Positions 1-61,669 of a stretch of 61,669 bases of DNA are shown piece by piece. The notes under the pieces are model-generated. The model did no database searches, was not told where the DNA came from, and saw nothing but the letters and a program-made list of their open reading frames with translations. Positions within the stretch are counted from its first letter, which is position 1. Each line of letters starts with the position of its first letter. Made by a program: the position numbers and the translations under genes. The DNA comes from Bacteroidota bacterium (GTDB taxonomy: Bacteria; Bacteroidota; Bacteroidia; SXHM01), in the NCBI GenBank assembly GCA_947479755.1, contig CANKAM010000019.1:1-61669 (forward strand), written 5' to 3'.

Positions 1-1017
1 CGGTAATCGGACAACACCTGCTGAACTTGTTACTAAATAATTAACCTCTCCGTTGTCGGCTTGCTGAGCGTAAAGGGTTTTTTGGTTTATTGAGTAAGAC
101 ATGGCTGAAAAGGTCAAGCCGGAATAAATACCCCACCTTTTTGAAACCTGACAGCCAATTTTTATTCCTGTGGTGTATGAAAAATCAGGACTTTCGGAAT
201 CTTTATAATCACCCTCTTGCTGATTATCGTTATGGTCATTATCAAGAAACTGTGAAGAATAAAAGTCGGGTGAAAATATTCCGGCTATTGAAAAGCGATA
301 TTTGAATGGCATCTTATCTTCAATATCGGGAGAAGTATTTTGCAGTGTTTGAACAGAATCCTTGTCAATACCTGCCATCAGCGAATCCTGATTTTTGTTC
401 ATGTTTTCGGCAGTATCTACATTGAGTATGTCAGTAGTTTGGATTTCAGGGAGAATTGTTTTTGCAATCTCATTTGTTTCAGCCTCCGCAATTAAACTTT
501 CATTGCTTACATTAGATGTAAAACTTGCAGAAACATTATTGTAATTCTGTTTGTAGGATTTATTGGCAGATATAGAGGATTCAAAATTGGGTTTCTTGTT
601 TTCTGTCTTATTAACCAATGTGTTTACTGTATTATTATTTTTCTCGTGGTTTATTTTTTTATCCGTTGGGTTTGGTGAAGTTCCAGAATATGTCACGCTG
701 CTATTTTGTTGCGCTGTTAAGGTTTTTGAATTTACGGAAGCATCGGTATTTATATTTTCTTTTGTTCCAATAGTGGAGATTTGATTGTCTTTTTTTGAAA
801 AATATTGACTGACTTGTAATACGCCTAAGCCAATTACTGAAATTGAAAGAAAAATAATTAAACCAATTAAACGCCTTAACCTTTTTTGAAACTTATTAAA
901 TTGTTTTCTGTCTAATTTTTTGTCAATGGATTCCCAGGCAGCCTTAGATGGAGTTATTTCAGATTCCTCAATTGAATCTCTGAATAATTTGTCAATATCT
1001 TCGTTTAGTTCACTCAT
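1..1017 (-). CDS. Partial: anti-sigma-like N-terminus, membrane helix, linker and outer-membrane beta-barrel-like domain
   Basis: An open frame starts with ATG at 1017 and stays open for 339 codons to the left edge, so the C-terminus is missing. Residues 1-45 are cytoplasm-like and charged (MSELNEDIDKLFRDSIEES), with a PSKAAWESIDKKL stretch that resembles the N-termini of Bacteroidota sigma-associated membrane proteins. One membrane helix follows at about 48-68, then a Ser/Asn/Thr-rich linker of roughly 160 residues. From about residue 230 there are alternating aromatic strands (YRFSIAGIFSPDF, WGIYSGLTFSAMSYSI) typical of an outer-membrane beta-barrel domain. The start overlaps the sigma-factor stop by 4 bp (ATGA), so the two are translationally coupled. 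Role inferred: membrane partner or regulator of that sigma factor. The barrel assignment rests on strand pattern only. Confidence 0.75.
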   Translation of the reverse strand, partial: MSELNEDIDKLFRDSIEESEITPSKAAWESIDKKLDRKQFNKFQKRLRRLIGLIIFLSISVIGLGVLQVSQYFSKKDNQISTIGTKENINTDASVNSKTLTAQQNSSVTYSGTSPNPTDKKINHEKNNNTVNTLVNKTENKKPNFESSISANKSYKQNYNNVSASFTSNVSNESLIAEAETNEIAKTILPEIQTTDILNVDTAENMNKNQDSLMAGIDKDSVQTLQNTSPDIEDKMPFKYRFSIAGIFSPDFYSSQFLDNDHNDNQQEGDYKDSESPDFSYTTGIKIGCQVSKRWGIYSGLTFSAMSYSINQKTLYAQQADNGEVNYLVTSSAGVVRLP

Positions 1018-1568
1018 CGTTCATTAGCTATCAATGTCAAAGGGCGTTGTCTTTCAAGTTTTCTCTTTAAAAAATTACGTGCATCTGAAAGGTTTGATTT
1101 TGATGTGCCCTCAGATATTCCTAATTGCTCGGCAATTTCTTTATGCTTCATTCCTTCAAAAGAGTATAAATTAAACACCATTTGATATGCCGGTGGCAGT
1201 TGTTGTATGAGTTCCATCAATTCTTTTGCAGTCATATTACTTATTATATCATCTCCTGATGCTAAGTTAGTATGGTTGTCATCAAGATTAATAACCAATG
1301 AAAGTTGATGTGAATTTTTAAATTTTGCTATCGCAGTATTTACCATTATTGTTCTTATCCATCCTTCAAATGAGCCTTCTTTTCTGAATTTTGAAATATT
1401 TTCAAATACTTTCATAAAGCCTTCTGTCAATGTATCCTCTGCATCTTCTCTGTTCCTTGAATATCGAAAACAAACAGTCATCATCTTTGGTGCAAATAGC
1501 TTATACAGCATATTCTGACAACCTCTGTCGTCTTTTATGCAACCGTCTATAAGTCCTGTTTCTGTCAA
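1014..1568 (-). CDS. RNA polymerase sigma-70 family factor, ECF type
   Basis: This 184-residue protein has the usual size and two-domain plan of ECF sigma factors. Region 2 spans about residues 17-80 (RYSRNREDAEDTLTEGFMKV, then the FEGWIRTIMVNTA segment). Region 4 spans about 118-172 with a helix-turn-helix (HKEIAEQLGISEGTSKSNL). The frame begins with TTG, with no better in-frame ATG nearby, so the start is a little uncertain. It overlaps the downstream partial envelope protein by 4 bp, an arrangement common for Bacteroidota sigma factors and their membrane partners. It should direct RNA polymerase to an envelope- or stress-related regulon; the inducing signal cannot be read here. Confidence 0.9.
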   Translation of the reverse strand: MTETGLIDGCIKDDRGCQNMLYKLFAPKMMTVCFRYSRNREDAEDTLTEGFMKVFENISKFRKEGSFEGWIRTIMVNTAIAKFKNSHQLSLVINLDDNHTNLASGDDIISNMTAKELMELIQQLPPAYQMVFNLYSFEGMKHKEIAEQLGISEGTSKSNLSDARNFLKRKLERQRPLTLIANER

Positions 1569-1678
1569 GTTAATATGCCCTTTCTTTTCTAATAGACATC
1601 TAATTTAACAAAAAGGTTGGGTGGGCTATACAAAAAGGTGCTGACAATAGCGAGGATGAAGAAGATATTTGTCATGGA

Positions 1679-2818
1679 TTAATTTTCACCCTCCATGTTT
1701 TTCATTTTCATTAAAAGGGTGTATGCGCCTTTGATAACGAAAGTTTTGCTTTTCATATCGGCACTGTCGGCAAAGGTTATTTGCGTTAAACCGTATTCGG
1801 TATTTTGTGTGGTTACTTCCTGCATTTGGTATTTTTTGTTTTCGATTTCGGTGAAAACATACTGCTTGCCTTCATAGCGGACCAAGCCATCATTAGGAAT
1901 TACAAAAGCGTTATTAGTTGAAACTTCTACTTCTGCATTCATATACATTCCAGGGATTAGGGATTTATCGTATTGCTCAAAGTGGCAATGAACTATTACG
2001 CTGCGGTCTTGGGTTAAATCTTTCCCGATTAAAATTATTTCGCATGGATATTTTTTTGCGGTGTTGCTGTTGGTGTAGGCAATTAGTTTTTGCCCGATGA
2101 AAAGTTTGTCAATGTCCTTTTCAAAAATATTCAGTGCAAGATGTATGTCGGTTGGGTTTACCAATTCAAAAAGTATGTCGGAAGGGTTTACATTCTTGCC
2201 GATGTTGACATTCACTTTTGAAACATAGCCGTCAATAGGTGAAACGATGTTGATGCTTCGTGATAAATTGTTTTCGTTTAGGTTGTCGGGATTGATGCCA
2301 ATGAGTTTTAGCTTTTCTTCCAATGATTTTACCAAGACTTTTTGCGAAGTATAATCGGTTTGTGCCTGTTGAAAAACTTTGTCGCTGCTGGCTTTGCTTT
2401 GGTTCAATTCTTTCTGGCGGTTATACTCGCTTTCTGCAAAGGCAAAATGTGATTTAGCTGTTAAATAATCCTGCTGTAATTGTATGTATTGCACGCCTTC
2501 CATTACCGCAATTACTTCACCTTTGCTGATGTGCATACCTTCTAAAAGTTTTGTTGACTTTAAATATCCGCCTAAGGAAACGCTTATGGAAACCATATTT
2601 TGAGGCGGCACTTCAATTTTACCGTTCACTTTTAAGAGTGATGAAATGTTGCGTTGCTCAATTTTTCCTGTTTTGATTTCAGAGTTTTTGAGTTGTGCCT
2701 CGGTGAGTTCAACAGTGGTTTCATCTGTGGTTTCTTCCGTTTTGGTTTCGGTTTCTGTAGTATTGTTGCAAGCGGTAAGTGCTGCAAATGCTATGAGAAT
2801 TATGATATATTTTTTCAT
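1679..2818 (-). CDS. Efflux RND transporter periplasmic adaptor subunit (membrane fusion lipoprotein)
   Basis: This 379-residue protein starts with a lipoprotein signal (MKKYIIILIAFAALTACNN, lipid-modified Cys at 17) followed by a Thr/Glu-rich tether. It then has the membrane-fusion-protein order: a barrel-sandwich half (VSISVSLGGYLKSTKLLEG, residues about 80-100), an alpha-helical hairpin (about 105-170), the second lipoyl half (NIVSPIDGYVSKVNVNIG), a beta-barrel and a membrane-proximal domain. It should link the inner-membrane RND pump to the outer-membrane channel. It is last of three closely spaced minus-strand genes with the HMA-like lipoprotein and the RND-channel fusion. Metal specificity cannot be read from this subunit. 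Confidence 0.92.
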   Translation of the reverse strand: MKKYIIILIAFAALTACNNTTETETKTEETTDETTVELTEAQLKNSEIKTGKIEQRNISSLLKVNGKIEVPPQNMVSISVSLGGYLKSTKLLEGMHISKGEVIAVMEGVQYIQLQQDYLTAKSHFAFAESEYNRQKELNQSKASSDKVFQQAQTDYTSQKVLVKSLEEKLKLIGINPDNLNENNLSRSINIVSPIDGYVSKVNVNIGKNVNPSDILFELVNPTDIHLALNIFEKDIDKLFIGQKLIAYTNSNTAKKYPCEIILIGKDLTQDRSVIVHCHFEQYDKSLIPGMYMNAEVEVSTNNAFVIPNDGLVRYEGKQYVFTEIENKKYQMQEVTTQNTEYGLTQITFADSADMKSKTFVIKGAYTLLMKMKNMEGEN

Positions 2819-2848
2819 TTTTTTGTTTTTATTTGTTGCCTATTCTAA

Positions 2849-3181
2849 TCAGTTTTTCGCTATACTACATGGCATTTTGTAGCTAAGTTCTGTAACGGTG
2901 TCTTTAAGAATTTGAGGGGATACTATTAGTGGGTCATAAACAATAGAAACTTCCTTTGTTTGCAAGTTAAGTATTGACTGTTTGACTCCTTTTTGATTAA
3001 ATAAACCTTCTTCAATTACCTTTTGGCACTTTTCGCAAGCAGCATCAGGGATTTTAACAATGAGTAACGAATCATTTTTACCCTTCATCAAGACTCTATC
3101 TTCATTCTTAATTTGATTGCATGATGTGTTTGTAATTAAGGCAATAATCATTGGCAGTAAAATTTTTGATAGCTTTTTCAT
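2849..3181 (-). CDS. HMA-like putative metal-binding lipoprotein with a CxxC motif
   Basis: This 110-residue protein has an N-terminal export signal ending near Cys21 (TNTSC); the lipobox is not ideal. The rest resembles a heavy-metal-associated domain: DAACEKCQKVIEEGLF carries the CxxC loop and first helix, followed by strands (VKQSILNLQTKEVSIVYDP) and a second helix. HMA domains bind soft or divalent metals through the two cysteines. An exported copy inside an efflux operon would suit a periplasmic metal chaperone or sensor that feeds the pump. It lies 5 bp downstream of the RND fusion gene and 30 bp upstream of the adaptor. The role is inferred; the domain call is moderately sure. Confidence 0.8.
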   Translation of the reverse strand: MKKLSKILLPMIIALITNTSCNQIKNEDRVLMKGKNDSLLIVKIPDAACEKCQKVIEEGLFNQKGVKQSILNLQTKEVSIVYDPLIVSPQILKDTVTELSYKMPCSIAKN

Positions 3182-3186
3182 TTGGT

Positions 3187-6100
3187 TTATTTATTGGTTA
3201 TGTAATTGAGTTGAATGATTGTTTTATTGAGTTCTTTTACAGCATCGGTATAGTTGCTTTGTATGCTGACTGCGTTGTTGATAAGCATTGTCCATTCGAG
3301 GTAATTGATGTCGCCATTTGTGAATTGTTGGTTGGCGGTTTTGGTGATGGTGTTTGCATTTTGCAAAGCAGTTTCTTCAAAGTATTTTACGGTTTGCAAT
3401 TGGGTCTGATATTGTTTGAACGCTGTTTCGTATTCTGTTTTGAGTGTTTGAAAACCCAATTGATAATTGTTTTCGCTTATCAACTCTAAAGTTTTTGAGG
3501 AATTTATTTTTGCTTTTTGTGAACCAAAAAACAAAGGCACTCCTATACCAAACTGAACAGAATTGAAACGATATGACTTTTGGTAATAAATATTATCGGG
3601 TCCTGTTCCTATAATACTTTGGTTGCTATAACCTATACTCAGGTTGGGTAATAATCTTGATTTTTCTAACTGTGTATTGATAAGTGAGAATTGTTTTTGC
3701 TGCTGCAAAACCTGAATTGATGGATGTTTGCTGATTGCAGATGTGTCAAGCGAGGCAGCGAAAATCATTTTCGGGTTTTGTGCTGACGGAATGAGAAGAG
3801 TTGTTGTGTTTAAGAGTAATTGAAATTGCAGTTGTAGGATTTCAATATCGTTTTTGAGTTGGTTTAACTGGATGGCGATTTGTCCGCGCTGCGTTTCGGC
3901 TGTGGTTTTTTCTAAAATGTTGCTTTCGCCTTTGGCAAACCGCAGGTTTGCTTTTTCAAGAAACGAAGCATACACACTGTCGTTTTGCAAAAGAATTTTT
4001 TGCTTTTGCTGCAAGTAAACCAGCAGGTAAAAAATATCGCTGACCTGCTTTTTGAGTTCGACTTCTTTTATTGTAATGTTCAAGACACTGCTTTTGTAAT
4101 TTTCGTTTTGAAGTGATTTTTGTTTTGCATACACAGTTGGAAAACTGATGGATTGCGAAATGCCAAACTTGGTGTCGTTATAGAAACTATTGATTTGTCC
4201 GTATTCGCCTGAAAGGTTTGTTTGCGGAATGTCAATGGCTGCGGCTTTTAGTTTCTTCTGATATTCTGCGTTTAACCTTTCATTCTTTACCGTTAAGTTG
4301 TTTTTCAAAGCGGTGTCAATTGCACTTTGCAAATTGATTGGTTGTTGAGCATTTGCATTTTGAAATGAAATGAAGAACAGCAATAGAATTGTTGTTGCTG
4401 CAACGGCTGGTTTGCTTTTAAATCCTTTCTCAAACAGAATGTAGAGAACAGGCAAAACAAACAGTGTAAGAAAAGTTGCGATGAGTAAGCCACCGATTAC
4501 AACGGTAGCCAAAGGTCGCTGCACCTCAGAACCTGAACCGTTGCTTAATGCCATTGGCAGGAAACCAAGCGAGGCAACAAGTGCAGTCATCAACACTGGT
4601 CGCAAGCGGTGTTTTGTTCCTTGCAATACAATTTGTTTTAAGTCGGTTTCACCTGCGGCTTTTATTCGGTTATATTCCGAAATCAAGACAATTCCATTTA
4701 ATACGGCTACACCAAACAAGGCAATGAAACCGATGCCCGCACTGATGCTAAACGGCATTCCCCGTAATGCTAAAAAGAATATACCGCCAATGGCTGATAG
4801 TGGAATAGCGGAATAAATAAGTAAACCGTGTTTGAAGGAATTGAAAGCGAAGTAGAGTAAAAAGAAAATGAGTAACAGCGAAATAGGGACGGCAATTGAG
4901 AGGCGTTTTTTTGCTGCAATAAGATTTTCAAATGCTCCTCCATAGGTAATGAAATAGCCTGCTGGCAGCTTTATTTGTTTATCAATTTGCGTTTGCAAAT
5001 CGTTTACGATACTTTGAACATCTCTATTACCGACATTGAAGCCGACAATAATTCTACGCTTTGCATCTTCACGCTGAATTTGATTTACACTTTCCTGAAT
5101 GGAAACATCTGCCACCTGATACAACGGAATTTGAGTTCCCTGTGGCGTTGGGATTAAAAGGTTTTGCACATCTTCCAATTCCTGACGATTTTCTTCTGCA
5201 AGGCGAACAACCAAATCAAAACGCTTTTCGTCTTCAAAAACTTGTCCGCTGCTTTGCCCAGCAAATGCGATGTTCACTACTCTGTTGATGTCGGAAATAT
5301 TCAAACCGTATTGTGCAATAAGGTTTCTTTTGTAAGTAATGATGAGTTGCGGCAGTCCGTCAATCGGTTCAACATAAATATTTTCAGCACCGTCAATTTT
5401 CTCTGCCACATCACCTAAGAGTTTAGAATATTTTGAAAGTGTGTCTAAGTTTTCACCGAAAATTTTACAAACCACATCTTGTTTAGCACCTGTCATCAAT
5501 TCATTGAAACGCATTTGCACGGGATATTGAAAACTGTATGTAACCCCAGGAACATCCTGTAGTGCTTTACTCATTTTTTCTGAAAGTTCATTCCATGTTT
5601 CGGCAGAAGTCCATTCTGATTTGTCTTTCAAAATAATCATAATGTCGGCAGCTTCCGTTGGCATGGGGTCAGTGGGAATTTCACCGCTTCCTACTTTGCC
5701 AATTACTTTTTCTACTTCGGGGAATTTCTTTTTTAAAATGTGAGCCGCCTGCATACAGGCGTTTGCCGTGGTGTTGATGTTGCTGCTTTGCAATACTCTT
5801 GTTTCCACAGCAAAATCGCCTTCGGGCAATTCGGGAATAAACTCACCGCCTAATTTTGAGAAAATAAACAAGGCAATAAGCAATAAACCAAAAGCGAGGG
5901 CAACAATGGTTTTTGGAATGTTCAACACTTTGAGCAAATATTTTTGATGAAAGTTTTCTAATACTTCCATCATTCTATCTGAAATATTCTTTTTGTGTGA
6001 AACAGTTTTGTTGAGGAACAAAGCACTCATCATAGGAATATAAGTGAGGGAAAGAATGAACGCACCGAGTAAAGCAAAAGCAACGGTCTGCGCCATTGGC

Positions 6101-7521
6101 TTAAACATTTTGCCTTCAATACCTTCTAATGTGAAGATTGGTAAATACACGGCAAGGATTATCAATTCGCCAAACACGGCAGCGTTGCGCATTCGTGTGG
6201 AAGTTTTGTAAACAATGTCGTCCATTTGTTGTTGAGAAACTTTTTGTTGTTTAGAAGTGTGCAACTGAAACATACAGGCTTCTACAATAATTACTGCCCC
6301 GTCCACAATAAGCCCAAAGTCCAAAGCACCTAAACTCATGAGGTTTCCGCTTACGCCAAAAATGTTCATCATAATCACGGCAAACAGCATTGACAAAGGA
6401 ATTACGGATGCCACAATAAAACCTGCTCTGAGATTTCCAAGAAATAAAACCAAAATAAGGATTACGATTAACGCACCTTCCAACAGGTTTTTGGAAACTG
6501 TGCCGATGGCGTTGTTTACCATTTTTGTGCGGTCAAGGAAAGGTTCTATTTCCACGCCTTCTGGCAAGGTTTTTTCAATTTGCTTAATTCGTTCTTTTAC
6601 ATTCTTAATTACTTCGTTGCTGTTGCCGCCTTTGAGCATCATTACTACTGCTCCTGCGGCTTCGCCTTCATCGTTGTAGGTCATAGCACCGTAGCGAATG
6701 GCATTACCTATTCTGACATCAGCTACATCGTTTATCAAAAGCGGTGTGCCGTTGGCGGTGTTTTTTACTACAATGCTTTTTATATCGTTAATGCTGCCGA
6801 TTAAGCCTTCGCTGCGGATATAAAGAACTGTTGATTTTTTTTCAATGTATGCACCGCCAGTATTTTCGTTGTTTTTTTCCAAAGCGGTGAATACATCGTT
6901 AATAGTGATGTTGTAGGATTTTAGTTTGTTGGCATCAATAGCAATTTCATATTGTTTCAACTTGCCGCCAAAGCTGCTTACATCGGCAACGCCTTTCACT
7001 CCTAATAATTGTCTGCGAACTATCCAGTCCTGAATTGTCCGCAATTCGGTTGCATCGTATTTTGTTTCATAACCGTGTTTGGCACGGATTACATATTGAT
7101 AGATTTCGCCCAAGCCCGTAGTAACGGGTGCTAACTCAGGCGAACCAAGTCCTTTTGGGATTTGCTCCTGTGCAAGTTTCAAGCGTTCCGTTACTTGTTG
7201 CCTTGCCCAATACACATCTACATCATCGTCAAACACGATGGTAATAAGTGAAAGTCCGAACCGTGAGAAACTGCGGATTTCTTTCAGCCCAGGAATATTA
7301 CTGTTGGCTTGTTCAATGGGAAAAGTTATAAGCCTTTCAATGTCGGGTGCGCCTAACGATGGTGCGGAAGTGATTACCTGCACTTGGTTGTCGGTGATGT
7401 CGGGAACGGCATCAATAGGCAACCTTGTGATTTCATAGCTGCCATAGCCAATAAGGGCTAAAATGAAAAGCCCGATGATGAGTTTGTTCTTTATAGAGAA
7501 CGCAATTATGTTATTGAGCAT
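3187..7521 (-). CDS. CzcA/CusA-family heavy-metal RND efflux pump fused to a TolC-like outer-membrane factor domain
   Basis: At 1444 residues this is about 400 longer than a normal RND pump. Residues 1-1030 are a full HME-RND protein: first helix, two porter regions and two sets of membrane helices, ending LFVLPVLYILFEKGF. Helix 4 carries DFGLIVDGAVIIVE near residue 400, the proton-relay pattern of the Zn/Co/Cd (CzcA) group; copper/silver pumps have Ala in place of these Asp residues. Near 1032-1050 there is a hydrophobic stretch ending ANAQQ that looks like a leftover signal peptide. Residues about 1050-1444 are a TolC-like coiled-coil channel domain (INLQSAIDTALKNNLTVKNE). The polypeptide therefore joins inner-membrane pump and outer-membrane factor; such fusions are known in Bacteroidota. 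Export of divalent metal ions is inferred. Confidence 0.93.
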   Translation of the reverse strand: MLNNIIAFSIKNKLIIGLFILALIGYGSYEITRLPIDAVPDITDNQVQVITSAPSLGAPDIERLITFPIEQANSNIPGLKEIRSFSRFGLSLITIVFDDDVDVYWARQQVTERLKLAQEQIPKGLGSPELAPVTTGLGEIYQYVIRAKHGYETKYDATELRTIQDWIVRRQLLGVKGVADVSSFGGKLKQYEIAIDANKLKSYNITINDVFTALEKNNENTGGAYIEKKSTVLYIRSEGLIGSINDIKSIVVKNTANGTPLLINDVADVRIGNAIRYGAMTYNDEGEAAGAVVMMLKGGNSNEVIKNVKERIKQIEKTLPEGVEIEPFLDRTKMVNNAIGTVSKNLLEGALIVILILVLFLGNLRAGFIVASVIPLSMLFAVIMMNIFGVSGNLMSLGALDFGLIVDGAVIIVEACMFQLHTSKQQKVSQQQMDDIVYKTSTRMRNAAVFGELIILAVYLPIFTLEGIEGKMFKPMAQTVAFALLGAFILSLTYIPMMSALFLNKTVSHKKNISDRMMEVLENFHQKYLLKVLNIPKTIVALAFGLLLIALFIFSKLGGEFIPELPEGDFAVETRVLQSSNINTTANACMQAAHILKKKFPEVEKVIGKVGSGEIPTDPMPTEAADIMIILKDKSEWTSAETWNELSEKMSKALQDVPGVTYSFQYPVQMRFNELMTGAKQDVVCKIFGENLDTLSKYSKLLGDVAEKIDGAENIYVEPIDGLPQLIITYKRNLIAQYGLNISDINRVVNIAFAGQSSGQVFEDEKRFDLVVRLAEENRQELEDVQNLLIPTPQGTQIPLYQVADVSIQESVNQIQREDAKRRIIVGFNVGNRDVQSIVNDLQTQIDKQIKLPAGYFITYGGAFENLIAAKKRLSIAVPISLLLIFFLLYFAFNSFKHGLLIYSAIPLSAIGGIFFLALRGMPFSISAGIGFIALFGVAVLNGIVLISEYNRIKAAGETDLKQIVLQGTKHRLRPVLMTALVASLGFLPMALSNGSGSEVQRPLATVVIGGLLIATFLTLFVLPVLYILFEKGFKSKPAVAATTILLLFFISFQNANAQQPINLQSAIDTALKNNLTVKNERLNAEYQKKLKAAAIDIPQTNLSGEYGQINSFYNDTKFGISQSISFPTVYAKQKSLQNENYKSSVLNITIKEVELKKQVSDIFYLLVYLQQKQKILLQNDSVYASFLEKANLRFAKGESNILEKTTAETQRGQIAIQLNQLKNDIEILQLQFQLLLNTTTLLIPSAQNPKMIFAASLDTSAISKHPSIQVLQQQKQFSLINTQLEKSRLLPNLSIGYSNQSIIGTGPDNIYYQKSYRFNSVQFGIGVPLFFGSQKAKINSSKTLELISENNYQLGFQTLKTEYETAFKQYQTQLQTVKYFEETALQNANTITKTANQQFTNGDINYLEWTMLINNAVSIQSNYTDAVKELNKTIIQLNYITNK

Positions 7522-7554
7522 GATTTATCAGTTAATGAAATGAATGAAAGTTTG

Positions 7555-7602
7555 CGGTGCGATAGCACCGTAAACAGTTTTTTTGTGTCCGCTTACGGAC
7601 AC
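7555..7602. promoter_or_regulatory. Two perfect hairpins between the His-rich gene and the pump gene
   Basis: CGGTGC-GATA-GCACCG (7555-7570) and GTGTCCG-CTTA-CGGACAC (7585-7602) lie in the 92 bp between the His-rich protein and the RND fusion. Each has a 4-nt loop. Neither is followed by a T-run on the minus strand, so neither is a standard terminator for the operon; they could be regulator palindromes, RNA-processing sites or dispersed repeats. Confidence 0.45.
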
Positions 7603-7613
7603 GCATACATTTA

Positions 7614-8000
7614 TTAACTAATTTTTGGCGGTTGCCAGATATTGCTTAGAAAAGCAGAGAAATAAATTACTCCATTATAAATTGAAGAGCATTTAACCTG
7701 AAAAATGTTTAGGCTTGGAATGGTGTATTGAATAAGATTTACAAAGGCAACTGAAACATGAGCCATTGCACAATCATTTGTTTTGAAAGGCAAATTGTCG
7801 TGTTCGTTGTGGTCGCTGTCAGAATGTTTTGGGGTGCTGCTGTAATGGTCGTCAAGAAAGTGATTAAATGATTTGTCATGCTCGTCTTGATGGTGTGATA
7901 GGTAGTGATGAATGAGAACGGGCAACTTCAAAAGCTGATGCAATTCTGTGTTTGCACACAAAAAGACAAAGAGAAATGATATTGCTATTAGCTTTTTCAA
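7614..8000 (-). CDS. Small secreted His/Asp-rich protein, putative metal binder
   Basis: This 128-residue protein has an N-terminal hydrophobic signal (KKLIAISFLFVFLCANT). The middle is dense in His, Asp and Glu (LIHHYLSHHQDEHDKSFNHF and later HSDSDHNEHD), then comes a hydrophobic segment near residues 85-105. It is first in line upstream of the metal RND pump on the same strand, so it may buffer or sense a divalent metal in the periplasm. No family is recognised with certainty. Similar short His-rich frames are often found beside cation-efflux genes in this phylum, which is family memory and not a search result. Confidence 0.7.
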   Translation of the reverse strand: MKKLIAISFLFVFLCANTELHQLLKLPVLIHHYLSHHQDEHDKSFNHFLDDHYSSTPKHSDSDHNEHDNLPFKTNDCAMAHVSVAFVNLIQYTIPSLNIFQVKCSSIYNGVIYFSAFLSNIWQPPKIS

Positions 8001-8210
8001 TGGGGCAAATGTATATAAAAATTAAGAGAAGAAATGTGCATGATTTTTACATTACAGTTCTTCAATGTTATTGCGCTCTTTTGCTTTGAGTTGTTTAAAT
8101 TGAGAGGGTATAGTGCAAAATTATCAATCAATTCCCGCCCGAAAATGGGATAAGCCACTGTCTTATCCACCGGAATTAAAGACCAAAGATATAAAAAAGT
8201 GAAAATGCCT
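8001..8210. other. Intergenic gap with a GGATAAG/CTTATCC hairpin
   Basis: No convincing gene is seen. An inverted repeat, GGATAAG (8148-8154) and CTTATCC (8162-8168) with a 7-nt loop, lies between the ankyrin-like gene and the His-rich gene. A 79-codon minus-strand frame crosses this gap but has no family features and overlaps both neighbours. Confidence 0.4.
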
Positions 8211-8882
8211 TTATTTGTGAGCTTTTCTTTCTTCAACTATTTCAGAATATTCCTTTCCACCTAAAGATTTGATATGGTCAACAAGCCTGTCAAGTTTTAC
8301 TAAGTCATGCAAGTATTCCGATTGCTCAAGCAATAGTATGTATTCTCTCTTGGTAATAGTGATATTTCCAATTGGCTCCTCATTAGGGTCAAAATCTTTT
8401 ACTTTGTCCCAAGCCATTTCAGCCAAATCAAAATCAGTAGTAAGCATATCATCTAACTTTAATTGTGCGAAGTCAAGACAAGTAGAATATCTATCATTAT
8501 CATCTCTTACTTCCTGCTTGATAGTTTCTTCACTCTCACCTTCATATTTATCACCAATGAAATTAAGTTTCGCTCCATACCTCAGCAAGTAATCAAACAG
8601 TTGACGGGAAGTATGATTAACTGCTACGGATAGAAAAGTTGGAGTCCAATACTTAATAGAAAAATTCAAAGAAACTTTGCTTTCAATAATTTTTTCAAAA
8701 ATATTTTTAAAAAAAGTGAACTCATTCTCCTCATAATAATAGTCAATAATGGTGACTAATAATTCCTGCTTTTCCTTCTCGGTTATTTGGTTTTTGAGAA
8801 TTGACCATTCAACCAAGAAATTTTCAAGGTCTTTGCTTTTTATGAGTGTTAATAGTTTGTCAGTTTTTAAATTTGGTTCCAT
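8211..8882 (-). CDS. Uncharacterised protein with an ankyrin-like segment
   Basis: This 223-residue soluble protein has no signal peptide or membrane helix. It is mostly helical and acidic. Residues about 85-117 (TPTFLSVAVNHTSRQLFDYLLRYGAKLNF) read like one ankyrin repeat: the TPLHxAV-like start, the LLxxGA turn and the next loop. The N-terminal helices may form degenerate repeats before it. Ankyrin repeats bind other proteins, so a binding or immunity-type role is possible, but no partner gene is next to it. It lies between the metal-efflux block and the tRNA-Cys gene. I do not recognise a named family. Confidence 0.7.
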   Translation of the reverse strand: MEPNLKTDKLLTLIKSKDLENFLVEWSILKNQITEKEKQELLVTIIDYYYEENEFTFFKNIFEKIIESKVSLNFSIKYWTPTFLSVAVNHTSRQLFDYLLRYGAKLNFIGDKYEGESEETIKQEVRDDNDRYSTCLDFAQLKLDDMLTTDFDLAEMAWDKVKDFDPNEEPIGNITITKREYILLLEQSEYLHDLVKLDRLVDHIKSLGGKEYSEIVEERKAHK

Positions 8883-8940
8883 TTCGTTCAGTTTTAAATT
8901 AGTCCATCGTATTGACCATTATTGTTTCAACCCCGTTTAG

Positions 8941-9011
8941 AGACCAGTGTCGGAATCGAACCGACTAAATTAGTGTTGCAGACTAACACACATCCATTGT
9001 GCATACTGGTC
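8941..9011 (-). tRNA. tRNA-Cys (GCA)
   Basis: The minus strand folds as a cloverleaf: acceptor GACCAGT/ACTGGTC (7 bp), D stem GCAC/GTGT with a GG-containing loop, anticodon stem TTAGT/ACTAA with loop CTGCAAC (anticodon GCA), and T arm GTCGG-TTCGATT-CCGAC. The discriminator base is U73, the known identity base of tRNA-Cys. No CCA is encoded. Positions 8 and 9 read A-U, not the usual U-A, and the D loop is short. These oddities leave a small chance of a decayed copy. Confidence 0.85.
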
Positions 9012-9026
9012 AAAATGCCATAAAAA

Positions 9027-9066
9027 AAAACCGCTTGCTGCTCTCGGCAACAAGCGGTTTTTTAAA
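9027..9066. terminator. Hairpin terminator next to tRNA-Cys
   Basis: ACCGCTTG...CAAGCGGT forms a strong stem with further pairing inside (TTGC/GCAA). It is flanked by a run of nine A on the left and six T on the right, so it could terminate transcription on either strand. It lies between the tRNA-Val and tRNA-Cys genes. Confidence 0.75.
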
Positions 9067-9263
9067 ACCCGGTTATTCTATCTATTCCTCAACAGACATG
9101 AATAACCCGCTTGTGCCATTTATGGCTACTCCAAAACGAGCTAATACAATATGTGCATGTTGTAATTTTCATGAGGTAAAAATAATAAATTTAATCTCAC
9201 GCTATCAGAAACAGACCATTGTTTAGAAACGCTTTGTGTCGAAATTGTGTCGAAATTGAGAAA

Positions 9264-9294
9264 CAAAAAAGCCTTTCAGTTTCCTGAAAGGCTT
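9264..9294 (-). terminator. Rho-independent terminator after tRNA-Val
   Basis: The stem AGCCTTTCAG/CTGAAAGGCT with a TTTC loop lies just 3' of the tRNA-Val gene on the minus strand and is followed on that strand by a T-run (complement of AAAAAA at 9265-9270). A short tandem repeat of TGTGTCGAAAT lies just beyond it at about 9235-9257. Confidence 0.8.
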
Positions 9295-9306
9295 GTCTTT
9301 GTTGAG

Positions 9307-9381
9307 TGGGAGCTACAGGGTTCGAACCTGTGACCCTCTGCTTGTAAGGCAGATGCTCTGAACCAGCTGAGCTAAGCTCCC
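9307..9381 (-). tRNA. tRNA-Val (UAC)
   Basis: This is a complete cloverleaf on the minus strand: acceptor GGGAGCT/AGCTCCC, D arm starting TAGCTCAGCTGG, anticodon stem TCTGC/GCAGA around CTTACAA (anticodon UAC), and T arm ACAGG-TTCGAAC-CTGT. The discriminator is A73. CCA is not encoded. A terminator hairpin follows. Confidence 0.96.
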
Positions 9382-9451
9382 CTTTTTTTCTAATGGGGTG
9401 CAAATATACACTTTTGTAATAACGGGCAAATATTTTTTAAAAATTCTCTTT

Positions 9452-10753
9452 CTACACCACTTCGGCTGCTACAAACGTGCTGCCTCCAACAAACACAAGA
9501 TCTTTAGCTTTTGCCTTTTTCAGTGCTGCATTGTAAGCACTTTTAACGCTTTTGAATGCGTGCCCTTTAAGTCCTGAAGAAATAGCTTTATCCATCAGTT
9601 CAAGTTCACTTAATCCGCGAGGTATTTGAGGACGACAGAAATAATAGACTGCATTTTTTGGCAGAATAGTTAAAATAGGTTCAATCTTTTTATCACTCAC
9701 AACACCCAAGATAAAATGCAGTTTTTTGTGTTTTGTCAAAGCAATTTGTGCCAATACCTGTTTGATGCCGTCAATGTTATGTCCTGTATCGCAGTAGGCG
9801 AGGGGAGAGGATGAAAGTTTTTGCCAGCGACCCATTATTCCGGTTTTTGAAACAACATTTTTCAGGCCTTTTCGCAATGCTTTGTCAGAAATACTAAAAC
9901 CTTGTTCGCGCAAGAGTTTTACTGATGCTGCAACTGTTTTAAGATTTTTGTATTGGTAAATTCCGGTTAGTTCAGACTGTCCCTTTTTTAGAAATTCAGT
10001 TTTCCCTTCTACAATATCAACTTTAAGATACTGTTTGCTTTTGCCAGTCAATACTGGTGATTTAATATCAAACAGTTTATCAGCAAAATAAATTTTTGAG
10101 TTAGCTGCTTTTGCTTTTTGTTTGAATACTTTTTCAGTTTCCACTTGTGTTTCGCCAATTAGAACGGGTGTTTTTGATTTTATTATTCCGGCTTTTTCAG
10201 CACCAATTTTCTCTAAGGTGTTTCCAAGAAAATGCTCGTGGTCCCAGCCGATATTGGTAATTACCGAGAGCAGTGGCTTAACTACATTGGTTGAATCAAG
10301 TCGTCCGCCCATGCCTGTTTCAATTATGGCAATGTCCACTTTTTCGTTTTTGAAATAGTCAAAGGCAAGTCCAACTGTCATTTCAAAAAAAGAAGGTTGG
10401 ATTTTTTCAAAAGCAGAGCGGTGTTTTTCTACAAACTCAATCACCTTCTTCTTGGGAATCATTTTCCCGTTTATTTTAATCCGTTCTCTGAAGTCTTTCA
10501 GGTGAGGAGAAGTATAAAGCCCTGTTTTGTAGCCTGCCGATTGAAGTATGGAAGCAAGAAAATGTGAAGTAGACCCTTTCCCATTTGTTCCGGCAATGTG
10601 TATACAGCGATTGTTTAGAAATTTTTCCGGGTTTCCGAGCAGACGACAAATTTCAATTGTATTTGAAAGGTCGGCTTTGTATGCAGCATGCCCGATGCGT
10701 TGATACATCGGCAACTGGCTGAAGAGGTAATTCAGCGTCTGCTGGTATGTCAC
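9452..10753 (-). CDS. folC: Bifunctional folylpolyglutamate synthase/dihydrofolate synthase
   Basis: This 433-residue cytosolic ligase belongs to the Mur ligase superfamily. It joins glutamate to dihydropteroate and lengthens the folate polyglutamate tail, using ATP. The P-loop HIAGTNGKGSTSHFLASIL lies at about residues 52-70, followed by the FolC pattern LYTSPHLKDFRERIKING. ETGMGGRLDSTN carries the second signature, and DTGHNIDG begins the C-terminal domain. Length fits the family. The start codon is GTG, sharing one base with the TAG stop of the upstream TonB-like gene, so the two are probably co-transcribed and translationally coupled. Confidence 0.96.
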   Translation of the reverse strand: MTYQQTLNYLFSQLPMYQRIGHAAYKADLSNTIEICRLLGNPEKFLNNRCIHIAGTNGKGSTSHFLASILQSAGYKTGLYTSPHLKDFRERIKINGKMIPKKKVIEFVEKHRSAFEKIQPSFFEMTVGLAFDYFKNEKVDIAIIETGMGGRLDSTNVVKPLLSVITNIGWDHEHFLGNTLEKIGAEKAGIIKSKTPVLIGETQVETEKVFKQKAKAANSKIYFADKLFDIKSPVLTGKSKQYLKVDIVEGKTEFLKKGQSELTGIYQYKNLKTVAASVKLLREQGFSISDKALRKGLKNVVSKTGIMGRWQKLSSSPLAYCDTGHNIDGIKQVLAQIALTKHKKLHFILGVVSDKKIEPILTILPKNAVYYFCRPQIPRGLSELELMDKAISSGLKGHAFKSVKSAYNAALKKAKAKDLVFVGGSTFVAAEVV

Positions 10754-11637
10754 TATTCTAACTTGTAAGTGAAAGTCATGCTCCCAACCTGTTCCTCCGT
10801 GGCTGGGTTGGCATCAAACTTTGTTTTCAGTGCAGCTTCTTCTGAAATGCGAAAAAGATAAGCGCTTGTAGAAGTTGTTCCTCTTTCTCCGGCTGTTGCT
10901 TTGGTAACTTTCCCGTTTCTATCCACAATTATTTTTACCACAACTTTGCCCTGATCCTGCGATTTTTCAACAATAACAGGACGCTGAACCATTTTTCTTC
11001 CGTTAAGACTGAAACCTATGTTTCCGCTTCCACTGCCCGGACCGTAATTGGGTGAACCCGGAGTTCCGTTCGGGTCGCCCTGATTGCCAGGACCTTTATT
11101 TATTCCCTGACTTTCTGAAGTGCCATTGCCAAATGCATTGCCCACCATTTTTGAAATATCGTCTGATTTTTTCTTTTTCTCTGCTTCAACTCGTTGTTTC
11201 TCTGCTTCAACTTTCTTTTGTTCTTCAGCTTTCTTTGCTTCAGCTATTCTTTTTTGCTGTGCTTCTACTCTGGCAGTTTCTTCGGCCTGTTGTGTCAAAA
11301 TCTCTTCCTGTGTTTTAGCAACAGACTTTTCAGGTTTGCTGGCAGCAGGGACTGCAGCTGCAACTGAGTTATTCTCGGGTTCTGGCGAACCGCCAGATGA
11401 AGGTTCTTCTTCGCCCCAGCCTGTTTGGCTGTTCCCAAAGTTTACTTCCAGGCCTTCTTCCTGCGGAACAGGAGGAAAAACAGCTGGAAAAGTTAGGTTG
11501 AGCTTAAAATAAATAAAAATAAACAGCAGTATGGAGTGGAAGAAAATAGTTCCTAAAAGTCCGTTGCGCTTGTCTTTATCTGTTAAAAATTGCATGTCGC
11601 TGTGCCCGTAAAAGGCTGATTGGCTGTGGATATTCAT
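10753..11637 (-). CDS. TonB-like energy transducer protein
   Basis: This 294-residue protein has a short cytoplasmic N-terminus, one membrane helix (about residues 28-46), a Pro/Glu/Gly-rich stretch, and a long charged Lys/Glu/Gln/Ala helix (about 110-165; KQRVEAEKKKK). A Gly/Asn/Pro-rich spacer follows, then a C-terminal domain with a TonB-like core (GKVVVKIIVDRNGKVTKATA...EEAALKTKF). TonB proteins carry inner-membrane proton-motive energy to outer-membrane receptors. No exbB or exbD gene lies beside it here. MQFLTDKD at residue 16 is an alternative start. It precedes folC with a one-base overlap. Confidence 0.85.
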   Translation of the reverse strand: MNIHSQSAFYGHSDMQFLTDKDKRNGLLGTIFFHSILLFIFIYFKLNLTFPAVFPPVPQEEGLEVNFGNSQTGWGEEEPSSGGSPEPENNSVAAAVPAASKPEKSVAKTQEEILTQQAEETARVEAQQKRIAEAKKAEEQKKVEAEKQRVEAEKKKKSDDISKMVGNAFGNGTSESQGINKGPGNQGDPNGTPGSPNYGPGSGSGNIGFSLNGRKMVQRPVIVEKSQDQGKVVVKIIVDRNGKVTKATAGERGTTSTSAYLFRISEEAALKTKFDANPATEEQVGSMTFTYKLE

Positions 11638-11732
11638 GCGAAATTACTATTAGTTATTGATTATGGGTTTAAGTGTCCTTCTATTTATAAACACGCATAT
11701 GTTAGTTTTATTGTTTAAGAAGAAATATTTTT

Positions 11733-11759
11733 TTTGAAACCTAGAGATTTATATTTTTG
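11733..11759 (+). promoter_or_regulatory. Candidate Bacteroidota-type promoter for the small acidic protein gene
   Basis: TATTTTTG at 11752-11759 matches the phylum -7 pattern TAnnTTTG. A TTTG at 11733-11736 could be the -33 element, although the spacing of 15 bp is shorter than usual. It lies 60 bp before the preferred TTG start of the plus-strand gene. Confidence 0.45.
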
Positions 11760-11818
11760 TATAACGATTGTTTTTGAAACAAACAGAAATAGTATTAATC
11801 AACCAAAAAATCAAAACA

Positions 11819-12046
11819 TTGGCACATTCAAAAGGTCCATCAAAAGGTAAAAAATCTACCACTGACTCTGATGAATTAAGAAAACCCACAAAGCTTAAGC
11901 CCATCAAAGGTAAGATACCTAAGAAGGCTAAAGACGTCAGCGCTTTCGAAGAGGAAGAGGAAGACACCAACATTGAAATGTTGGGAGGAGATGATGATAT
12001 CCCTTTCAACGAGTTTGGTGATGATGACGATGATGATGATTTCTAA
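11819..12046 (+). CDS. Small uncharacterised protein with a basic N-terminus and a strongly acidic C-terminus
   Basis: From the TTG at 11819 the product is about 75 residues: a Lys-rich half (HSKGPSKGKKSTT, KLKPIKGKIPKKAK) followed by an acidic half (EEEEED, then GDDDDDDDF at the C-terminus). An in-frame TTG at 11768 would add 17 residues, but they look unlike the rest; no ATG is available. No membrane helix or signal is present. The bipolar charge suggests a disordered protein that binds nucleic acid or a basic partner. I recall similar short frames in other Bacteroidota but no function. It converges with anmK, and a TGATGATTT/AAATCATCA inverted repeat covers its stop codon. Confidence 0.7.
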   Translation: MAHSKGPSKGKKSTTDSDELRKPTKLKPIKGKIPKKAKDVSAFEEEEEDTNIEMLGGDDDIPFNEFGDDDDDDDF

Positions 12047-12064
12047 ATCATCACCGGGTAATTC

Positions 12065-13135
12065 TCAAGTTTCCCCTAAGTAAATAGCGCCACCGGTGCT
12101 GTCGGTACTTGCTCCTGTTACAGAAGCGAGGGTATTATTTTTTTGCTCAAACCTTAGCAAACCGAGGAAAGCAAAAATCAGGGCTTCTTTGTATTCTATC
12201 GTTTGGTTATCGGGAATAATAACCTCTGCCTGAATGTGAACTTTTAGCCGCTCCATTAAATAGCTGTTGTAAGCACCACCTCCGGTAACAAGCATTTTTG
12301 CAGTTGTGTTTTTTGCATGCTTTGCAATTTGTAGTGCAATATGTTCGCAAACTGTATTTAATTTATCATGAGCAGAGATTTCAAAACTGTTTAATACGGG
12401 AAAGAAAACCTGTTCTACCCATTCTCTGCCTAATGATTTCGCACCTGTGGTTTTATAAAAATCAAGATTGTTGAGTTTGTCGAGCAGTTTGTTATTGAGT
12501 GAACCGGAACGGGCAAAATCTCCTTCGCTGTCATAGGTTTTTCCAAGTTTTTGAGCTACGGTATTTAGAACTAAGTTGACAGGACAAATGTCAAAAGCAG
12601 CTCTTTTTCCGTTGTTGTCAAAAGAGATATTGGCAATACCACCAAGGTTCAGGCAGTATTCAAATCCGGAAAATAACAATGCATCACCAATGGGTACAAG
12701 CGGTGCGCCTTGTCCGTTCAGTGCAACATCTAATGAGCGGAAATCACAAACGGTTGTAATGCCAGTTCTGCCTGCAATAGCTGCTCCGGATCCTAACTGA
12801 AAGGTGAAATTCTTTTCGGGCTGATGAAAGATGGTGTGTCCGTGCGAAGCAATTAAATCAATGCCTTTAATGTTTTTATCTGAAATAAATTCATTGACTT
12901 TTTCTGCCACATAATAACCGTATTTAGTGTTTGCCAGCGCAAATTCATAAGCAGAAGAATTATGGATAGATGCAAGTTTTTTGCTCCACTCTTCATTGTA
13001 TTTATAAGTAACAGCTTCCTCAATTTTGTAGCTCCAGCTTTCACCGTTTTGTTCAAAGGTGCAGCAGGCGATATCAAGTCCGTCAAGCGAGGTGCCGGAC
13101 ATTAAGCCAATGATACGGTAAGTGGATTTCGACAT
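12065..13135 (-). CDS. anmK: Anhydro-N-acetylmuramic acid kinase
   Basis: This 356-residue protein has the usual AnmK length. The N-terminal phosphate-binding signature GLMSGTSLDGLDIACC lies at residues 10-25. Further family motifs are SHGHTIFHQPE, FQLGSGAAIAGRTGI, VCDFRSLDVALNGQGAPLVP and LNLGGIANISF; a C-terminal ATP site, VTGGGAYNSYLM, follows. The enzyme phosphorylates anhydroMurNAc with ring cleavage to MurNAc-6-phosphate in cytosolic peptidoglycan recycling. Its start codon directly follows the stop of the large secreted protein gene upstream, so they may share a transcript although their functions look unrelated. Confidence 0.96.
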   Translation of the reverse strand: MSKSTYRIIGLMSGTSLDGLDIACCTFEQNGESWSYKIEEAVTYKYNEEWSKKLASIHNSSAYEFALANTKYGYYVAEKVNEFISDKNIKGIDLIASHGHTIFHQPEKNFTFQLGSGAAIAGRTGITTVCDFRSLDVALNGQGAPLVPIGDALLFSGFEYCLNLGGIANISFDNNGKRAAFDICPVNLVLNTVAQKLGKTYDSEGDFARSGSLNNKLLDKLNNLDFYKTTGAKSLGREWVEQVFFPVLNSFEISAHDKLNTVCEHIALQIAKHAKNTTAKMLVTGGGAYNSYLMERLKVHIQAEVIIPDNQTIEYKEALIFAFLGLLRFEQKNNTLASVTGASTDSTGGAIYLGET

Positions 13136-16100
13136 TTATCTGAACAGTGTCACTTTGCCGATGAACTCGTGTTTCTCGCCATTGATGTCAACAATATTTA
13201 CCTTGTAAACATATACATCTTCCTGCGCTTTGTCGCCTTTGTAGGTGCCGTCCCAGCCTTGGGTTACATCCAGCGAGCGGAAGAGCATTTGTCCCCAACG
13301 GTTGAGAATAGTCAGGTCGTATTCTTTAATAAATGTTCCGTAGCCGAAAAAAATATCATTGGTCAAATCAGCATTGGGAGAGAAAGCGCTGGGGATATAA
13401 AACGTAAATTCAGGTCTTACATAAACATCCAGTGCTGCTGTGTCTTTGCAGCCGTGGGTGCTGTAAACATATTGTGTAATGATATAGTGACCGGTGTCTT
13501 CAAAATGGTATTCAAAGTTGCAGGTGTAGATAACATCACCTGTTTCGCCAATCATGTATTCGCAGCTGTCGCTACCGCTACTCTGGTCGGTGAAGATGAT
13601 GCGAGGGTCAAAGATGGAAACCATTTCGGGTGTTGCTTTGAAACCGGCAACAGGGCGGGGATATACTGTTATGTAATTTGGTTTTGTGATAGAGTTGGAG
13701 CAGCCATCGCCCGTTGTAACCGTAACCTGCACGTCATAAACGCCTGCATTGATATACGTATGTCTTGGATTGGAAGCTGCTGAAATACTATCGTCACCAA
13801 ACTTCCAGTCGTAAGAAAGATTGGAGCCGACATCATCACTTAAATCAGTGAAAAAAACATCTAACGGTTCGCAGCCTTCAAGCGGGTTTGCAGAAAAATC
13901 GGCAACGGGCATCGGGAATATTTCAACGGTTTGAACGGAAGGCAAACTCACGCAACCATTTTCGGTAATAATAAGCGACACCTGATAATCATCGGGCAGG
14001 GAGAAAATGACACCGTTCGGGTTTTCCTGAGTAGAGGTTGATGGGTAGGCAAACATTCCGAAATCCCAGGCAAAGGTTGCAGCGTTTCCGTAAACGCCAC
14101 CTGCGAGAAAATCAATGGAGTTAATGTTAAAGCATTCGCCTGCGGGCGCAACGTAATTGGCAATGGGGATAGGGAATACGGTAATCAATGCAGTGTCTTT
14201 TGCCACGCAGCCGTTTTGTGAAGTAACGGTTATCACATAAGGAAGAACAACCATTGCAGGTGTCATATTAACAGGTGTTAAATCAGGTGCTGCAATGCTT
14301 GCATCATTTAAATAAGCTACGGGTGTCCATTGATAATCTTCACCCGGAATGGATGAGCCGCCCAGCGAAACAACCTCACCTGAGCACAGGCTTTGGTTGG
14401 CACCCGCATTTGGAACGGGATAAGCAAACACATCAATATCATACGTAATGGTATCGCTGCCGCAACCGTTTTCGTCAACAATGCATTCAACGGTTTTGGT
14501 TCCGGTGGTGGTCCAGTGCAGGGTGTAAGGACCCTCATCATTGCCTGCCGTAACAACGCCTCCGTTAAAATTCCAGTCGAAGATGGCAGTGTTGCTGGCT
14601 GTTCCGGAGAAGGTGATGGTTATATCATCATTTACGCAGGTTTGCGTTGGCAATACAAAATCAGAAACCGGAATATTCTGCATCACATCAATGTAAACAT
14701 CATCGGTGGCAATGCAGCCGTTGTTGTCGGTTACGGTAAGGGTGTAGGTTGTTGAGACAAGGCCGCTGAAGGTAGGGGCAGCAATGGCAGCATCATCTAA
14801 ATCGATTGCGGGACTCCACAAATACTGTGTGCCGCCCGAGCCATCAAGCGGTGTGGTAAAGCCAAGACAAATAGTAATATCAGCGCCTGCATCAGCGGGT
14901 GGTAACGGGTTTACTGTTACCTCCACATCATCGGTATCGGTGCAGCCGTTGGCATCGGTAACAGTAACAGTTAGTGTAGTTGTGGTTGTTCCGCTGAAGG
15001 TGGGATTATCAATTGTTGCATCGTCTAAATCACCGGCAGGAGCCCAGCCGTATTGGACGCCACCCGTTGCCATCAATTGTATAACATCATTCTCGCAAAT
15101 GGCAACATCTGAGCCTGCATCGGCAAGGGCAGCAGGGTTTTCGGTAACGGTAAGGGTGTCGTAATCGGTGCAGCCCGATGTGGTTACTTTCACGTAATAA
15201 TCTTCGTTGCCAATGGGGTTTATCGTTACAGCTGCCGTATTCCCCACCAAGGTATTTGCGGGCAGTTTATACCAGCTATAACTTGTTCCGCCTGCGGCAG
15301 TAAGCGTTACCGCATCGCCTGCGCAATAGGTAATATCCGGACCGGCATCGGCAACGGGCATGGTTGAAATGGTAACGGTAACATCATCGGTTATCTGCGT
15401 TACTCCGCAGGCATCGTCAACGGTAATGGTGTAGGTAGTAGTGGTTCCGGGGGCAACAATAGCTGTATCGTTCATTCCCGCCCCGTTGTTCCATGAAAAA
15501 GTGTAGCCGCCTCCGCCACCATCCGCTATGGCATAAATGGTTGCCTGTCCAACGCCATCGCACAGCGTGGTATCGCTGTAAGCGGTTACAGTAAGCGGGT
15601 CAAGGTCGTCAATGTACATTAATATGGTATCGTAGCCGCAGATGGAGGTTTGCACAATAATGGTAACAGTTTCCTGCGCTTCGGGAATGCCGTCAACGGT
15701 GGGAACAATGGTAAAACTATTGCTCAGTGTATTGGCGGGTATGATAATGCTTCCTGGCAAAGCGGCATAATCGGTGCCGTTGCTGGCAGTGCCGCCAAGG
15801 GTGTAGTTGATAATATAATCGGTTGGTTGCGTTGCGCCCAGCGTAAAGGTTACCACGGCATCGGAGCAGCCTTCCCAGGCAGTGGAATCGGCTGTTACGG
15901 TAGAGGCGCTTATCTGCACCACATTGCTGATTAAACTGTTTTCTTCAATAAAAACGCCTGAGTCATAAATGCCGTCACCGCCATCGGCAATGGTAAGGCG
16001 CAGGTGATAGGTTTCGCAGGCCTGCACAACGCGCGATGCAGTAAGCACGGTTGTAAATCCATCGTATTGTATAGTTGTGCCTCCGGCATTATTTACATAA

Positions 16101-16663
16101 TACTGACTGTTAAAGCCGGAGTTGATATTGTCAATGGTAACGGGCAGGGTGGTGGAGGGCACTACTCCTATATTTACCGAACCCGGAATCCCCGGCCCGC
16201 TGATATAGAAGGCAAAGGCATCGTTAAAGCCCGTGTTTACCCACTCGGGATATTCTTCAGACCCAAAAACATAGCGAAACATTACGCTGTTGCTCTGCGA
16301 CACAAAATCAAATTCCAGCTCCACGGCATCATAGGTTAAAGCGCCCGCTATGCCGTCAAGGTCGCTGTTGCCTGGGGCAAGGTTATCAACGCCCTGGCTG
16401 CCCAAACTGTTGGGACCAATGGCCATATTAATATCGCCACAGGTAAGCAGCACTCCGCTGGCTATACCTATATTAGATGCACTGCCGTTGAACGAGCCCG
16501 ATGAAATGGCAGGCCCCACATACACAGGATTGCTAACCGTAATACCCGGACCGGCTATTATATTAGCCATTTGCGTGGCGGTTAAACCGCCAACAACGGT
16601 AAGTTGTGCATGCGCTGCAAAGGGAAGTAGAAGAATGAGTACTGCACGGAAAAAATACTTCAC
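13136..16663 (-). CDS. Large secreted protein: choice-of-anchor L domain, Ig-like/PKD repeats, gliding-motility-type C-terminal sorting domain
   Basis: This 1175-residue protein has a signal peptide (KYFFRAVLILLLPFAAHAQ). Residues about 20-240 match the choice-of-anchor L pattern (GVLLTCGDI, FRYVFGSEEYPEWVNTGFND). A Calx-beta-like segment follows near 255-345 (NGTDYAALPGSIIIPANTL). Several Ig-like repeats then carry ADAGxDxxIC and LDDAxIxxPTFSG motifs, followed by PKD-like modules (YDWKFGDDS, HTYINAGVYDVQVTV). The last 85 residues (FYIPSAFSPNADLTNDIF, ILNRWGQMLF, GWDGTYKG) form the gliding-motility-associated domain used as a type B signal for type IX secretion. It is probably a surface adhesin or matrix protein; the ligand is unknown. 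Confidence 0.92.
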   Translation of the reverse strand: MKYFFRAVLILLLPFAAHAQLTVVGGLTATQMANIIAGPGITVSNPVYVGPAISSGSFNGSASNIGIASGVLLTCGDINMAIGPNSLGSQGVDNLAPGNSDLDGIAGALTYDAVELEFDFVSQSNSVMFRYVFGSEEYPEWVNTGFNDAFAFYISGPGIPGSVNIGVVPSTTLPVTIDNINSGFNSQYYVNNAGGTTIQYDGFTTVLTASRVVQACETYHLRLTIADGGDGIYDSGVFIEENSLISNVVQISASTVTADSTAWEGCSDAVVTFTLGATQPTDYIINYTLGGTASNGTDYAALPGSIIIPANTLSNSFTIVPTVDGIPEAQETVTIIVQTSICGYDTILMYIDDLDPLTVTAYSDTTLCDGVGQATIYAIADGGGGGYTFSWNNGAGMNDTAIVAPGTTTTYTITVDDACGVTQITDDVTVTISTMPVADAGPDITYCAGDAVTLTAAGGTSYSWYKLPANTLVGNTAAVTINPIGNEDYYVKVTTSGCTDYDTLTVTENPAALADAGSDVAICENDVIQLMATGGVQYGWAPAGDLDDATIDNPTFSGTTTTTLTVTVTDANGCTDTDDVEVTVNPLPPADAGADITICLGFTTPLDGSGGTQYLWSPAIDLDDAAIAAPTFSGLVSTTYTLTVTDNNGCIATDDVYIDVMQNIPVSDFVLPTQTCVNDDITITFSGTASNTAIFDWNFNGGVVTAGNDEGPYTLHWTTTGTKTVECIVDENGCGSDTITYDIDVFAYPVPNAGANQSLCSGEVVSLGGSSIPGEDYQWTPVAYLNDASIAAPDLTPVNMTPAMVVLPYVITVTSQNGCVAKDTALITVFPIPIANYVAPAGECFNINSIDFLAGGVYGNAATFAWDFGMFAYPSTSTQENPNGVIFSLPDDYQVSLIITENGCVSLPSVQTVEIFPMPVADFSANPLEGCEPLDVFFTDLSDDVGSNLSYDWKFGDDSISAASNPRHTYINAGVYDVQVTVTTGDGCSNSITKPNYITVYPRPVAGFKATPEMVSIFDPRIIFTDQSSGSDSCEYMIGETGDVIYTCNFEYHFEDTGHYIITQYVYSTHGCKDTAALDVYVRPEFTFYIPSAFSPNADLTNDIFFGYGTFIKEYDLTILNRWGQMLFRSLDVTQGWDGTYKGDKAQEDVYVYKVNIVDINGEKHEFIGKVTLFR

Positions 16664-16829
16664 GTAAGCAAGGGTATTTTTTAAAAAGCAGTTAAAGGTA
16701 TAAAATAGATTTTATGAAAGCAAAATATGGTGGAGAATTATTCTTGTGTTGGATGAATTAAGAATCACTTCTCCTTGAACTAATAATTCCTACTTTTACC
16801 GCCCTTAAAAAACACACAGCCACAGCGCA

Positions 16830-17369
16830 ATGCAGTTTAGCCGATTACCTATTACATCTTACCTATTACTTAGTTGCTGCCTTTTGCTATTCGCCTGCAC
16901 CACCAACCAAAAGCTAACCGAGGCCATCAGCTACGACAGCGATTCAACCAAACACGTATTTAACTACGCAGGCAAGAAAAACGAATTGGTAAAAGAAAGC
17001 ACATACTATCCCAACGGCAACCTTAAAAGCGAATACAATTTCAAAGATAGTTTGCTGGAAGGCACCTTTAAAACATTTAATGAAAACGGAAACCCCGTAA
17101 AAGAAGGCGCCTACCTTAATGGCATGGAAAATGGACTGTTCAAATACTACGATGTAAACGGAATGCTAACCATAGAGGGCTATCTGAACAGCGGAAAAAA
17201 AGAAGGCCTCTGGACCACCTGGTATGACGATGTGCAGAAAAAAGAAGAAATGCACTACAAAGACGATATACTAAACGGCCTCTGGACACACTGGTTTATA
17301 GACGGCAACCTGATGCGCGAAGAAACGTATAAGAACGGAAAAAAAATTAAAGAACAGGTTTATGAATAA
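16830..17369 (+). CDS. MORN-repeat (MORN_2) lipoprotein
   Basis: This 179-residue lipoprotein has a signal ending LLLFACTTNQ. The mature part is made of MORN_2-type beta-hairpin repeats of about 22 residues, with phrases such as YYPNGNLKSEYNFKDSLLEG, NGMENGLFKYYDVNG and GLWTHWFIDGNLMREETYK. About five repeats can be counted. MORN_2 repeats are common in Bacteroidota surface proteins; some are annotated as antitoxin-like, but no toxin gene is nearby. The last 8 bp overlap the start of the next MORN gene, so the pair is an operon. Confidence 0.85.
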   Translation: MQFSRLPITSYLLLSCCLLLFACTTNQKLTEAISYDSDSTKHVFNYAGKKNELVKESTYYPNGNLKSEYNFKDSLLEGTFKTFNENGNPVKEGAYLNGMENGLFKYYDVNGMLTIEGYLNSGKKEGLWTTWYDDVQKKEEMHYKDDILNGLWTHWFIDGNLMREETYKNGKKIKEQVYE

Positions 17370-18165
17370 ATCAAAGTTGGCAGTAGGCAGTAGGCCGTTG
17401 GCAGTTTCTTGCCTCTTGCTTCTTATCTCCTGCTTCTATTCAAATGCTCAAACAAAAAAGGAATACCATCCCAACGGACAACTCAAATCCACAGGCGATT
17501 ATGTTGACGGAATGAAGGAAGGCAAGTGGCAGGAGTTTTATGAAAGCGGAGCCAAGCAACTGGAAGGCGAATACATCAGCGGAAAAAAATTAGGCAAGTG
17601 GCAGGAGTTTTATGAGAACGGGAAAGTATGGACACTCTCGCACTTTGCCAACGATGTGCAGGAAGACCTTTACCGCGATTACGACATGAACGGACAACTG
17701 GTAGAAGAATACAACTTCCGCAACGGACTGCCCGAAGGCCCTTTTTCAGCATTCTATAACACAGGAAGAACCCGCATGAACGGGCAGTTTACATTAGGAC
17801 AGAAAAACGGTGTGTGGAAATCGTGGTACGAAGACGGCAGCCAGCAAAGCTCCACCACCTATGTTGATAACATACCTTTTGGCGAAAGCAAAACCTGGTA
17901 TAAAAACGGAAAATTAAAAACTTCAGGCAATATTATTGACGGCCTTGAAAACGGCAAATGGACCTTCTACTACGAAACCGGAATAAAACAACAGGAAGGC
18001 AATTACAACAACGGAAAAAAGTACGGAATGTGGGTTAACTACCACGATAACGGCAAACGCCAAAGCGAAGGCTACTATGCCCTTGACATCAAACAAGGCG
18101 TATGGAAATACTACAACATCGAGGGCGTTTACGAGCGCGAAGAAAACCTCGGTGAAGGGAAATAG
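17362..18165 (+). CDS. Secreted MORN-repeat protein
   Basis: This 267-residue protein has an N-terminal signal (SCLLLLISCFYSNAQ) and about ten MORN_2 repeats over its whole length. Examples are EYHPNGQLKSTGDYVDGMKE, GKWQEFYESGAKQLEGEY and GMWVNYHDNGKRQSEGYY. It begins inside the last codons of the upstream MORN lipoprotein gene. The two products share the repeat type but differ in anchoring: the first is a lipoprotein, the second appears to be cleaved and released or held by its partner. Two very large surface proteins flank the pair, so a cell-surface scaffold role is likely but unproven. Confidence 0.85.
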   Translation: MNKSKLAVGSRPLAVSCLLLLISCFYSNAQTKKEYHPNGQLKSTGDYVDGMKEGKWQEFYESGAKQLEGEYISGKKLGKWQEFYENGKVWTLSHFANDVQEDLYRDYDMNGQLVEEYNFRNGLPEGPFSAFYNTGRTRMNGQFTLGQKNGVWKSWYEDGSQQSSTTYVDNIPFGESKTWYKNGKLKTSGNIIDGLENGKWTFYYETGIKQQEGNYNNGKKYGMWVNYHDNGKRQSEGYYALDIKQGVWKYYNIEGVYEREENLGEGK

Positions 18166-18169
18166 TTTC

Positions 18170-18252
18170 CGTCATTGCGAGGGTTTTTCACCCGAAGCAA
18201 TCTCATTCTGTTTTACAATTAAAAGATTGCTTCGCTGGCGCTCGCAATGACG
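18170..18252. repeat. Palindromic intergenic repeat (CGTCATTGCGAG family)
   Basis: Outer arms CGTCATTGCGAG (18170-18181) and CTCGCAATGACG (18241-18252) and inner arms CGAAGCAATCT (18193-18203) and AGATTGCTTCG (18224-18234) form a long two-part hairpin. I recognise the sequence as a dispersed repeat seen between genes in many Bacteroidota genomes. It lies between the MORN operon and the 1779-residue protein gene. Confidence 0.85.
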
Positions 18253-18391
18253 ACTTTGGAATGACTTTTTCCAGTCAAACTTTAACCGTTAATTAAATTT
18301 AAATAACACCGCTATCTCGTTTCAATATATTTTCTAATATTGTTTCCTTGAAATCGATGAAAAATTTCAACCCATTAAACCTAAAGAACCT

Positions 18392-21300
18392 GTGAAAAAA
18401 CTACTACAAATCGTATCGCTGGCCCTCATCTTTTCAGCCATCAGCCTTCAAAGTTTTGCAACCCACATTGTAGGCGGAACCATTACTTACGACTATCTTG
18501 GAGGTAATCAGTACCGCATTTATCTAACCGTTTACCGCGATTGTTTTGGCGGTCAGGCTCCCTTTGATGATCCTGCGGTAGTGGGTATTTTCGACAGCAA
18601 TAATAATCTGGTAACAACCGTTTCAATGGATTTGGGTGTAGTAACCCAGATACCCGGAACAATCAATAACCCCTGCACAACGCCTCCAACCAATGTGTGT
18701 ACGGAGGTAACTACGTATTCCGGAACTGTTACTCTTGCACCCATTGCCGGTGGCTACCAAATGGCTTACCAGCGCTGCTGCCGTAATGCCGTTATTCAGA
18801 ATATCGATAACCCCGGTGATGTAGGTTCAACTTTTTACACACAGATACCAAACCCCAATCAGGTTGGAAACAACAGCAGCGCAGAGTTTACCAACTTGCC
18901 TCCGCTATACCTGTGCGCAGGTCTGCAATTTGTGTTTGACCACAGCGCTACCGATGCCGATGGCGATCAGTTAGTGTATTCGCTTTGCACACCACATGAC
19001 GGGCTTGACCCCACCACCCCCGGTGGTTCAGGAACAGTGCCTGATGCTCCGCCATACGGTTTTGTTACATGGACAAACCCTTACAACACTAACGACATGA
19101 TGGGTGGTTCTCAACCGCTCACTATTAACCCGTCAACTGGTCAGTTAATTGTTACGCCAAACACCATCGGAACATTTGTGGTAGGTATCTGTGTAAGCGA
19201 AGTCCGCAACGGTGTTGTTATTAACAGCGTTCAGCGCGATTTTCAGTTCACCGTTGCCAATTGCAATGTGCAGGTAATTTCTTCGTTCTTCACACCCAAT
19301 GTACAGTGCGGAAACTTTGTTCAGTTTACCAACAACAGTCAGGGAGCTTCGGGCTTTTCATGGAATTTTGGTGACGGAGGAACATCAAACCAACAAGCAC
19401 CAAATCATACTTATACCAACATCGGAAGTTATGTAGTAACACTTATTGCGTTGGATAACGTAACCGGTTGTGCAGATACGTCAATTCTGAATCTTACCTT
19501 GATTGATACCCTTACAGCCACAGCAAGTGGTGATGCCGCAATTTGCCTGGGTGACGGAGTTCAGCTCAATGCAACCGGAGGTATTTCCTATACATGGACA
19601 CCCGCTACAGGATTGAGTGACCCAGATATAGCCAACCCCATTGCCACACCGCTTGTAACTACAACGTATTATGTAACTGTAGTTGACTCAGCCGGATGTT
19701 CCGGAACAGATTCGGTAACTGTAACAATCAATCCTCCGCCTGTAATTGATGCAGGTGCAAATCAGATTATTTGTGCCGGTGAATGTGTGCAGTTAGAAGC
19801 CAGCGGTGGTTTAACCTTTGCATGGTCGCCCGCAACCGGCCTTAGCGACCCGAATATTGCCAATCCTTTGGCTTGCCCTACAGTGACTACAACGTATACT
19901 GTTAGTGTTTCTGGCCCAAGCGGCAACCTTGTGTCTAATGGTGATTTTGATCAGGGTAACACAGGTTTCACAAGTGATTACACGTTCTCAAATAACTTAC
20001 AACCCGAAAGCAGGTATTCAGTTGTGGCCGATGCTTCAACAACCCATCCTAGTTTTGATGGATTTGACCACACCAACCCGCCAACAGGTTTATTCATGGC
20101 AGTAAACGGTGCCGGAACTCCTGGCGTTGATGTTTGGTGTCAGACCGTTCCGGTTACACCCAATACAGATTATGCTTTTTCAACCTGGGTAAGCACTTTA
20201 GCTACTGGAACCCCTCCTTCTTTTGCTTCTTTGCAGTTTTCTATTAATGGTGTGCCTTTATCTGTGCCTTTTAATGCGCCAAATGCAATAAACACGTGGT
20301 CACAGTTTTTTGATACTTGGAACTCAGGTAATGCAACTACGGCTACTATTTGTATCCTGAACCAAAACACAACGCTTGGCGGAAATGACTTTGGCTTGGA
20401 TGATATTGTGTTCTCAACTTTTTGCGATGGAACAGCTCAGGTTACGGTTACTGTAAATCCTTTGCCGGTTGTTAATGCAGGACAGGATACAAGCATTTGT
20501 ATCGGTGATGCAATTGAACTTAACGCAACAGGCGGACCATCATGGTCATGGTCGCCTTCAGCAGGATTGAGTGATACTGCAATTGCAAATCCTGTAGCAA
20601 ATCCTGTTATTACTACTACTTATATTTTAACAGTTGATGACGGAACCTGCGTAAATGCAGATACCATTGTTGTAACTGTAAATCTTCTTCCTGTTGCAGA
20701 TGCCGGACAAGACGTTCAGTTTTGTTTTGGTGACAGTGTTCAGTTGAACGGTTCAGGAGGATTAAGTTTTACATGGTCACCATCAACAGGTTTAAGTAAT
20801 GATTCAATTGCTAACCCTTTTGCGCATCCTTCAGTTGATACGGAATATATTCTGACAGCCGATAACGGAGGTTGTATTGATACGGACACCATTTTTGTAA
20901 CGGTTCTTCCTGCACCAACTGCTGATGCAGGTTTGGATGTTTTCATTTGTCAGGGCGATACAACTCAACTAACCGCAATAGGCGGTGATATATACTTGTG
21001 GTCGCCTGCAACGGATATCAGCGATGTGAATATTGCCGACCCTGAGGTATGGCCTAACTTCCCGACTACCTATTATGTAACTGTTACCGATGGAAACGGT
21101 TGTACTGATTTCGACAGCGTTTTTGTAGATGTGTTTGCAGTAATTGCAGCAGGTGATACAACCGTTTGTTTTGGCGACAGCGCACAACTTTCAGTTGCTC
21201 CCACAGGTTCTTCTATAACATGGACACCTTCAGCATATTTGAATGATGCAACGATTGCAAATCCTTTGGCTTCACCTCCGGTTACAACTACCTTCTATGT

Positions 21301-23731
21301 GTTGGTTGATAATGGAACAGGATGTACTTCTACCGACTCAGTTGTGGTAACAGTTCAGCCTTTACCGGTTGCTGATGCAGGCGGTGATGTTCAGATCTGC
21401 GATGGAAACAGCGCACAGCTTTTGGCTACAGGTGGAGTAACTTATTTGTGGAATCCTTCAACAGGTTTAAGTGATACAACCATTGCTAACCCTATTGCAA
21501 CACCTGCAGGAACTACAACTTATGTAGTGATTGTTGCCGACCAGATTGGTTGCACTAATTCAGATACTGTAACTGTTACTATCAATCCGCTTCCGCCTGC
21601 TGATGCAGGTCAGGATGTGGCAATTTGTGCAGGCGATACAACACAACTTCTTGCAAGTGGTGGCGTGTTCTATACATGGACACCTTCAACCGGTTTAAGC
21701 AATGATAGCATTGCTAACCCGGAAGCAAATCCGGCTATTACTACAACGTATTCAGTGTTGGTTCAGGGGCCAAGCGGACAACAGGTTGTAAATCCTGATT
21801 TCAGCGGAGGCGATACCGGTTTTTCTTCGGGGTATACGTATGGTGCAACAACACCAACTTCAGGTTTATATACTGTTACTAATGATGCTTCATTGGCTGA
21901 TCCTTCTTTCTCAGGTTTAGGTCATGGTGGCAGTGGTGATTTCATGGTTGTGAATGCCAACATGACTTACGGAACAGATGTTTGGTGCCAAACCTTTGAT
22001 GTTGCTCCGAACAATGATTATTATTTCTCGGCATGGTTAAGCACACTTGTTCTTGACGACCCTGCGTTGTTGCAATTAACTGTTAACGGAACACCGGTTG
22101 GTACACCATTTACTTCGCCACCTTTTGGTGTAGCAACATGGAGCGAATTCTGGTATATCTGGAACTCAGGAAACAATACTTCTATTACGCTTTGTATTGA
22201 AAATATTACTACCACAACCGGACCTACAGCACTTGGGCTTGACGATATTACTTTCGCGCCTTTCTGCGAAAACATAGCGCAGGTAACGGTTACAGTTAAT
22301 CCTCTTCCTGTTGTTGATGCAGGAGCAGATGTTTCAATCTGTATTGGTGAGGATGCGCAACTGCAGGCAAGTGGTGGTGATATTTATGCATGGTCGCCTT
22401 CAGCTACTTTAAGCGATACAACGATTGCTAACCCTGTTGCAACGCCTGTGGTTACTACAACCTACAGTGTACATGTAACAACCAACTCGGGTTGCGAAGG
22501 TGATGGTGATGTGGTGGTAACTGCAAATCCGTTACCAACTGCTTTTGCAGGCGTTGATGCAGAATTCTGCGCAGGTAATTCTGTTCAATTGAATGCTACT
22601 GGCGGAACTACTTATTCATGGTCGCCTTCAACAGGCTTGAGTGCTGATGATATTGCTAACCCGGTTGCCAATCCAACTCAAACGACAACCTATACATTAA
22701 CAGTTGGAGATCAGAATCAATGTTCTGATACCGATCAATTAACGATAACGGTTAATCCTTTACCAGTGGCAGATGCCGGACCGGATGCTCCGTTGTGTTT
22801 TGGTGATACAATTCAACTGAATGCAAGTGGAGGAACATCGTATGTTTGGGATCCGGGAACAGGTTTAAGCAACACGAATATTGCTAACCCGCTGGCTTTT
22901 CCTTTGCAGCCGATTACTTATACCGTTACTGTAACGGATGCAAATGGTTGTGTGGATACAGATGCGCTTGACATCAGTATTTTCTCTATCACAGCAGCAC
23001 CCAATCAGGCAATTTGTAATGGTGATAGCTTACAGTTATCCGTTTCAGGAGGAACCAACTTTGTATGGACACCTGTTGATGGATTAAGTGACCCTACTAT
23101 CGGTAATCCATTGGCTTCACCGGAAGTAACTACCACTTACACCGTTGTTGCAAGCGATGCAAATGGTTGCGAAGCAGCAGCAGAATTAACGGTGGAGGTG
23201 TTGGCGGCACCAACTGCCGGTTTCACGGCACATTATATTCCTTCGTGCGAAGGAATTGTAGGACAATTTACTAATAGCAGCGATGGTGCGGAAAGCTTCC
23301 TGTGGATTTTTGCAAACGGTGATACTTCAACACTTGAAAATCCTGAACAGAATTTCAATGTTGGTCCGGGAACTTTTGTAACCCTTGTGGTATATAATGG
23401 TGAAGGTTGCGTTGATACTGCCTTTATAGATTTCAGCGGAACTAATTATTCCAACATTGAATTTGATTTGCTTGTGCCGAATATCATTACTCCGAATTTT
23501 GATGGTTTGAATGATTGTTTCCAACCCGGTTTTGAAGGTGAGTTCAACGAATGTTTTACGTTGAAAATATTTAACCGTTGGGGCGCTTTAATCTTTGAAT
23601 CAATTGCGCAAGGCGATTGTTGGGACGGAAGAACGAAAGCAGGAAACCTGGTTGACTCAGGAACTTATTTCTACTTACTGGATATTAACGGAATTGAGAA
23701 AGCCGGGTTTATGACGGTGGCACACGATTAA
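18392..23731 (+). CDS. Giant secreted adhesin-like protein: PKD and 12 Ig-like repeats, two inserted jelly-roll-like domains, type B C-terminal sorting domain
   Basis: This 1779-residue protein starts at GTG with a signal peptide (LLQIVSLALIFSAISLQSFA). The N-terminal domain (THIVGGTITYDYLGGNQYRI, about 24-290) is typical of gliding-motility-associated surface proteins. A PKD domain follows at about 295-370 (FSWNFGDGGTSNQQAPNHTY). Twelve Ig-like repeats of about 75 residues then carry ICxGDxxQLxATGG and TGLSDxxIANPxAxP. Two homologous domains of about 170 residues (about 508-680 and 1126-1297) interrupt repeats 2 and 8 at the same point. A second PKD-like module and the type IX type B sorting domain (VPNIITPNFDGLND, IFNRWGALIFES) end the protein. 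Likely role: surface or extracellular-matrix adhesin. Confidence 0.93.
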   Translation: MKKLLQIVSLALIFSAISLQSFATHIVGGTITYDYLGGNQYRIYLTVYRDCFGGQAPFDDPAVVGIFDSNNNLVTTVSMDLGVVTQIPGTINNPCTTPPTNVCTEVTTYSGTVTLAPIAGGYQMAYQRCCRNAVIQNIDNPGDVGSTFYTQIPNPNQVGNNSSAEFTNLPPLYLCAGLQFVFDHSATDADGDQLVYSLCTPHDGLDPTTPGGSGTVPDAPPYGFVTWTNPYNTNDMMGGSQPLTINPSTGQLIVTPNTIGTFVVGICVSEVRNGVVINSVQRDFQFTVANCNVQVISSFFTPNVQCGNFVQFTNNSQGASGFSWNFGDGGTSNQQAPNHTYTNIGSYVVTLIALDNVTGCADTSILNLTLIDTLTATASGDAAICLGDGVQLNATGGISYTWTPATGLSDPDIANPIATPLVTTTYYVTVVDSAGCSGTDSVTVTINPPPVIDAGANQIICAGECVQLEASGGLTFAWSPATGLSDPNIANPLACPTVTTTYTVSVSGPSGNLVSNGDFDQGNTGFTSDYTFSNNLQPESRYSVVADASTTHPSFDGFDHTNPPTGLFMAVNGAGTPGVDVWCQTVPVTPNTDYAFSTWVSTLATGTPPSFASLQFSINGVPLSVPFNAPNAINTWSQFFDTWNSGNATTATICILNQNTTLGGNDFGLDDIVFSTFCDGTAQVTVTVNPLPVVNAGQDTSICIGDAIELNATGGPSWSWSPSAGLSDTAIANPVANPVITTTYILTVDDGTCVNADTIVVTVNLLPVADAGQDVQFCFGDSVQLNGSGGLSFTWSPSTGLSNDSIANPFAHPSVDTEYILTADNGGCIDTDTIFVTVLPAPTADAGLDVFICQGDTTQLTAIGGDIYLWSPATDISDVNIADPEVWPNFPTTYYVTVTDGNGCTDFDSVFVDVFAVIAAGDTTVCFGDSAQLSVAPTGSSITWTPSAYLNDATIANPLASPPVTTTFYVLVDNGTGCTSTDSVVVTVQPLPVADAGGDVQICDGNSAQLLATGGVTYLWNPSTGLSDTTIANPIATPAGTTTYVVIVADQIGCTNSDTVTVTINPLPPADAGQDVAICAGDTTQLLASGGVFYTWTPSTGLSNDSIANPEANPAITTTYSVLVQGPSGQQVVNPDFSGGDTGFSSGYTYGATTPTSGLYTVTNDASLADPSFSGLGHGGSGDFMVVNANMTYGTDVWCQTFDVAPNNDYYFSAWLSTLVLDDPALLQLTVNGTPVGTPFTSPPFGVATWSEFWYIWNSGNNTSITLCIENITTTTGPTALGLDDITFAPFCENIAQVTVTVNPLPVVDAGADVSICIGEDAQLQASGGDIYAWSPSATLSDTTIANPVATPVVTTTYSVHVTTNSGCEGDGDVVVTANPLPTAFAGVDAEFCAGNSVQLNATGGTTYSWSPSTGLSADDIANPVANPTQTTTYTLTVGDQNQCSDTDQLTITVNPLPVADAGPDAPLCFGDTIQLNASGGTSYVWDPGTGLSNTNIANPLAFPLQPITYTVTVTDANGCVDTDALDISIFSITAAPNQAICNGDSLQLSVSGGTNFVWTPVDGLSDPTIGNPLASPEVTTTYTVVASDANGCEAAAELTVEVLAAPTAGFTAHYIPSCEGIVGQFTNSSDGAESFLWIFANGDTSTLENPEQNFNVGPGTFVTLVVYNGEGCVDTAFIDFSGTNYSNIEFDLLVPNIITPNFDGLNDCFQPGFEGEFNECFTLKIFNRWGALIFESIAQGDCWDGRTKAGNLVDSGTYFYLLDINGIEKAGFMTVAHD

Positions 23732-23748
23732 CAGAAATGGATTGCAAT

Positions 23749-23780
23749 AAAAAAGTCCCGCAATACTGCGGGACTTTTTT
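23749..23780. terminator. Bidirectional Rho-independent terminator
   Basis: GTCCCGCA-ATAC-TGCGGGAC is preceded by six A and followed by six T. It lies exactly between the convergent adhesin gene and the hydrolase gene and suits both strands. Confidence 0.92.
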
Positions 23781-23783
23781 GTT

Positions 23784-24584
23784 TTAGACTTTTTCTTTCA
23801 AATACTCCCCCACCTTCTCACTAATCAACTGATGTCCTGTATTCAGCAATGCAAATACATCTTTATTGTTTAACTTTTCAATAAAGCGCTCACCGTATTT
23901 AGGGTGAATAACACGGTCGTGCTTACCAAAAACAAGCAGAAAGTGGAACGTGTTCTTATCAACCAAGGCTGCAATTTTATCTAAATCAGGATTTATGTTC
24001 TGGTAAGTAATCCAGACCTTGTAAATTTTTTCGCGTAGCTCTTTTGTGCGTATCTGCGAATACAGGAAATTGTAAATCTTCGGGTCAAGTATTTTCATGT
24101 TCTTCAGCAGCAGTGCCGTTTTTGAAACAGGCGCAGGGTTTTTTATAAACCCACGAAAAAGAAACCTTCCCGGTGAGGTAACGGTGGAGAAACGGTAAAG
24201 AGGGTTTACTTTCAATCCGTCAGGAGAAAGAAGAATAACGTTGTTCAACTGTTCGTGAAAAAGCTCAATCAGTTTCAACACAATTTTTCCGCCAAGGCTA
24301 AAACCCATCAATGAGAATTTTTCAATGCTGTGTTGTTGGGTGAACGAATTAATTAATTCTTTAAGGTCATTTTCAGTTATCGGTTCACCCGTGTGTTCAC
24401 TGTTTCCATGATGCAAAACATCAAACGAATAAATGGTGAATTTATCGCCTATGTATTCTTTAAACACCTGAAACGCCTTACCGCTTTGCCCGAAACCATG
24501 AAAAGCAAGCAGCGGTTCAGCTCCCGTTCCAAATGAGTAATAATGGTATTTTGATTTACCCGTTTGTATATAATTCTCTTTCAA
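23784..24584 (-). CDS. Alpha/beta hydrolase
   Basis: This 266-residue cytosolic protein has the alpha/beta hydrolase fold pattern: oxyanion-loop motif HGFGQSG (about 29-35), nucleophile elbow GFSLGG (Ser96), an acid in FGKHDRVI and a C-terminal catalytic His in NTGHQL. Length and motif order fit esterases and the epoxide-hydrolase/MenH-like group, but nothing here fixes a substrate. It is a single gene. Upstream (24585-24741) there is a short direct repeat of the form TCTTAGTG and no second gene. Confidence 0.88.
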   Translation of the reverse strand: MKENYIQTGKSKYHYYSFGTGAEPLLAFHGFGQSGKAFQVFKEYIGDKFTIYSFDVLHHGNSEHTGEPITENDLKELINSFTQQHSIEKFSLMGFSLGGKIVLKLIELFHEQLNNVILLSPDGLKVNPLYRFSTVTSPGRFLFRGFIKNPAPVSKTALLLKNMKILDPKIYNFLYSQIRTKELREKIYKVWITYQNINPDLDKIAALVDKNTFHFLLVFGKHDRVIHPKYGERFIEKLNNKDVFALLNTGHQLISEKVGEYLKEKV

Positions 24585-24741
24585 AATTTATCAGTGTTCT
24601 TAGTGCTCTTAGTGGTTATAAAACAGTATGGAAAATGTGTTGACAAATTAAACGCTTCTTTCATCCAAATTCCCCTAAATTCGCAAAGTTTTTTTGGTTG
24701 GTAATTCTCAAATCTAATAGCTAACATCTCATATCTGAATA

Positions 24742-27558
24742 ATGCCCAAAGATAATTCAATAAAATCCGTTCTCATCATCGGCAGTGGCCCAATCGTAAT
24801 CGGACAGGCTTGCGAATTTGATTATGCCGGTTCACAGGCTGCCCGCTCACTGAAAGAAGAAGGAATTGAAGTTTCACTTATCAATTCCAATCCGGCAACT
24901 ATTATGACCGACAAGGTAACTGCCGAGCATGTTTATCTGTTGCCGCTTACGCCTGCTTCCATCAAACAAATTCTGGAAGAGCGTAAGATTGATGCTGTAC
25001 TTCCTACCATGGGCGGACAAACGGCCTTGAATCTTGCCATCCGTTGCGAAGAAATGGGGCTTTGGAAAAAGTATGGTGTGAAAATGATTGGCGTAGATAT
25101 TCAGGCGATTGAAACCACAGAAAACCGTGAAGCTTTTCGTCAACTGATGGAAAAAATAGGAGTGGGTTGTGCCCCTTCAAAAATTGCCAACTCATTTCTG
25201 GAAGGAAAAGAGATAGCACAATGGATAGGATTTCCATTGGTTATCCGTCCTTCTTATACGCTGGGCGGAACAGGCGCTTCCTTTGTTCACACTCGTGAAG
25301 AATTTGATGCTGCTCTTACACGCGGATTGCATGCTTCACCAACGCACGAAGTATTGATTGACAAAGCCGTTCTCGGCTGGAAAGAATATGAGTTGGAATT
25401 GCTGCGCGATGCCAACGACAATGTGATTATTATTTGTTCCATCGAAAATTTTGACCCGATGGGAATTCATACAGGCGACTCCATTACGGTTGCACCTGCC
25501 ATGACTTTGTCTGATGCAACCTATCAGCGCATGCGCGATATGGCAATCTTGATGATGCGTTCCATCGGAAATTTTGCCGGAGGTTGCAATGTGCAGTTTG
25601 CCGTTAGTCCTGATGAAGCGGAAGATATTATTGCAATTGAAATTAATCCACGAGTTTCTCGTTCTTCTGCCTTGGCTTCAAAAGCAACGGGTTATCCGAT
25701 TGCAAAGATTGCCTCTAAACTGGCAATTGGTTATCACTTGGATGAATTGCAAAACCAAATTACCAAAAGCACTTCCGCATTTTTTGAACCTACATTGGAT
25801 TATGTAATTGTGAAAATTCCACGCTGGAATTTTGACAAGTTCAAAGGCTCTGACAGACAACTTGGTCTGCAGATGAAATCAGTTGGTGAGGTGATGGCAA
25901 TCGGAAGAAATTTTCAGGAAGCATTGCAAAAAGCTTGTCAATCTTTGGAGATAAAACGCAATGGGTTGGGAGCTGATGGCAAAGAATTGCGTAATCAGGA
26001 ACAACTTGTTGAGAGTCTGAAACGACCAAGTTGGAATCGTTTGTTCCATATCAAAGATGCAATGCAAATGGGTATTCCGTTTAAATCTATTCAGGCTCTT
26101 ACGCGCATCGATCCTTGGTTTTTGCATCAGATTGAGGAACTCGTTTTCGTTGAAAAAGAAATTTCAAAATATACTATTGACACCATTCCTTATGATTTGT
26201 TGAAAGAATCAAAGCAGAAAGGCTATGCCGACAGACAAATTGCACATTTGCTGCGTTGTCTTGAAAGCGAGGTTTTCAATAAACGCAACGAAATGGGAAT
26301 AAAGCGTGTTTATAAATTAGTTGACACGTGCGCTGCAGAGTTTGAAGCAAAAACACCTTATTACTATTCAACGTTTGAAGACGAAAACGAATCGGTTGTT
26401 TCGGATAAAAAGAAAATTGTGGTCTTAGGCTCGGGCCCAAACAGAATAGGACAGGGTATAGAGTTTGATTATTCCTGCGTTCACGGGGTTTTGGCTGCAA
26501 AAGAATGCGGCTACGAAACCATTATGATTAACTGTAATCCAGAAACAGTCTCAACTGATTTTGATATTGCCGACAAGCTTTATTTCGAGCCGGTTTTCTG
26601 GGAACATATTTACGACATCATTCTGCACGAAAAGCCCGAAGGAGTTATCGTGCAGTTAGGCGGACAAACCGCTTTGAAACTTGCCGAAAAGCTGGAGCGC
26701 TATGGAATAAAAATAATAGGTACAGATTATAAATCATTGGACCTGGCAGAAGACCGTGGAAGTTTTTCAACCTTGTTGAAAGAGAATAATATTCCTTATC
26801 CTAAATTTGGTGTTATTGAAGACGCGGAGAATGCAATTAAACTTTCACGCGAATTGGGTTTCCCTCTGTTGGTGCGCCCTTCCTACGTTTTGGGCGGACA
26901 AAGCATGAAGATTGTAATCAACGAACAAGAGTTGGAAGAACACGTTGTTAATTTGTTGCGTGATATTCCGGGAAACAAAGTTTTGTTGGATCATTTTCTC
27001 GAGAAAGCTATTGAAGCAGAATCGGATTCTATCTGCGATGGCAAGGATGTTTACATCATCGGGATTATGGAACACATTGAGCCCGCAGGTATCCACAGCG
27101 GTGACTCATTTGCGGTGCTTCCTGCTTTTGACCTTAGTCCAAACGTGATGAAACAGATTGAAGACCACACCAGAAAAATTGCGGTTGCTTTAAAAACTGT
27201 TGGACTTCTCAATATTCAATTCGCCATAAAAGATGAAGTGGTATATGTGATTGAAGCAAATCCACGCGCTTCGCGCACGGTTCCTTTCATTGCTAAAGCT
27301 TATGACGAGCCGTATGTGAACTACGCCACCAAAGTTATGCTGAGAGAAAAGAAAGTGAAAGACTTTACCTTTAATCCGATACTAAAGGGTTATGCCATAA
27401 AAATTCCGGTATTCTCATTTGATAAATTTCCGAATGTGAATAAGGAACTTGGACCGGAGATGAAATCAACAGGAGAAGCCATTCAGTTTATTGATGATTT
27501 GCACGATGAGTTTTTTCAGAAAATTTATTCTGAACGGAATCTTTACCTCAGTCGCTAA
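24742..27558 (+). CDS. carB: Carbamoyl-phosphate synthase large subunit (short form)
   Basis: This enzyme makes carbamoyl phosphate from bicarbonate, ammonia and two ATP for pyrimidine and arginine synthesis, working with the small glutaminase subunit, which is not in this window. Two ATP-grasp halves are clear, each opening with a related motif: VLIIGSGPIVIGQACEFDYA at residues 9-28 and VVLGSGPNRIGQGIEFDYS near 558. Metal/ATP motifs EINPRVSRSSALASKATGYP and VIEANPRASRTVPFIAKAY are present. At 938 residues it ends soon after the second half and lacks the roughly 130-residue C-terminal MGS-like allosteric domain of the 1070-residue enzymes. That short length is, as I recall, usual in several Bacteroidota lineages. 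Confidence 0.96.
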   Translation: MPKDNSIKSVLIIGSGPIVIGQACEFDYAGSQAARSLKEEGIEVSLINSNPATIMTDKVTAEHVYLLPLTPASIKQILEERKIDAVLPTMGGQTALNLAIRCEEMGLWKKYGVKMIGVDIQAIETTENREAFRQLMEKIGVGCAPSKIANSFLEGKEIAQWIGFPLVIRPSYTLGGTGASFVHTREEFDAALTRGLHASPTHEVLIDKAVLGWKEYELELLRDANDNVIIICSIENFDPMGIHTGDSITVAPAMTLSDATYQRMRDMAILMMRSIGNFAGGCNVQFAVSPDEAEDIIAIEINPRVSRSSALASKATGYPIAKIASKLAIGYHLDELQNQITKSTSAFFEPTLDYVIVKIPRWNFDKFKGSDRQLGLQMKSVGEVMAIGRNFQEALQKACQSLEIKRNGLGADGKELRNQEQLVESLKRPSWNRLFHIKDAMQMGIPFKSIQALTRIDPWFLHQIEELVFVEKEISKYTIDTIPYDLLKESKQKGYADRQIAHLLRCLESEVFNKRNEMGIKRVYKLVDTCAAEFEAKTPYYYSTFEDENESVVSDKKKIVVLGSGPNRIGQGIEFDYSCVHGVLAAKECGYETIMINCNPETVSTDFDIADKLYFEPVFWEHIYDIILHEKPEGVIVQLGGQTALKLAEKLERYGIKIIGTDYKSLDLAEDRGSFSTLLKENNIPYPKFGVIEDAENAIKLSRELGFPLLVRPSYVLGGQSMKIVINEQELEEHVVNLLRDIPGNKVLLDHFLEKAIEAESDSICDGKDVYIIGIMEHIEPAGIHSGDSFAVLPAFDLSPNVMKQIEDHTRKIAVALKTVGLLNIQFAIKDEVVYVIEANPRASRTVPFIAKAYDEPYVNYATKVMLREKKVKDFTFNPILKGYAIKIPVFSFDKFPNVNKELGPEMKSTGEAIQFIDDLHDEFFQKIYSERNLYLSR

Positions 27559-27567
27559 AATTTCAAG

Positions 27568-27798
27568 ATGATAAGACTCGTTCTTGTTCTTGTTTTAATT
27601 TATGCCGTTTACAACTTTGTATTTAAAGTCATAGTTCCTCTTGCTGCACGTTCGTTTGTAAACAAAGCACAGCAAGATATGCAGGAACGCATGCGTCAGA
27701 TGCAGGATCAGCAGCGAAAACCTGAAGGCGAAATAAATATTTCAAAGAAAGGTAAAGCGAATGATGGTGAGTATGTGGATTATGAAGAAGTGAAATAA
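27568..27798 (+). CDS. DUF4834-like small membrane protein
   Basis: This 76-residue protein has one N-terminal membrane helix (IRLVLVLVLIYAVYNFVFKV), then a basic/Gln/Met-rich helix (NKAQQDMQERMRQMQDQQRK) and an acidic tail (GEYVDYEEVK). Size and layout match the Bacteroidota family DUF4834, which is usually found next to YfhO-type genes, as here. Function is unknown. It starts 9 bp after carB and ends 10 bp before the YfhO gene, so the three are likely co-transcribed. Confidence 0.8.
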   Translation: MIRLVLVLVLIYAVYNFVFKVIVPLAARSFVNKAQQDMQERMRQMQDQQRKPEGEINISKKGKANDGEYVDYEEVK

Positions 27799-27808
27799 AA
27801 CCAGAAAA

Positions 27809-30244
27809 ATGAAAAATATCAATTTCAAGTCCTTGCTTCCGCACCTGATTGCTGTGGTTGCTTTTATTGTGGTAACGTTAGCTTATCTGCATCCGCTGCT
27901 CGAAGGCAAAGTGGTTTATCAGGGTGATATTACCAACTTCACCGGGATGTCTAAAGAGCTGAAAGATTTTCGTGAAAAGACTGGTGAAGAAGCTTTGTGG
28001 ACCAATTCTATGTTTGGTGGAATGCCTGCGTATCAGATTTCGGTTTTGTATCCTAATAATCTGGTGAAATATGTGGATAGTGCTTTGGAATTGGGCTTAC
28101 CGCGTCCCGCCAATTATCTTTTCCTTTTGATGCTTGGTTTTTATTTTCTGCTCATTATGCTGAATGTGGATTGGCGACTCGCCATTGCAGGAGCATTTGC
28201 TTTTGCGCTCGCTTCGTATTCCGTTATAATTATTGAGGCAGGACATAACTCAAAAGTTCATGCCATGGCATATATGGCTCCTGTGGTTGGCTCTATTTTA
28301 CTAGCTTATCGCGGAAGGATATTGTTGGGTGCTGCACTTACGGCCTTGTTTCTTGCTTTGCAGATTTCTACCAATCACCTGCAGATTACCTATTATTTGC
28401 TGCTTACAGTTTTGTTGTTGGGCGCGGTGAAATTGGTTTATGCAGTAATAGAAAAAACACTTCCTGCTTTTTTGAAAGCTACAGGAGTTCTTGTGATTGC
28501 AGCTGTAATTGCCCTTCTTCCGAACATCACTAACTTATGGGCAACGTATGAATACGGTCAATATACCATGCGCGGGAAATCGGATTTGAGTTCTGATTTG
28601 GCTGCAGGTAAAGAAGGTCTTTCGCAGAAATATGCAACGGACTGGAGTTACGGAATTGGTGAATCGATGACCTTGTTAATTCCTAATTTTAAAGGTGGTG
28701 GTTCTAACGGTGAGCTTGACACAAAATCAGAAACCTATCAGGCTTTGATTGACAATAAAATTCCGAAAAGTCAGGCTGTTGGAATTATTAAAAACCTTCC
28801 GCTTTACTGGGGCGACCAGCCTTTTACATCAGGACCAGTTTACCTCGGAGCAATAATTTGTTTCCTGTTTATACTGGGATTATTTACCATAAAAGGAAAT
28901 GATAAATGGTGGTTGCTGGCTGCTGCTATTCTTTCCATTGTGCTATCGTGGGGGAGAAATTTTCCTGCGGTTACTGATTTTTTCTTCTCCTATTTTCCGG
29001 GCTATAACAAGTTCCGGGCGGTTTCCATGACGTTGGTAATTGCGCAGTTTGTCTTTCCGGTTATGGCTTTACTTGCGTTGAAAAATGTTTTTTCGGGTGA
29101 AATTCCTGCAACAGAATTGAAAAAGAAACTGATTTATTCGCTATCAATAGTTGGTGGCATTTGTCTGTTATTTGTGCTCATGCCCGGAATGTTTTTCGAC
29201 TTTACGGCAGCAGCAGATGAAAGACTTAAAGGATCAGGTTATCCAGAGTGGCTGATTGACGCAATCCGTGACGACCGCAAAGGTTTATTAAGCAGCGATG
29301 CACTGCGTTCCCTTGTTTTTATTTTGCTTTCAGGCGCAATTATTTGGTTGGTTATGTTGAATAAACTGAAGAAAGAAATTGCAATGGCATTGTTTGCTGT
29401 TTTGGTTCTTGTTGACATGCTGCCTGTTGATTTGCGTTACCTGAACAAAAGCAATTTTGTAAATAAAAATAAAGCCGAAAAACCTTTCACTGCAACACCT
29501 GCCGATAAAATTATCCTGGAAGATAAAGACCCTGATTTCCGTGTTTTAAACCTTGCAGCAAATACTTTTAACGATGCAAGCACCTCTTATTTTCACAAAT
29601 CAATTGGTGGATACCATGGTGCAAAATTGAAGCGTTATCAGGAATTAATTGACCAGCACATCAGCAAGAATAATATCAAAGTATTGAATATGCTGAACAC
29701 AAAATATGTGATAATGCCGGGTGAAGGCAATCAGCCGCCAATGCCACAGCAAAACCCTGGTGCGCTTGGCAATGCATGGTTTGTTTATGAAATTAATTGG
29801 GCTGCAAATCCTGATTCTGAAATTACTGCACTCAACAATTTTGAACCTAAATTCACGGCTGTTATTGATAAGCAATTTGAAAAGGATTTACAGGGTTTTA
29901 CTTCGCAGGCAGATTCATTAGCGCAAATAAAACTGACGGATTACAAGCCCAATCACCTTACCTATCAATCAAAAGCTACTGCCGAGCAATTGGCTGTTTT
30001 CTCTGAGATTTATTACGACAAAGGATGGAATGCTTATGTAGATGGCAAGCTAACACCGCACTTCCGTGCCAACTTTATTTTGCGTGCTATGAGGGTTCCG
30101 GCAGGTGAGCATAAAGTGGAATTCAAATTTGAGCCTTCAACGTACTATACAGGTGAGAAGATTGCATTAGCGGGTTCAATATTATTATTTCTGATAGTTG
30201 GGGGTGCAGCTTTTGTTTCACTGAAAGATGGTGAATCAAAATAG
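27809..30244 (+). CDS. YfhO family membrane protein, putative glycosyltransferase-like (GT-C)
   Basis: This 811-residue protein has about twelve membrane helices in its first 560 residues and a large extracytoplasmic C-terminal domain, with a last helix at about 785-803. YfhO landmarks are an extracellular loop after helix 1 (YQGDITNFTGMSKELKDFR), WTNSMFGGMPAYQI and, near the C-terminus, YDKGWNAYVDG. Members resemble GT-C lipid-linked sugar transferases; some decorate teichoic acids in Firmicutes, but the Bacteroidota substrate is unknown. It overlaps the next glycosyltransferase gene by 17 bp, which supports a joint role in surface glycan assembly. Confidence 0.9.
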   Translation: MKNINFKSLLPHLIAVVAFIVVTLAYLHPLLEGKVVYQGDITNFTGMSKELKDFREKTGEEALWTNSMFGGMPAYQISVLYPNNLVKYVDSALELGLPRPANYLFLLMLGFYFLLIMLNVDWRLAIAGAFAFALASYSVIIIEAGHNSKVHAMAYMAPVVGSILLAYRGRILLGAALTALFLALQISTNHLQITYYLLLTVLLLGAVKLVYAVIEKTLPAFLKATGVLVIAAVIALLPNITNLWATYEYGQYTMRGKSDLSSDLAAGKEGLSQKYATDWSYGIGESMTLLIPNFKGGGSNGELDTKSETYQALIDNKIPKSQAVGIIKNLPLYWGDQPFTSGPVYLGAIICFLFILGLFTIKGNDKWWLLAAAILSIVLSWGRNFPAVTDFFFSYFPGYNKFRAVSMTLVIAQFVFPVMALLALKNVFSGEIPATELKKKLIYSLSIVGGICLLFVLMPGMFFDFTAAADERLKGSGYPEWLIDAIRDDRKGLLSSDALRSLVFILLSGAIIWLVMLNKLKKEIAMALFAVLVLVDMLPVDLRYLNKSNFVNKNKAEKPFTATPADKIILEDKDPDFRVLNLAANTFNDASTSYFHKSIGGYHGAKLKRYQELIDQHISKNNIKVLNMLNTKYVIMPGEGNQPPMPQQNPGALGNAWFVYEINWAANPDSEITALNNFEPKFTAVIDKQFEKDLQGFTSQADSLAQIKLTDYKPNHLTYQSKATAEQLAVFSEIYYDKGWNAYVDGKLTPHFRANFILRAMRVPAGEHKVEFKFEPSTYYTGEKIALAGSILLFLIVGGAAFVSLKDGESK

Positions 30245-31544
30245 AAAAACAGTTCTCATCATCACCTACTACTGGCCGCCCAGCGGTGGTGCAGGTGTTC
30301 AGCGTTGGTTGAAAACGGTGAAGTATTTGCGTGAGTATGGTTGGGAACCGATTGTTTACACGCCCGAAAATCCGGAAGCACCTGCAATTGATAATTCTTT
30401 ACTGAAAGACATTCCCGAAGGAGTAAAGGTTTTGAAGCAACCTATATGGGAACCGTATTCTTTTTACAAGAAATTTCTTGGGTTGAAAAAGGATGAAAAA
30501 ATAAACGCAGGTTTTCTCACTGAGAAAAAAAAGCCTGGCTTGGCAGAAAAAATTGCAGTATGGATTCGAGGCAACCTGTTTATTCCTGATGCGCGAAAAT
30601 ACTGGGTAAAGCCATCGGTTGAATATTTGGCTAAATACTTGCGTTCGCATCCTATTGATGCTGTGGTGTCAACCGGGCCGCCACATAGCATGCATTTGAT
30701 TGCATTGGGTTTGAAAGAGAAATCAGGTATTCCGTGGTTGGCTGATTTTCGTGACCCCTGGACTAACATTGATTTTTATGACAAACTGATGTTGACTAAA
30801 GGAGCTGATGCAAAACACCGCGAATTGGAAAAAGCTGTCCTGAAAAATGCAGATGTTGTTACTTCTATCGGCAGGCAAATGGCGGATGAGTTTTTGCAAT
30901 TAGGTGCTAAACGGGTTGATGTTGTTGCTAACGGTTTTGATGAAACTGATTTTTCTTTTAGCAATGTTACATTAGATACTAGTTTTTCCATCAGCCACAT
31001 TGGCTCCATTAATAAGGACAGAAACAACGAGACATTCTGGAGTGCAGTGAAAGAACTGTGTAATGAAGTTCCACAGTTCAAAGAAAATCTAAAAATAAAA
31101 TTAGTGGGTAAGACCGACCATGCAGTGTTGGAAAGCCTTGAAAAATTCGGCCTGCAGCAGTATCTTGAAAAGACTGAATACCTGCCGCATGACGAAGTGC
31201 TGAAGAAATCCATGTCAACGCAGGTGTTGTTATTGTTGCTGAACAATACTCCCAATGCAAAAGGAATTATGACAGGTAAATTCTACGAATACCTTGCTGC
31301 CAAACGCCCCATTATCTGCATTGGCCCGCAGGATGGTGAGGCAGCAAAAACACTGGAAGAAACAGCATCAGGAAAAGTAGCAGGGTTTGAGGACAAACAA
31401 AAAATGAAGTCAATTCTGAAAGAATATTTTGAAAAATATCAGCAGAATAATTTAAAAGTAGAGAGTGCTGCTATTGATAATTATTCGCGCAGGAAGTTGA
31501 CGGGCAGGTTTGCGGAGTTGCTGGAAGAAATTGCTAAACATTAA
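30228..31544 (+). CDS. Glycosyltransferase, GT4-like
   Basis: This 438-residue protein has an N-terminal GT-B opening (LIITYYWPPSGGAGVQRWLK), then the conserved TGPPHSMH and LADFRDPWTNIDFYDK segments. The C-terminal Rossmann half contains a donor-site region (LPHDEVLKKSMSTQVLLLLL, GIMTGKFYEYLAAKRPI). It should transfer a sugar from a nucleotide donor at the inner face of the membrane. Its start lies inside the 3' end of the YfhO gene, so it closes the carB-DUF4834-YfhO-GT run. Acceptor and sugar are unknown. Confidence 0.9.
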   Translation: MVNQNRKTVLIITYYWPPSGGAGVQRWLKTVKYLREYGWEPIVYTPENPEAPAIDNSLLKDIPEGVKVLKQPIWEPYSFYKKFLGLKKDEKINAGFLTEKKKPGLAEKIAVWIRGNLFIPDARKYWVKPSVEYLAKYLRSHPIDAVVSTGPPHSMHLIALGLKEKSGIPWLADFRDPWTNIDFYDKLMLTKGADAKHRELEKAVLKNADVVTSIGRQMADEFLQLGAKRVDVVANGFDETDFSFSNVTLDTSFSISHIGSINKDRNNETFWSAVKELCNEVPQFKENLKIKLVGKTDHAVLESLEKFGLQQYLEKTEYLPHDEVLKKSMSTQVLLLLLNNTPNAKGIMTGKFYEYLAAKRPIICIGPQDGEAAKTLEETASGKVAGFEDKQKMKSILKEYFEKYQQNNLKVESAAIDNYSRRKLTGRFAELLEEIAKH

Positions 31545-31549
31545 AAAGG

Positions 31550-31702
31550 AGCCCCATCGGGGCGGCCTGTTTGTAGCTATCAGATTTTATTTTTGTTTAG
31601 CTCCGTAGGAGCGACCTGAAATATAATGTGAATAGGCCGCCCCGATGGGGCTTGGTTTTTTAACTCTTCCCTTTTTCTACCAACAGGTCGTCCCTACGGG
31701 AC
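31550..31702. repeat. Compound palindromic repeat between convergent genes
   Basis: A perfect 19-bp inverted repeat starts AGCCCCATCGGGGCGGCCT (31550-31568) and is mirrored at 31634-31652. Inside and beyond it lies a second pair: GCTCCGTAGGAGCGACCTG (31600-31618) and an imperfect mirror at 31684-31702. This is a dispersed repeat type common between genes in this phylum. It fills the gap between two convergent glycosyltransferase genes. Confidence 0.85.
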
Positions 31703-31712
31703 TGGTTTGCAA

Positions 31713-32762
31713 TTACCTGATAATAGCTACTAATTTCTCTTCCCTTTTTTCCTCTGTAAAATTTTCCATAATACGTTGACGTGCTTTTTTTGCAAGTGTT
31801 GCTTTGTCGGATTTCACCGCTTCTTCTACTAAGTTTTTTAGCAGCGCAACATCTTTCCTTTTTAAAATAAATCCTGTATCACCAATAATATCAGGTATTC
31901 CGAAAACATCGGAACCAATTGGGATGCACTCACACAACATAGCTTCGCAGAGTGCATTGGGAAAACCTTCGGCAATGGAGAGTTGAAAATAAAATTCGTG
32001 CTGACTGTAATAATTAATCAGTTCAGTATGCGGCACAGGCGACAGCAGTGTTATGTTTTTTGATAATTGCAAATGATCAAGTTCGTCTTTCACGCCCAAC
32101 AATGTAAAATTATAATCGGGACAACGTTTTGCCAGTTCAATTATTAGATCTATTCCCTTGCGGTAGAATGTTGAGCCTTTTGCATTGACGGCAACGGTTA
32201 AAAATGAATTAGGCTTTTTTAAACCTTGTGTTTTAATAAACAGCGTACTATCATACCCATAATTAATTTCTGTAAAGGGTGTTTCCACATTTTTGCAGAA
32301 GGCTTTATAGCCCTGTTGCAAAAAATCAGAATCTGAATACGTGTAATTACTTAACACCATGCTTTTATGTACCGGCATTACATGTGTTGAGTTTTTAATA
32401 CTAAAACAGGTGGCTGCCGACATCAGTTTTTTATTGTGATTGCCATAGTTGATACTCGGAAACGAATAACACTCGGTGCCACACAAAATAAGATAGCAGG
32501 GTTTGTTAAACAGTTTGCCATACAGCGTTGGCAGCAGCGTATGATAATCTGCAAACTCGCACACAATAGCTTTGCAAGTCCAGATGTGAACGAGCAGAAA
32601 AATCTTTTCTCTGATTAATTCAAGCGGTGTTAACAGTTTGTGTTTGGGATTAAACGAAAACGAAACAACCTCAAAATTCCGTGCAAGTAACTCGCGGTCT
32701 TTTAATACAAAAGAGGAGGGGGTTTTATAGATGAAGAGTAGTTTCGGTTTTGAAGCTGACAA
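31713..32762 (-). CDS. Glycosyltransferase family 4 protein
   Basis: This 349-residue GT-B protein has an N-terminal Rossmann half (LLFIYKTPSSFVLKDRELL) and a C-terminal half with the GT4 signature around the donor site (GVKDELDHLQ, SIAEGFPNALCEAMLCECIP, GSDVFGIPDIIGDTGFI). The EGFPNALCE part carries the conserved Glu-x7-Glu pattern. No signal peptide is seen. It follows the methyltransferase gene on the same strand with 1 bp between them, so the two are one operon, probably for a surface polysaccharide or glycolipid. Confidence 0.92.
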   Translation of the reverse strand: MSASKPKLLFIYKTPSSFVLKDRELLARNFEVVSFSFNPKHKLLTPLELIREKIFLLVHIWTCKAIVCEFADYHTLLPTLYGKLFNKPCYLILCGTECYSFPSINYGNHNKKLMSAATCFSIKNSTHVMPVHKSMVLSNYTYSDSDFLQQGYKAFCKNVETPFTEINYGYDSTLFIKTQGLKKPNSFLTVAVNAKGSTFYRKGIDLIIELAKRCPDYNFTLLGVKDELDHLQLSKNITLLSPVPHTELINYYSQHEFYFQLSIAEGFPNALCEAMLCECIPIGSDVFGIPDIIGDTGFILKRKDVALLKNLVEEAVKSDKATLAKKARQRIMENFTEEKREEKLVAIIR

Positions 32763-32763
32763 C

Positions 32764-33474
32764 TTACAGAAGTCTGGTTTTTACGCTTTCAATGCCGTTT
32801 TCAATCGAAGACATTTTATGAAAATCCTCCACCGCCTTGTAAGGCTTTAACAATATCCATTGGTAGTCGGCCTCTTTGTGGCGGATGCAATAATTCTCCA
32901 AGCGTTCAAGGTAAAACCCGTTGGGGTAAACACTGTTCAGTAAATCGTTGGTATAAATAGGCTGGTCAATAATCTGCAAGCCTTCGGGATGTTTTTTGTG
33001 CAGCCATTCCTGGTAAAATGGAGTAGGAGTGTTGATAGCAACAGTGCCATCAATGCTGATATTGCTGCGTATGGTAGCAAACAGATTTTTGTGATGCTCA
33101 ACCGGTATGTGTTCAATCACATCGGGCAGCACCACAAAGTCAAACGTAACATCGTGCTTAAAATCCACCATATCCGAAACCACAAACTGAATGTTGCCTC
33201 TTTTGCTGTGTATCTTTTTTGCCAGTTCTATTCCTTCGGGGCTTATGTCGCAAGCCACTACCATGCCTTTGTTCAGGTAATCGGCCATCAGTCCGGTAAC
33301 CTGCCCAACGCCACAACCAATTTCCAGTACACGATGATGTTTCTGCAAACCCGCAGCAATTAATTTTTTCAGAATAAGGCGGTGTCTGCGGTTTAAACCA
33401 AGTTTGGTGTATTCCTCAGAAAAGTTGTTGTAAAAACCTTCTATGTCTTTCTTTTCCATTTTTTGTGTTGCCAA
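32764..33474 (-). CDS. Class I SAM-dependent methyltransferase
   Basis: This 236-residue cytosolic protein has SAM motif I (VLEIGCGVGQVTGLM, about residues 45-59), an acidic motif II (VACDISPEGIELA), and the motif-IV region with FVVLPDVIEHI. It resembles UbiG/Coq3-like small-molecule or sugar methyltransferases. Its stop lies 1 bp from the start of the downstream glycosyltransferase, so methylation of a sugar or glycolipid is the likeliest job. The exact substrate cannot be read. Confidence 0.9.
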   Translation of the reverse strand: MATQKMEKKDIEGFYNNFSEEYTKLGLNRRHRLILKKLIAAGLQKHHRVLEIGCGVGQVTGLMADYLNKGMVVACDISPEGIELAKKIHSKRGNIQFVVSDMVDFKHDVTFDFVVLPDVIEHIPVEHHKNLFATIRSNISIDGTVAINTPTPFYQEWLHKKHPEGLQIIDQPIYTNDLLNSVYPNGFYLERLENYCIRHKEADYQWILLKPYKAVEDFHKMSSIENGIESVKTRLL

Positions 33475-33500
33475 AAGTAAATTAATTTACAAAAGCCTGT

Positions 33501-33863
33501 TTACCCTGCTTGTCTTTCCTTTTTCAATCGGTCAAGAAACTCCGAAACAATTTTAAGGTCGTCCAGGCTGCTGTTGTTGAGTTGCGTCATTACATCGGGC
33601 AGCATTTTATCGCTGCGGATGGCTTGCAGCGGATGGTTAGGTATGTCAGCGGCCTCGTTATCGGGTTGCCATATAAATAGGTCGGAGGGTTGACAGTTCA
33701 AACCCAGACAAAGCTTCTCAATATCGTCATATTTTATGTGTCGCTGTTCATTCTTTAATAATCTGCTTGCATTTTGCGGACTAATTCCATTATTTATCAT
33801 CCATAAACGAGCATTTGATATATTTCTTAGGTTAAATAAGTTTTTAAGATTATTATTTATCAT
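33501..33863 (-). CDS. XRE-family helix-turn-helix regulator
   Basis: This 120-residue protein has an N-terminal Cro/CI-type helix-turn-helix (about residues 7-62: ISNARLWMINNGISPQNASR as helices 1-3, then IKYDDIEKLCLGLNCQPSDL as the conserved last helices and turn). The C-terminal 55 residues are helical and acidic and may dimerise (NNSSLDDLKIVSEFLDRLKK). The regulator is divergent from the unknown 319-residue gene. The 299 bp between them hold inverted and forward 21-bp repeats, so it probably binds there and controls itself and its neighbour. Confidence 0.88.
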   Translation of the reverse strand: MINNNLKNLFNLRNISNARLWMINNGISPQNASRLLKNEQRHIKYDDIEKLCLGLNCQPSDLFIWQPDNEAADIPNHPLQAIRSDKMLPDVMTQLNNSSLDDLKIVSEFLDRLKKERQAG

Positions 33864-33868
33864 ATAAA

Positions 33869-33931
33869 TATTTATGTTTTAAATATGTAATTAATTAATT
33901 TACTGCTGTATCTTTTTAATTTATTGCTGTA
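33869..33931 (-). promoter_or_regulatory. Three inverted 21-bp repeat units upstream of the XRE gene
   Basis: Read on the minus strand, units begin at 33931 (TACAGCAATAAA), 33910 (TACAGCAGTAAA) and 33889 (TACATATTTAAA), exactly 21 bp apart. They end 5 bp before the regulator's start codon at 33863, so they cover its promoter region. They carry the same core as the forward array on the other side. Confidence 0.75.
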
Positions 33932-33961
33932 TTTTATTATTTTAATTACTAAATTATAACT

Positions 33962-34129
33962 TACAGCAATAAAATTGATACAAACATATATAAAATTATA
34001 ACATAAAATAATTATATAGTAACATATAGTAATTAAATTAACACTTACAATAAATAAATAAATACTTACATTAATAAAATTATAAAATACAGTAACAAAA
34101 TTACAATTTACATTAATAAAATAATAACA
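33962..34129 (+). repeat. Eight-unit tandem array with exact 21-bp period
   Basis: Units start at 33962, 33983, 34004, 34025, 34046, 34067, 34088 and 34109. The consensus is roughly TACAGTAATAAAATTATA. The best copies are at 33962 (TACAGCAATAAAATTGATAC), 34067 and 34088 (TACAGTAACAAAATTACAAT); the unit at 34004 is weak. A period of 21 bp is two turns of B-DNA, so all units face the same side of the helix. The array is extremely AT-rich and ends next to the -7 element of the plus-strand gene. Confidence 0.8.
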
Positions 34130-34137
34130 TATATTTG
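34107..34137 (+). promoter_or_regulatory. Promoter of the 319-residue protein gene, overlapping the last repeat unit
   Basis: TATATTTG at 34130-34137 is a perfect match to the Bacteroidota -7 pattern TAnnTTTG, 25 bp before the ATG at 34163. TTTA at 34107-34110 stands about where a -33 element would be. The last 21-bp unit fills the spacer between them, so a bound regulator would directly affect RNA polymerase. Confidence 0.65.
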
Positions 34138-34162
34138 CAAAATCAACTAATAAACACGATAA

Positions 34163-35122
34163 ATGACCTCACGACAGGAAAATAAGCTGGGTATGCTTAT
34201 GAGCACAGCCCATTTTTTTAAAAAAGAGGAAGATACTTTTAACCCGCTTCTGCATTTCGCGCCCATTATTACAGGGTTGAATGCCACTATTGATGAAATA
34301 GTGCAAGAAGCCGGCAAGGTATCGCAAGATATTACAGGCGCTACACTAGATAAAAGCGACAGGCGCGAAAAGTTGGAACCGCTTACCCACAAAGTAGCGG
34401 CTGCACTTATAAGTTTGTGCAATTTTACCGGTATCGAACAACTGATTGAAGCCGATGATTATCTACCCTCATCGCTTGACGGCTCGCGTGACAGCGATGT
34501 ATATGTGTTGGCGCGCCAGCTTTATATCAAGGCAAATCCTGTTAAAGACCAGCTATTGCCTTACAACTGCAGCCCTGCCGATGTTGATATGCTAAACACA
34601 ACAGCCGAAAATTTTTTGCCTTGGATACAAGTGGCGCGCAATGTGCAGCGTGAGCGCTCACGCTCAGTAAAAAAATTGGCAGCATTTTTTAAGCAGGCCG
34701 ATGAACTGCTGGAGAGGGCTGATAGTCACATGGCCGTTTATCAGTACACCAATAACGATTTGTTTTTTTTATACAAAGGCGCCCGCAAAATTATTAACAA
34801 TGCAAGCGGCCATACCGTGCATAAAAAAAGCGGAAAAGTATTGCCCGGATTTATAGATACAGCGCCCTTTGCCGAAGGCATAATAAAGCCCGAATCGAAA
34901 ATGATATTTACCAATTCAGGAAAAGGAGGCGAGCTTGTTTTTTATTTTGGCAGCAAGGCAGGTGAGCGCCCGGGGGCAACTACGCTGCTCACTAAAGTAG
35001 CAAACGGAAAGTCAGTAAAAACAATTGCTTCAGCAGCAGGATATACCGTTCATACGCCTGTGCTTAATATCCTAAATCCCAACGTCAGGCACGGGCAGTG
35101 GAAGGCAGAGGTGGGGAAGTAG
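34163..35122 (+). CDS. Uncharacterised helical protein with a beta-rich C-terminal domain
   Basis: This 319-residue soluble protein has no signal peptide. Residues 1-215 are nearly all helical, starting MTSRQENKLGMLMSTAHFF and suggesting a four-helix bundle of two similar halves. Residues about 220-319 look beta-rich (ESKMIFTNSGKGGELVFYFG, GYTVHTPVLNILNPN). I recall a large family of unnamed Bacteroidota proteins with a similar start and bundle, but no function is known to me. It is divergent from an XRE regulator and has a consensus promoter embedded in a 21-bp repeat array. Its last 38 bp overlap the 3' end of the convergent histidine kinase gene. Confidence 0.85.
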   Translation: MTSRQENKLGMLMSTAHFFKKEEDTFNPLLHFAPIITGLNATIDEIVQEAGKVSQDITGATLDKSDRREKLEPLTHKVAAALISLCNFTGIEQLIEADDYLPSSLDGSRDSDVYVLARQLYIKANPVKDQLLPYNCSPADVDMLNTTAENFLPWIQVARNVQRERSRSVKKLAAFFKQADELLERADSHMAVYQYTNNDLFFLYKGARKIINNASGHTVHKKSGKVLPGFIDTAPFAEGIIKPESKMIFTNSGKGGELVFYFGSKAGERPGATTLLTKVANGKSVKTIASAAGYTVHTPVLNILNPNVRHGQWKAEVGK

Positions 35123-36479
35123 GCAGCTTCACCGTAAAAACACTTCCGCGTTTCTCCGTTGAGTCAACGGTTATAGTGCCCCCGTGCAGCTTCACAATTT
35201 TATCAACCAGCGAAAGCCCTATGCCATGCCCCTTGCGGTCGAGCACATTTTTTCCACGGTAAAAAGGTTCAAAAATATTTTTCAGATCTTCGGCAGGAAT
35301 ACCCACTCCTTTATCGCTGAAACGGATAACGATATTTTTTTCATCTGAGCCAATATCCACCAAGCAACTATGGTCGGGCGAGTATTTGCAGGCATTTTCG
35401 GTAAGGTTAAAAAAAGCAATTCTGAGCAAACGCTCATTGCCCTGAAACAGCAGACTGTCTTCGTTTTCAAGTTCCGCTTCAAACGAAATAGTAACCGTAT
35501 ATTCAGGAACACCTGCAATCAGTTCGCTGCGCACTTCCAGCAGCAAATCATCAATGCGTATTTCGTTTTTAGGGTCAATCAATCCTACACCGCTTACCTG
35601 AGCAAGCGAGAGCAAGCGGTTTGAAATAATGGTAAGGTGATTAATATCTTCCAGCAGTGATTCAAGGGTTTTCACATACTCTTTTTTGTCGCGTGTTTTA
35701 AGCAAAGCCACTTCCAGTTGCCCGCGAATAATTGATAGCGGATTGCGCAACTCGTGCGAGGCATTGCCCACAAATGAGCGTTGTGCATTAAAGGCTGCCT
35801 CAATACGATCCAGCATTTTGTTAAACGTTCTGGCAAGTTGCGCAATTTCGTCCTGTCCGTTTCCTTCGTCAACACGGGCATTCAGGTTGTTTACCGAAAT
35901 GCTGCCCACCTCACTTACAACTTTTGAAATAGGTTTCAGCGCCCTTCCCGCATACGTCCATCCGAAAAAATAAACCGCAATAAGCATGATTATATAAACA
36001 GCAGCTAATGAAAATCCGAGAAAATTCAGTTTGCGCAAACCATAAATATCCTGAGCAGCTGCAAGAATAATGTAATCTTTATTTCCGAATTTATAGATCA
36101 ATCCCAGCCACTCAAAATCATTTTGCCTGAAACGAATTTCTTTTTCTAATTTGATTTGCTTCAGAAGAGTTCCGGTAATTGTGAAATTATTATCATCGTC
36201 AGTAGAGTAGATTTTTTCGGCCGAAGAATTATAGATGATTACTTTTTCCTGGGGTAATGCCCCTCTCAGATTTCTGTCAATAAGCTTCAGCGTTGCCGCA
36301 TCAACATTGTTGTCAGCTAAAAGCAGGTTGGCTGTTGCAATGGCTTTATCATTAAGCCGCAGATAAAAATCCCGTTCACGGAATTGGGCAAAAAGAATAT
36401 AAATAGTTATGCTTGCCACCAGCAAAACTGCAGCAACAATGCCTACAAACTGATAAGTAAGTTTATTACGTATTTGCAT
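35085..36479 (-). CDS. Two-component sensor histidine kinase
   Basis: This 464-residue inner-membrane protein has a first helix at about 11-32, an extracytoplasmic sensor region to about 152, and a second helix at about 153-174. A HAMP linker follows (about 175-230, LKPISKVVSEVGSISVNNLN), then a HisKA domain with the phospho-acceptor His242 (VGNASHELRNPLSIIRGQ) and a HATPase domain (N box NLTENACKYS, G1 SDKGVGIP, G2 GHGIGLSLV). It is the partner of the upstream OmpR-type regulator, whose gene it overlaps by 14 bp. The signal is unknown. Its 3' end overlaps the convergent unknown gene by 38 bp. Confidence 0.96.
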   Translation of the reverse strand: MQIRNKLTYQFVGIVAAVLLVASITIYILFAQFRERDFYLRLNDKAIATANLLLADNNVDAATLKLIDRNLRGALPQEKVIIYNSSAEKIYSTDDDNNFTITGTLLKQIKLEKEIRFRQNDFEWLGLIYKFGNKDYIILAAAQDIYGLRKLNFLGFSLAAVYIIMLIAVYFFGWTYAGRALKPISKVVSEVGSISVNNLNARVDEGNGQDEIAQLARTFNKMLDRIEAAFNAQRSFVGNASHELRNPLSIIRGQLEVALLKTRDKKEYVKTLESLLEDINHLTIISNRLLSLAQVSGVGLIDPKNEIRIDDLLLEVRSELIAGVPEYTVTISFEAELENEDSLLFQGNERLLRIAFFNLTENACKYSPDHSCLVDIGSDEKNIVIRFSDKGVGIPAEDLKNIFEPFYRGKNVLDRKGHGIGLSLVDKIVKLHGGTITVDSTEKRGSVFTVKLPTSPPLPSTARA

Positions 36480-37152
36480 CAGGTTCGCGGAAAATATAAC
36501 CCATGCCTATTTGTGTGTGAATAAATTTGGTGGCGAAATCTTTGTCAATTTTCTTACGCAAAAAATTCACATAAACATCAATTACGTTGGTGCCCGTATC
36601 AAACTGTACATCCCAAACCGACTTTGCAATATCCTGCCTGCTAACAACGCGTCCTTTGTTGCGGATTAAATATTCAAGCAACTGATATTCTTTGGTAGTA
36701 AGGCTTATTTTTTTTCCTCCACGTGAAACTGTTTTATCATCCAGATTCAATTCCAGGTCACCAACCACTAATTTATTGGTGGGCTGCATCATGTTGTTTT
36801 TGCGTTTAGCAATGGCATTTACACGTGCCACCAACTCAGCAAATTCAAAAGGTTTTACAAGGTAATCATCAGCACCCATATCAAAGCCGGTTACTTTATC
36901 AGAGGTGCTGCCGAGTGCAGTAAGCATTAAAATAGGAACGTTTGAAGTCTTACGTATTTCTTTTGCCAGCTCCAATCCGTTGATGTAGGGAATTATAATG
37001 TCAAGAATAATAATGTCGTGATTGCCATTGAGTGCAAGCCTTTTGCCCATTTGTCCGTCATAGGCAACATCAACCTGATGCTGCTGTTCTTCTAATCCCT
37101 GTTTTAAAAATGCGGCTGCTTTTGGCTCGTCTTCAATAACTAAAATTTTCAT
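36466..37152 (-). CDS. OmpR/PhoB-family response regulator
   Basis: This 228-residue protein has a receiver domain (residues 1-115) with the acidic pocket in LVIEDEP, phospho-acceptor Asp51 (IIILDIIIP), Thr78 (MLTALG) and Lys100 (DDYLVKPF). A winged-helix DNA-binding domain follows (about 128-225; LTTKEYQLLEYLIRNKGRVV, NVIDVYVNFLRKKID, IHTQIGMGYIF). It should be phosphorylated by the overlapping histidine kinase. It may use its own promoter in the 70-bp gap to the divergent flippase gene. Confidence 0.96.
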   Translation of the reverse strand: MKILVIEDEPKAAAFLKQGLEEQQHQVDVAYDGQMGKRLALNGNHDIIILDIIIPYINGLELAKEIRKTSNVPILMLTALGSTSDKVTGFDMGADDYLVKPFEFAELVARVNAIAKRKNNMMQPTNKLVVGDLELNLDDKTVSRGGKKISLTTKEYQLLEYLIRNKGRVVSRQDIAKSVWDVQFDTGTNVIDVYVNFLRKKIDKDFATKFIHTQIGMGYIFREPDANT

Positions 37153-37250
37153 TGTTGGCTTAATAGTGGTTTGTAAAATCCGTGCGAATTTCGGAAATCG
37201 TAATTAAAGGTAGATTAAATCATTGGATTTCATCATTTCATCCATCCAAC

Positions 37251-37258
37251 TATCTTTG
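37251..37258 (+). promoter_or_regulatory. Candidate -7 promoter element for the flippase gene
   Basis: TATCTTTG matches TAnnTTTG and lies 18 bp before a TTG codon at 37277. If used, transcription would begin inside the 5' part of the longer frame, which supports the shorter start chosen for the flippase. Confidence 0.5.
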
Positions 37259-37276
37259 ACCAAACTTTTATATTCT

Positions 37277-38767
37277 TTGGGCGAAATAAAAAAACAAGGA
37301 CTTCAAAACACAGCGATACTAAATATCGCAACGGTTATCGGTTTTGGAAGTGTTCTGGTTGTTCAGCCTTACCTACTGAAGCCTGAAGAAATAGGACTTA
37401 TCCGCACGCTTTATTCGCTTTCTATACTTATCTCCTCGTTGGTGCCCATGGGCATGGGCAATGCCGTTTATAAGTTTTTCCCGCAGTTTCGTAACAACGA
37501 AAAAAAACACCACGGGTTTTTTAGTTTCATGAGCCTGTATGTTGCTCTGGGTTTTGTTGTTGCAGCGCTCCTCGTTTTTGTTTTTCGCGAAAAAATCATT
37601 GATGCCTATTCCATTAAATCACCGCTTATCAGTGAGTTTTTTGATTACGTTTTTCCATTTTCCTTTTTTCTGGCCTTTATTTCAGTATTCAGTATTTACA
37701 GCGCTTCGCTTTTCAAATCATCGTTTCCGGCTTTTCTTACTGAAATAACTACCAAGCTTTTTCCTGTTGTAGCCATCTCCATCTATTACATGGGTTGGAT
37801 TGACATCAATACGTTCGTGTTGATGTATGTTCTCTGTTTCGGTTTGATTTTTCTCATAATGATGATTTATATTTTCATTATTGATAAACCATTTGCTGCT
37901 ATTGACCGCCATAAGTTTAACAATGCTAAAGTGAAAGAGATCCTGATTTACTCAGGCAGTTTTTCGTTTGCAGCATTGGCTTCACTGGGCTTGAAAAATT
38001 TAGATATTGCCCTCATAGGAATGTATGTTCCGCTTGCGTTGGCTGGTGTTTATGCTACGGTGGCAATTATTCCTGCTGTAATTGAAATGCCCTTGCATGC
38101 GCTGGAAAAAATTGCAGCTGCAAAAATATCTGATGCCTTTACGCACAATCGTATTGAGGAAGTAAAAAATATCTACTACCGTGCATCTAAGTATCTTTTT
38201 CTTGCCGGTGGTTTATTGTTTCTTGGAGTGAATTTGAATATTCACAAATTGCTTTGGTTGTTGCCTAGAGAAAAAGGTTTCTGGCAGGGCGAAACTGTTG
38301 TTTACATTGTGACTTTCGGAGCCTTGTTTAACATGGCAACCAGCGTAAATAATCCAATTCTATACAACTCAAAATATTATCGCTATGGTTTGGGAATGTT
38401 GGTTTTTCTTACAGTCGTTTCGTATATCAATTACAGCATTTTTATTCCGCTATGGGGCTTGGAAGGTGCAGCTTTTGCTACTGCTTTGTCAAGTATTTCC
38501 TATAACTTTTTAAAGTTCTTTTTCATCTGGAAAAAGATGGGATTGCAACCGTTTGATGTTAATTCACTGAAAACGTTTTTGTTGATTTGTACCTGTGGTT
38601 TACTGTGGTTCGTAAACATTGATTTAGGCAGTGCCACAGTAGAGATTATTGCGATGTCGGTTTTAGTTTCTCTGGTTTATTTAACAGGTGCCTATTACCT
38701 GAAAATTGTTCCCGAATTGTTCCAGGTGAAACACATTGCCGACATAAAAAAGCGGCTCGGTTTATAA
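37277..38767 (+). CDS. Polysaccharide biosynthesis/flippase protein (Wzx/MATE-like)
   Basis: About 496 residues with twelve to fourteen membrane helices and few charges, as in lipid-linked oligosaccharide flippases. The chosen TTG start gives a protein beginning GEIKKQGLQNTAIL, the usual opening of Bacteroidota flippases. An in-frame TTG at 37223 would add 18 residues, but it precedes the candidate promoter. Conserved features are QPYLLKPEEIGLIRTLYSLS after helix 1 and LAGVYATVAIIPAVIEMPLH in the middle. It should move undecaprenyl-linked sugars across the inner membrane and fits with the nearby glycosyltransferases. Its stop codon sits in the middle of the terminator hairpin. Confidence 0.9.
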   Translation: MGEIKKQGLQNTAILNIATVIGFGSVLVVQPYLLKPEEIGLIRTLYSLSILISSLVPMGMGNAVYKFFPQFRNNEKKHHGFFSFMSLYVALGFVVAALLVFVFREKIIDAYSIKSPLISEFFDYVFPFSFFLAFISVFSIYSASLFKSSFPAFLTEITTKLFPVVAISIYYMGWIDINTFVLMYVLCFGLIFLIMMIYIFIIDKPFAAIDRHKFNNAKVKEILIYSGSFSFAALASLGLKNLDIALIGMYVPLALAGVYATVAIIPAVIEMPLHALEKIAAAKISDAFTHNRIEEVKNIYYRASKYLFLAGGLLFLGVNLNIHKLLWLLPREKGFWQGETVVYIVTFGALFNMATSVNNPILYNSKYYRYGLGMLVFLTVVSYINYSIFIPLWGLEGAAFATALSSISYNFLKFFFIWKKMGLQPFDVNSLKTFLLICTCGLLWFVNIDLGSATVEIIAMSVLVSLVYLTGAYYLKIVPELFQVKHIADIKKRLGL

Positions 38768-38780
38768 ACCGAGCCGCTTT
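38749..38780. terminator. Perfect 32-bp palindrome covering the flippase stop codon
   Basis: AAAGCGGCTCGG is mirrored by CCGAGCCGCTTT around TTTATAAA, which contains the TAA stop (38765-38767). Flanking A and T runs make it a probable terminator between the convergent flippase and DUF2147 genes. Confidence 0.85.
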
Positions 38781-38788
38781 ACTCTGCT

Positions 38789-38818
38789 CCCTCTCCTTTG
38801 GAGAGGGTTGGGGTGAGG
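38789..38818. repeat. CCCTCTCC/GGAGAGGG palindromic repeat
   Basis: CCCTCTCC-TTT-GGAGAGGG (38789-38807) followed by TTGGGGTGAGG is a dispersed repeat seen widely in Bacteroidota intergenic regions. It stands between the flippase terminator and the DUF2147 stop. Confidence 0.75.
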
Positions 38819-38822
38819 CTTT

Positions 38823-39248
38823 TTACTCTTTATATGGCAACCACGTCTGCGTTCTGTAAATAAACAAAACATAACCACGTACTTTCAGGTTTCCGCCTTC
38901 CAGCCATAGTTTGCAGTCATATACTGTTCCTTTTTTAGGATCCATAATTGTTCCGTCCTCCCATTCGCTGTCGTCTTTTTCCATGTCGCGGATAATTTCC
39001 ATTCCAATTATTTTTTTGTCTTTGCGGTCGTCATCACATTTGTCGCAAACAGGGTCTTGGTCTTCGCTTGGGTCGCGGAACAGCTTAACAATCTTTCCAT
39101 AAACCTTTCCGTTCTTTTCAAAAATTTCAACTACTGATTTTGGTTTGCCTGTTTCATCGTCAATGGATTTCCATTTCCCGACAATGGATTGTGCTGACAC
39201 GGTTGTAGCACTGATTATGATTGCAATTAAGATGCTGAGTTGTTTCAT
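38823..39248 (-). CDS. DUF2147 domain secreted protein
   Basis: This 141-residue protein has a signal peptide (KQLSILIAIIISATTVSAQ). The mature part shows the DUF2147 pattern: GKWKSIDDETGKPKSVVEIF at the start, YGKIVKL, and near the end GTVYDCKLWLEGGNLKVRGY with aromatic strands. Two cysteines in DPVCDKCDDD sit in the loop that often contains a CxxC in this family. The fold is lipocalin-like; ligand and function are unknown. It is a single gene between the flippase and the M1 peptidase. Confidence 0.9.
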   Translation of the reverse strand: MKQLSILIAIIISATTVSAQSIVGKWKSIDDETGKPKSVVEIFEKNGKVYGKIVKLFRDPSEDQDPVCDKCDDDRKDKKIIGMEIIRDMEKDDSEWEDGTIMDPKKGTVYDCKLWLEGGNLKVRGYVLFIYRTQTWLPYKE

Positions 39249-39285
39249 TTGATTTTTGTTTGTTATTAGTTACTGGTTTGCAAAT

Positions 39286-42200
39286 TTAAAAAGCTCTGTT
39301 AATTCCAAGCACCCATCTGAATTTTAAATATTCAGGTTCTACTGCTGGTGTATGATTTAAGAAGAATGGCATATCAAATCTTATGGTGAGTGGTTTTGCC
39401 ATTTGTAAAGCGCCCCATTTCTTGATTACAAGAGCTGTGCCAAGTCCGGCATCCATTCTAAAATCGGCAAAATGCAGTTTGTTTCCCTGCTGATTGGAAT
39501 TGATGATTCCAGCGTCAGCAAAGAGATAGGTTTTTATCTGAATGGTATTCATAATAAGTTTCGGACGGATTTTTAAAAAGCGGTCGAACTCAATTTCAAG
39601 GTTTACAGCAGCACCTGATGTTCCGCGATAAGTCATGGCGAGTTCGCCATTGTTCTTTTTGTAAGGAGCCAGATAGCCTGCATAGCCGCGAAGATTTAAT
39701 CCACCACCTTGATGAAAATGATTAGTTGTCTCGCCATAATTTCCAGCCCATTCATAAGGAATAAATCCGCGTGAGCGGGTGTATTTGTTGTCCATCATTT
39801 CTTCCGGATTTGCTCCTGCTAAATACAAAGCTGATTCGGGTGCAACTCTGCGGCCTGTGCCGTATTGTACAAAAAAGCGTGTGTTGATGCCAAGTTTACT
39901 CAGCGAAAATTTGTTAACCACATTTAGCGAAACTTTAGTGAAACTGTAAGCGCTTCCCGGAGCAGGTGCTTTCATTTCAAGGTTCATGTTTCCGCCACCG
40001 TTGCTGTAACTGAAATTCCGTTTGATTCCGAAAGCAAAGGTGTTGTTGAGCTTTCCAATTCCCCATTCATTTGGATACATGAGGTATGCTTTGTCGCTTT
40101 GGTCAGGACGAAGCATAGTTTTAAACTGAAAATAAAAAAGGTTCTTCATCAATTTATCCCATTTTTCTACCCCGAAATTTAAACCATACATTCCATCTAA
40201 AGCCTTTGCCTGCATAGTAAACCAGGCGTTCTTGCCTATCTTGTCTAAGTTGGTTTTATAATTGACAATAAATGACAACATGTCGAAACCATTCAGCGCA
40301 ATAGTGGAGTCGAATTTTGCCTGACCAAGTCCTGTGTTGAACCAGACTGTTGCACCAAAAATGTGACGGTAATTCATGTGATTTCCGTTGATATGGATGC
40401 CGATTTTTACACCATCGTAAGCATTATACCATAAGTCGGGACGGGCTTTTACTTCATAGCTTCTCCAGTCCGGAGTATTGTAAACCTGTGAATCAAAAGC
40501 AAAATCAACAGGCGGTTTTTTGCTGTTGTCGAGCATATTTACATCCGCCAGCCGTTTGCTTGGGTCAATCACAATATCTTTTATTCCTTCCGGAACAATA
40601 ACACGCGCTTCGTAAGTGGGATTCAATTTTTCCCAGCCCAGCCATTTTGGTAAAACAGTAGCATCGGTTTTCTTTACAAACCAGTTATTGGGAATGTGAA
40701 AATTCTGAACAACGCTGTCTTTTGATAAAATCTGAAAATCAATCGGCATCTGCATTTTTCCGGTGCGTTCAAATGTGATGATGTATTCGTTTTCTTTTTC
40801 TCCTTTTTTTACTGATTTAATTCCGTAGTCAATAGATTTGGTAGTTTCCATCCATTGGTCAAAAAACCAGTTCAGGTCAACTTTTGTAGAGTGAATAATG
40901 GAGTTGCGGAAGTCTTCAAAATATGGATGTGCCATTTTCCACTCAGCAAAATATTGTTGCATAGCGCTAAGAAATAATGAATCGCCCAACACGTACTGCA
41001 AATTATATAACATCGTAGCAGTTTTGTAATAAACGTGCCGATAGCCCCCTCCATGACCAAGCGCGCCCTCAAAATAATCGGAATGAGTATTTAATGGTTT
41101 GTCTTCACCTTTCACGGCATCAAACATGTAGCCATTGTAAACACTGCTGTTCATTATTTCTTCCGGCTTTTTAAATCGCCTGATGTATTTTGATTTTGGT
41201 TCTGTTTTTATTTCAAAATCACCATCTGTTTTCTTTAAAGCCCAAGCGGTCAGAAATTGTGTAAACCCTTCATCTAATGCAGCTCGATAGGTTTCATTAT
41301 TTCCCACTTGTCCGAAAAACCAGTTGTGACCAATCTCGTGAGCAAATAAACCGCGAAAGTCAGGCTCCTGCCCGCCATCCAGCGTAAGCATGGGATATTC
41401 CATGCCATCGCGCGCATCAGCAACTACCATTTTGTGATAGACATACATGCCTATATCTTCTGAATAAATCTGAATGCATTTAGCAGCATATTCGGCAGCG
41501 GTTTGCCAGCGCGATGCGTGAGGTTCCTGAACTACGGCAACGCAGGTTATTCCATTCCATGTGTATTCACCGATTCGGTAAGTAGGGTCAGCAGTAAAAG
41601 CGAAATCATGAACATTTTCTGCATGGTATTTCCATGTTTTTTTCAGGGTACTGTCATACGGTGTAATAACGGAAGGTCTTTCGTCCCAGGGTTTGTCTTT
41701 GAAATTAGCAATGTCTAATTTTTTGCGAAGCTCTGTCGGCAAAACTTCATCACGGTTGAGCAAGTTTCCTGTGGCTTCAACAACGTAGTTGTTTGCAAAA
41801 GTCAGTTCTACATCAAATCCCCCGAAATCCCCGTAAAATTCTTTCCCTAAATGTTGGTCGGTATCCCAGCCAAATTTCCGGTCATACACTGAAATGCGCG
41901 GATACCAATGCACACCGTCAAAATGTTTGTACCCGTATGCGTTGAAGATTTTCATTCTGCGCTTCAGGCTTCCTGAATCGAAAAATGTTTTGAATTTTAT
42001 ATTGAACGTAATATTTTGACCGGGTTTAAGCGGTTCGTTCAGATACACTTTCAGTATAGTGTTATCCAATTCTGTTTTCAGTTCCTTTCCATTGATTTCA
42101 ATCACTTCAACCAAGGTGCCTAATTCCATGCTTTCATAAGCTCCAAAGTAGGATTTTACACCATTATTAAGATTTACATTTTCGTTGTACGATCCTTTTA

Positions 42201-42492
42201 CAAATGCATTCTGGTAAAGGTGAAAGAACACATAAGAAAGCGTGTCGGGTGAATTGTTCCAATAAGTCAGTTCTTCAAATCCATCAATTATATGCGACTT
42301 TTCATCCAACTCAGCTTTGATGTTGTAATAAATATCTTGTTGCCAATATCCAGGAAAAGGCATTTTGTTTTTCCAGTAGTTGGGATTGTCTTTATTGCGG
42401 TAAGTATTGGGCTTATTCAGCGGGTCGTATTTCTGGGCGAAACCGGAAAGTATAACCAGAAAAAACAGGATAGAGAGAATGCTTTTTTGCAT
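39286..42492 (-). CDS. Secreted M1-family metallopeptidase
   Basis: This 1068-residue protein starts with a signal peptide (SILSILFFLVILSGFAQ). An N-terminal M1 saddle domain comes first, then the catalytic domain with HEIGH near residue 384 followed after 18 residues by the third zinc ligand Glu (AALDEGFTQ), and DARDGMEYPMLTLDGG upstream as the exopeptidase-like loop. The last 400 residues form an additional, strand-rich C-terminal domain ending KFRWVLGINRAF, which looks like an outer-membrane beta-barrel. It should therefore cut peptides outside the cytoplasm, perhaps anchored in the outer membrane. Confidence 0.92.
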   Translation of the reverse strand: MQKSILSILFFLVILSGFAQKYDPLNKPNTYRNKDNPNYWKNKMPFPGYWQQDIYYNIKAELDEKSHIIDGFEELTYWNNSPDTLSYVFFHLYQNAFVKGSYNENVNLNNGVKSYFGAYESMELGTLVEVIEINGKELKTELDNTILKVYLNEPLKPGQNITFNIKFKTFFDSGSLKRRMKIFNAYGYKHFDGVHWYPRISVYDRKFGWDTDQHLGKEFYGDFGGFDVELTFANNYVVEATGNLLNRDEVLPTELRKKLDIANFKDKPWDERPSVITPYDSTLKKTWKYHAENVHDFAFTADPTYRIGEYTWNGITCVAVVQEPHASRWQTAAEYAAKCIQIYSEDIGMYVYHKMVVADARDGMEYPMLTLDGGQEPDFRGLFAHEIGHNWFFGQVGNNETYRAALDEGFTQFLTAWALKKTDGDFEIKTEPKSKYIRRFKKPEEIMNSSVYNGYMFDAVKGEDKPLNTHSDYFEGALGHGGGYRHVYYKTATMLYNLQYVLGDSLFLSAMQQYFAEWKMAHPYFEDFRNSIIHSTKVDLNWFFDQWMETTKSIDYGIKSVKKGEKENEYIITFERTGKMQMPIDFQILSKDSVVQNFHIPNNWFVKKTDATVLPKWLGWEKLNPTYEARVIVPEGIKDIVIDPSKRLADVNMLDNSKKPPVDFAFDSQVYNTPDWRSYEVKARPDLWYNAYDGVKIGIHINGNHMNYRHIFGATVWFNTGLGQAKFDSTIALNGFDMLSFIVNYKTNLDKIGKNAWFTMQAKALDGMYGLNFGVEKWDKLMKNLFYFQFKTMLRPDQSDKAYLMYPNEWGIGKLNNTFAFGIKRNFSYSNGGGNMNLEMKAPAPGSAYSFTKVSLNVVNKFSLSKLGINTRFFVQYGTGRRVAPESALYLAGANPEEMMDNKYTRSRGFIPYEWAGNYGETTNHFHQGGGLNLRGYAGYLAPYKKNNGELAMTYRGTSGAAVNLEIEFDRFLKIRPKLIMNTIQIKTYLFADAGIINSNQQGNKLHFADFRMDAGLGTALVIKKWGALQMAKPLTIRFDMPFFLNHTPAVEPEYLKFRWVLGINRAF

Positions 42493-42529
42493 GAACTATT
42501 TCTTAAAGGGCGCAAGTTAAAAAATACAT

Positions 42530-43477
42530 TCAGCTTGGCTTAGAGAGGTTTTCTTCATTTGAATGTTTTGCATTGTGAATACTCGCATTCAATTCAAATC
42601 CAATCAACAGAATCATAGAGTTGAAACGTATCCAAAGTAAGACAATGATAAGCGCACCGATTGACCCATAGAGTTTATTGTACTGACTGAAATTATCAAT
42701 AAAAAAAGAAAATCCCAGCGAAGTAACAATGATTAAAAGCGTTGCTATAGTTGAGCCAACTGAGAAGAAGCGATAACGAGTTTTACGTGATGGACCAAAA
42801 TAATATAAAAAAGAAATAGCGAAAAATATCAGAGCAATAATAACTATCCATTGACTTGAAATAAGAAGGTAGTAAGTGAATGCCTCTTTAATAAAACCTC
42901 TTGCTTCAAAGAAGCTCAATGTTTTTTCACCAAAAATAATGAGCAGAATTGCTATGAATGTCAACACCGAGAGTATAATCGTAATCATTATGGAATATGC
43001 ACGCTGAATCAATGGCGGACGGGTTTCAACGGTGTGGTATGTTTTGTTGAAAGCATCCATCATAGCATGCACACCGTTGGTTGAGAAGTAAAGCGCCACA
43101 ATAAATCCGATTGACAAAAGTCCTGAGCGTTGTTGCTTAATAATGTCTTCCAGTGTTGACCGTGTGGCTTCATAGGCATCTTTAGGCAGAAGGTCGCTGA
43201 GCAGAATCATTAATTGGTCCTGAAAACCTTCAACAGGGATGTAAGCGATAAGAGTGAAAATGAAAATTGCAGCAGGAAAAATAGCAAGAAAAAAATCAAA
43301 GGAAAGAGCCGATGCCCTTGTTTGCAGAGATCCTTTTCTTAGTCCGTGGATGAAAAAATCTGCTGCGTTATAAACCGGAATTCCGTCAAAGCCCGGCAGA
43401 ATAATTTTTTTTGTAAGGTTTAAAAACGTTACAACAGGCAGCCAATTATGAAACTTATGTTGTAGCTTTTTTAACAT
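42530..43477 (-). CDS. YihY/virulence factor BrkB family membrane protein
   Basis: This 315-residue protein has six membrane helices in the YihY arrangement. Family features are TRASALSFDFFLAIFPAAIF after an N-terminal helix, FIVALYFSTNGVHAMMDAFN in the middle, and near the end YNKLYGSIGALIIVLLWIRF. The family was once mislabelled ribonuclease BN; its true function is unknown. It is followed on the same strand by the M1 peptidase gene after 37 bp and preceded by nadC, 14 bp away. Confidence 0.93.
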   Translation of the reverse strand: MLKKLQHKFHNWLPVVTFLNLTKKIILPGFDGIPVYNAADFFIHGLRKGSLQTRASALSFDFFLAIFPAAIFIFTLIAYIPVEGFQDQLMILLSDLLPKDAYEATRSTLEDIIKQQRSGLLSIGFIVALYFSTNGVHAMMDAFNKTYHTVETRPPLIQRAYSIMITIILSVLTFIAILLIIFGEKTLSFFEARGFIKEAFTYYLLISSQWIVIIALIFFAISFLYYFGPSRKTRYRFFSVGSTIATLLIIVTSLGFSFFIDNFSQYNKLYGSIGALIIVLLWIRFNSMILLIGFELNASIHNAKHSNEENLSKPS

Positions 43478-43491
43478 CTTGCTTGGACAGA

Positions 43492-44328
43492 TTATTTTAC
43501 CGCTTTTAAACTTAAATCCAGACTTTTTATTTGATGCGTCAATGCGCCTACCGAAATATAATTAACACCTGTTTCGGCATAAGATCGGATATTGGTTTCA
43601 TTGATACCGCCTGATGCTTCTGTTTCAAACTTTCCGTTAATAAGTTCAACTGCTTCTTTAAGTTTTTTAGGCGTGAAGTTGTCGAGCATGATACGCTGAA
43701 TGCCGCCAACAGAAAGTATTTCCGTTACATCATCCAATGTGCGGGTTTCTACTTCAATCTTCAGCTTGAGATTTTTCTCTTTCAGATATTGATGTGTTCT
43801 TTCAATTGCTTTTGTTATTCCACCGCAAAAATCAATGTGATTATCTTTGAGTAAAATCATATCATACAAACCGAAACGGTGATTTTCACCGCCACCGATT
43901 TTCACTGCCATTTTTTCTACTTCACGCAACAGCGGAGTTGTTTTTCGTGTGTCTAAAAGTTTTGCATTGGTGTGTTTGATTAGCTGGTTCAGCTTGTGAG
44001 TTGCAGTTGCAATTCCGCTCATGCGCTGCATGAAGTTCAGTACAAGTCGTTCGCTTCTGAGAATGGAAAGTTCAGAGCCAGAAACTTCCAAAACAATGTC
44101 GCCCGGATTTATTTCAGTTCCGTCATTTATGAAAACCTGAACCTCAAGATTTTTATCTGAGAACAGGAAGATTTTCTTTGCCAGTTCAACACCCGCAATT
44201 ATCCCTTTTTCTTTGACTAACAGTTTTGCTTTTCCTCTTTTCTTGCTGTCAATGCAGGCTAAAGAAGTGTGGTCGCCATCTCCAATATCTTCAGCAAATG
44301 CAGAGGCGATAATCTGGTCAATAGTCAT
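43492..44328 (-). CDS. nadC: Nicotinate-nucleotide diphosphorylase (carboxylating), quinolinate phosphoribosyltransferase
   Basis: This 278-residue cytosolic enzyme converts quinolinate and PRPP to nicotinate mononucleotide, CO2 and PPi in de novo NAD synthesis. Family motifs are DIGDGDHTSLAC at the N-terminus, LNFMQRMSGIAT, TRKTTPLLREVEKMAVKIGG, HRFGLYDMILLKDNH, KIEVETRTLDD and the C-terminal ASGGI-TGVNYISVGALTH region. Length fits. It lies between DUF4783 and yihY on the same strand with short gaps; I recall the order rlmH, DUF4783, nadC, yihY from other Bacteroidota. Confidence 0.97.
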   Translation of the reverse strand: MTIDQIIASAFAEDIGDGDHTSLACIDSKKRGKAKLLVKEKGIIAGVELAKKIFLFSDKNLEVQVFINDGTEINPGDIVLEVSGSELSILRSERLVLNFMQRMSGIATATHKLNQLIKHTNAKLLDTRKTTPLLREVEKMAVKIGGGENHRFGLYDMILLKDNHIDFCGGITKAIERTHQYLKEKNLKLKIEVETRTLDDVTEILSVGGIQRIMLDNFTPKKLKEAVELINGKFETEASGGINETNIRSYAETGVNYISVGALTHQIKSLDLSLKAVK

Positions 44329-44343
44329 TACCTTGAAAGAAAT

Positions 44344-44739
44344 TTATTCGTCCTTGTCTTCAAAACGCAATTGGTGAATAGTGTAGCTATCACCGCTTTT
44401 GCGCAAGAGATAATAAGTTCTATAAGATTTGGTGGCTGCTGTCAGGTCTCCAATGGTGTAAAGCGAGTTATCCTGTGAATTTCCCTGATGCATTACTTTG
44501 TAATCTTTTACCGCATTTTTGGCAAAGAAATCTTTCACCATCATTTCAGCTTGTGCTTTGCTGTAAGTGCCTGATTTTTCACCAATCACCAGTTCAACAT
44601 TGGGAGCAAAATACTTAGCAAGTTCTTTTGAATTACCCAATTTTATGGCAGCTGCAATGTTTTCAGCAACGCCTGGAAAAATTGCAGCATAAGCTGAAGC
44701 GGTAAACAATAAAGTAACTAAAACAATAACTTTTTTCAT
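44344..44739 (-). CDS. DUF4783-like secreted protein
   Basis: This 131-residue protein has a signal peptide (KKVIVLVTLLFTASAYAA). The mature part has a cone-like NTF2/SnoaL-like pattern (NIAAAIKLGNSKELAKYFAP, VELVIGEKSGTYSKAQAEMM, VKDFFAKN) typical of the Bacteroidota family DUF4783, which is usually located between rlmH and nadC as here. No function is established. It ends 15 bp before nadC and is divergent from rlmH. Confidence 0.9.
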   Translation of the reverse strand: MKKVIVLVTLLFTASAYAAIFPGVAENIAAAIKLGNSKELAKYFAPNVELVIGEKSGTYSKAQAEMMVKDFFAKNAVKDYKVMHQGNSQDNSLYTIGDLTAATKSYRTYYLLRKSGDSYTIHQLRFEDKDE

Positions 44740-44818
44740 TTTTATAATTTGTATTTCCTGTTATTTCAAAAACCAAGCCAAATGAGTTTTTTACAGGCAA
44801 AGGCAAATGTAGTTAATT

Positions 44819-44826
44819 TATCTTTG
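44819..44826 (+). promoter_or_regulatory. Candidate -7 promoter element for rlmH
   Basis: TATCTTTG matches the phylum -7 pattern TAnnTTTG and ends 17 bp before the rlmH ATG. No clear -33 TTTG is visible. Confidence 0.5.
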
Positions 44827-44843
44827 CTCAAAATCAGGAATAC

Positions 44844-45317
44844 ATGAAGATAAAGCTATTGGTTGTTGGGCAAACAAATATGAAATTTGTAGAGGCGGGC
44901 TCGTATGAATTCTTTACACGTCTGAAGCATTACACCGATTTTGAAATGCTGGTGATTGCTCCACCTAAAAACGCAGCAAAATTAGAGGTTGCAGAACTGA
45001 AGAATAAAGAGGCCGAAAATATTCTGGCTAAAATTCAGTCCTCTGATTTTGTGGTTTTGTTAGACGAAAAAGGAACAGAATATTCTTCCGTTGAGTTTTC
45101 TGCTTTTCTGCAAAAGCGAATGAACAGCGGAGTTAAAAATTTAGTCTTTGTCGTTGGCGGTGCTTTTGGTTTTTCGGAGAAAATTTATGAGCGAGCCAAC
45201 TCAAAATTAGCACTTTCAAAAATGACGTTTTCGCATCAATTGATAAGACTAATCTTTGCCGAGCAGCTTTACAGGGCATTTACTATTCTTAGGAATGAGA
45301 AGTATCATAATGAGTAA
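44844..45317 (+). CDS. rlmH: 23S rRNA (pseudouridine-1915-N3)-methyltransferase
   Basis: This 157-residue SPOUT-class methyltransferase has the normal RlmH length. It uses SAM to methylate pseudouridine 1915 in helix 69 of 23S rRNA on assembled ribosomes. The trefoil-knot SAM site is visible as FVVLLDEKGTEYSS, LVFVVGGAFGFSEK and LALSKMTFSHQLIRLIFAEQ. The C-terminus RAFTILRNEKYHNE is the conserved RlmH tail. It is a single plus-strand gene divergent from the DUF4783-nadC-yihY run. Confidence 0.97.
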   Translation: MKIKLLVVGQTNMKFVEAGSYEFFTRLKHYTDFEMLVIAPPKNAAKLEVAELKNKEAENILAKIQSSDFVVLLDEKGTEYSSVEFSAFLQKRMNSGVKNLVFVVGGAFGFSEKIYERANSKLALSKMTFSHQLIRLIFAEQLYRAFTILRNEKYHNE

Positions 45318-45323
45318 ATGTTT

Positions 45324-45384
45324 CGTCATGCTGAACTTGTTTCAGCATCTCAAGATAGAACACTGAAACAAGTTCAGGGTGACG
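45324..45384. repeat. Palindromic repeat (CGTCATGCTGAAC family)
   Basis: CGTCATGCTGAACTTGTTTC (45324-) is mirrored with few mismatches by the arm ending CAAGTTCAGGGTGACG (to 45384). It lies between convergent rlmH and a glycosyltransferase gene. The family is widespread in Bacteroidota intergenic DNA. Confidence 0.85.
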
Positions 45385-45392
45385 TTTCTGAT

Positions 45393-46634
45393 TTAAGAAC
45401 TTAATCTATTGTAAACCGACAAATACTTTTTCACTCCTTCTTCCAGCGAGTAATATTTTTCAGCGGCAGCACGGAGTTTTTCGGGAGTAGTTTGTAAAAG
45501 TGAATCGATTTGTGAAATCACTTTATCGTATTCTGCATCTTCAAATTTATCAACCAACAAACCAGATTGCGTGTCGCGGACAATGCGGTCAACATCTCCA
45601 ACTCCGGAGTTGCAGACAACCGGAATTCCCATTCCCAAAATTTCACCATGTTTGGTAGGCGAAGAGCCTTTTTTGGAAAACAAAGGTTGAATAAAAAACA
45701 GGGAAAATTTACTGAGGAGAATAAAATAAGGAACTTCTTTGCGTGATGCTTTGCGGATGATGAATTTATCTTTCGGAATGTTTAGCTTTTCTGCCCGATG
45801 AAGTATTTCAGAAGGATTGTCGCCAGTGATGAAGAGGAACTTTGCTTCCGGTTTTTTTACTAATATTCTTTTAAAGAATCCCAACATCTCATCGGGCAGA
45901 TACCACGTTCCTACTGAGCCCAGATAAGAAACCACAAAATCATTTTCTGTAATTCCCAGTTCAGTTCTGTATTTTGATAAATCACTTTGTTGAATGTTTG
46001 ATCTTGAAAAATGTTGTAAATCTGCACAGCACGGAATTACTTCCACCTGCACAGGTTGGTTTTTCAGGTGTTTCCAGGAGTGGATGATTTCTTTTCCTGC
46101 TTCGGTAAGGCTGATGGTGTGGTCAGCATTCTCCAGAAAATCCTGTTCTTTTTTTTTGAAATAGAGATAAACGCGGTTAAAAATCGGATTGCTTCTATTC
46201 CATAAACCTCCATCTACTCGCTCATCGGCAAAAAACGCACGCATATCAAAGATGAATTTGATGCCGTATTTCTTTTTCAGAAACTCACCTACCATTGAAG
46301 TGATATAGCTGCGGCAATGAACTATTTTAAAATTCTTTTGCTTGTGAAGCTTCTCTGCTTTTTTCCTTAGTTTATAAACATCCCAAAGAGTAGATAATAC
46401 TGGTGGTTTTGGAGTATAGGAAAGGGGTTTCCACTCTATTCCTATGCTTTTTATTTGTTCTCCAATTTGTTTTCCTGAAGCTTCAAACTTTTCTTTTTTC
46501 TCAAAACTGACTAGCGTAATGGAATAACCTGCTTTTGTAAGTCCTGCTAAATAGGGCAAAACCTGCGACTGCCCGAGTGGGTCGGTCATGCCGTCATAAG
46601 AAAGGTAAAGCACTTCAGTTTTCACAGGTGTCAA
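45393..46634 (-). CDS. Glycosyltransferase, GT4-like
   Basis: This 413-residue GT-B protein opens with LYLSYDGMTDPLGQSQVLPY, a start typical of Bacteroidota capsule/exopolysaccharide transferases. A conserved mid-region follows (FIFDMRAFFADERVDGGLWN), then a C-terminal donor domain (VVSYLGSVGTWYLPDEML, KHGEILGMGIPVVCNSGVGD). No signal or membrane helix is seen. Transcription is divergent from the phosphohexomutase gene. It probably adds a sugar to a lipid-linked glycan; acceptor and donor are unknown. Confidence 0.92.
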   Translation of the reverse strand: MTPVKTEVLYLSYDGMTDPLGQSQVLPYLAGLTKAGYSITLVSFEKKEKFEASGKQIGEQIKSIGIEWKPLSYTPKPPVLSTLWDVYKLRKKAEKLHKQKNFKIVHCRSYITSMVGEFLKKKYGIKFIFDMRAFFADERVDGGLWNRSNPIFNRVYLYFKKKEQDFLENADHTISLTEAGKEIIHSWKHLKNQPVQVEVIPCCADLQHFSRSNIQQSDLSKYRTELGITENDFVVSYLGSVGTWYLPDEMLGFFKRILVKKPEAKFLFITGDNPSEILHRAEKLNIPKDKFIIRKASRKEVPYFILLSKFSLFFIQPLFSKKGSSPTKHGEILGMGIPVVCNSGVGDVDRIVRDTQSGLLVDKFEDAEYDKVISQIDSLLQTTPEKLRAAAEKYYSLEEGVKKYLSVYNRLSS

Positions 46635-46690
46635 AAATATTTAAATAATCTGCAGCAGATGCTTTATTTTGCACTCTAATAGTAAACAAT

Positions 46691-48100
46691 ATGAGAGACA
46701 TAAAATTCGGAACCGATGGCTGGCGTGCCATTATTGCCAAAGAATTTACGGTTGATAATGTGGCGCGTGTGGCGCAGGCAACAGCAGCATGGGTATTAGC
46801 AACCAATAAAAACAAAGTAGTTGTTATCGGTCACGATTGCCGTTTTGCAGGTGAACTGTTTGCCGAAACCACTGCAAAAGTGATGGCCTCAAACGGTGTA
46901 AAAGTCTTTCTTGCAAAAGGTTTTGTTTCTACTCCAATGGTTTCGTTGGGTGCTTTGAGATACAATGCTGGAGTGGGCGTAATTATTACCGCAAGTCATA
47001 ATCCCCCAGCATACAATGGATTCAAGTTGAAAGGTGGTTATGGTGGCCCGATGCTGGAAGAGGATGTGGCTGAAGTGGAGAAATACATTCCAGAAAAAAA
47101 TACAATTGATTTAGATAGCATTAGTCTTGAAAGTCTTGTTAGTAATGGACAACTAGAATACGTTGCTTTGGAATCATTGTATTGTGAAACGCTTGAAAAA
47201 AGCTTCGACATCAAGGCAATACAAAACTCAAAGTTTAATCTGGCTTACGATGCCATGTATGGCTCCGGACAGAATGTTATAAAACGTTTGTTGCCCGATA
47301 TTACTTTGCTGCATTGTGAAGAAGATCCTTTGTTTGGCGGTATTCCGCCCGAGCCTATTCACCGCAATCTGCAGGAGTTTTCAAAATTATTGAAGCAGTC
47401 AGGAGACATTCATTGCGGATTAGTTACTGATGGTGATTCAGACAGAATTGGTCTTTATGATGGCGAAGGAAATTTTGTGGATTCGCATCATATTCTGTTG
47501 TTGCTTATTCATTACCTGCATAAGTACAAAGGCATGACGGGCAAGGTTTGTACAGGGTTTTCTTCTTCTGTAAAGATTGGAACACTTTGCAAACATTATG
47601 GTTTAGAATTAGAGATTGTGAAAATCGGGTTCAAACATATTTGCGGCATTATGCTGAAAGAAGATGTGCTTGTTGGAGGTGAAGAAAGTGGTGGTATTGC
47701 CGTAAAAGGACATATTCCAGAGCGCGATGGAATCTGGAATGGTATGTTGATTTTTGAGGCAATGGAGAAAACCGGAAAAACCCTGAGAGAACTGATAGAG
47801 GAGATTTATGCTATCACCGGATCCTTTGCGTTTGAGCGTGTTGATTTATCCATTCCCTCAGCATTGAAACAACAAATCATTGCTGATTGTAAAAGCAATA
47901 AATATTCGTCATTCGGGAAATACAAAGTTGAAAGAGTAGAAACCCTTGATGGTTTTAAATACTATTTCAATGATAGTGAGTGGCTGATGATCCGTCCTTC
48001 GGGAACAGAGCCTGTGTTGAGGACTTACGCAGAGTCTCACACCAAAGAAGAGGCGTTGGAGATATTGCGCTCTGCACGTGAAACGCTTGGTATCAACTGA
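46691..48100 (+). CDS. Phosphoglucomutase/phosphomannomutase family protein
   Basis: This 469-residue cytosolic enzyme of the alpha-D-phosphohexomutase superfamily has all four active-site loops: the phosphoserine loop ITASHNPPAYNGFKLK (Ser near 101), metal loop TDGDSDRIGLYD, sugar loop GGEESGGIA and phosphate loop RPSGTEPVLRTYAES. It starts RDIKFGTDGWRAIIA. It interconverts hexose-1- and hexose-6-phosphates and so supplies nucleotide-sugar synthesis for the nearby glycosyltransferases. Whether it prefers glucose, mannose or glucosamine cannot be read. Its 3' end overlaps a convergent gene by 64 bp. Confidence 0.95.
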   Translation: MRDIKFGTDGWRAIIAKEFTVDNVARVAQATAAWVLATNKNKVVVIGHDCRFAGELFAETTAKVMASNGVKVFLAKGFVSTPMVSLGALRYNAGVGVIITASHNPPAYNGFKLKGGYGGPMLEEDVAEVEKYIPEKNTIDLDSISLESLVSNGQLEYVALESLYCETLEKSFDIKAIQNSKFNLAYDAMYGSGQNVIKRLLPDITLLHCEEDPLFGGIPPEPIHRNLQEFSKLLKQSGDIHCGLVTDGDSDRIGLYDGEGNFVDSHHILLLLIHYLHKYKGMTGKVCTGFSSSVKIGTLCKHYGLELEIVKIGFKHICGIMLKEDVLVGGEESGGIAVKGHIPERDGIWNGMLIFEAMEKTGKTLRELIEEIYAITGSFAFERVDLSIPSALKQQIIADCKSNKYSSFGKYKVERVETLDGFKYYFNDSEWLMIRPSGTEPVLRTYAESHTKEEALEILRSARETLGIN

Positions 48101-48450
48101 GGTTTATTGACGAACAGGTGGAACACTATTCCGCCTGCTGAATATGCCACAAAATCAAACAGGTCGGCAGTATGCTGGCTTGATTGCAGGGGAAGAACCA
48201 GTTCAAAAACAATGGAGCAATAGGCAACTGCTATAATTGTATGCCATTTACTGAAAACATAATTCCCATTATTGAAAACATAGTTCCGTTGTATAAATAA
48301 TGCAGGAGTAAGTATTACAATCATGCAAAAGAAATCGTCCATGTAGGAGTGAATGAACGGGATATAATATCCCGATAACTCCACCAGTTTATTGATGCCC
48401 GACAAAGCAGCACAGGAGATGAATAGTGGATTAAGCAGTAGCTTTTTCAT
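48037..48450 (-). CDS. Small integral membrane protein
   Basis: About 137 residues from the ATG at 48450, which overlaps the upstream stop as ATGA; a longer frame exists but would enter the upstream gene by 70 bp. There are four membrane helices with conserved-looking segments NPLFISCAALSGINKL, YIPFIHSYMDDFFCMIVIL and VFELVLPLQSSQHTADLFDF. Bacteroidota homologues are, from memory, named magnesium-citrate secondary transporter, but the protein is too small to trust that label and the layout is closer to VanZ-like membrane proteins. The 3' end overlaps the phosphohexomutase gene in antisense by 64 bp. Confidence 0.75.
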   Translation of the reverse strand: MKKLLLNPLFISCAALSGINKLVELSGYYIPFIHSYMDDFFCMIVILTPALFIQRNYVFNNGNYVFSKWHTIIAVAYCSIVFELVLPLQSSQHTADLFDFVAYSAGGIVFHLFVNKPQLIPSVSRAERNISNASSLV

Positions 48451-48734
48451 CCTGCCAGCGTTGTAAAAAGCCAGAGAAAAAACGAAACGGTTGCCATGTA
48501 AATAACATTGGCTATCCAAACGGTTCTGCGCAGAGCCAGCATCAGAAAATTATCGCCCTGTTTTGGAACAGAAAATGAGTTTTCGTCATTCAGCTTCTGC
48601 TGTTTTTCAAAATACTCTAAATCGTTGATGGTGCGCTTGTCCAGCAGCTGTCCGCAATGTTCGCAGGTGTCGGTAAGCTTATGATGCCATGTGGTCCATT
48701 GCCCGCATTCGGGACATTTTTTCTGTGTTGCCAT
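48447..48734 (-). CDS. Zinc-ribbon protein with a C-terminal membrane helix
   Basis: This 95-residue protein has two CxxC knuckles (KKCPECGQW, residues 7-14, and DTCEHCGQL, about 28-36) that form a zinc ribbon. A charged middle follows (DLEYFEKQQKLNDE), and then one membrane helix near the C-terminus (VWIANVIYMATVSFFLWLFT). The ribbon should face the cytosol. It overlaps the next small membrane protein gene by 4 bp, so the two products are probably made together. No named family is recognised. Confidence 0.8.
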   Translation of the reverse strand: MATQKKCPECGQWTTWHHKLTDTCEHCGQLLDKRTINDLEYFEKQQKLNDENSFSVPKQGDNFLMLALRRTVWIANVIYMATVSFFLWLFTTLAG

Positions 48735-48831
48735 GTAGTACTATTTTGATGCAAAGCTATACACAAATTGATTTGAATTTATGTCTTGAACAATTTGTTT
48801 CCTTTGTTGTTATCTAGCAAACCAAAACCGA

Positions 48832-51216
48832 ATGAAAAGACTTATCCTTATTGCTTTTTTGTTTTCATCACTTTCTGTATTCAGTCAGACGGGGATTATA
48901 AAAGGGCGTGTGTTTAATGCAAAAAACAACGAGCCCATTCCATTTGCAAATGTTGTTATTCAGGGAACGGGAACCGTTGTTTTATCGGATATTGACGGGA
49001 ACTACAGCATTGAAAACCTGAAGCCTGACTTATATAATATTGAGGTTTTTATTATTGGCTTTAAGAAAAAGTCTGTTCTTGAAATACAGGTTTTTAATAA
49101 CAAGCCCGCTTTGAATGACCTTGCCTTGGAAGAAGATGTGAAAACGCTGGAAGAAGTAAAAATCACCATTTCGCCTTTTAAGAAAACAGATGAAAGCCCG
49201 CTTTCGCTGCGCACCATTGGTGTTTCGGAAATAGAGCGTAATCCCGGTGGAAACCGTGATATTTCAAAAGTAATACAATCGCTGCCGGGTGTGGCTTCGG
49301 GTGTTTCGTTTCGTAATGACATTATTATAAGAGGTGGTGCACCCAACGAAAACCGTTTTTATTTAGATGGTATTGAAGTGCCCAACATCAATCACTTTGC
49401 TACGCAAGGTTCATCGGGCGGACCGGTGGGAATGATTAACGTGAATTTTATCCGCGAGGTGGATTTTTACTCAGGCGCTTTTCCGGCCTCGCGCGGAAAT
49501 ACAATGAGCTCTGTTTTTGAGTTCCGCCAGAAAGACCCGCGTACCGACAGAATTGGAGGCAATTTTACCTTAGGCTCTTCTGATTTCGGGTTGACCCTGG
49601 AAGGTCCGATTTCTAAAAAGCAATCGTTTATGTTTTCGGCAAGGCGCTCGTATCTGCAGTTTCTGTTCAAAGCATTAGCCTTGCCTTTTCTGCCTACTTA
49701 CAATGATTTTCAGCTGAAGTATAAAATAAAGGTGAATGATAAAAACGAGATTAATATTATTGGTCTTGGTGCTATTGATGATTTTGTACTAAATAAAGAG
49801 GCCAATGAAACCGAAGAACAACGATACATTCTGGATATAATTCCGGTAAGCGAACAATGGAATTACACCGTTGGTGCCAACTGGAAAAACTTCCGTGAGA
49901 ATGGTTATTCGCAGCTGGTGGTAAGCCGCAATATGCTGAGCAATACTGCCACTAAATACAATGGCAATGACGAAAGTGCAGACAGCAACCTGCTGCTGAA
50001 ATACAACTCGCAGGAGATTGAAAATAAACTTCGTTTTGAAAACAATTACTTCAAAAACGGTTTCCGTCTTAACTATGGCGCGGGTTATGAGTTTGCGCAA
50101 TATACCAACAGCACGTTCAGCAAATTTTCACTGCCTGACGGAACAACGGCTGTAAAAGATTTCAGCTCAGAACTTAACTTCCACAAATACGCAGTGTTTG
50201 CGCAGCTGAGCAAAAAGTTATTCAGCGAGCGTTTGTCGCTTTCCTTTGGTATCAGAACAGATGGCAACAGTTATTCCGATGATATGAGCAATCCGCTCAA
50301 ACAGCTTTCGCCACGCTTTTCTGCATCGTACAGCATCAGCGAACGCTTTAATGTAAACTTTAATACCGGCAGGTATTATCAGTTGCCGGCCTACACTGTT
50401 CTTGGTTTCAGAAATAATAACAACGAACTGGTTAACAAGACAAACAATGTAACCTATATCATGTCTGACCATGTTGTAGCGGGCTTTGAATACAACTCAA
50501 AAAGCAATGCCAGAATAACTGTTGAGGGTTTTTATAAAGTGTATATAAACTATCCTTTTCTGCTGAAGGATTCCATTTCACTTGCCAATCTGGGTGCTGA
50601 TTTTGGGGTGATTGGTAATGAAGGTGTTTCTTCCACTTCCAATGGAAGAAGTTACGGTGTTGAGTTTCTTGCCCAGCAAAAACTGTTTAAAGGATTTTAT
50701 GGAATTGTTGCCTACACTTTTGTGCGCAGCGAGTTTGAAAACCGCAACGGTGATTTAATTCCTTCGGCATGGGACAACCAACACATTGTTGCATTAACAG
50801 GCGGTAAAAAGTTTAAACGCAACTGGGAGATAGGAGTGAAGTGGCGCTTTCTTGGTGGCACGCCTTACACACCTTATGATGTGCAGACCACTGCGCTGAA
50901 AAATGTGTGGGATATCAACAAGCAAGGAGTGTTTGATTACACACAACTTAATTCGCAGCGACAGACTTCGGTTCATCAATTAGACATGCGCGTTGACAAA
51001 AAATATTTCTTCAAAAAGTGGGCACTCAACATTTATTTAGACATTCAGAATGCCTATAACTTTAAAGCAAACCTTCAGCCACGCATAGATGTGGTGCGCA
51101 ATGCTGATAGAAGTATAGCCACTGACCCTAACGACCCAACACGTTATCTTACTAAACAAATTCCAAACACCACGGGCACACTCATTCCTTCCATAGGAAT
51201 AATCATTGAACTATAA
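48832..51216 (+). CDS. TonB-dependent receptor with carboxypeptidase-regulatory-like N-terminus
   Basis: This 794-residue outer-membrane protein has a signal peptide (RLILIAFLFSSLSVFSQ). A CarboxypepD_reg-like domain follows (about 20-100; GIIKGRVFNAKNNEPIPFAN), then a plug domain (about 120-230; VIQSLPGVASGVSFRNDIII, RGGAPNENRFYLDGIEVPN) and a 22-stranded barrel with periplasmic turns. It should import a ligand using TonB energy. No SusD partner is adjacent, so it is not a classic Sus-type glycan system. The next gene (DUF2279) begins 17 bp later on the same strand. Confidence 0.93.
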   Translation: MKRLILIAFLFSSLSVFSQTGIIKGRVFNAKNNEPIPFANVVIQGTGTVVLSDIDGNYSIENLKPDLYNIEVFIIGFKKKSVLEIQVFNNKPALNDLALEEDVKTLEEVKITISPFKKTDESPLSLRTIGVSEIERNPGGNRDISKVIQSLPGVASGVSFRNDIIIRGGAPNENRFYLDGIEVPNINHFATQGSSGGPVGMINVNFIREVDFYSGAFPASRGNTMSSVFEFRQKDPRTDRIGGNFTLGSSDFGLTLEGPISKKQSFMFSARRSYLQFLFKALALPFLPTYNDFQLKYKIKVNDKNEINIIGLGAIDDFVLNKEANETEEQRYILDIIPVSEQWNYTVGANWKNFRENGYSQLVVSRNMLSNTATKYNGNDESADSNLLLKYNSQEIENKLRFENNYFKNGFRLNYGAGYEFAQYTNSTFSKFSLPDGTTAVKDFSSELNFHKYAVFAQLSKKLFSERLSLSFGIRTDGNSYSDDMSNPLKQLSPRFSASYSISERFNVNFNTGRYYQLPAYTVLGFRNNNNELVNKTNNVTYIMSDHVVAGFEYNSKSNARITVEGFYKVYINYPFLLKDSISLANLGADFGVIGNEGVSSTSNGRSYGVEFLAQQKLFKGFYGIVAYTFVRSEFENRNGDLIPSAWDNQHIVALTGGKKFKRNWEIGVKWRFLGGTPYTPYDVQTTALKNVWDINKQGVFDYTQLNSQRQTSVHQLDMRVDKKYFFKKWALNIYLDIQNAYNFKANLQPRIDVVRNADRSIATDPNDPTRYLTKQIPNTTGTLIPSIGIIIEL

Positions 51217-51232
51217 TTTTTAGTTTTGGCTC

Positions 51233-52159
51233 GTGGTAAAAAAATGGAGCCTTGTTTTAGTTCTCTCTTTCTCGCTGGTGTTTGCTCATGCGCAAAACGA
51301 CAGCACAGGCTTTTGGGTACCTGCCAAAACATTAAACAAAAAGCGTTTCAACGGATTGATGATTGGTGCCGGCTCACTCTACGCTGTGTCTATGGCAGGC
51401 TTGTATGTGGCGTGGTATAAGGATTACCCGCTTACGGGCTTTCACTTTTTTAATGATAACAGTGAATGGATGCAGATGGATAAGATGGGGCATTTAACAG
51501 CGTCTTATCATATAGGTGTTTATTGTAATGACATGTTTCGCTGGAGCGGACTGGAGCGCAAAAAAGCAATATGGCTGGGGGGCAGTATGGGTTCTATTTT
51601 TCTCACAACCATTGAAATCTTTGATGGTTTTTCCGCTGAATACGGTGCTTCGTGGGGCGACCTGATTGCCAACACGGGAGGTTCTTTATTAGCAATAGGG
51701 CAGGAATTGGCGTGGGATGAGCAGCGTATTATTCTGCGCTATGGTTTTATGGATTCGCCCGGATGGAAATACCGCCCCAACCTCTTGGGAAGCACTGTTC
51801 CTGAACGTTTGCTCAAAGATTACAACAGCTATACCATGTGGCTGTCGTTTAATATCCATTCGTTTTTGCCCGAAGCATCCCGCTTTCCGCGCTGGCTGAA
51901 TGTGGCATTTGGTTATGGTGCAAACGGTATGCTGGGCGCACATTCTAACCCTGCTGAATATAATGGTAAGCCCTTGCCGGAAATGGAACGCTACCGGCAG
52001 TATTATTTTTCATTAGATGTGCAGTTGAGTAAAATCCGCACTCGTTCAAAAGCGTTGAAACTAATCTTCTCGGCTTTTGATGTGGTGAAATTTCCTTTTC
52101 CTGCACTGGAATATAATAGAGTACACGGGTTTGGAATAAGTCCATTTAATAAACATTGA
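51233..52159 (+). CDS. DUF2279-like secreted or outer-membrane protein
   Basis: This 308-residue protein begins at GTG with a signal peptide (KKWSLVLVLSFSLVFAHAQ). The body has the DUF2279/YfiM-like pattern, with WMQMDKMGHLTASYHIGVYC (a metal-like His in a membrane-facing helix), GGSMGSIFLTTIEIFDGFSA and GASWGDLIANTGGSLLAIGQ. Function is unknown; family members are predicted membrane-associated. It follows the TonB receptor gene by 16 bp and is probably co-transcribed with it. Confidence 0.8.
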   Translation: MVKKWSLVLVLSFSLVFAHAQNDSTGFWVPAKTLNKKRFNGLMIGAGSLYAVSMAGLYVAWYKDYPLTGFHFFNDNSEWMQMDKMGHLTASYHIGVYCNDMFRWSGLERKKAIWLGGSMGSIFLTTIEIFDGFSAEYGASWGDLIANTGGSLLAIGQELAWDEQRIILRYGFMDSPGWKYRPNLLGSTVPERLLKDYNSYTMWLSFNIHSFLPEASRFPRWLNVAFGYGANGMLGAHSNPAEYNGKPLPEMERYRQYYFSLDVQLSKIRTRSKALKLIFSAFDVVKFPFPALEYNRVHGFGISPFNKH

Positions 52160-52161
52160 TG

Positions 52162-52223
52162 TCACACTGAGCGTAGCCGAAGTGTCAATAATAATTAGGC
52201 CCTTCGACTACGCTCAGGGAGAC
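52162..52223. repeat. Palindromic repeat (CTGAGCGTAGCCGAAG family)
   Basis: CTGAGCGTAGCCGAAG (52167-52182) pairs with CTTCGACTACGCTCAG (52202-52217) with one mismatch in 16. This repeat is common between genes in Bacteroidota. It lies between the DUF2279 gene and the Smr gene. Confidence 0.85.
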
Positions 52224-52251
52224 AAAGCAAGATAGTATCGAATAACAAAAC

Positions 52252-52839
52252 ATGAAATTCAACATAGGGGACCAAGTAAGTTTTCTCAATGAACCCGGAG
52301 GTGGTAAGATTACTGCATTCAAGGGTAAAGCCAGTGCCATGGTAATGTTGGACGATGGCCTTGAAATACCTTATGCCGTTGAGCAATTGGTACACAAAAG
52401 TAAGCAGCACGAGAAACAGAAAGATGAGCCTAAGAAGATTGAAATACCTCAAATTGACCCTGATGTTTTTCTGAACGAGGTGAAAAAAATACCTATTGAA
52501 AAAGTTATCAGGGAAAAAGAAAAGCCGTTGCCTAAAAAAGTATCAAAGTCGCGGACACCGATTGAAGACGAGGTGGATCTGCATATTGAAAACCTGTTGC
52601 CCAGCCACCGCGGTATGAGCAATGGTGAAATTATTGATGTGCAGCTGCGCCATTTTACCAAGGCGCTGGACAATGCCATCCGCAATAATTATTCAAAGAT
52701 TGTGTTTATACACGGGGTAGGTAAGGGCCGCCTGCGCGAAGAGATTATTGCCCTGCTTAATACTTACAGCGGCATAAGCTACCGCGCTGCATCTTATGAA
52801 CTCTACGGATGGGGCGCTACGGAGGTGCTGATTAGGTAG
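52252..52839 (+). CDS. Smr-domain protein (MutS2-type C-terminal domain)
   Basis: This 195-residue cytosolic protein has an N-terminal beta-rich part (KFNIGDQVSFLNEPGGGKIT, SH3-like, about 1-50), a Lys/Glu-rich linker, and a C-terminal Smr domain (about 105-195). That domain has the conserved DEVDLHIENLL (DLH motif), the catalytic loop IHGVGKGRLREEI (HGxGxGxLR) and the closing GATEVLI. Smr domains cleave or bind branched DNA or mRNA. The combination of an N-terminal DUF2027-like region with Smr is usual in Bacteroidota. Target unknown. Confidence 0.92.
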   Translation: MKFNIGDQVSFLNEPGGGKITAFKGKASAMVMLDDGLEIPYAVEQLVHKSKQHEKQKDEPKKIEIPQIDPDVFLNEVKKIPIEKVIREKEKPLPKKVSKSRTPIEDEVDLHIENLLPSHRGMSNGEIIDVQLRHFTKALDNAIRNNYSKIVFIHGVGKGRLREEIIALLNTYSGISYRAASYELYGWGATEVLIR

Positions 52840-52860
52840 GAGATAGTATACAACAGCTTA

Positions 52861-53526
52861 CTATTCAAAAATCAGGGAATCCGTTTTTGCGCCCAAATCT
52901 TTAAGATTGGTTACAATGCTGGTGACAAAATCAGCAGGACCGCACACATAAAAGTTCTGATTAAAATCTGCGATGGTATCAATAAGAAAATTGCGGTCTA
53001 TTCTGCGTTCAATAAAGCCGATGTTGTTTTCGCGGGTAAGTATATTGAGGTAATTATCATGCAGCATTTTTGTAAATTCATCAAACAGAAAAATGTCGGC
53101 TGATGTTTTGTTGGAGAAGATTAGTTTGTTGCCTTTTATCGCTTTTTTATTATACAGATCCCGGAAAATAGCGATGAAAGGTGTTACACCTGCACCACCG
53201 GCAAAAAAGATGCCCGGTCCTTTATACTGTATGGCTCCGAATACATTGTGCAGTATTAATTCGGCTCCGGCATTGGTAGCGCCCAGGGCATTGGTTACGC
53301 CTTTGTTTTTAGGATAAATTTTTATCATAAACTCCAGGTAATCCATTTCAGGACGGCTGGTAAACGTAAAGGGGCGCAATTGATTTTTCCATTCTTCAGT
53401 ATTGATAGAAATATCGGTGCCCTGCCCGGGAAGAAAGCTATAGCCGGTTGGTTTTTCAACCACAAAGCGCTTTACATCGTGGTTAATAAAATTTGTTTCT
53501 AAAACTTTTACCACTACTGCACTCAT
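52861..53526 (-). CDS. Flavodoxin/ferredoxin-NAD(P) reductase-like oxidoreductase
   Basis: This 221-residue protein has the FAD-binding beta-barrel start (KRFVVEKPTGYSFLPGQGTD), the flavin motif LRPFTFTS in place of RxYS, and the pyridine-nucleotide domain (GIFFAGGAGVTPFIAIFRDL, then FYVCGPADFV). No iron-sulphur or heme domain is attached, so it must hand electrons to a separate carrier. It lies 102 bp downstream of the flavin monooxygenase gene on the same strand, but single-component monooxygenases of that class do not need a reductase, so the link is weak. Confidence 0.88.
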   Translation of the reverse strand: MSAVVVKVLETNFINHDVKRFVVEKPTGYSFLPGQGTDISINTEEWKNQLRPFTFTSRPEMDYLEFMIKIYPKNKGVTNALGATNAGAELILHNVFGAIQYKGPGIFFAGGAGVTPFIAIFRDLYNKKAIKGNKLIFSNKTSADIFLFDEFTKMLHDNYLNILTRENNIGFIERRIDRNFLIDTIADFNQNFYVCGPADFVTSIVTNLKDLGAKTDSLIFE

Positions 53527-53628
53527 ACAGAAAAATGTTTTTAATACTATGTTGCAAAAATAGGTTTCTAAGGTGCGCTTTGCAAATCAACCATTTTTAT
53601 AGTCCCGTTGAGCCTAGTGGCAAAGGCA

Positions 53629-55086
53629 TTACCTATACTCCAGATATTTGTCATCTACCGATTCTAAATTGAGTGACAGTAAATCACGAACATAATTCTG
53701 ATACACTTTCCAGGGATGCTTTGACCCCTGCTTGGGAAGTGCGTCTGCTGCGCGTAATACATAACCCGCATCAAAATCAAGTAGGGGTTCAGAGCTAAAC
53801 GTTTCGCTGTCGAAACGAGGGGTGCATACCGTATATTTTTTTTGATCCATAAAGTTAAGCACCTTGGTTACAAAGCGGCTGCTTAAATCACATTTCAACG
53901 TCCACGATGCGTTGGTATAACCAACAGAAATAGCAAAGTTGGGCACATCACTAAACATCACACCACGGTAGGCATGTAGTTTTCCTGTATAGCACAGTTC
54001 ACTGTTAATGTGTATGGTCATTCCACCCATTAGTTGCACTTTCAATCCGGTAGCGGTTACAATTAAATCGGCTTCCAGTTCTTTGCCCGATTGCAACAGA
54101 ATACCTTTTGGTGTAAAGTGATTTATTTTGTCTGTTACTATTTCTGCTTTTCCTGCTTTTATAGCACGAAATAAATCGGCATCGGGCACAATGCATACGC
54201 GTTGGTCCCAAGGTTTATAGGAAGGGTTAAAATGCTTCATGTCGTAAGCATTGCCCAGCTCTTTCTTTACTCCTTTTTGAATAAATCGCTTAATGGCATT
54301 GGGCCATTTTCGGGAGGCAGCATAAAAGCCGATGCCGACTAGAATATTTTTCCATCGCGTTACTTGAAAAGCCCATTCAGAGGGCATCACTTTCTTCAGA
54401 AATTTAGCTATTTTATCTTGGGCCGGTAAGCTTACAACATAAGTTGGTGAACGTTGAAGCATGGTTACCTTTTCGGCTTTCTGCGCTATAACAGGCACAA
54501 GCGTAATTGCTGTTGCACCGCTGCCTATAATAACCACTTTCTTGTTCTCATACTGGATATTTACATCCCATTTTTGAGGATGCACAATAAGCCCGCTAAA
54601 CGATTCACTTCCCGCAAATTCGGGAGTATATCCTTTGTCGTAATCGTAATAGCCGCTGCACATAAACAGAAACTTTGTTCGTAGCTGGTGGTGAGCCACT
54701 GCATCCGTTGCTGCAATAGTAAGTGTCCACATTTTTTCGGCATCGTTCCAAGAGGCATCTACTACTTTATGGCTGTATTGAATTTTTTTATCGATGCCGA
54801 ATTTTTGAGCGGTGTCTTTGATATACTGAAGAATATCAGGGCCATCGGCAAGCATTTTATCGCTCTGCCAAGGATTGAAAGCAAAGCCCATGGTATACAT
54901 ATCCGAGTCAGAGCGAATGCCGGGATACTTAAATAAATCCCAGGTGCCGCCCATAGTAGCGCGCGATTCCAGCACGGTAAATGTTTTTGCAGGGCAATCG
55001 TGTTGCAGGTGATAGGCTGCGCCTATGCCCGAAATTCCTGCGCCTACAATAATCACGTCATAAGAAGGGATGATAGTTGGTTCCAT
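53629..55086 (-). CDS. Flavin-containing (Baeyer-Villiger-type) monooxygenase
   Basis: This 485-residue protein has two Rossmann motifs: an FAD-binding GAGISGIGAAYHL (about 16-28) and an NADPH-binding GSGATAITLVP (near 187). Between them, FSGLIVHPQKWD matches the class-I Baeyer-Villiger fingerprint FxGxxxHxxxW(P/D). Other landmarks are GGTWDLFKYPGIRSDSDMYT and, near the middle, TATGLKVQLMGG. It should oxidise a ketone or a soft nucleophile using NADPH and O2. The substrate is unknown and no pathway genes are adjacent; the ferredoxin-reductase-like gene follows. Confidence 0.93.
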   Translation of the reverse strand: MEPTIIPSYDVIIVGAGISGIGAAYHLQHDCPAKTFTVLESRATMGGTWDLFKYPGIRSDSDMYTMGFAFNPWQSDKMLADGPDILQYIKDTAQKFGIDKKIQYSHKVVDASWNDAEKMWTLTIAATDAVAHHQLRTKFLFMCSGYYDYDKGYTPEFAGSESFSGLIVHPQKWDVNIQYENKKVVIIGSGATAITLVPVIAQKAEKVTMLQRSPTYVVSLPAQDKIAKFLKKVMPSEWAFQVTRWKNILVGIGFYAASRKWPNAIKRFIQKGVKKELGNAYDMKHFNPSYKPWDQRVCIVPDADLFRAIKAGKAEIVTDKINHFTPKGILLQSGKELEADLIVTATGLKVQLMGGMTIHINSELCYTGKLHAYRGVMFSDVPNFAISVGYTNASWTLKCDLSSRFVTKVLNFMDQKKYTVCTPRFDSETFSSEPLLDFDAGYVLRAADALPKQGSKHPWKVYQNYVRDLLSLNLESVDDKYLEYR

Positions 55087-55479
55087 ATTTATTAATTGCT
55101 GAACGGATTGATAAGCTTCATGAGTTGTTTAACAGCCAGGCCTTGGTAACGTATATCGGACAAAGGTAAAATCTATTGCGTATGCTATAACAGCACTCTG
55201 TCAGGGCTGTTGGTGCTGAAACTGTTTAATAGAGCCTGTTTAAGTTTTATCTGCTTATTTTTTTATGGTCTTTTTTTCGCTATACTTTGTTGTAATTTTT
55301 TGCTGAGAGGAGCTCTGCTATCAGCGGCATCTTTTGCACCTACTCGCTCAAAAGTGCACCGGACTTTTGCCGTGCCTCGTCTATCAAAAAAATATCCTCA
55401 TTAAAATTTTAAAACATAAAATTTAAAAAGGCTCTTTGAATAATAAAGTATTTTTAATGACTTTTCATAAAACCAAAAG
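55087..55479. other. Intergenic region without a convincing gene
   Basis: This 393-bp gap lies between the divergent monooxygenase and GNAT genes. A 64-codon plus-strand frame has a short hydrophobic stretch but no coding pattern or family features. The right part is AT-rich (about 55395-55470) and probably holds the promoter of the GNAT gene. Nothing else is clear. Confidence 0.4.
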
Positions 55480-56046
55480 ATGAATATCCTTCAGTTAAAA
55501 CCCTGCACACCCGAAGATGTTACTGCTGCTGTTCCACTAATTTATGCTTCGGGACCCGATGCTTTTGAATTCGTTTTTAAGAACGATGAAAAATCAGCGA
55601 AGGATTTTTTAGCATTTGCTTTTCTGCGAAAGGGCGGAGAATTTAGTTTTGACAACCACTATGCCCTTTGGGAAAACAACCAACTGGTAGGAGTGGGGGC
55701 TTTGTATAATCATTCAAGAGCAGCCACATTTTTAGTGAATGATGCTGTGAATATTATTCGGTTTTATGGCTGGAAATTTCTGGTGCACAGTTTAAACGGA
55801 TTAAAGGCTGAAACCATTATTAAGCCGCCCGGCAAAAATGAAATAACGCTTGGTCACCTAGGCATTAAGGAGGAGTTAAGAGGAAAAGGTTTTGGAACAC
55901 ACCTTATAAACCTGCTGGTGCAGCAGGTAGAAAAAATGGAGCAGGAGTATTTTGTTTTAGATGTTTCTGAAGAAAATCCGAAAGCCAAAGTGCTGTATGA
56001 ACGGATGGGTTTTACGGTTGTGAAAAAGTATGAGTCCACTTTTTAA
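55480..56046 (+). CDS. GNAT family N-acetyltransferase
   Basis: This 188-residue protein has the GNAT core in its C-terminal half. Motif A is LGHLGIKEELRGKGFGTHL, with the acetyl-CoA pyrophosphate loop RGKGFG (about 131-136); VSEENPKAKVLYERMGF is the motif-B segment with the conserved Asn and Tyr/Arg. The N-terminal half is more variable and should bind the acceptor. The acceptor cannot be predicted. It is a single gene, convergent with the secreted esterase. Confidence 0.93.
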   Translation: MNILQLKPCTPEDVTAAVPLIYASGPDAFEFVFKNDEKSAKDFLAFAFLRKGGEFSFDNHYALWENNQLVGVGALYNHSRAATFLVNDAVNIIRFYGWKFLVHSLNGLKAETIIKPPGKNEITLGHLGIKEELRGKGFGTHLINLLVQQVEKMEQEYFVLDVSEENPKAKVLYERMGFTVVKKYESTF

Positions 56047-56192
56047 AACAAGTATTCTTACATACCTTCCCATTACAGAATGGAACTGAAGCGGGCTCGT
56101 TGAACTTAGCGTCTTGCTACGCCCAGTTTAATCACACCTCTGGACATTTATTACAAGCCACAGGTAACAAAAGGATTACCTATAGTTATAAA

Positions 56193-57635
56193 CTAGTGCA
56201 CCACCAGTTTTCGGTGCGCCCTCAACCCGTTGGTATTGCTCAACTCTAATGAATAAATTCCGGCAGGGATATTTTCAAGACTTACTGATTCAATATCGTT
56301 CATCAATGTATTATGGTAAATCTTCTGTCCGTTTATGTTGAATATCGAGATTTGAAACACCCCTGCTTCTTTCAGAATTATAAACTCACCGGTGGAAGGA
56401 TTGGGATATACCGTAAAACTGATTGTCGGGGTTTCATGAATACCGGCAGAGCAGGATGAAAATTTGCCGAGCATATAAAATGCAGAGGAAGTCAGTGCGG
56501 GCTGCACACAACCGGCATGGTTCGTTTCTCCAAAGTTCTCAATCTGAATATCAGGGGCGTTATTGGCCCGCCATGCCGAGTCTGCGTGTATGGCATTCAG
56601 ATAAGGCACTTGTTCATCCAGCGTGCAATAAGCAATTTTAACGGGCTTCTGCGGTGACCAACCCAGTAGGTCGTTTTCGGCCAATATCTGTCGCAGCGGA
56701 TGATTGAGGTCGCTCTCAAATTCGGCAATCACATTGTCTTTAATCATTTGACGAGGCACCTGGGTGCAAAACTGCGCCACATCATCCAGCGTATAGTCTC
56801 TGCTATACAGCATCGGGGGTATAATGCTGTCATAAGGGTACTTGAATACATCAGAAGGAGTAGGATACAATTGACTCAAGGAAGGATATACCGAATGGTA
56901 GCCCAAAAGCAGAAAGGGCAAATAACCGGGCGTGGCATAGGGCTCATTGGAGAGCATTAAATCCACCATGGTTACATTCAGGTCGTAGGGGCCGCTCATG
57001 GGTGCCAGTGCCACCACATTGAACTCGCTGGAATATTCTTCCTGAATCAGTTTTGCAGTAGCCATAGTGGTGTAGCCACCCTGTGAGTAGCCGGTAAGGG
57101 CCACTTCGCCACTGAGCGGAATGTTAAGTGTATCGGCTAACTGGCGTGCAGCCCGCATAATGTTGATGGATGCATAACCGGAGTGAAACTTATTGATGTA
57201 CGTATGAATAACAACGCTGGTGTCGCAGTCCCCCAACCCCAGTTCATCGGGCATGGCAGTAACCACACCACCAACACCGGCAAAGAAAAACCCGATGGGG
57301 CGCTCAGGCCCGTTGTAGCTGGGCACCTGGTCCCATCTGCTGAAACTGCCGTGGGCATAGCACCCCAGGCCACTCGGGCACGTAGTGTTTTTGGGAAACA
57401 CCACAATACCCGAAACATTTACTAATGAATCTATATCCTTGTAGGGTGTTTTGTAAATAACCTGGTAAACATCAATATCGTATTGTGGCGGTATCGGAAG
57501 GGTGAAACCGGAAGATGAAAAATAGTTTTCGAGCTCTGCAACAGTATAACTAACCTGCAGCGAATACGAAACCAACTGTGCGTTGCTGTTTCCGAAAAAA
57601 AATAATGTAATTGCTAATAGTAAATACCGTTTCAT
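56193..57635 (-). CDS. Secreted alpha/beta hydrolase (lipase/esterase-like) with a type A type IX sorting domain
   Basis: This 480-residue protein has a signal peptide ending SNAQ at residue 20. The catalytic domain (about 30-400) carries the nucleophile elbow GYSQGG (Ser184), a candidate acid in LDEQVPYLNA, and His in GETNHAGC. It is similar in plan to secretory lipases that use a lid and a cap. The last 75 residues are a type A C-terminal domain (YPNPSTGEFII, FNINGQKIY, LENIPAGIYSLEL, KLVV), which directs export by the type IX system and surface attachment or release. The substrate, an ester or lipid, is inferred. Confidence 0.92.
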   Translation of the reverse strand: MKRYLLLAITLFFFGNSNAQLVSYSLQVSYTVAELENYFSSSGFTLPIPPQYDIDVYQVIYKTPYKDIDSLVNVSGIVVFPKNTTCPSGLGCYAHGSFSRWDQVPSYNGPERPIGFFFAGVGGVVTAMPDELGLGDCDTSVVIHTYINKFHSGYASINIMRAARQLADTLNIPLSGEVALTGYSQGGYTTMATAKLIQEEYSSEFNVVALAPMSGPYDLNVTMVDLMLSNEPYATPGYLPFLLLGYHSVYPSLSQLYPTPSDVFKYPYDSIIPPMLYSRDYTLDDVAQFCTQVPRQMIKDNVIAEFESDLNHPLRQILAENDLLGWSPQKPVKIAYCTLDEQVPYLNAIHADSAWRANNAPDIQIENFGETNHAGCVQPALTSSAFYMLGKFSSCSAGIHETPTISFTVYPNPSTGEFIILKEAGVFQISIFNINGQKIYHNTLMNDIESVSLENIPAGIYSLELSNTNGLRAHRKLVVH

Positions 57636-57892
57636 ATTGTTTTTTTTTAAATAGTGTTACAAATTTACAAATCATTTTCCTCGCAACGTTTTTTTTTAAA
57701 TACTGCTGCTGAGCGGCCTGATTTAATGTCTAAAAAAGAACGTACCGTTCAGCGGGGATAAATTTTGTTATTAATTGCTGTATTTATTTGTGTAATAACT
57801 ATGCGGCAGGATGCCGGTTAATGAAAGCTTAGCGGGACGCTACGCTTAACGCACGTGACAGACTACGCTCAACGTTTGAGGTAATAGAAGCG

Positions 57893-58780
57893 CTAATCAT
57901 CATCCTTATCTTTCTTGTCTTTCGATTTAATAAAATCTTTAATCTTATTTCGGTCGCTCTCATTCAGGCTTTTGTTATTATTCTTTATGTCGTGTTCGTT
58001 TCCGCTTTTATGGCACGATGCACAGTTACTGATGTTGTAAATTCCTTCTTCGTTATGCTCTGCTAAAATACTTCTTTCAGAGTGTTCATGGCAACCATAA
58101 CAAGTAAAGGAGTTGTAATTATTATTTGCATGGCACGTATTACAGGTTGCATTATGATTTCTATCCAGTTCAAAATACGAAGAATGGTCAAAAGTAGAAG
58201 GCACCCATTTATTTGTGCTGTGGCATTTGTCGCAATTTTCATTAATTAAATCATGGAAATTGTCTTTGGGCTTTTGATGGCACGAAGCACAGTTGCTTTT
58301 GTTCAAAAGCATTTCATGATTAAATGAAACTGAATTTTTCCAGTTTTGGGTTTGATGACAACTGTTGCAATTGGCAGAAACTTGAGTATGCAGATTGTCG
58401 GCAGGTGTAGCATGGCAACTGTTGCAATTATTAATGACAGATGTTGAAAGTAACTCATGCTTAAAATCATTTAAAGGATGTTCAGGAAATAATCCCTGAT
58501 GCTCGGCATGGCAAGAGCTGCATTCCTGACTGGAAAGTTGTTGATGGAACAGCGTTTTAATCTGCCTGCCTGTGGTATCTTTTCCAATGTCAGATAGTTT
58601 GTGGCACGAGATACATTTTTCGTTTGAAATACCGTCAAAAGGTTTGTGACAAGCAAGGCATTCGCTATTTAATTTCTGATGTCCCTCTGCTAATTCTCCC
58701 GGATTAATCATGGCATGCGGGTATAGTATTATGAGCATAATTACCAGTACCATTGATAGCAAAACATATAGCTTTTTCAT
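57893..58780 (-). CDS. Membrane-anchored decaheme c-type cytochrome
   Basis: This 295-residue protein has an N-terminal signal anchor (KLYVLLSMVLVIMLIILYP). Ten CxxCH heme motifs start at residues 41, 56, 87, 119, 138, 164, 183, 213, 227 and 253. Many other His residues (for example 80, 94, 108, 131, 155, 176, 199, 209) lie between them and can be the distal ligands, as in cytochrome c3/c7-type multihaem proteins. The C-terminus is a Lys/Asp tail. The hemes should sit on the periplasmic side. Its start shares one base with the stop of the cytochrome b-like gene, so the two are coupled and likely exchange electrons. Confidence 0.93.
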   Translation of the reverse strand: MKKLYVLLSMVLVIMLIILYPHAMINPGELAEGHQKLNSECLACHKPFDGISNEKCISCHKLSDIGKDTTGRQIKTLFHQQLSSQECSSCHAEHQGLFPEHPLNDFKHELLSTSVINNCNSCHATPADNLHTQVSANCNSCHQTQNWKNSVSFNHEMLLNKSNCASCHQKPKDNFHDLINENCDKCHSTNKWVPSTFDHSSYFELDRNHNATCNTCHANNNYNSFTCYGCHEHSERSILAEHNEEGIYNISNCASCHKSGNEHDIKNNNKSLNESDRNKIKDFIKSKDKKDKDDD

Positions 58781-59349
58781 TAGCTAAATATTAAAATAGT
58801 GATGATATGCATAAGCGACAAAATGCCAAGTGTAAAAGCAATGGGCAAGTGTATTACTCTCCATTTTTTCATAGCATCAACTGTTATGGTATCAAAAAAC
58901 AGTTTCTTGTCTGCCTCTTCAATGCTCATTCCCGATGATATTAATTCTTGTCTGTTTGCACTCAATGTTATACTTGCATTTTTAAGTAAAAATTTACCGA
59001 CCAGACCACTTGCTACATTAATTAACAACATCAGAATAGCAAGCCAGGGTAATATGGCATTGAAATGCACACCTGCATGTACCAGAAGTAAAACTGAACC
59101 TATCCATGCCATATATTCATGCATCATCAGAAAATCTTTTGGTGAACCGGATTGAATTATTTTTCGTTTTCTTAACGAGTAAACAAACGAAATAAGAATA
59201 ATACAGGTGCCAATTAAACCCAGATACCTGCCAATATAAACCAGGTGAAAATAATGAAGCAGGTAATCAATGACGATGGTTACAAAAATCATCATGGAAT
59301 ATAAAAAGAAAAATGGTAATACCTGCTTAATAAATATTGGAAGTTTCAT
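58780..59349 (-). CDS. Putative diheme cytochrome b-like membrane protein
   Basis: This 189-residue protein has about five membrane helices. Two of them carry His pairs spaced exactly 14 residues apart: His77/His91 (HEYMAWIGSVLLLVH) and His167/His181 (HLPIAFTLGILSLMH). That spacing, twice, is the diheme pattern of cytochrome b-type four-helix bundles, with one heme near each membrane face. The loop between them (about 125-160) is polar. It lies between the rubrerythrin gene (33 bp upstream) and the decaheme cytochrome gene (one-base overlap). I infer quinol oxidation with transfer to the decaheme protein; no named family is recognised with certainty. Confidence 0.8.
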   Translation of the reverse strand: MKLPIFIKQVLPFFFLYSMMIFVTIVIDYLLHYFHLVYIGRYLGLIGTCIILISFVYSLRKRKIIQSGSPKDFLMMHEYMAWIGSVLLLVHAGVHFNAILPWLAILMLLINVASGLVGKFLLKNASITLSANRQELISSGMSIEEADKKLFFDTITVDAMKKWRVIHLPIAFTLGILSLMHIITILIFS

Positions 59350-59381
59350 AAAAATGAATGTGTGTTTAACTCACATTAGAA

Positions 59382-60047
59382 TTATTGAAATACTATAAAT
59401 TTTTCTCTGTCTGTTAATGAAAAGTCGCAATGCCTGGGTGCGGTAGTGGCATATGTATCACCACAAGCAGGACACACAAAATATGTGGATGGCAAACTAT
59501 TTAACGTATTGCTGTTAATGTCACCTAAGGCCTGCTCAAAAAAGAATTTATGTTTTTGTTCTGTTTTCATTGCATAAGTAAGGCTTAAAAAAGCAATTTG
59601 ATTGTCGGCCGCTTCGGCTGTTTTTAAAAAGTCAGGATACATTGTTTTTGCTTCATTGGCTTCTCCATCTATATCGTCATGCAAATTCTCTTTTGTGGTT
59701 TTTACTTTGTATTCAGGAGTTATTACCGGAACGGTTGCTCCTGCATCTTCTATCACGGCTTTATGATTTGTTGCGTGAATGTTTTCAGCAGCTGATACTG
59801 CATTATATAATAATGCAATGTTATGAAAGCCTTCTTCCTCAGCTTTCTTTGAAAAGGCTTCATATTTAGCTGTAGCTGTTTTCTCCCCTTTATATGCTGA
59901 TTGCATATTTTCTATTGTTTTAGTTCCTGCTTCTATATGTTGCTTGGTTGTTGTTTTAATTTCAGTTTTTTTATTGTCGCATGAGGCCATTACCAAACAA
60001 CTAATAATGGCTAAGCACAGATAATAGAACAGGGATAGATTTTTCAT
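59382..60047 (-). CDS. Rubrerythrin-family lipoprotein
   Basis: This 221-residue protein has a lipoprotein signal with lipobox MASC (Cys23). The diiron four-helix bundle is intact: Glu55, Glu88-x-x-His91, Glu129 and Glu132, Glu163-x-x-His166. The C-terminal rubredoxin-like domain has only three cysteines (Cys192, Cys195, Cys207); the fourth position is Ser210 in CDFS. Rubrerythrins reduce peroxide, usually in the cytosol; this copy should sit in the envelope facing the periplasm. It begins the three-gene run with the cytochrome b-like and decaheme genes, which could supply its electrons. An operator-like repeat lies upstream at 60131-60169. Confidence 0.9.
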   Translation of the reverse strand: MKNLSLFYYLCLAIISCLVMASCDNKKTEIKTTTKQHIEAGTKTIENMQSAYKGEKTATAKYEAFSKKAEEEGFHNIALLYNAVSAAENIHATNHKAVIEDAGATVPVITPEYKVKTTKENLHDDIDGEANEAKTMYPDFLKTAEAADNQIAFLSLTYAMKTEQKHKFFFEQALGDINSNTLNSLPSTYFVCPACGDTYATTAPRHCDFSLTDREKFIVFQ

Positions 60048-60130
60048 TTTACTTTATTTTATTTTATGGTGAGTAATTGGTAGTGGATGGCAGTCATCTA
60101 ACTAATTATGTAATGGTAGACATACTACAT

Positions 60131-60169
60131 CATAATAATATGATTAACATCACCTTTAAATATGATTAA
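60131..60169. promoter_or_regulatory. Candidate operator upstream of the rubrerythrin operon
   Basis: The inverted repeat ATCATA-ATAA-TATGAT overlaps the first of two direct copies of TATGATTAA (60139-60147 and 60161-60169) placed 22 bp apart. It lies about 85-120 bp before the rubrerythrin start. The AT-rich symmetry is loosely like Fur/PerR boxes but does not match their consensus closely. Confidence 0.4.
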
Positions 60170-60471
60170 TAAATTCCGGGATTATTTTCAGAGCTTGTAT
60201 ATATCGAAAGTCAGCGTTTGCACATTTCCGGCTGAGCCAAGCTCCCGACAGCTATCGGGATAAAAGTACTCCATTCTGCACTGCACCAACCCCGGAGGGC
60301 TCACGAATACAATAATAAAAAAAATTATGCAATGAGTACAATTAATTAAAAGCAGAAATGATTGCTTAGTATTATGTGCCCGAGGCAAAGGAATAGGCGG
60401 CACGGGCGGGACGCTCGCGCCAGCGAGGAAATAAGGAGAGGAATGCCATGATGACAAGCTCTATGTGATGC
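60170..60471. other. Intergenic region with palindromic and dispersed repeats
   Basis: No gene is supported here. TCCCGA-CAGCTA-TCGGGA (60243-60260) is a short palindrome of a type common in Bacteroidota intergenic DNA. A 28-bp sequence at 60383-60410 (AGGCAAAGGAATAGGCGGCA, then CGGGCGGG) recurs at 60942-60969 with three differences. A minus-strand frame of 89 codons spans both but has no family features. Confidence 0.6.
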
Positions 60472-60897
60472 TTATTTAATGCTAAAGGACCTTATTGTTT
60501 CATCGATCTGTTTGGCATAGGTGGTGCCTGTTACACCCCAGACAAGGTTATAGCACCTGTTATTCTTAAAGATGAAGTACGACCGTGCAGAAGCCTTATA
60601 AGCGTTCATTTTGTTGAACACCGCAGGAGTAAGGATTATGTTATCTGCTTTCAGCTCTTCAATCTTTTCTGCTTCGGTAACGGTTAGATCATCCCAATGT
60701 ATCTCTATAAAATTATTAGCTCCGTCAGGCCTCATCGTAATCCAGCTATAACCATCCTCAAATTCCCAGTTACTGTAATAATCAAAGTTCACCTCTTCAT
60801 TATAACCGGTGTAATGAATTTTTTCGTTGGTAGTTTGTGCATACAATGCAGCAACGGAAAAGAGTGTTACCAGTAATAGTATCAGTTGTTTTTTCAT
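60472..60897 (-). CDS. Uncharacterised secreted protein
   Basis: This 141-residue protein has a clear signal peptide (KKQLILLLVTLFSVAALYAQ). The mature part is a small alpha/beta protein with aromatic strands (NFDYYSNWEFEDGYSWITMR) and a helix (VTEAEKIEELKADNI), ending in strands with one conserved-looking Cys in RCYNLVW. I do not recognise a family. It is a single gene, separated from its right neighbour by 79 bp containing a dispersed 28-bp repeat, and the function is unknown. Confidence 0.8.
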   Translation of the reverse strand: MKKQLILLLVTLFSVAALYAQTTNEKIHYTGYNEEVNFDYYSNWEFEDGYSWITMRPDGANNFIEIHWDDLTVTEAEKIEELKADNIILTPAVFNKMNAYKASARSYFIFKNNRCYNLVWGVTGTTYAKQIDETIRSFSIK

Positions 60898-60941
60898 TGA
60901 ACAAAGTTAGTTAATTCTTAATTGTAAATTCCTGCTGGCGT

Positions 60942-60969
60942 AGGCAAATGAATAAGCGGCACGAGCGGG
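60942..60969. repeat. Second copy of a dispersed 28-bp repeat
   Basis: AGGCAAATGAATAAGCGGCA followed by CGAGCGGG matches 60383-60410 at 25 of 28 positions, in the same orientation. The two copies flank the gene for the 141-residue secreted protein. Confidence 0.75.
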
Positions 60970-60976
60970 TTCTGTT

Positions 60977-61654
60977 CTATTTCCCGTTATTTAGCAGTTG
61001 CCTTATTGAAGCCAGATGTGAAAATAAAACCAGGGGAACTACACAGGAAGGCAGCCAGTTGAAAGGGAAATGCAGAACAGCAATGTTAGGCTGATCAAAT
61101 GCAAACTGTTGAAAAGGAAACGGTGCGGATAGAATTGCATTGATAACAATATTAAGCAAAAGGCCTGTGCAGATGAAGTTCCAGAACAGAATTACTTTTT
61201 TGTTTAAACTCTTTTTAATAAAACCGAAGTAAAAAATAAACGGTGCTGTAAGGCCCGATAAGATGTCAAGGTTTCTTCCCTCAAAGGTCATAAGTTCAGG
61301 TACTGCCTTATTTACAGATAACCAGAAAAGAACCAGTTCAACCGGAATTCTAACGGTATGTAAAAGTGTTAAGGTTTTTATGTCTAAACTATCAATGTAT
61401 TGCCTGCCTTTTAAAGTAGTAAACAGTATGATGATAAGCAGTAAAGGCGGCAAAATTAACAGCAAAAACCTTGGCGGAATTGTATCTGTTACGGTGTAAA
61501 AGCCCGAAAGCCCTATAAAAGTTTGCAGACCCAGCCAGACCAGCAAAATCAGTAGTGTTGTTTTGGAGTTGCTGGCAGCTGAATAAAAAATACCGACAGT
61601 TAGTAATGTTGTAAGTGCAAAAACTATGCTTATGTAGATTGGTAAGTTTTCCAT
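60977..61654 (-). CDS. Uncharacterised integral membrane protein
   Basis: This 225-residue protein has about seven membrane helices with short loops (for example ISIVFALTTLLTVGIFYSA and FLLLILPPLLLIIILFTTL) and few charged residues within them. Conserved-looking loops include FYTVTDTIPPRF and HFPFNWLPSCVVPLVLFSH. No signal or enzyme motif is visible. The gene lies 15 bp from the right edge, so its promoter is outside the window. I do not recognise a family that gives a function. Confidence 0.8.
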   Translation of the reverse strand: MENLPIYISIVFALTTLLTVGIFYSAASNSKTTLLILLVWLGLQTFIGLSGFYTVTDTIPPRFLLLILPPLLLIIILFTTLKGRQYIDSLDIKTLTLLHTVRIPVELVLFWLSVNKAVPELMTFEGRNLDILSGLTAPFIFYFGFIKKSLNKKVILFWNFICTGLLLNIVINAILSAPFPFQQFAFDQPNIAVLHFPFNWLPSCVVPLVLFSHLASIRQLLNNGK

Positions 61655-61669
61655 TTCTTTAGTCTGTCA

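Follow-up and report, generated by a model that had tools for sequence, protein, structure and literature searches.

An exported rubrerythrin encoded beside a conserved cytochrome b-c module in Bacteroidota: a candidate electron feed for peroxide defence

Results

An operon for a rubrerythrin and two candidate hemoproteins

The window, by which we mean the whole stretch of Bacteroidota DNA that was analysed (61,669 nucleotides), carries three minus-strand genes in a single operon, encoding a rubrerythrin (Rbr), a small membrane protein (the b protein), and a decaheme c-type cytochrome (the c protein; table 1). All three open reading frames lie where an earlier note on this DNA had placed them. 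The one-base overlap that it reported between the b and c genes (TAATG) is present, and the gap from the Rbr gene to the b gene is 32 bases rather than the 33 given there. On the same strand, ~4.4 kb downstream of the operon and not adjacent to it, is a small gene for an FAD/NAD-binding protein resembling ferredoxin reductases, and another gene of the window specifies an enzyme that resembles secretory lipases and carries a sorting tail for type IX secretion.

Table 1. Positions in the window of the operon genes and of two other genes mentioned in the text
Feature	Position	Strand	Basis
Lipoprotein rubrerythrin (Rbr), 221 aa	59382..60047	(-)	PF02915 and PDB rubrerythrin matches
b protein, 189 aa, five-helix, probable di-heme cytochrome b	58780..59349	(-)	Invariant His, AlphaFold2 model
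Decaheme c-type cytochrome, 295 aa	57893..58780	(-)	Ten CxxCH
Secretory-lipase-like enzyme	56193..57635		Type IX secretion sorting tail
Ferredoxin-reductase-like gene	52861..53526	(-)	FAD/NAD-binding

The operon Rbr is the sole PF02915 match in a profile search of the 99.6%-complete assembly. The same kind of search gave no VIT1 match in the assembly, and DUF2231 is represented in the genome by a weak match only, within a longer frame. Besides Rbr there are six CCP_MauG matches, so that the genome has other candidate periplasmic peroxidases.

An exported rubrerythrin with an altered rubredoxin domain

By the usual account, rubrerythrins work in the cytosol as peroxidases fed by NAD(P)H-rubredoxin systems, as in Pyrococcus and Desulfovibrio. 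The window protein matches PF02915 at 2.2e-17 (64 bits, cut-off 22.8) and, among PDB chains, rubrerythrins of the Pyrococcus type at 9e-23, with 1nnq and 3mps as the best matches. Its diiron domain spans residues ~40-177, in which the ligands E55, E88, H91, E129, E132, E163, and H166 are conserved together with Y62 and Y137. No lipoprotein Rbr in which this region is present has lost a diiron ligand or either of the two conserved tyrosines. The presumed activity is that of a peroxidase, with peroxide as the substrate. The lipid anchor proposed in the earlier note is borne out by an N-terminal hydrophobic stretch that ends in MASC, with Cys23 as the lipobox cysteine; the lipobox was called by eye and from the alignment, and the cysteine is kept in 27 of 28 proteins of the type. 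Given these conserved signal sequences, we reject a cytosolic rubrerythrin. In one b-positive genome a stop splits the rubrerythrin gene (L096, L211).

The rubredoxin-like C-terminal domain is degenerate, a feature absent from the earlier note that bears directly on the electron path. It contains C192, C195, and C207, with Ser210 at the fourth position, and thus three of the four cysteines of a rubredoxin-type [Fe(SCys)4] site. Among 28 lipoprotein Rbrs with a readable tail, the fourth position is Ser in 25, Thr in one, and Cys in two, and all four cysteines were found in 12/12 of the cytosolic rubrerythrins compared. The second rubredoxin cysteine has also gone from the Rbr of L078, which is itself encoded in an Rbr-b-c operon. 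The two proteins that keep the fourth cysteine (L215 and L216) come from b-positive genomes in which Rbr is not beside b, two cases being too few to decide anything. As judged from these residues, the window protein has the diiron part of a rubrerythrin but a modified rubredoxin domain, which makes it a non-canonical rubrerythrin. Either a three-Cys-plus-Ser iron site at a shifted potential or the loss of the iron is possible, and either would alter the entry of electrons. The lost fourth cysteine fits a supply of electrons by another route, such as a cytochrome, and we count it as a separate line of support for a change of donor, one that falls short of proof. The Cys-to-Ser change is present also in G127 and G077, two sampled genomes without b, so that it is not attributable to b-c alone.

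The b protein is a candidate di-heme cytochrome b

The earlier note had drawn attention to two pairs of histidines spaced 14 residues apart in the small membrane protein. These pairs, 77/91 and 167/181, are invariant both in sixteen close homologues from a class sample and in the 54 homologues of a wider alignment, and the His-X13-His arrangement of H77, H91, H167, and H181 is kept even in relatives of ~290 residues at 20-26% identity. By contrast, only the closer family keeps H32 and H95 throughout. An AlphaFold2 model built from the 54-sequence alignment (pLDDT 86.7, pTM 0.77) has helices at 5-33, 37-54, 70-94, 99-138, and 164-188; a first model from 16 sequences was of low confidence, and its fold matches were meaningless. 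The pairs lie on helices 3 and 5 with one histidine of each near each membrane face, as in di-heme cytochromes b, where two helices each carry histidines at a spacing of 13-14 and together form two bis-His sites. A positive-inside reading of the loops would place H77 and H167 on the cytoplasmic side and H91 and H181 on the outer side.

As a single sequence, the b protein has no match in Pfam, NCBIfam, or the PDB. Foldseek searches with the better model returned nothing significant, the weak matches including cytochrome b6 (TM 0.49, E 2), cytochrome b561, and NOX5. The family profile matches csNOX5 (5o0t) at E 0.024 in an alignment that spans the first His pair, and individual family members match Ni_hydr_CYTB, DUF4405, and Ferric_reduct weakly. 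Together with the invariant histidine pairs, this faint profile resemblance to families of di-heme cytochromes b makes it likely that the b protein binds heme.

The b-c pair is a widespread module

The membrane-anchored ten-heme cytochrome described in the earlier note is well founded, since the c protein has ten CxxCH motifs and a single N-terminal hydrophobic segment (the anchor, ~7-25), as well as a charged C-terminal tail. In 5000 shuffles of its own composition, the maximum was three CxxCH against the ten observed. The 14 further histidines are enough for ten bis-His hemes, and the profile matches are to Cytochrom_c3_2 (7.8e-13) and Cytochrome_C7 (2.6e-10).

A scan of one genome per species in 84,980 species gave 245 relatives, of which the best 80 loci were analysed. 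A multiheme c with 5 to 12 CxxCH is encoded in 79/80 of these best loci, and it directly follows b in all 15 other genomes of the class that have a close b homologue. In a phylum-wide sample 70/296 genomes match, mostly of one family with 2-3 Mb genomes that appears to be Chlorobi-like; the readable loci of this family (f84, L185-L194) have both b and c, the number of hemes reaching 18. The pair is also found in Ignavibacteria-like genomes. An order-level search covered seven genomes of one genus only and was of little use. This distribution marks b-c as a conserved module of old standing and general use, without a special tie to rubrerythrin.

Several loci carry additional genes of interest. 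L145 has a b-c b-c tandem duplicate, and in L187 and L192, of the Chlorobi-like family, the pair stands beside a DUF4405-type protein and an upstream two-component pair of response regulator (RR) and histidine kinase (HK). In the Lutibacter-group loci L121, L126, and L130 an additional cytochrome b561-type gene lies directly upstream of b (PF01292 in L121), and a hemerythrin-domain gene lies just upstream of b in L029 (7432-7806) and L117. A distant b relative of ~290 residues with the same His pattern is found in L041-L045, L047, L190, and L195-L200 together with a protein that combines FAD/NAD and 2x[4Fe-4S], large cytochromes with up to 61 CxxCH, and a beta-barrel-like protein. These clusters suggest an electron conduit of Bacteroidota, not described so far, that leads from the cytoplasm to the outside.

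Rubrerythrin is a recurrent optional partner of b-c

The earlier note treated the three genes as one set. Their association elsewhere stands, with Rbr encoded in 13/80 b-c loci and in the same order, Rbr-b-c, in L078, and what does not stand is a fixed set of three. We therefore reject a fixed three-gene complex, the core being b-c only. The 13 linked Rbrs belong to several branches and are mostly on the same strand as b-c and adjoining it. Chance neighbourhood is likewise rejected, because the arrangement recurs in separate lineages. The orders include DUF2231-Rbr-b-c (L098, L112), HK-Rbr-DUF2231-b-c (L132), DUF2231-RR-HK-Rbr-DUF2231-b-c (L082, L134), Rbr-DUF2231-b-c, b-c-DUF2231-RR-HK-Rbr, and, with one small open reading frame in between, RR-HK-Rbr-DUF2231-b-c in a named isolate, Flavobacterium frigoris DSM 15719 (L146). 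The closest relatives of the window locus (L076, L077, and L079) have DUF2231-b-c. DUF2231, HK/RR, VIT, and Rbr are the only neighbour families that recur in more than five b loci.

Lipoprotein Rbr is encoded in ~25/79 b-c genomes and in 2/379 sampled genomes of the class without b, for which Fisher's p of 6e-19 ignores phylogeny, mixes two samples, and is a guide only. Within the class sample alone the counts are 2/16 b-positive and 2/379 b-less genomes (p 0.009). On the b tree, many of whose forks are weakly supported, the Rbr trait changes state at least 11 times, and a test of Rbr-DUF2231 pairing was not significant. The two exceptions, G127 and G077, encode a lipoprotein Rbr with no b homologue found, so that Rbr must use another donor there; G127 has Rbr-DUF2231, its Rbr being 84% identical to that of the window. 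Where Rbr copies are unlinked to b, the usual neighbours are HK, DUF2231, or a VIT exporter. A plasmid collection held rubrerythrins of <60% identity only. In L153, a record titled Bifidobacterium breve, the order RR-HK-VIT-DUF2231-b-c is that of a typical Bacteroidota cluster, and the record is probably a mislabelled or contaminated bin.

A second recurrent partner, encoded near b in 16/80 loci, is ~370 residues long and contains a VIT1 domain (PF01988, ~1e-68); in L084 its N-terminus is a borderline rubrerythrin match. The ferritin-like plus VIT1 layout is that of MbfA. MbfA-like proteins near b-c were noted in L084, L093, L108, L113, L123, L128, L136, L138, L141, L143, L148, L151, and L152. 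MbfA is an iron exporter needed for resistance to iron and H2O2 in Bradyrhizobium (PMC4902296). The VIT1 protein adjoins a lipoprotein Rbr in L203, L210, and L229, and a linked Rbr and VIT share one b locus once (L136). Taken at the level of gene neighbourhoods, Rbr, DUF2231, the two-component pair, and the MbfA-like exporter are shuffled optional partners of b-c. The simplest history would be an ancestral set (DUF2231-RR-HK)-Rbr-DUF2231-b-c of which lineages retained different parts: Rbr-b-c in the window, DUF2231-b-c in L076, L077, and L079, and Rbr-DUF2231 in G127.

Discussion

The exported Rbr beside cytochromes b and c looks like a real, recurrent, and so far undescribed electron feed for peroxide defence, and the interpretation given in the earlier note is supported in part. 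The best single account of the operon, to which we give even weight for and against, is an envelope peroxide reductase with the chain quinol-b-c-rubrerythrin-peroxide. The b protein would span the inner membrane with a stack of two b hemes and draw electrons on the membrane side, menaquinol being the most likely source. The decaheme c, its constant and membrane-anchored partner, would receive them. The c protein may be a general periplasmic distributor for which the lipid-anchored Rbr is one acceptor in these genomes, its diiron site reducing hydrogen peroxide. We propose that the rubredoxin domain would have drifted, with Ser or Thr replacing the fourth cysteine, because hemes have taken the place of a cytosolic NAD(P)H-rubredoxin chain as the source of electrons. 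Against this account, most b-c loci lack rubrerythrin, so b-c has other jobs; G127 and G077 encode the lipoprotein Rbr, with its Cys-to-Ser change, but no b homologue that was found; the fold search gave no significant match for b; and many forks of the b tree are weakly supported, with no significance in the Rbr-DUF2231 pairing test.

Three other explanations deserve weight. The common theme of the b-c partners, which would be envelope diiron chemistry under iron or peroxide stress, keeps alive a reading in terms of iron handling, where the exported Rbr is a ferroxidase or iron-peroxide scavenger near exporter-released iron, b-c is a ferric reductase or electron sink, and the set manages periplasmic ferrous iron with peroxide removal secondary. 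The ferritin-like/VIT1 protein near b in 16/80 loci, its adjacency to the lipoprotein Rbr of L203, L210, and L229, and the ability of MbfA to export iron and to protect against both iron and H2O2 in Bradyrhizobium (PMC4902296) all favor it. However, the window's genome is without any VIT1 match, a linked Rbr and VIT occur in a common b locus only once (L136), and the rubrerythrin ligand set is retained complete, so that we consider this reading rather unlikely. It is also unlikely, in our estimate, that the genes share regulation only, b-c serving respiration or extracellular electron transfer in general and Rbr being a co-operonic stress protein with some other periplasmic donor. The many loci in which b-c lacks Rbr, including those of the Chlorobi-like genomes with 10-18 hemes, and the presence of Rbr without b-c in G127 and G077 are what such a relation would produce, but the contrast between ~25/79 and 2/379 genomes, together with repeated direct adjacency, exceeds the usual loose co-regulation, and no neighbour family besides DUF2231, HK/RR, VIT, and Rbr is found in more than five loci.

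Electrons might also flow in reverse, gathered from outside by the decaheme c and returned by b to the quinone pool, with Rbr only shielding exposed hemes from peroxide. Chlorobi-like genomes, in which the pair is frequent, would presumably profit from such a supply of electrons to their quinones. Yet neither in the window nor in most loci does an outer-membrane conduit gene adjoin b-c, and we regard reverse flow as highly improbable.

The proposed envelope peroxide reductase resembles several known systems in part. Like classical rubrerythrin (PF02915), the window protein has the full diiron ligands and a C-terminal rubredoxin-like domain; unlike it, the protein is an exported lipoprotein, is encoded with cytochromes b and c, and belongs to a type with Ser or Thr at the fourth cysteine in 26/28 members. 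The nearest system in build is CbcL of Geobacter sulfurreducens, which unites an inner-membrane di-heme b domain and a nine-heme c domain in a single chain (PMC9129911). The likeness lies in two membrane b hemes, predicted for the window protein, with a periplasmic multiheme c, and the anatomy of the operon would fit quinol oxidation of the CbcL type. However, the window has two separate small proteins, from two genes sharing one base rather than one polypeptide, five helices rather than six, ten hemes rather than nine, a b protein without a Pfam family, and a rubrerythrin partner. The b protein also shares His pairs on two helices and weak profile matches (for single family members, up to 1.3e-4 and 2.3e-6) with NOX/ferric reductase (PF01794, csNOX5 5o0t) and prokaryotic cytochrome b561 (PF01292), from which it differs in having no accepted match of its own and no FAD/NAD domain. 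The nearest system in logic is MacA of Geobacter, a periplasmic di-heme peroxidase with multiheme cytochromes as interaction partners (PMC10582990). Reduction of a periplasmic peroxidase by a multiheme cytochrome is what we propose for Rbr, although MacA is a heme peroxidase and Rbr a diiron protein. A relative of MbfA, finally, is near b-c in 16/80 loci but absent from the window's genome. In the open literature searched (subscription papers being outside its scope), we found no description of an exported rubrerythrin with cytochrome partners, and for DUF2231 nothing beyond a database paper.

More tentatively, and with somewhat less than even confidence, we suggest a respiratory extracytoplasmic diiron peroxidase in which electrons would pass from quinol through a di-heme b and a multiheme c to an Rbr whose rubredoxin iron site was abandoned because c delivers the electrons. 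The full version, under a two-component pair and including DUF2231 membrane proteins, would have spread through environmental Bacteroidota. The system is directly testable in a named isolate, since F. frigoris DSM 15719 carries RR-HK-Rbr-DUF2231-b-c. If true, this would be a new form of envelope peroxide reduction at the expense of the respiratory chain, via an exported Rbr branch tied to a cytochrome module, and it would provide a first function for an unnamed, widely conserved b-c pair and for a branch of DUF2231.
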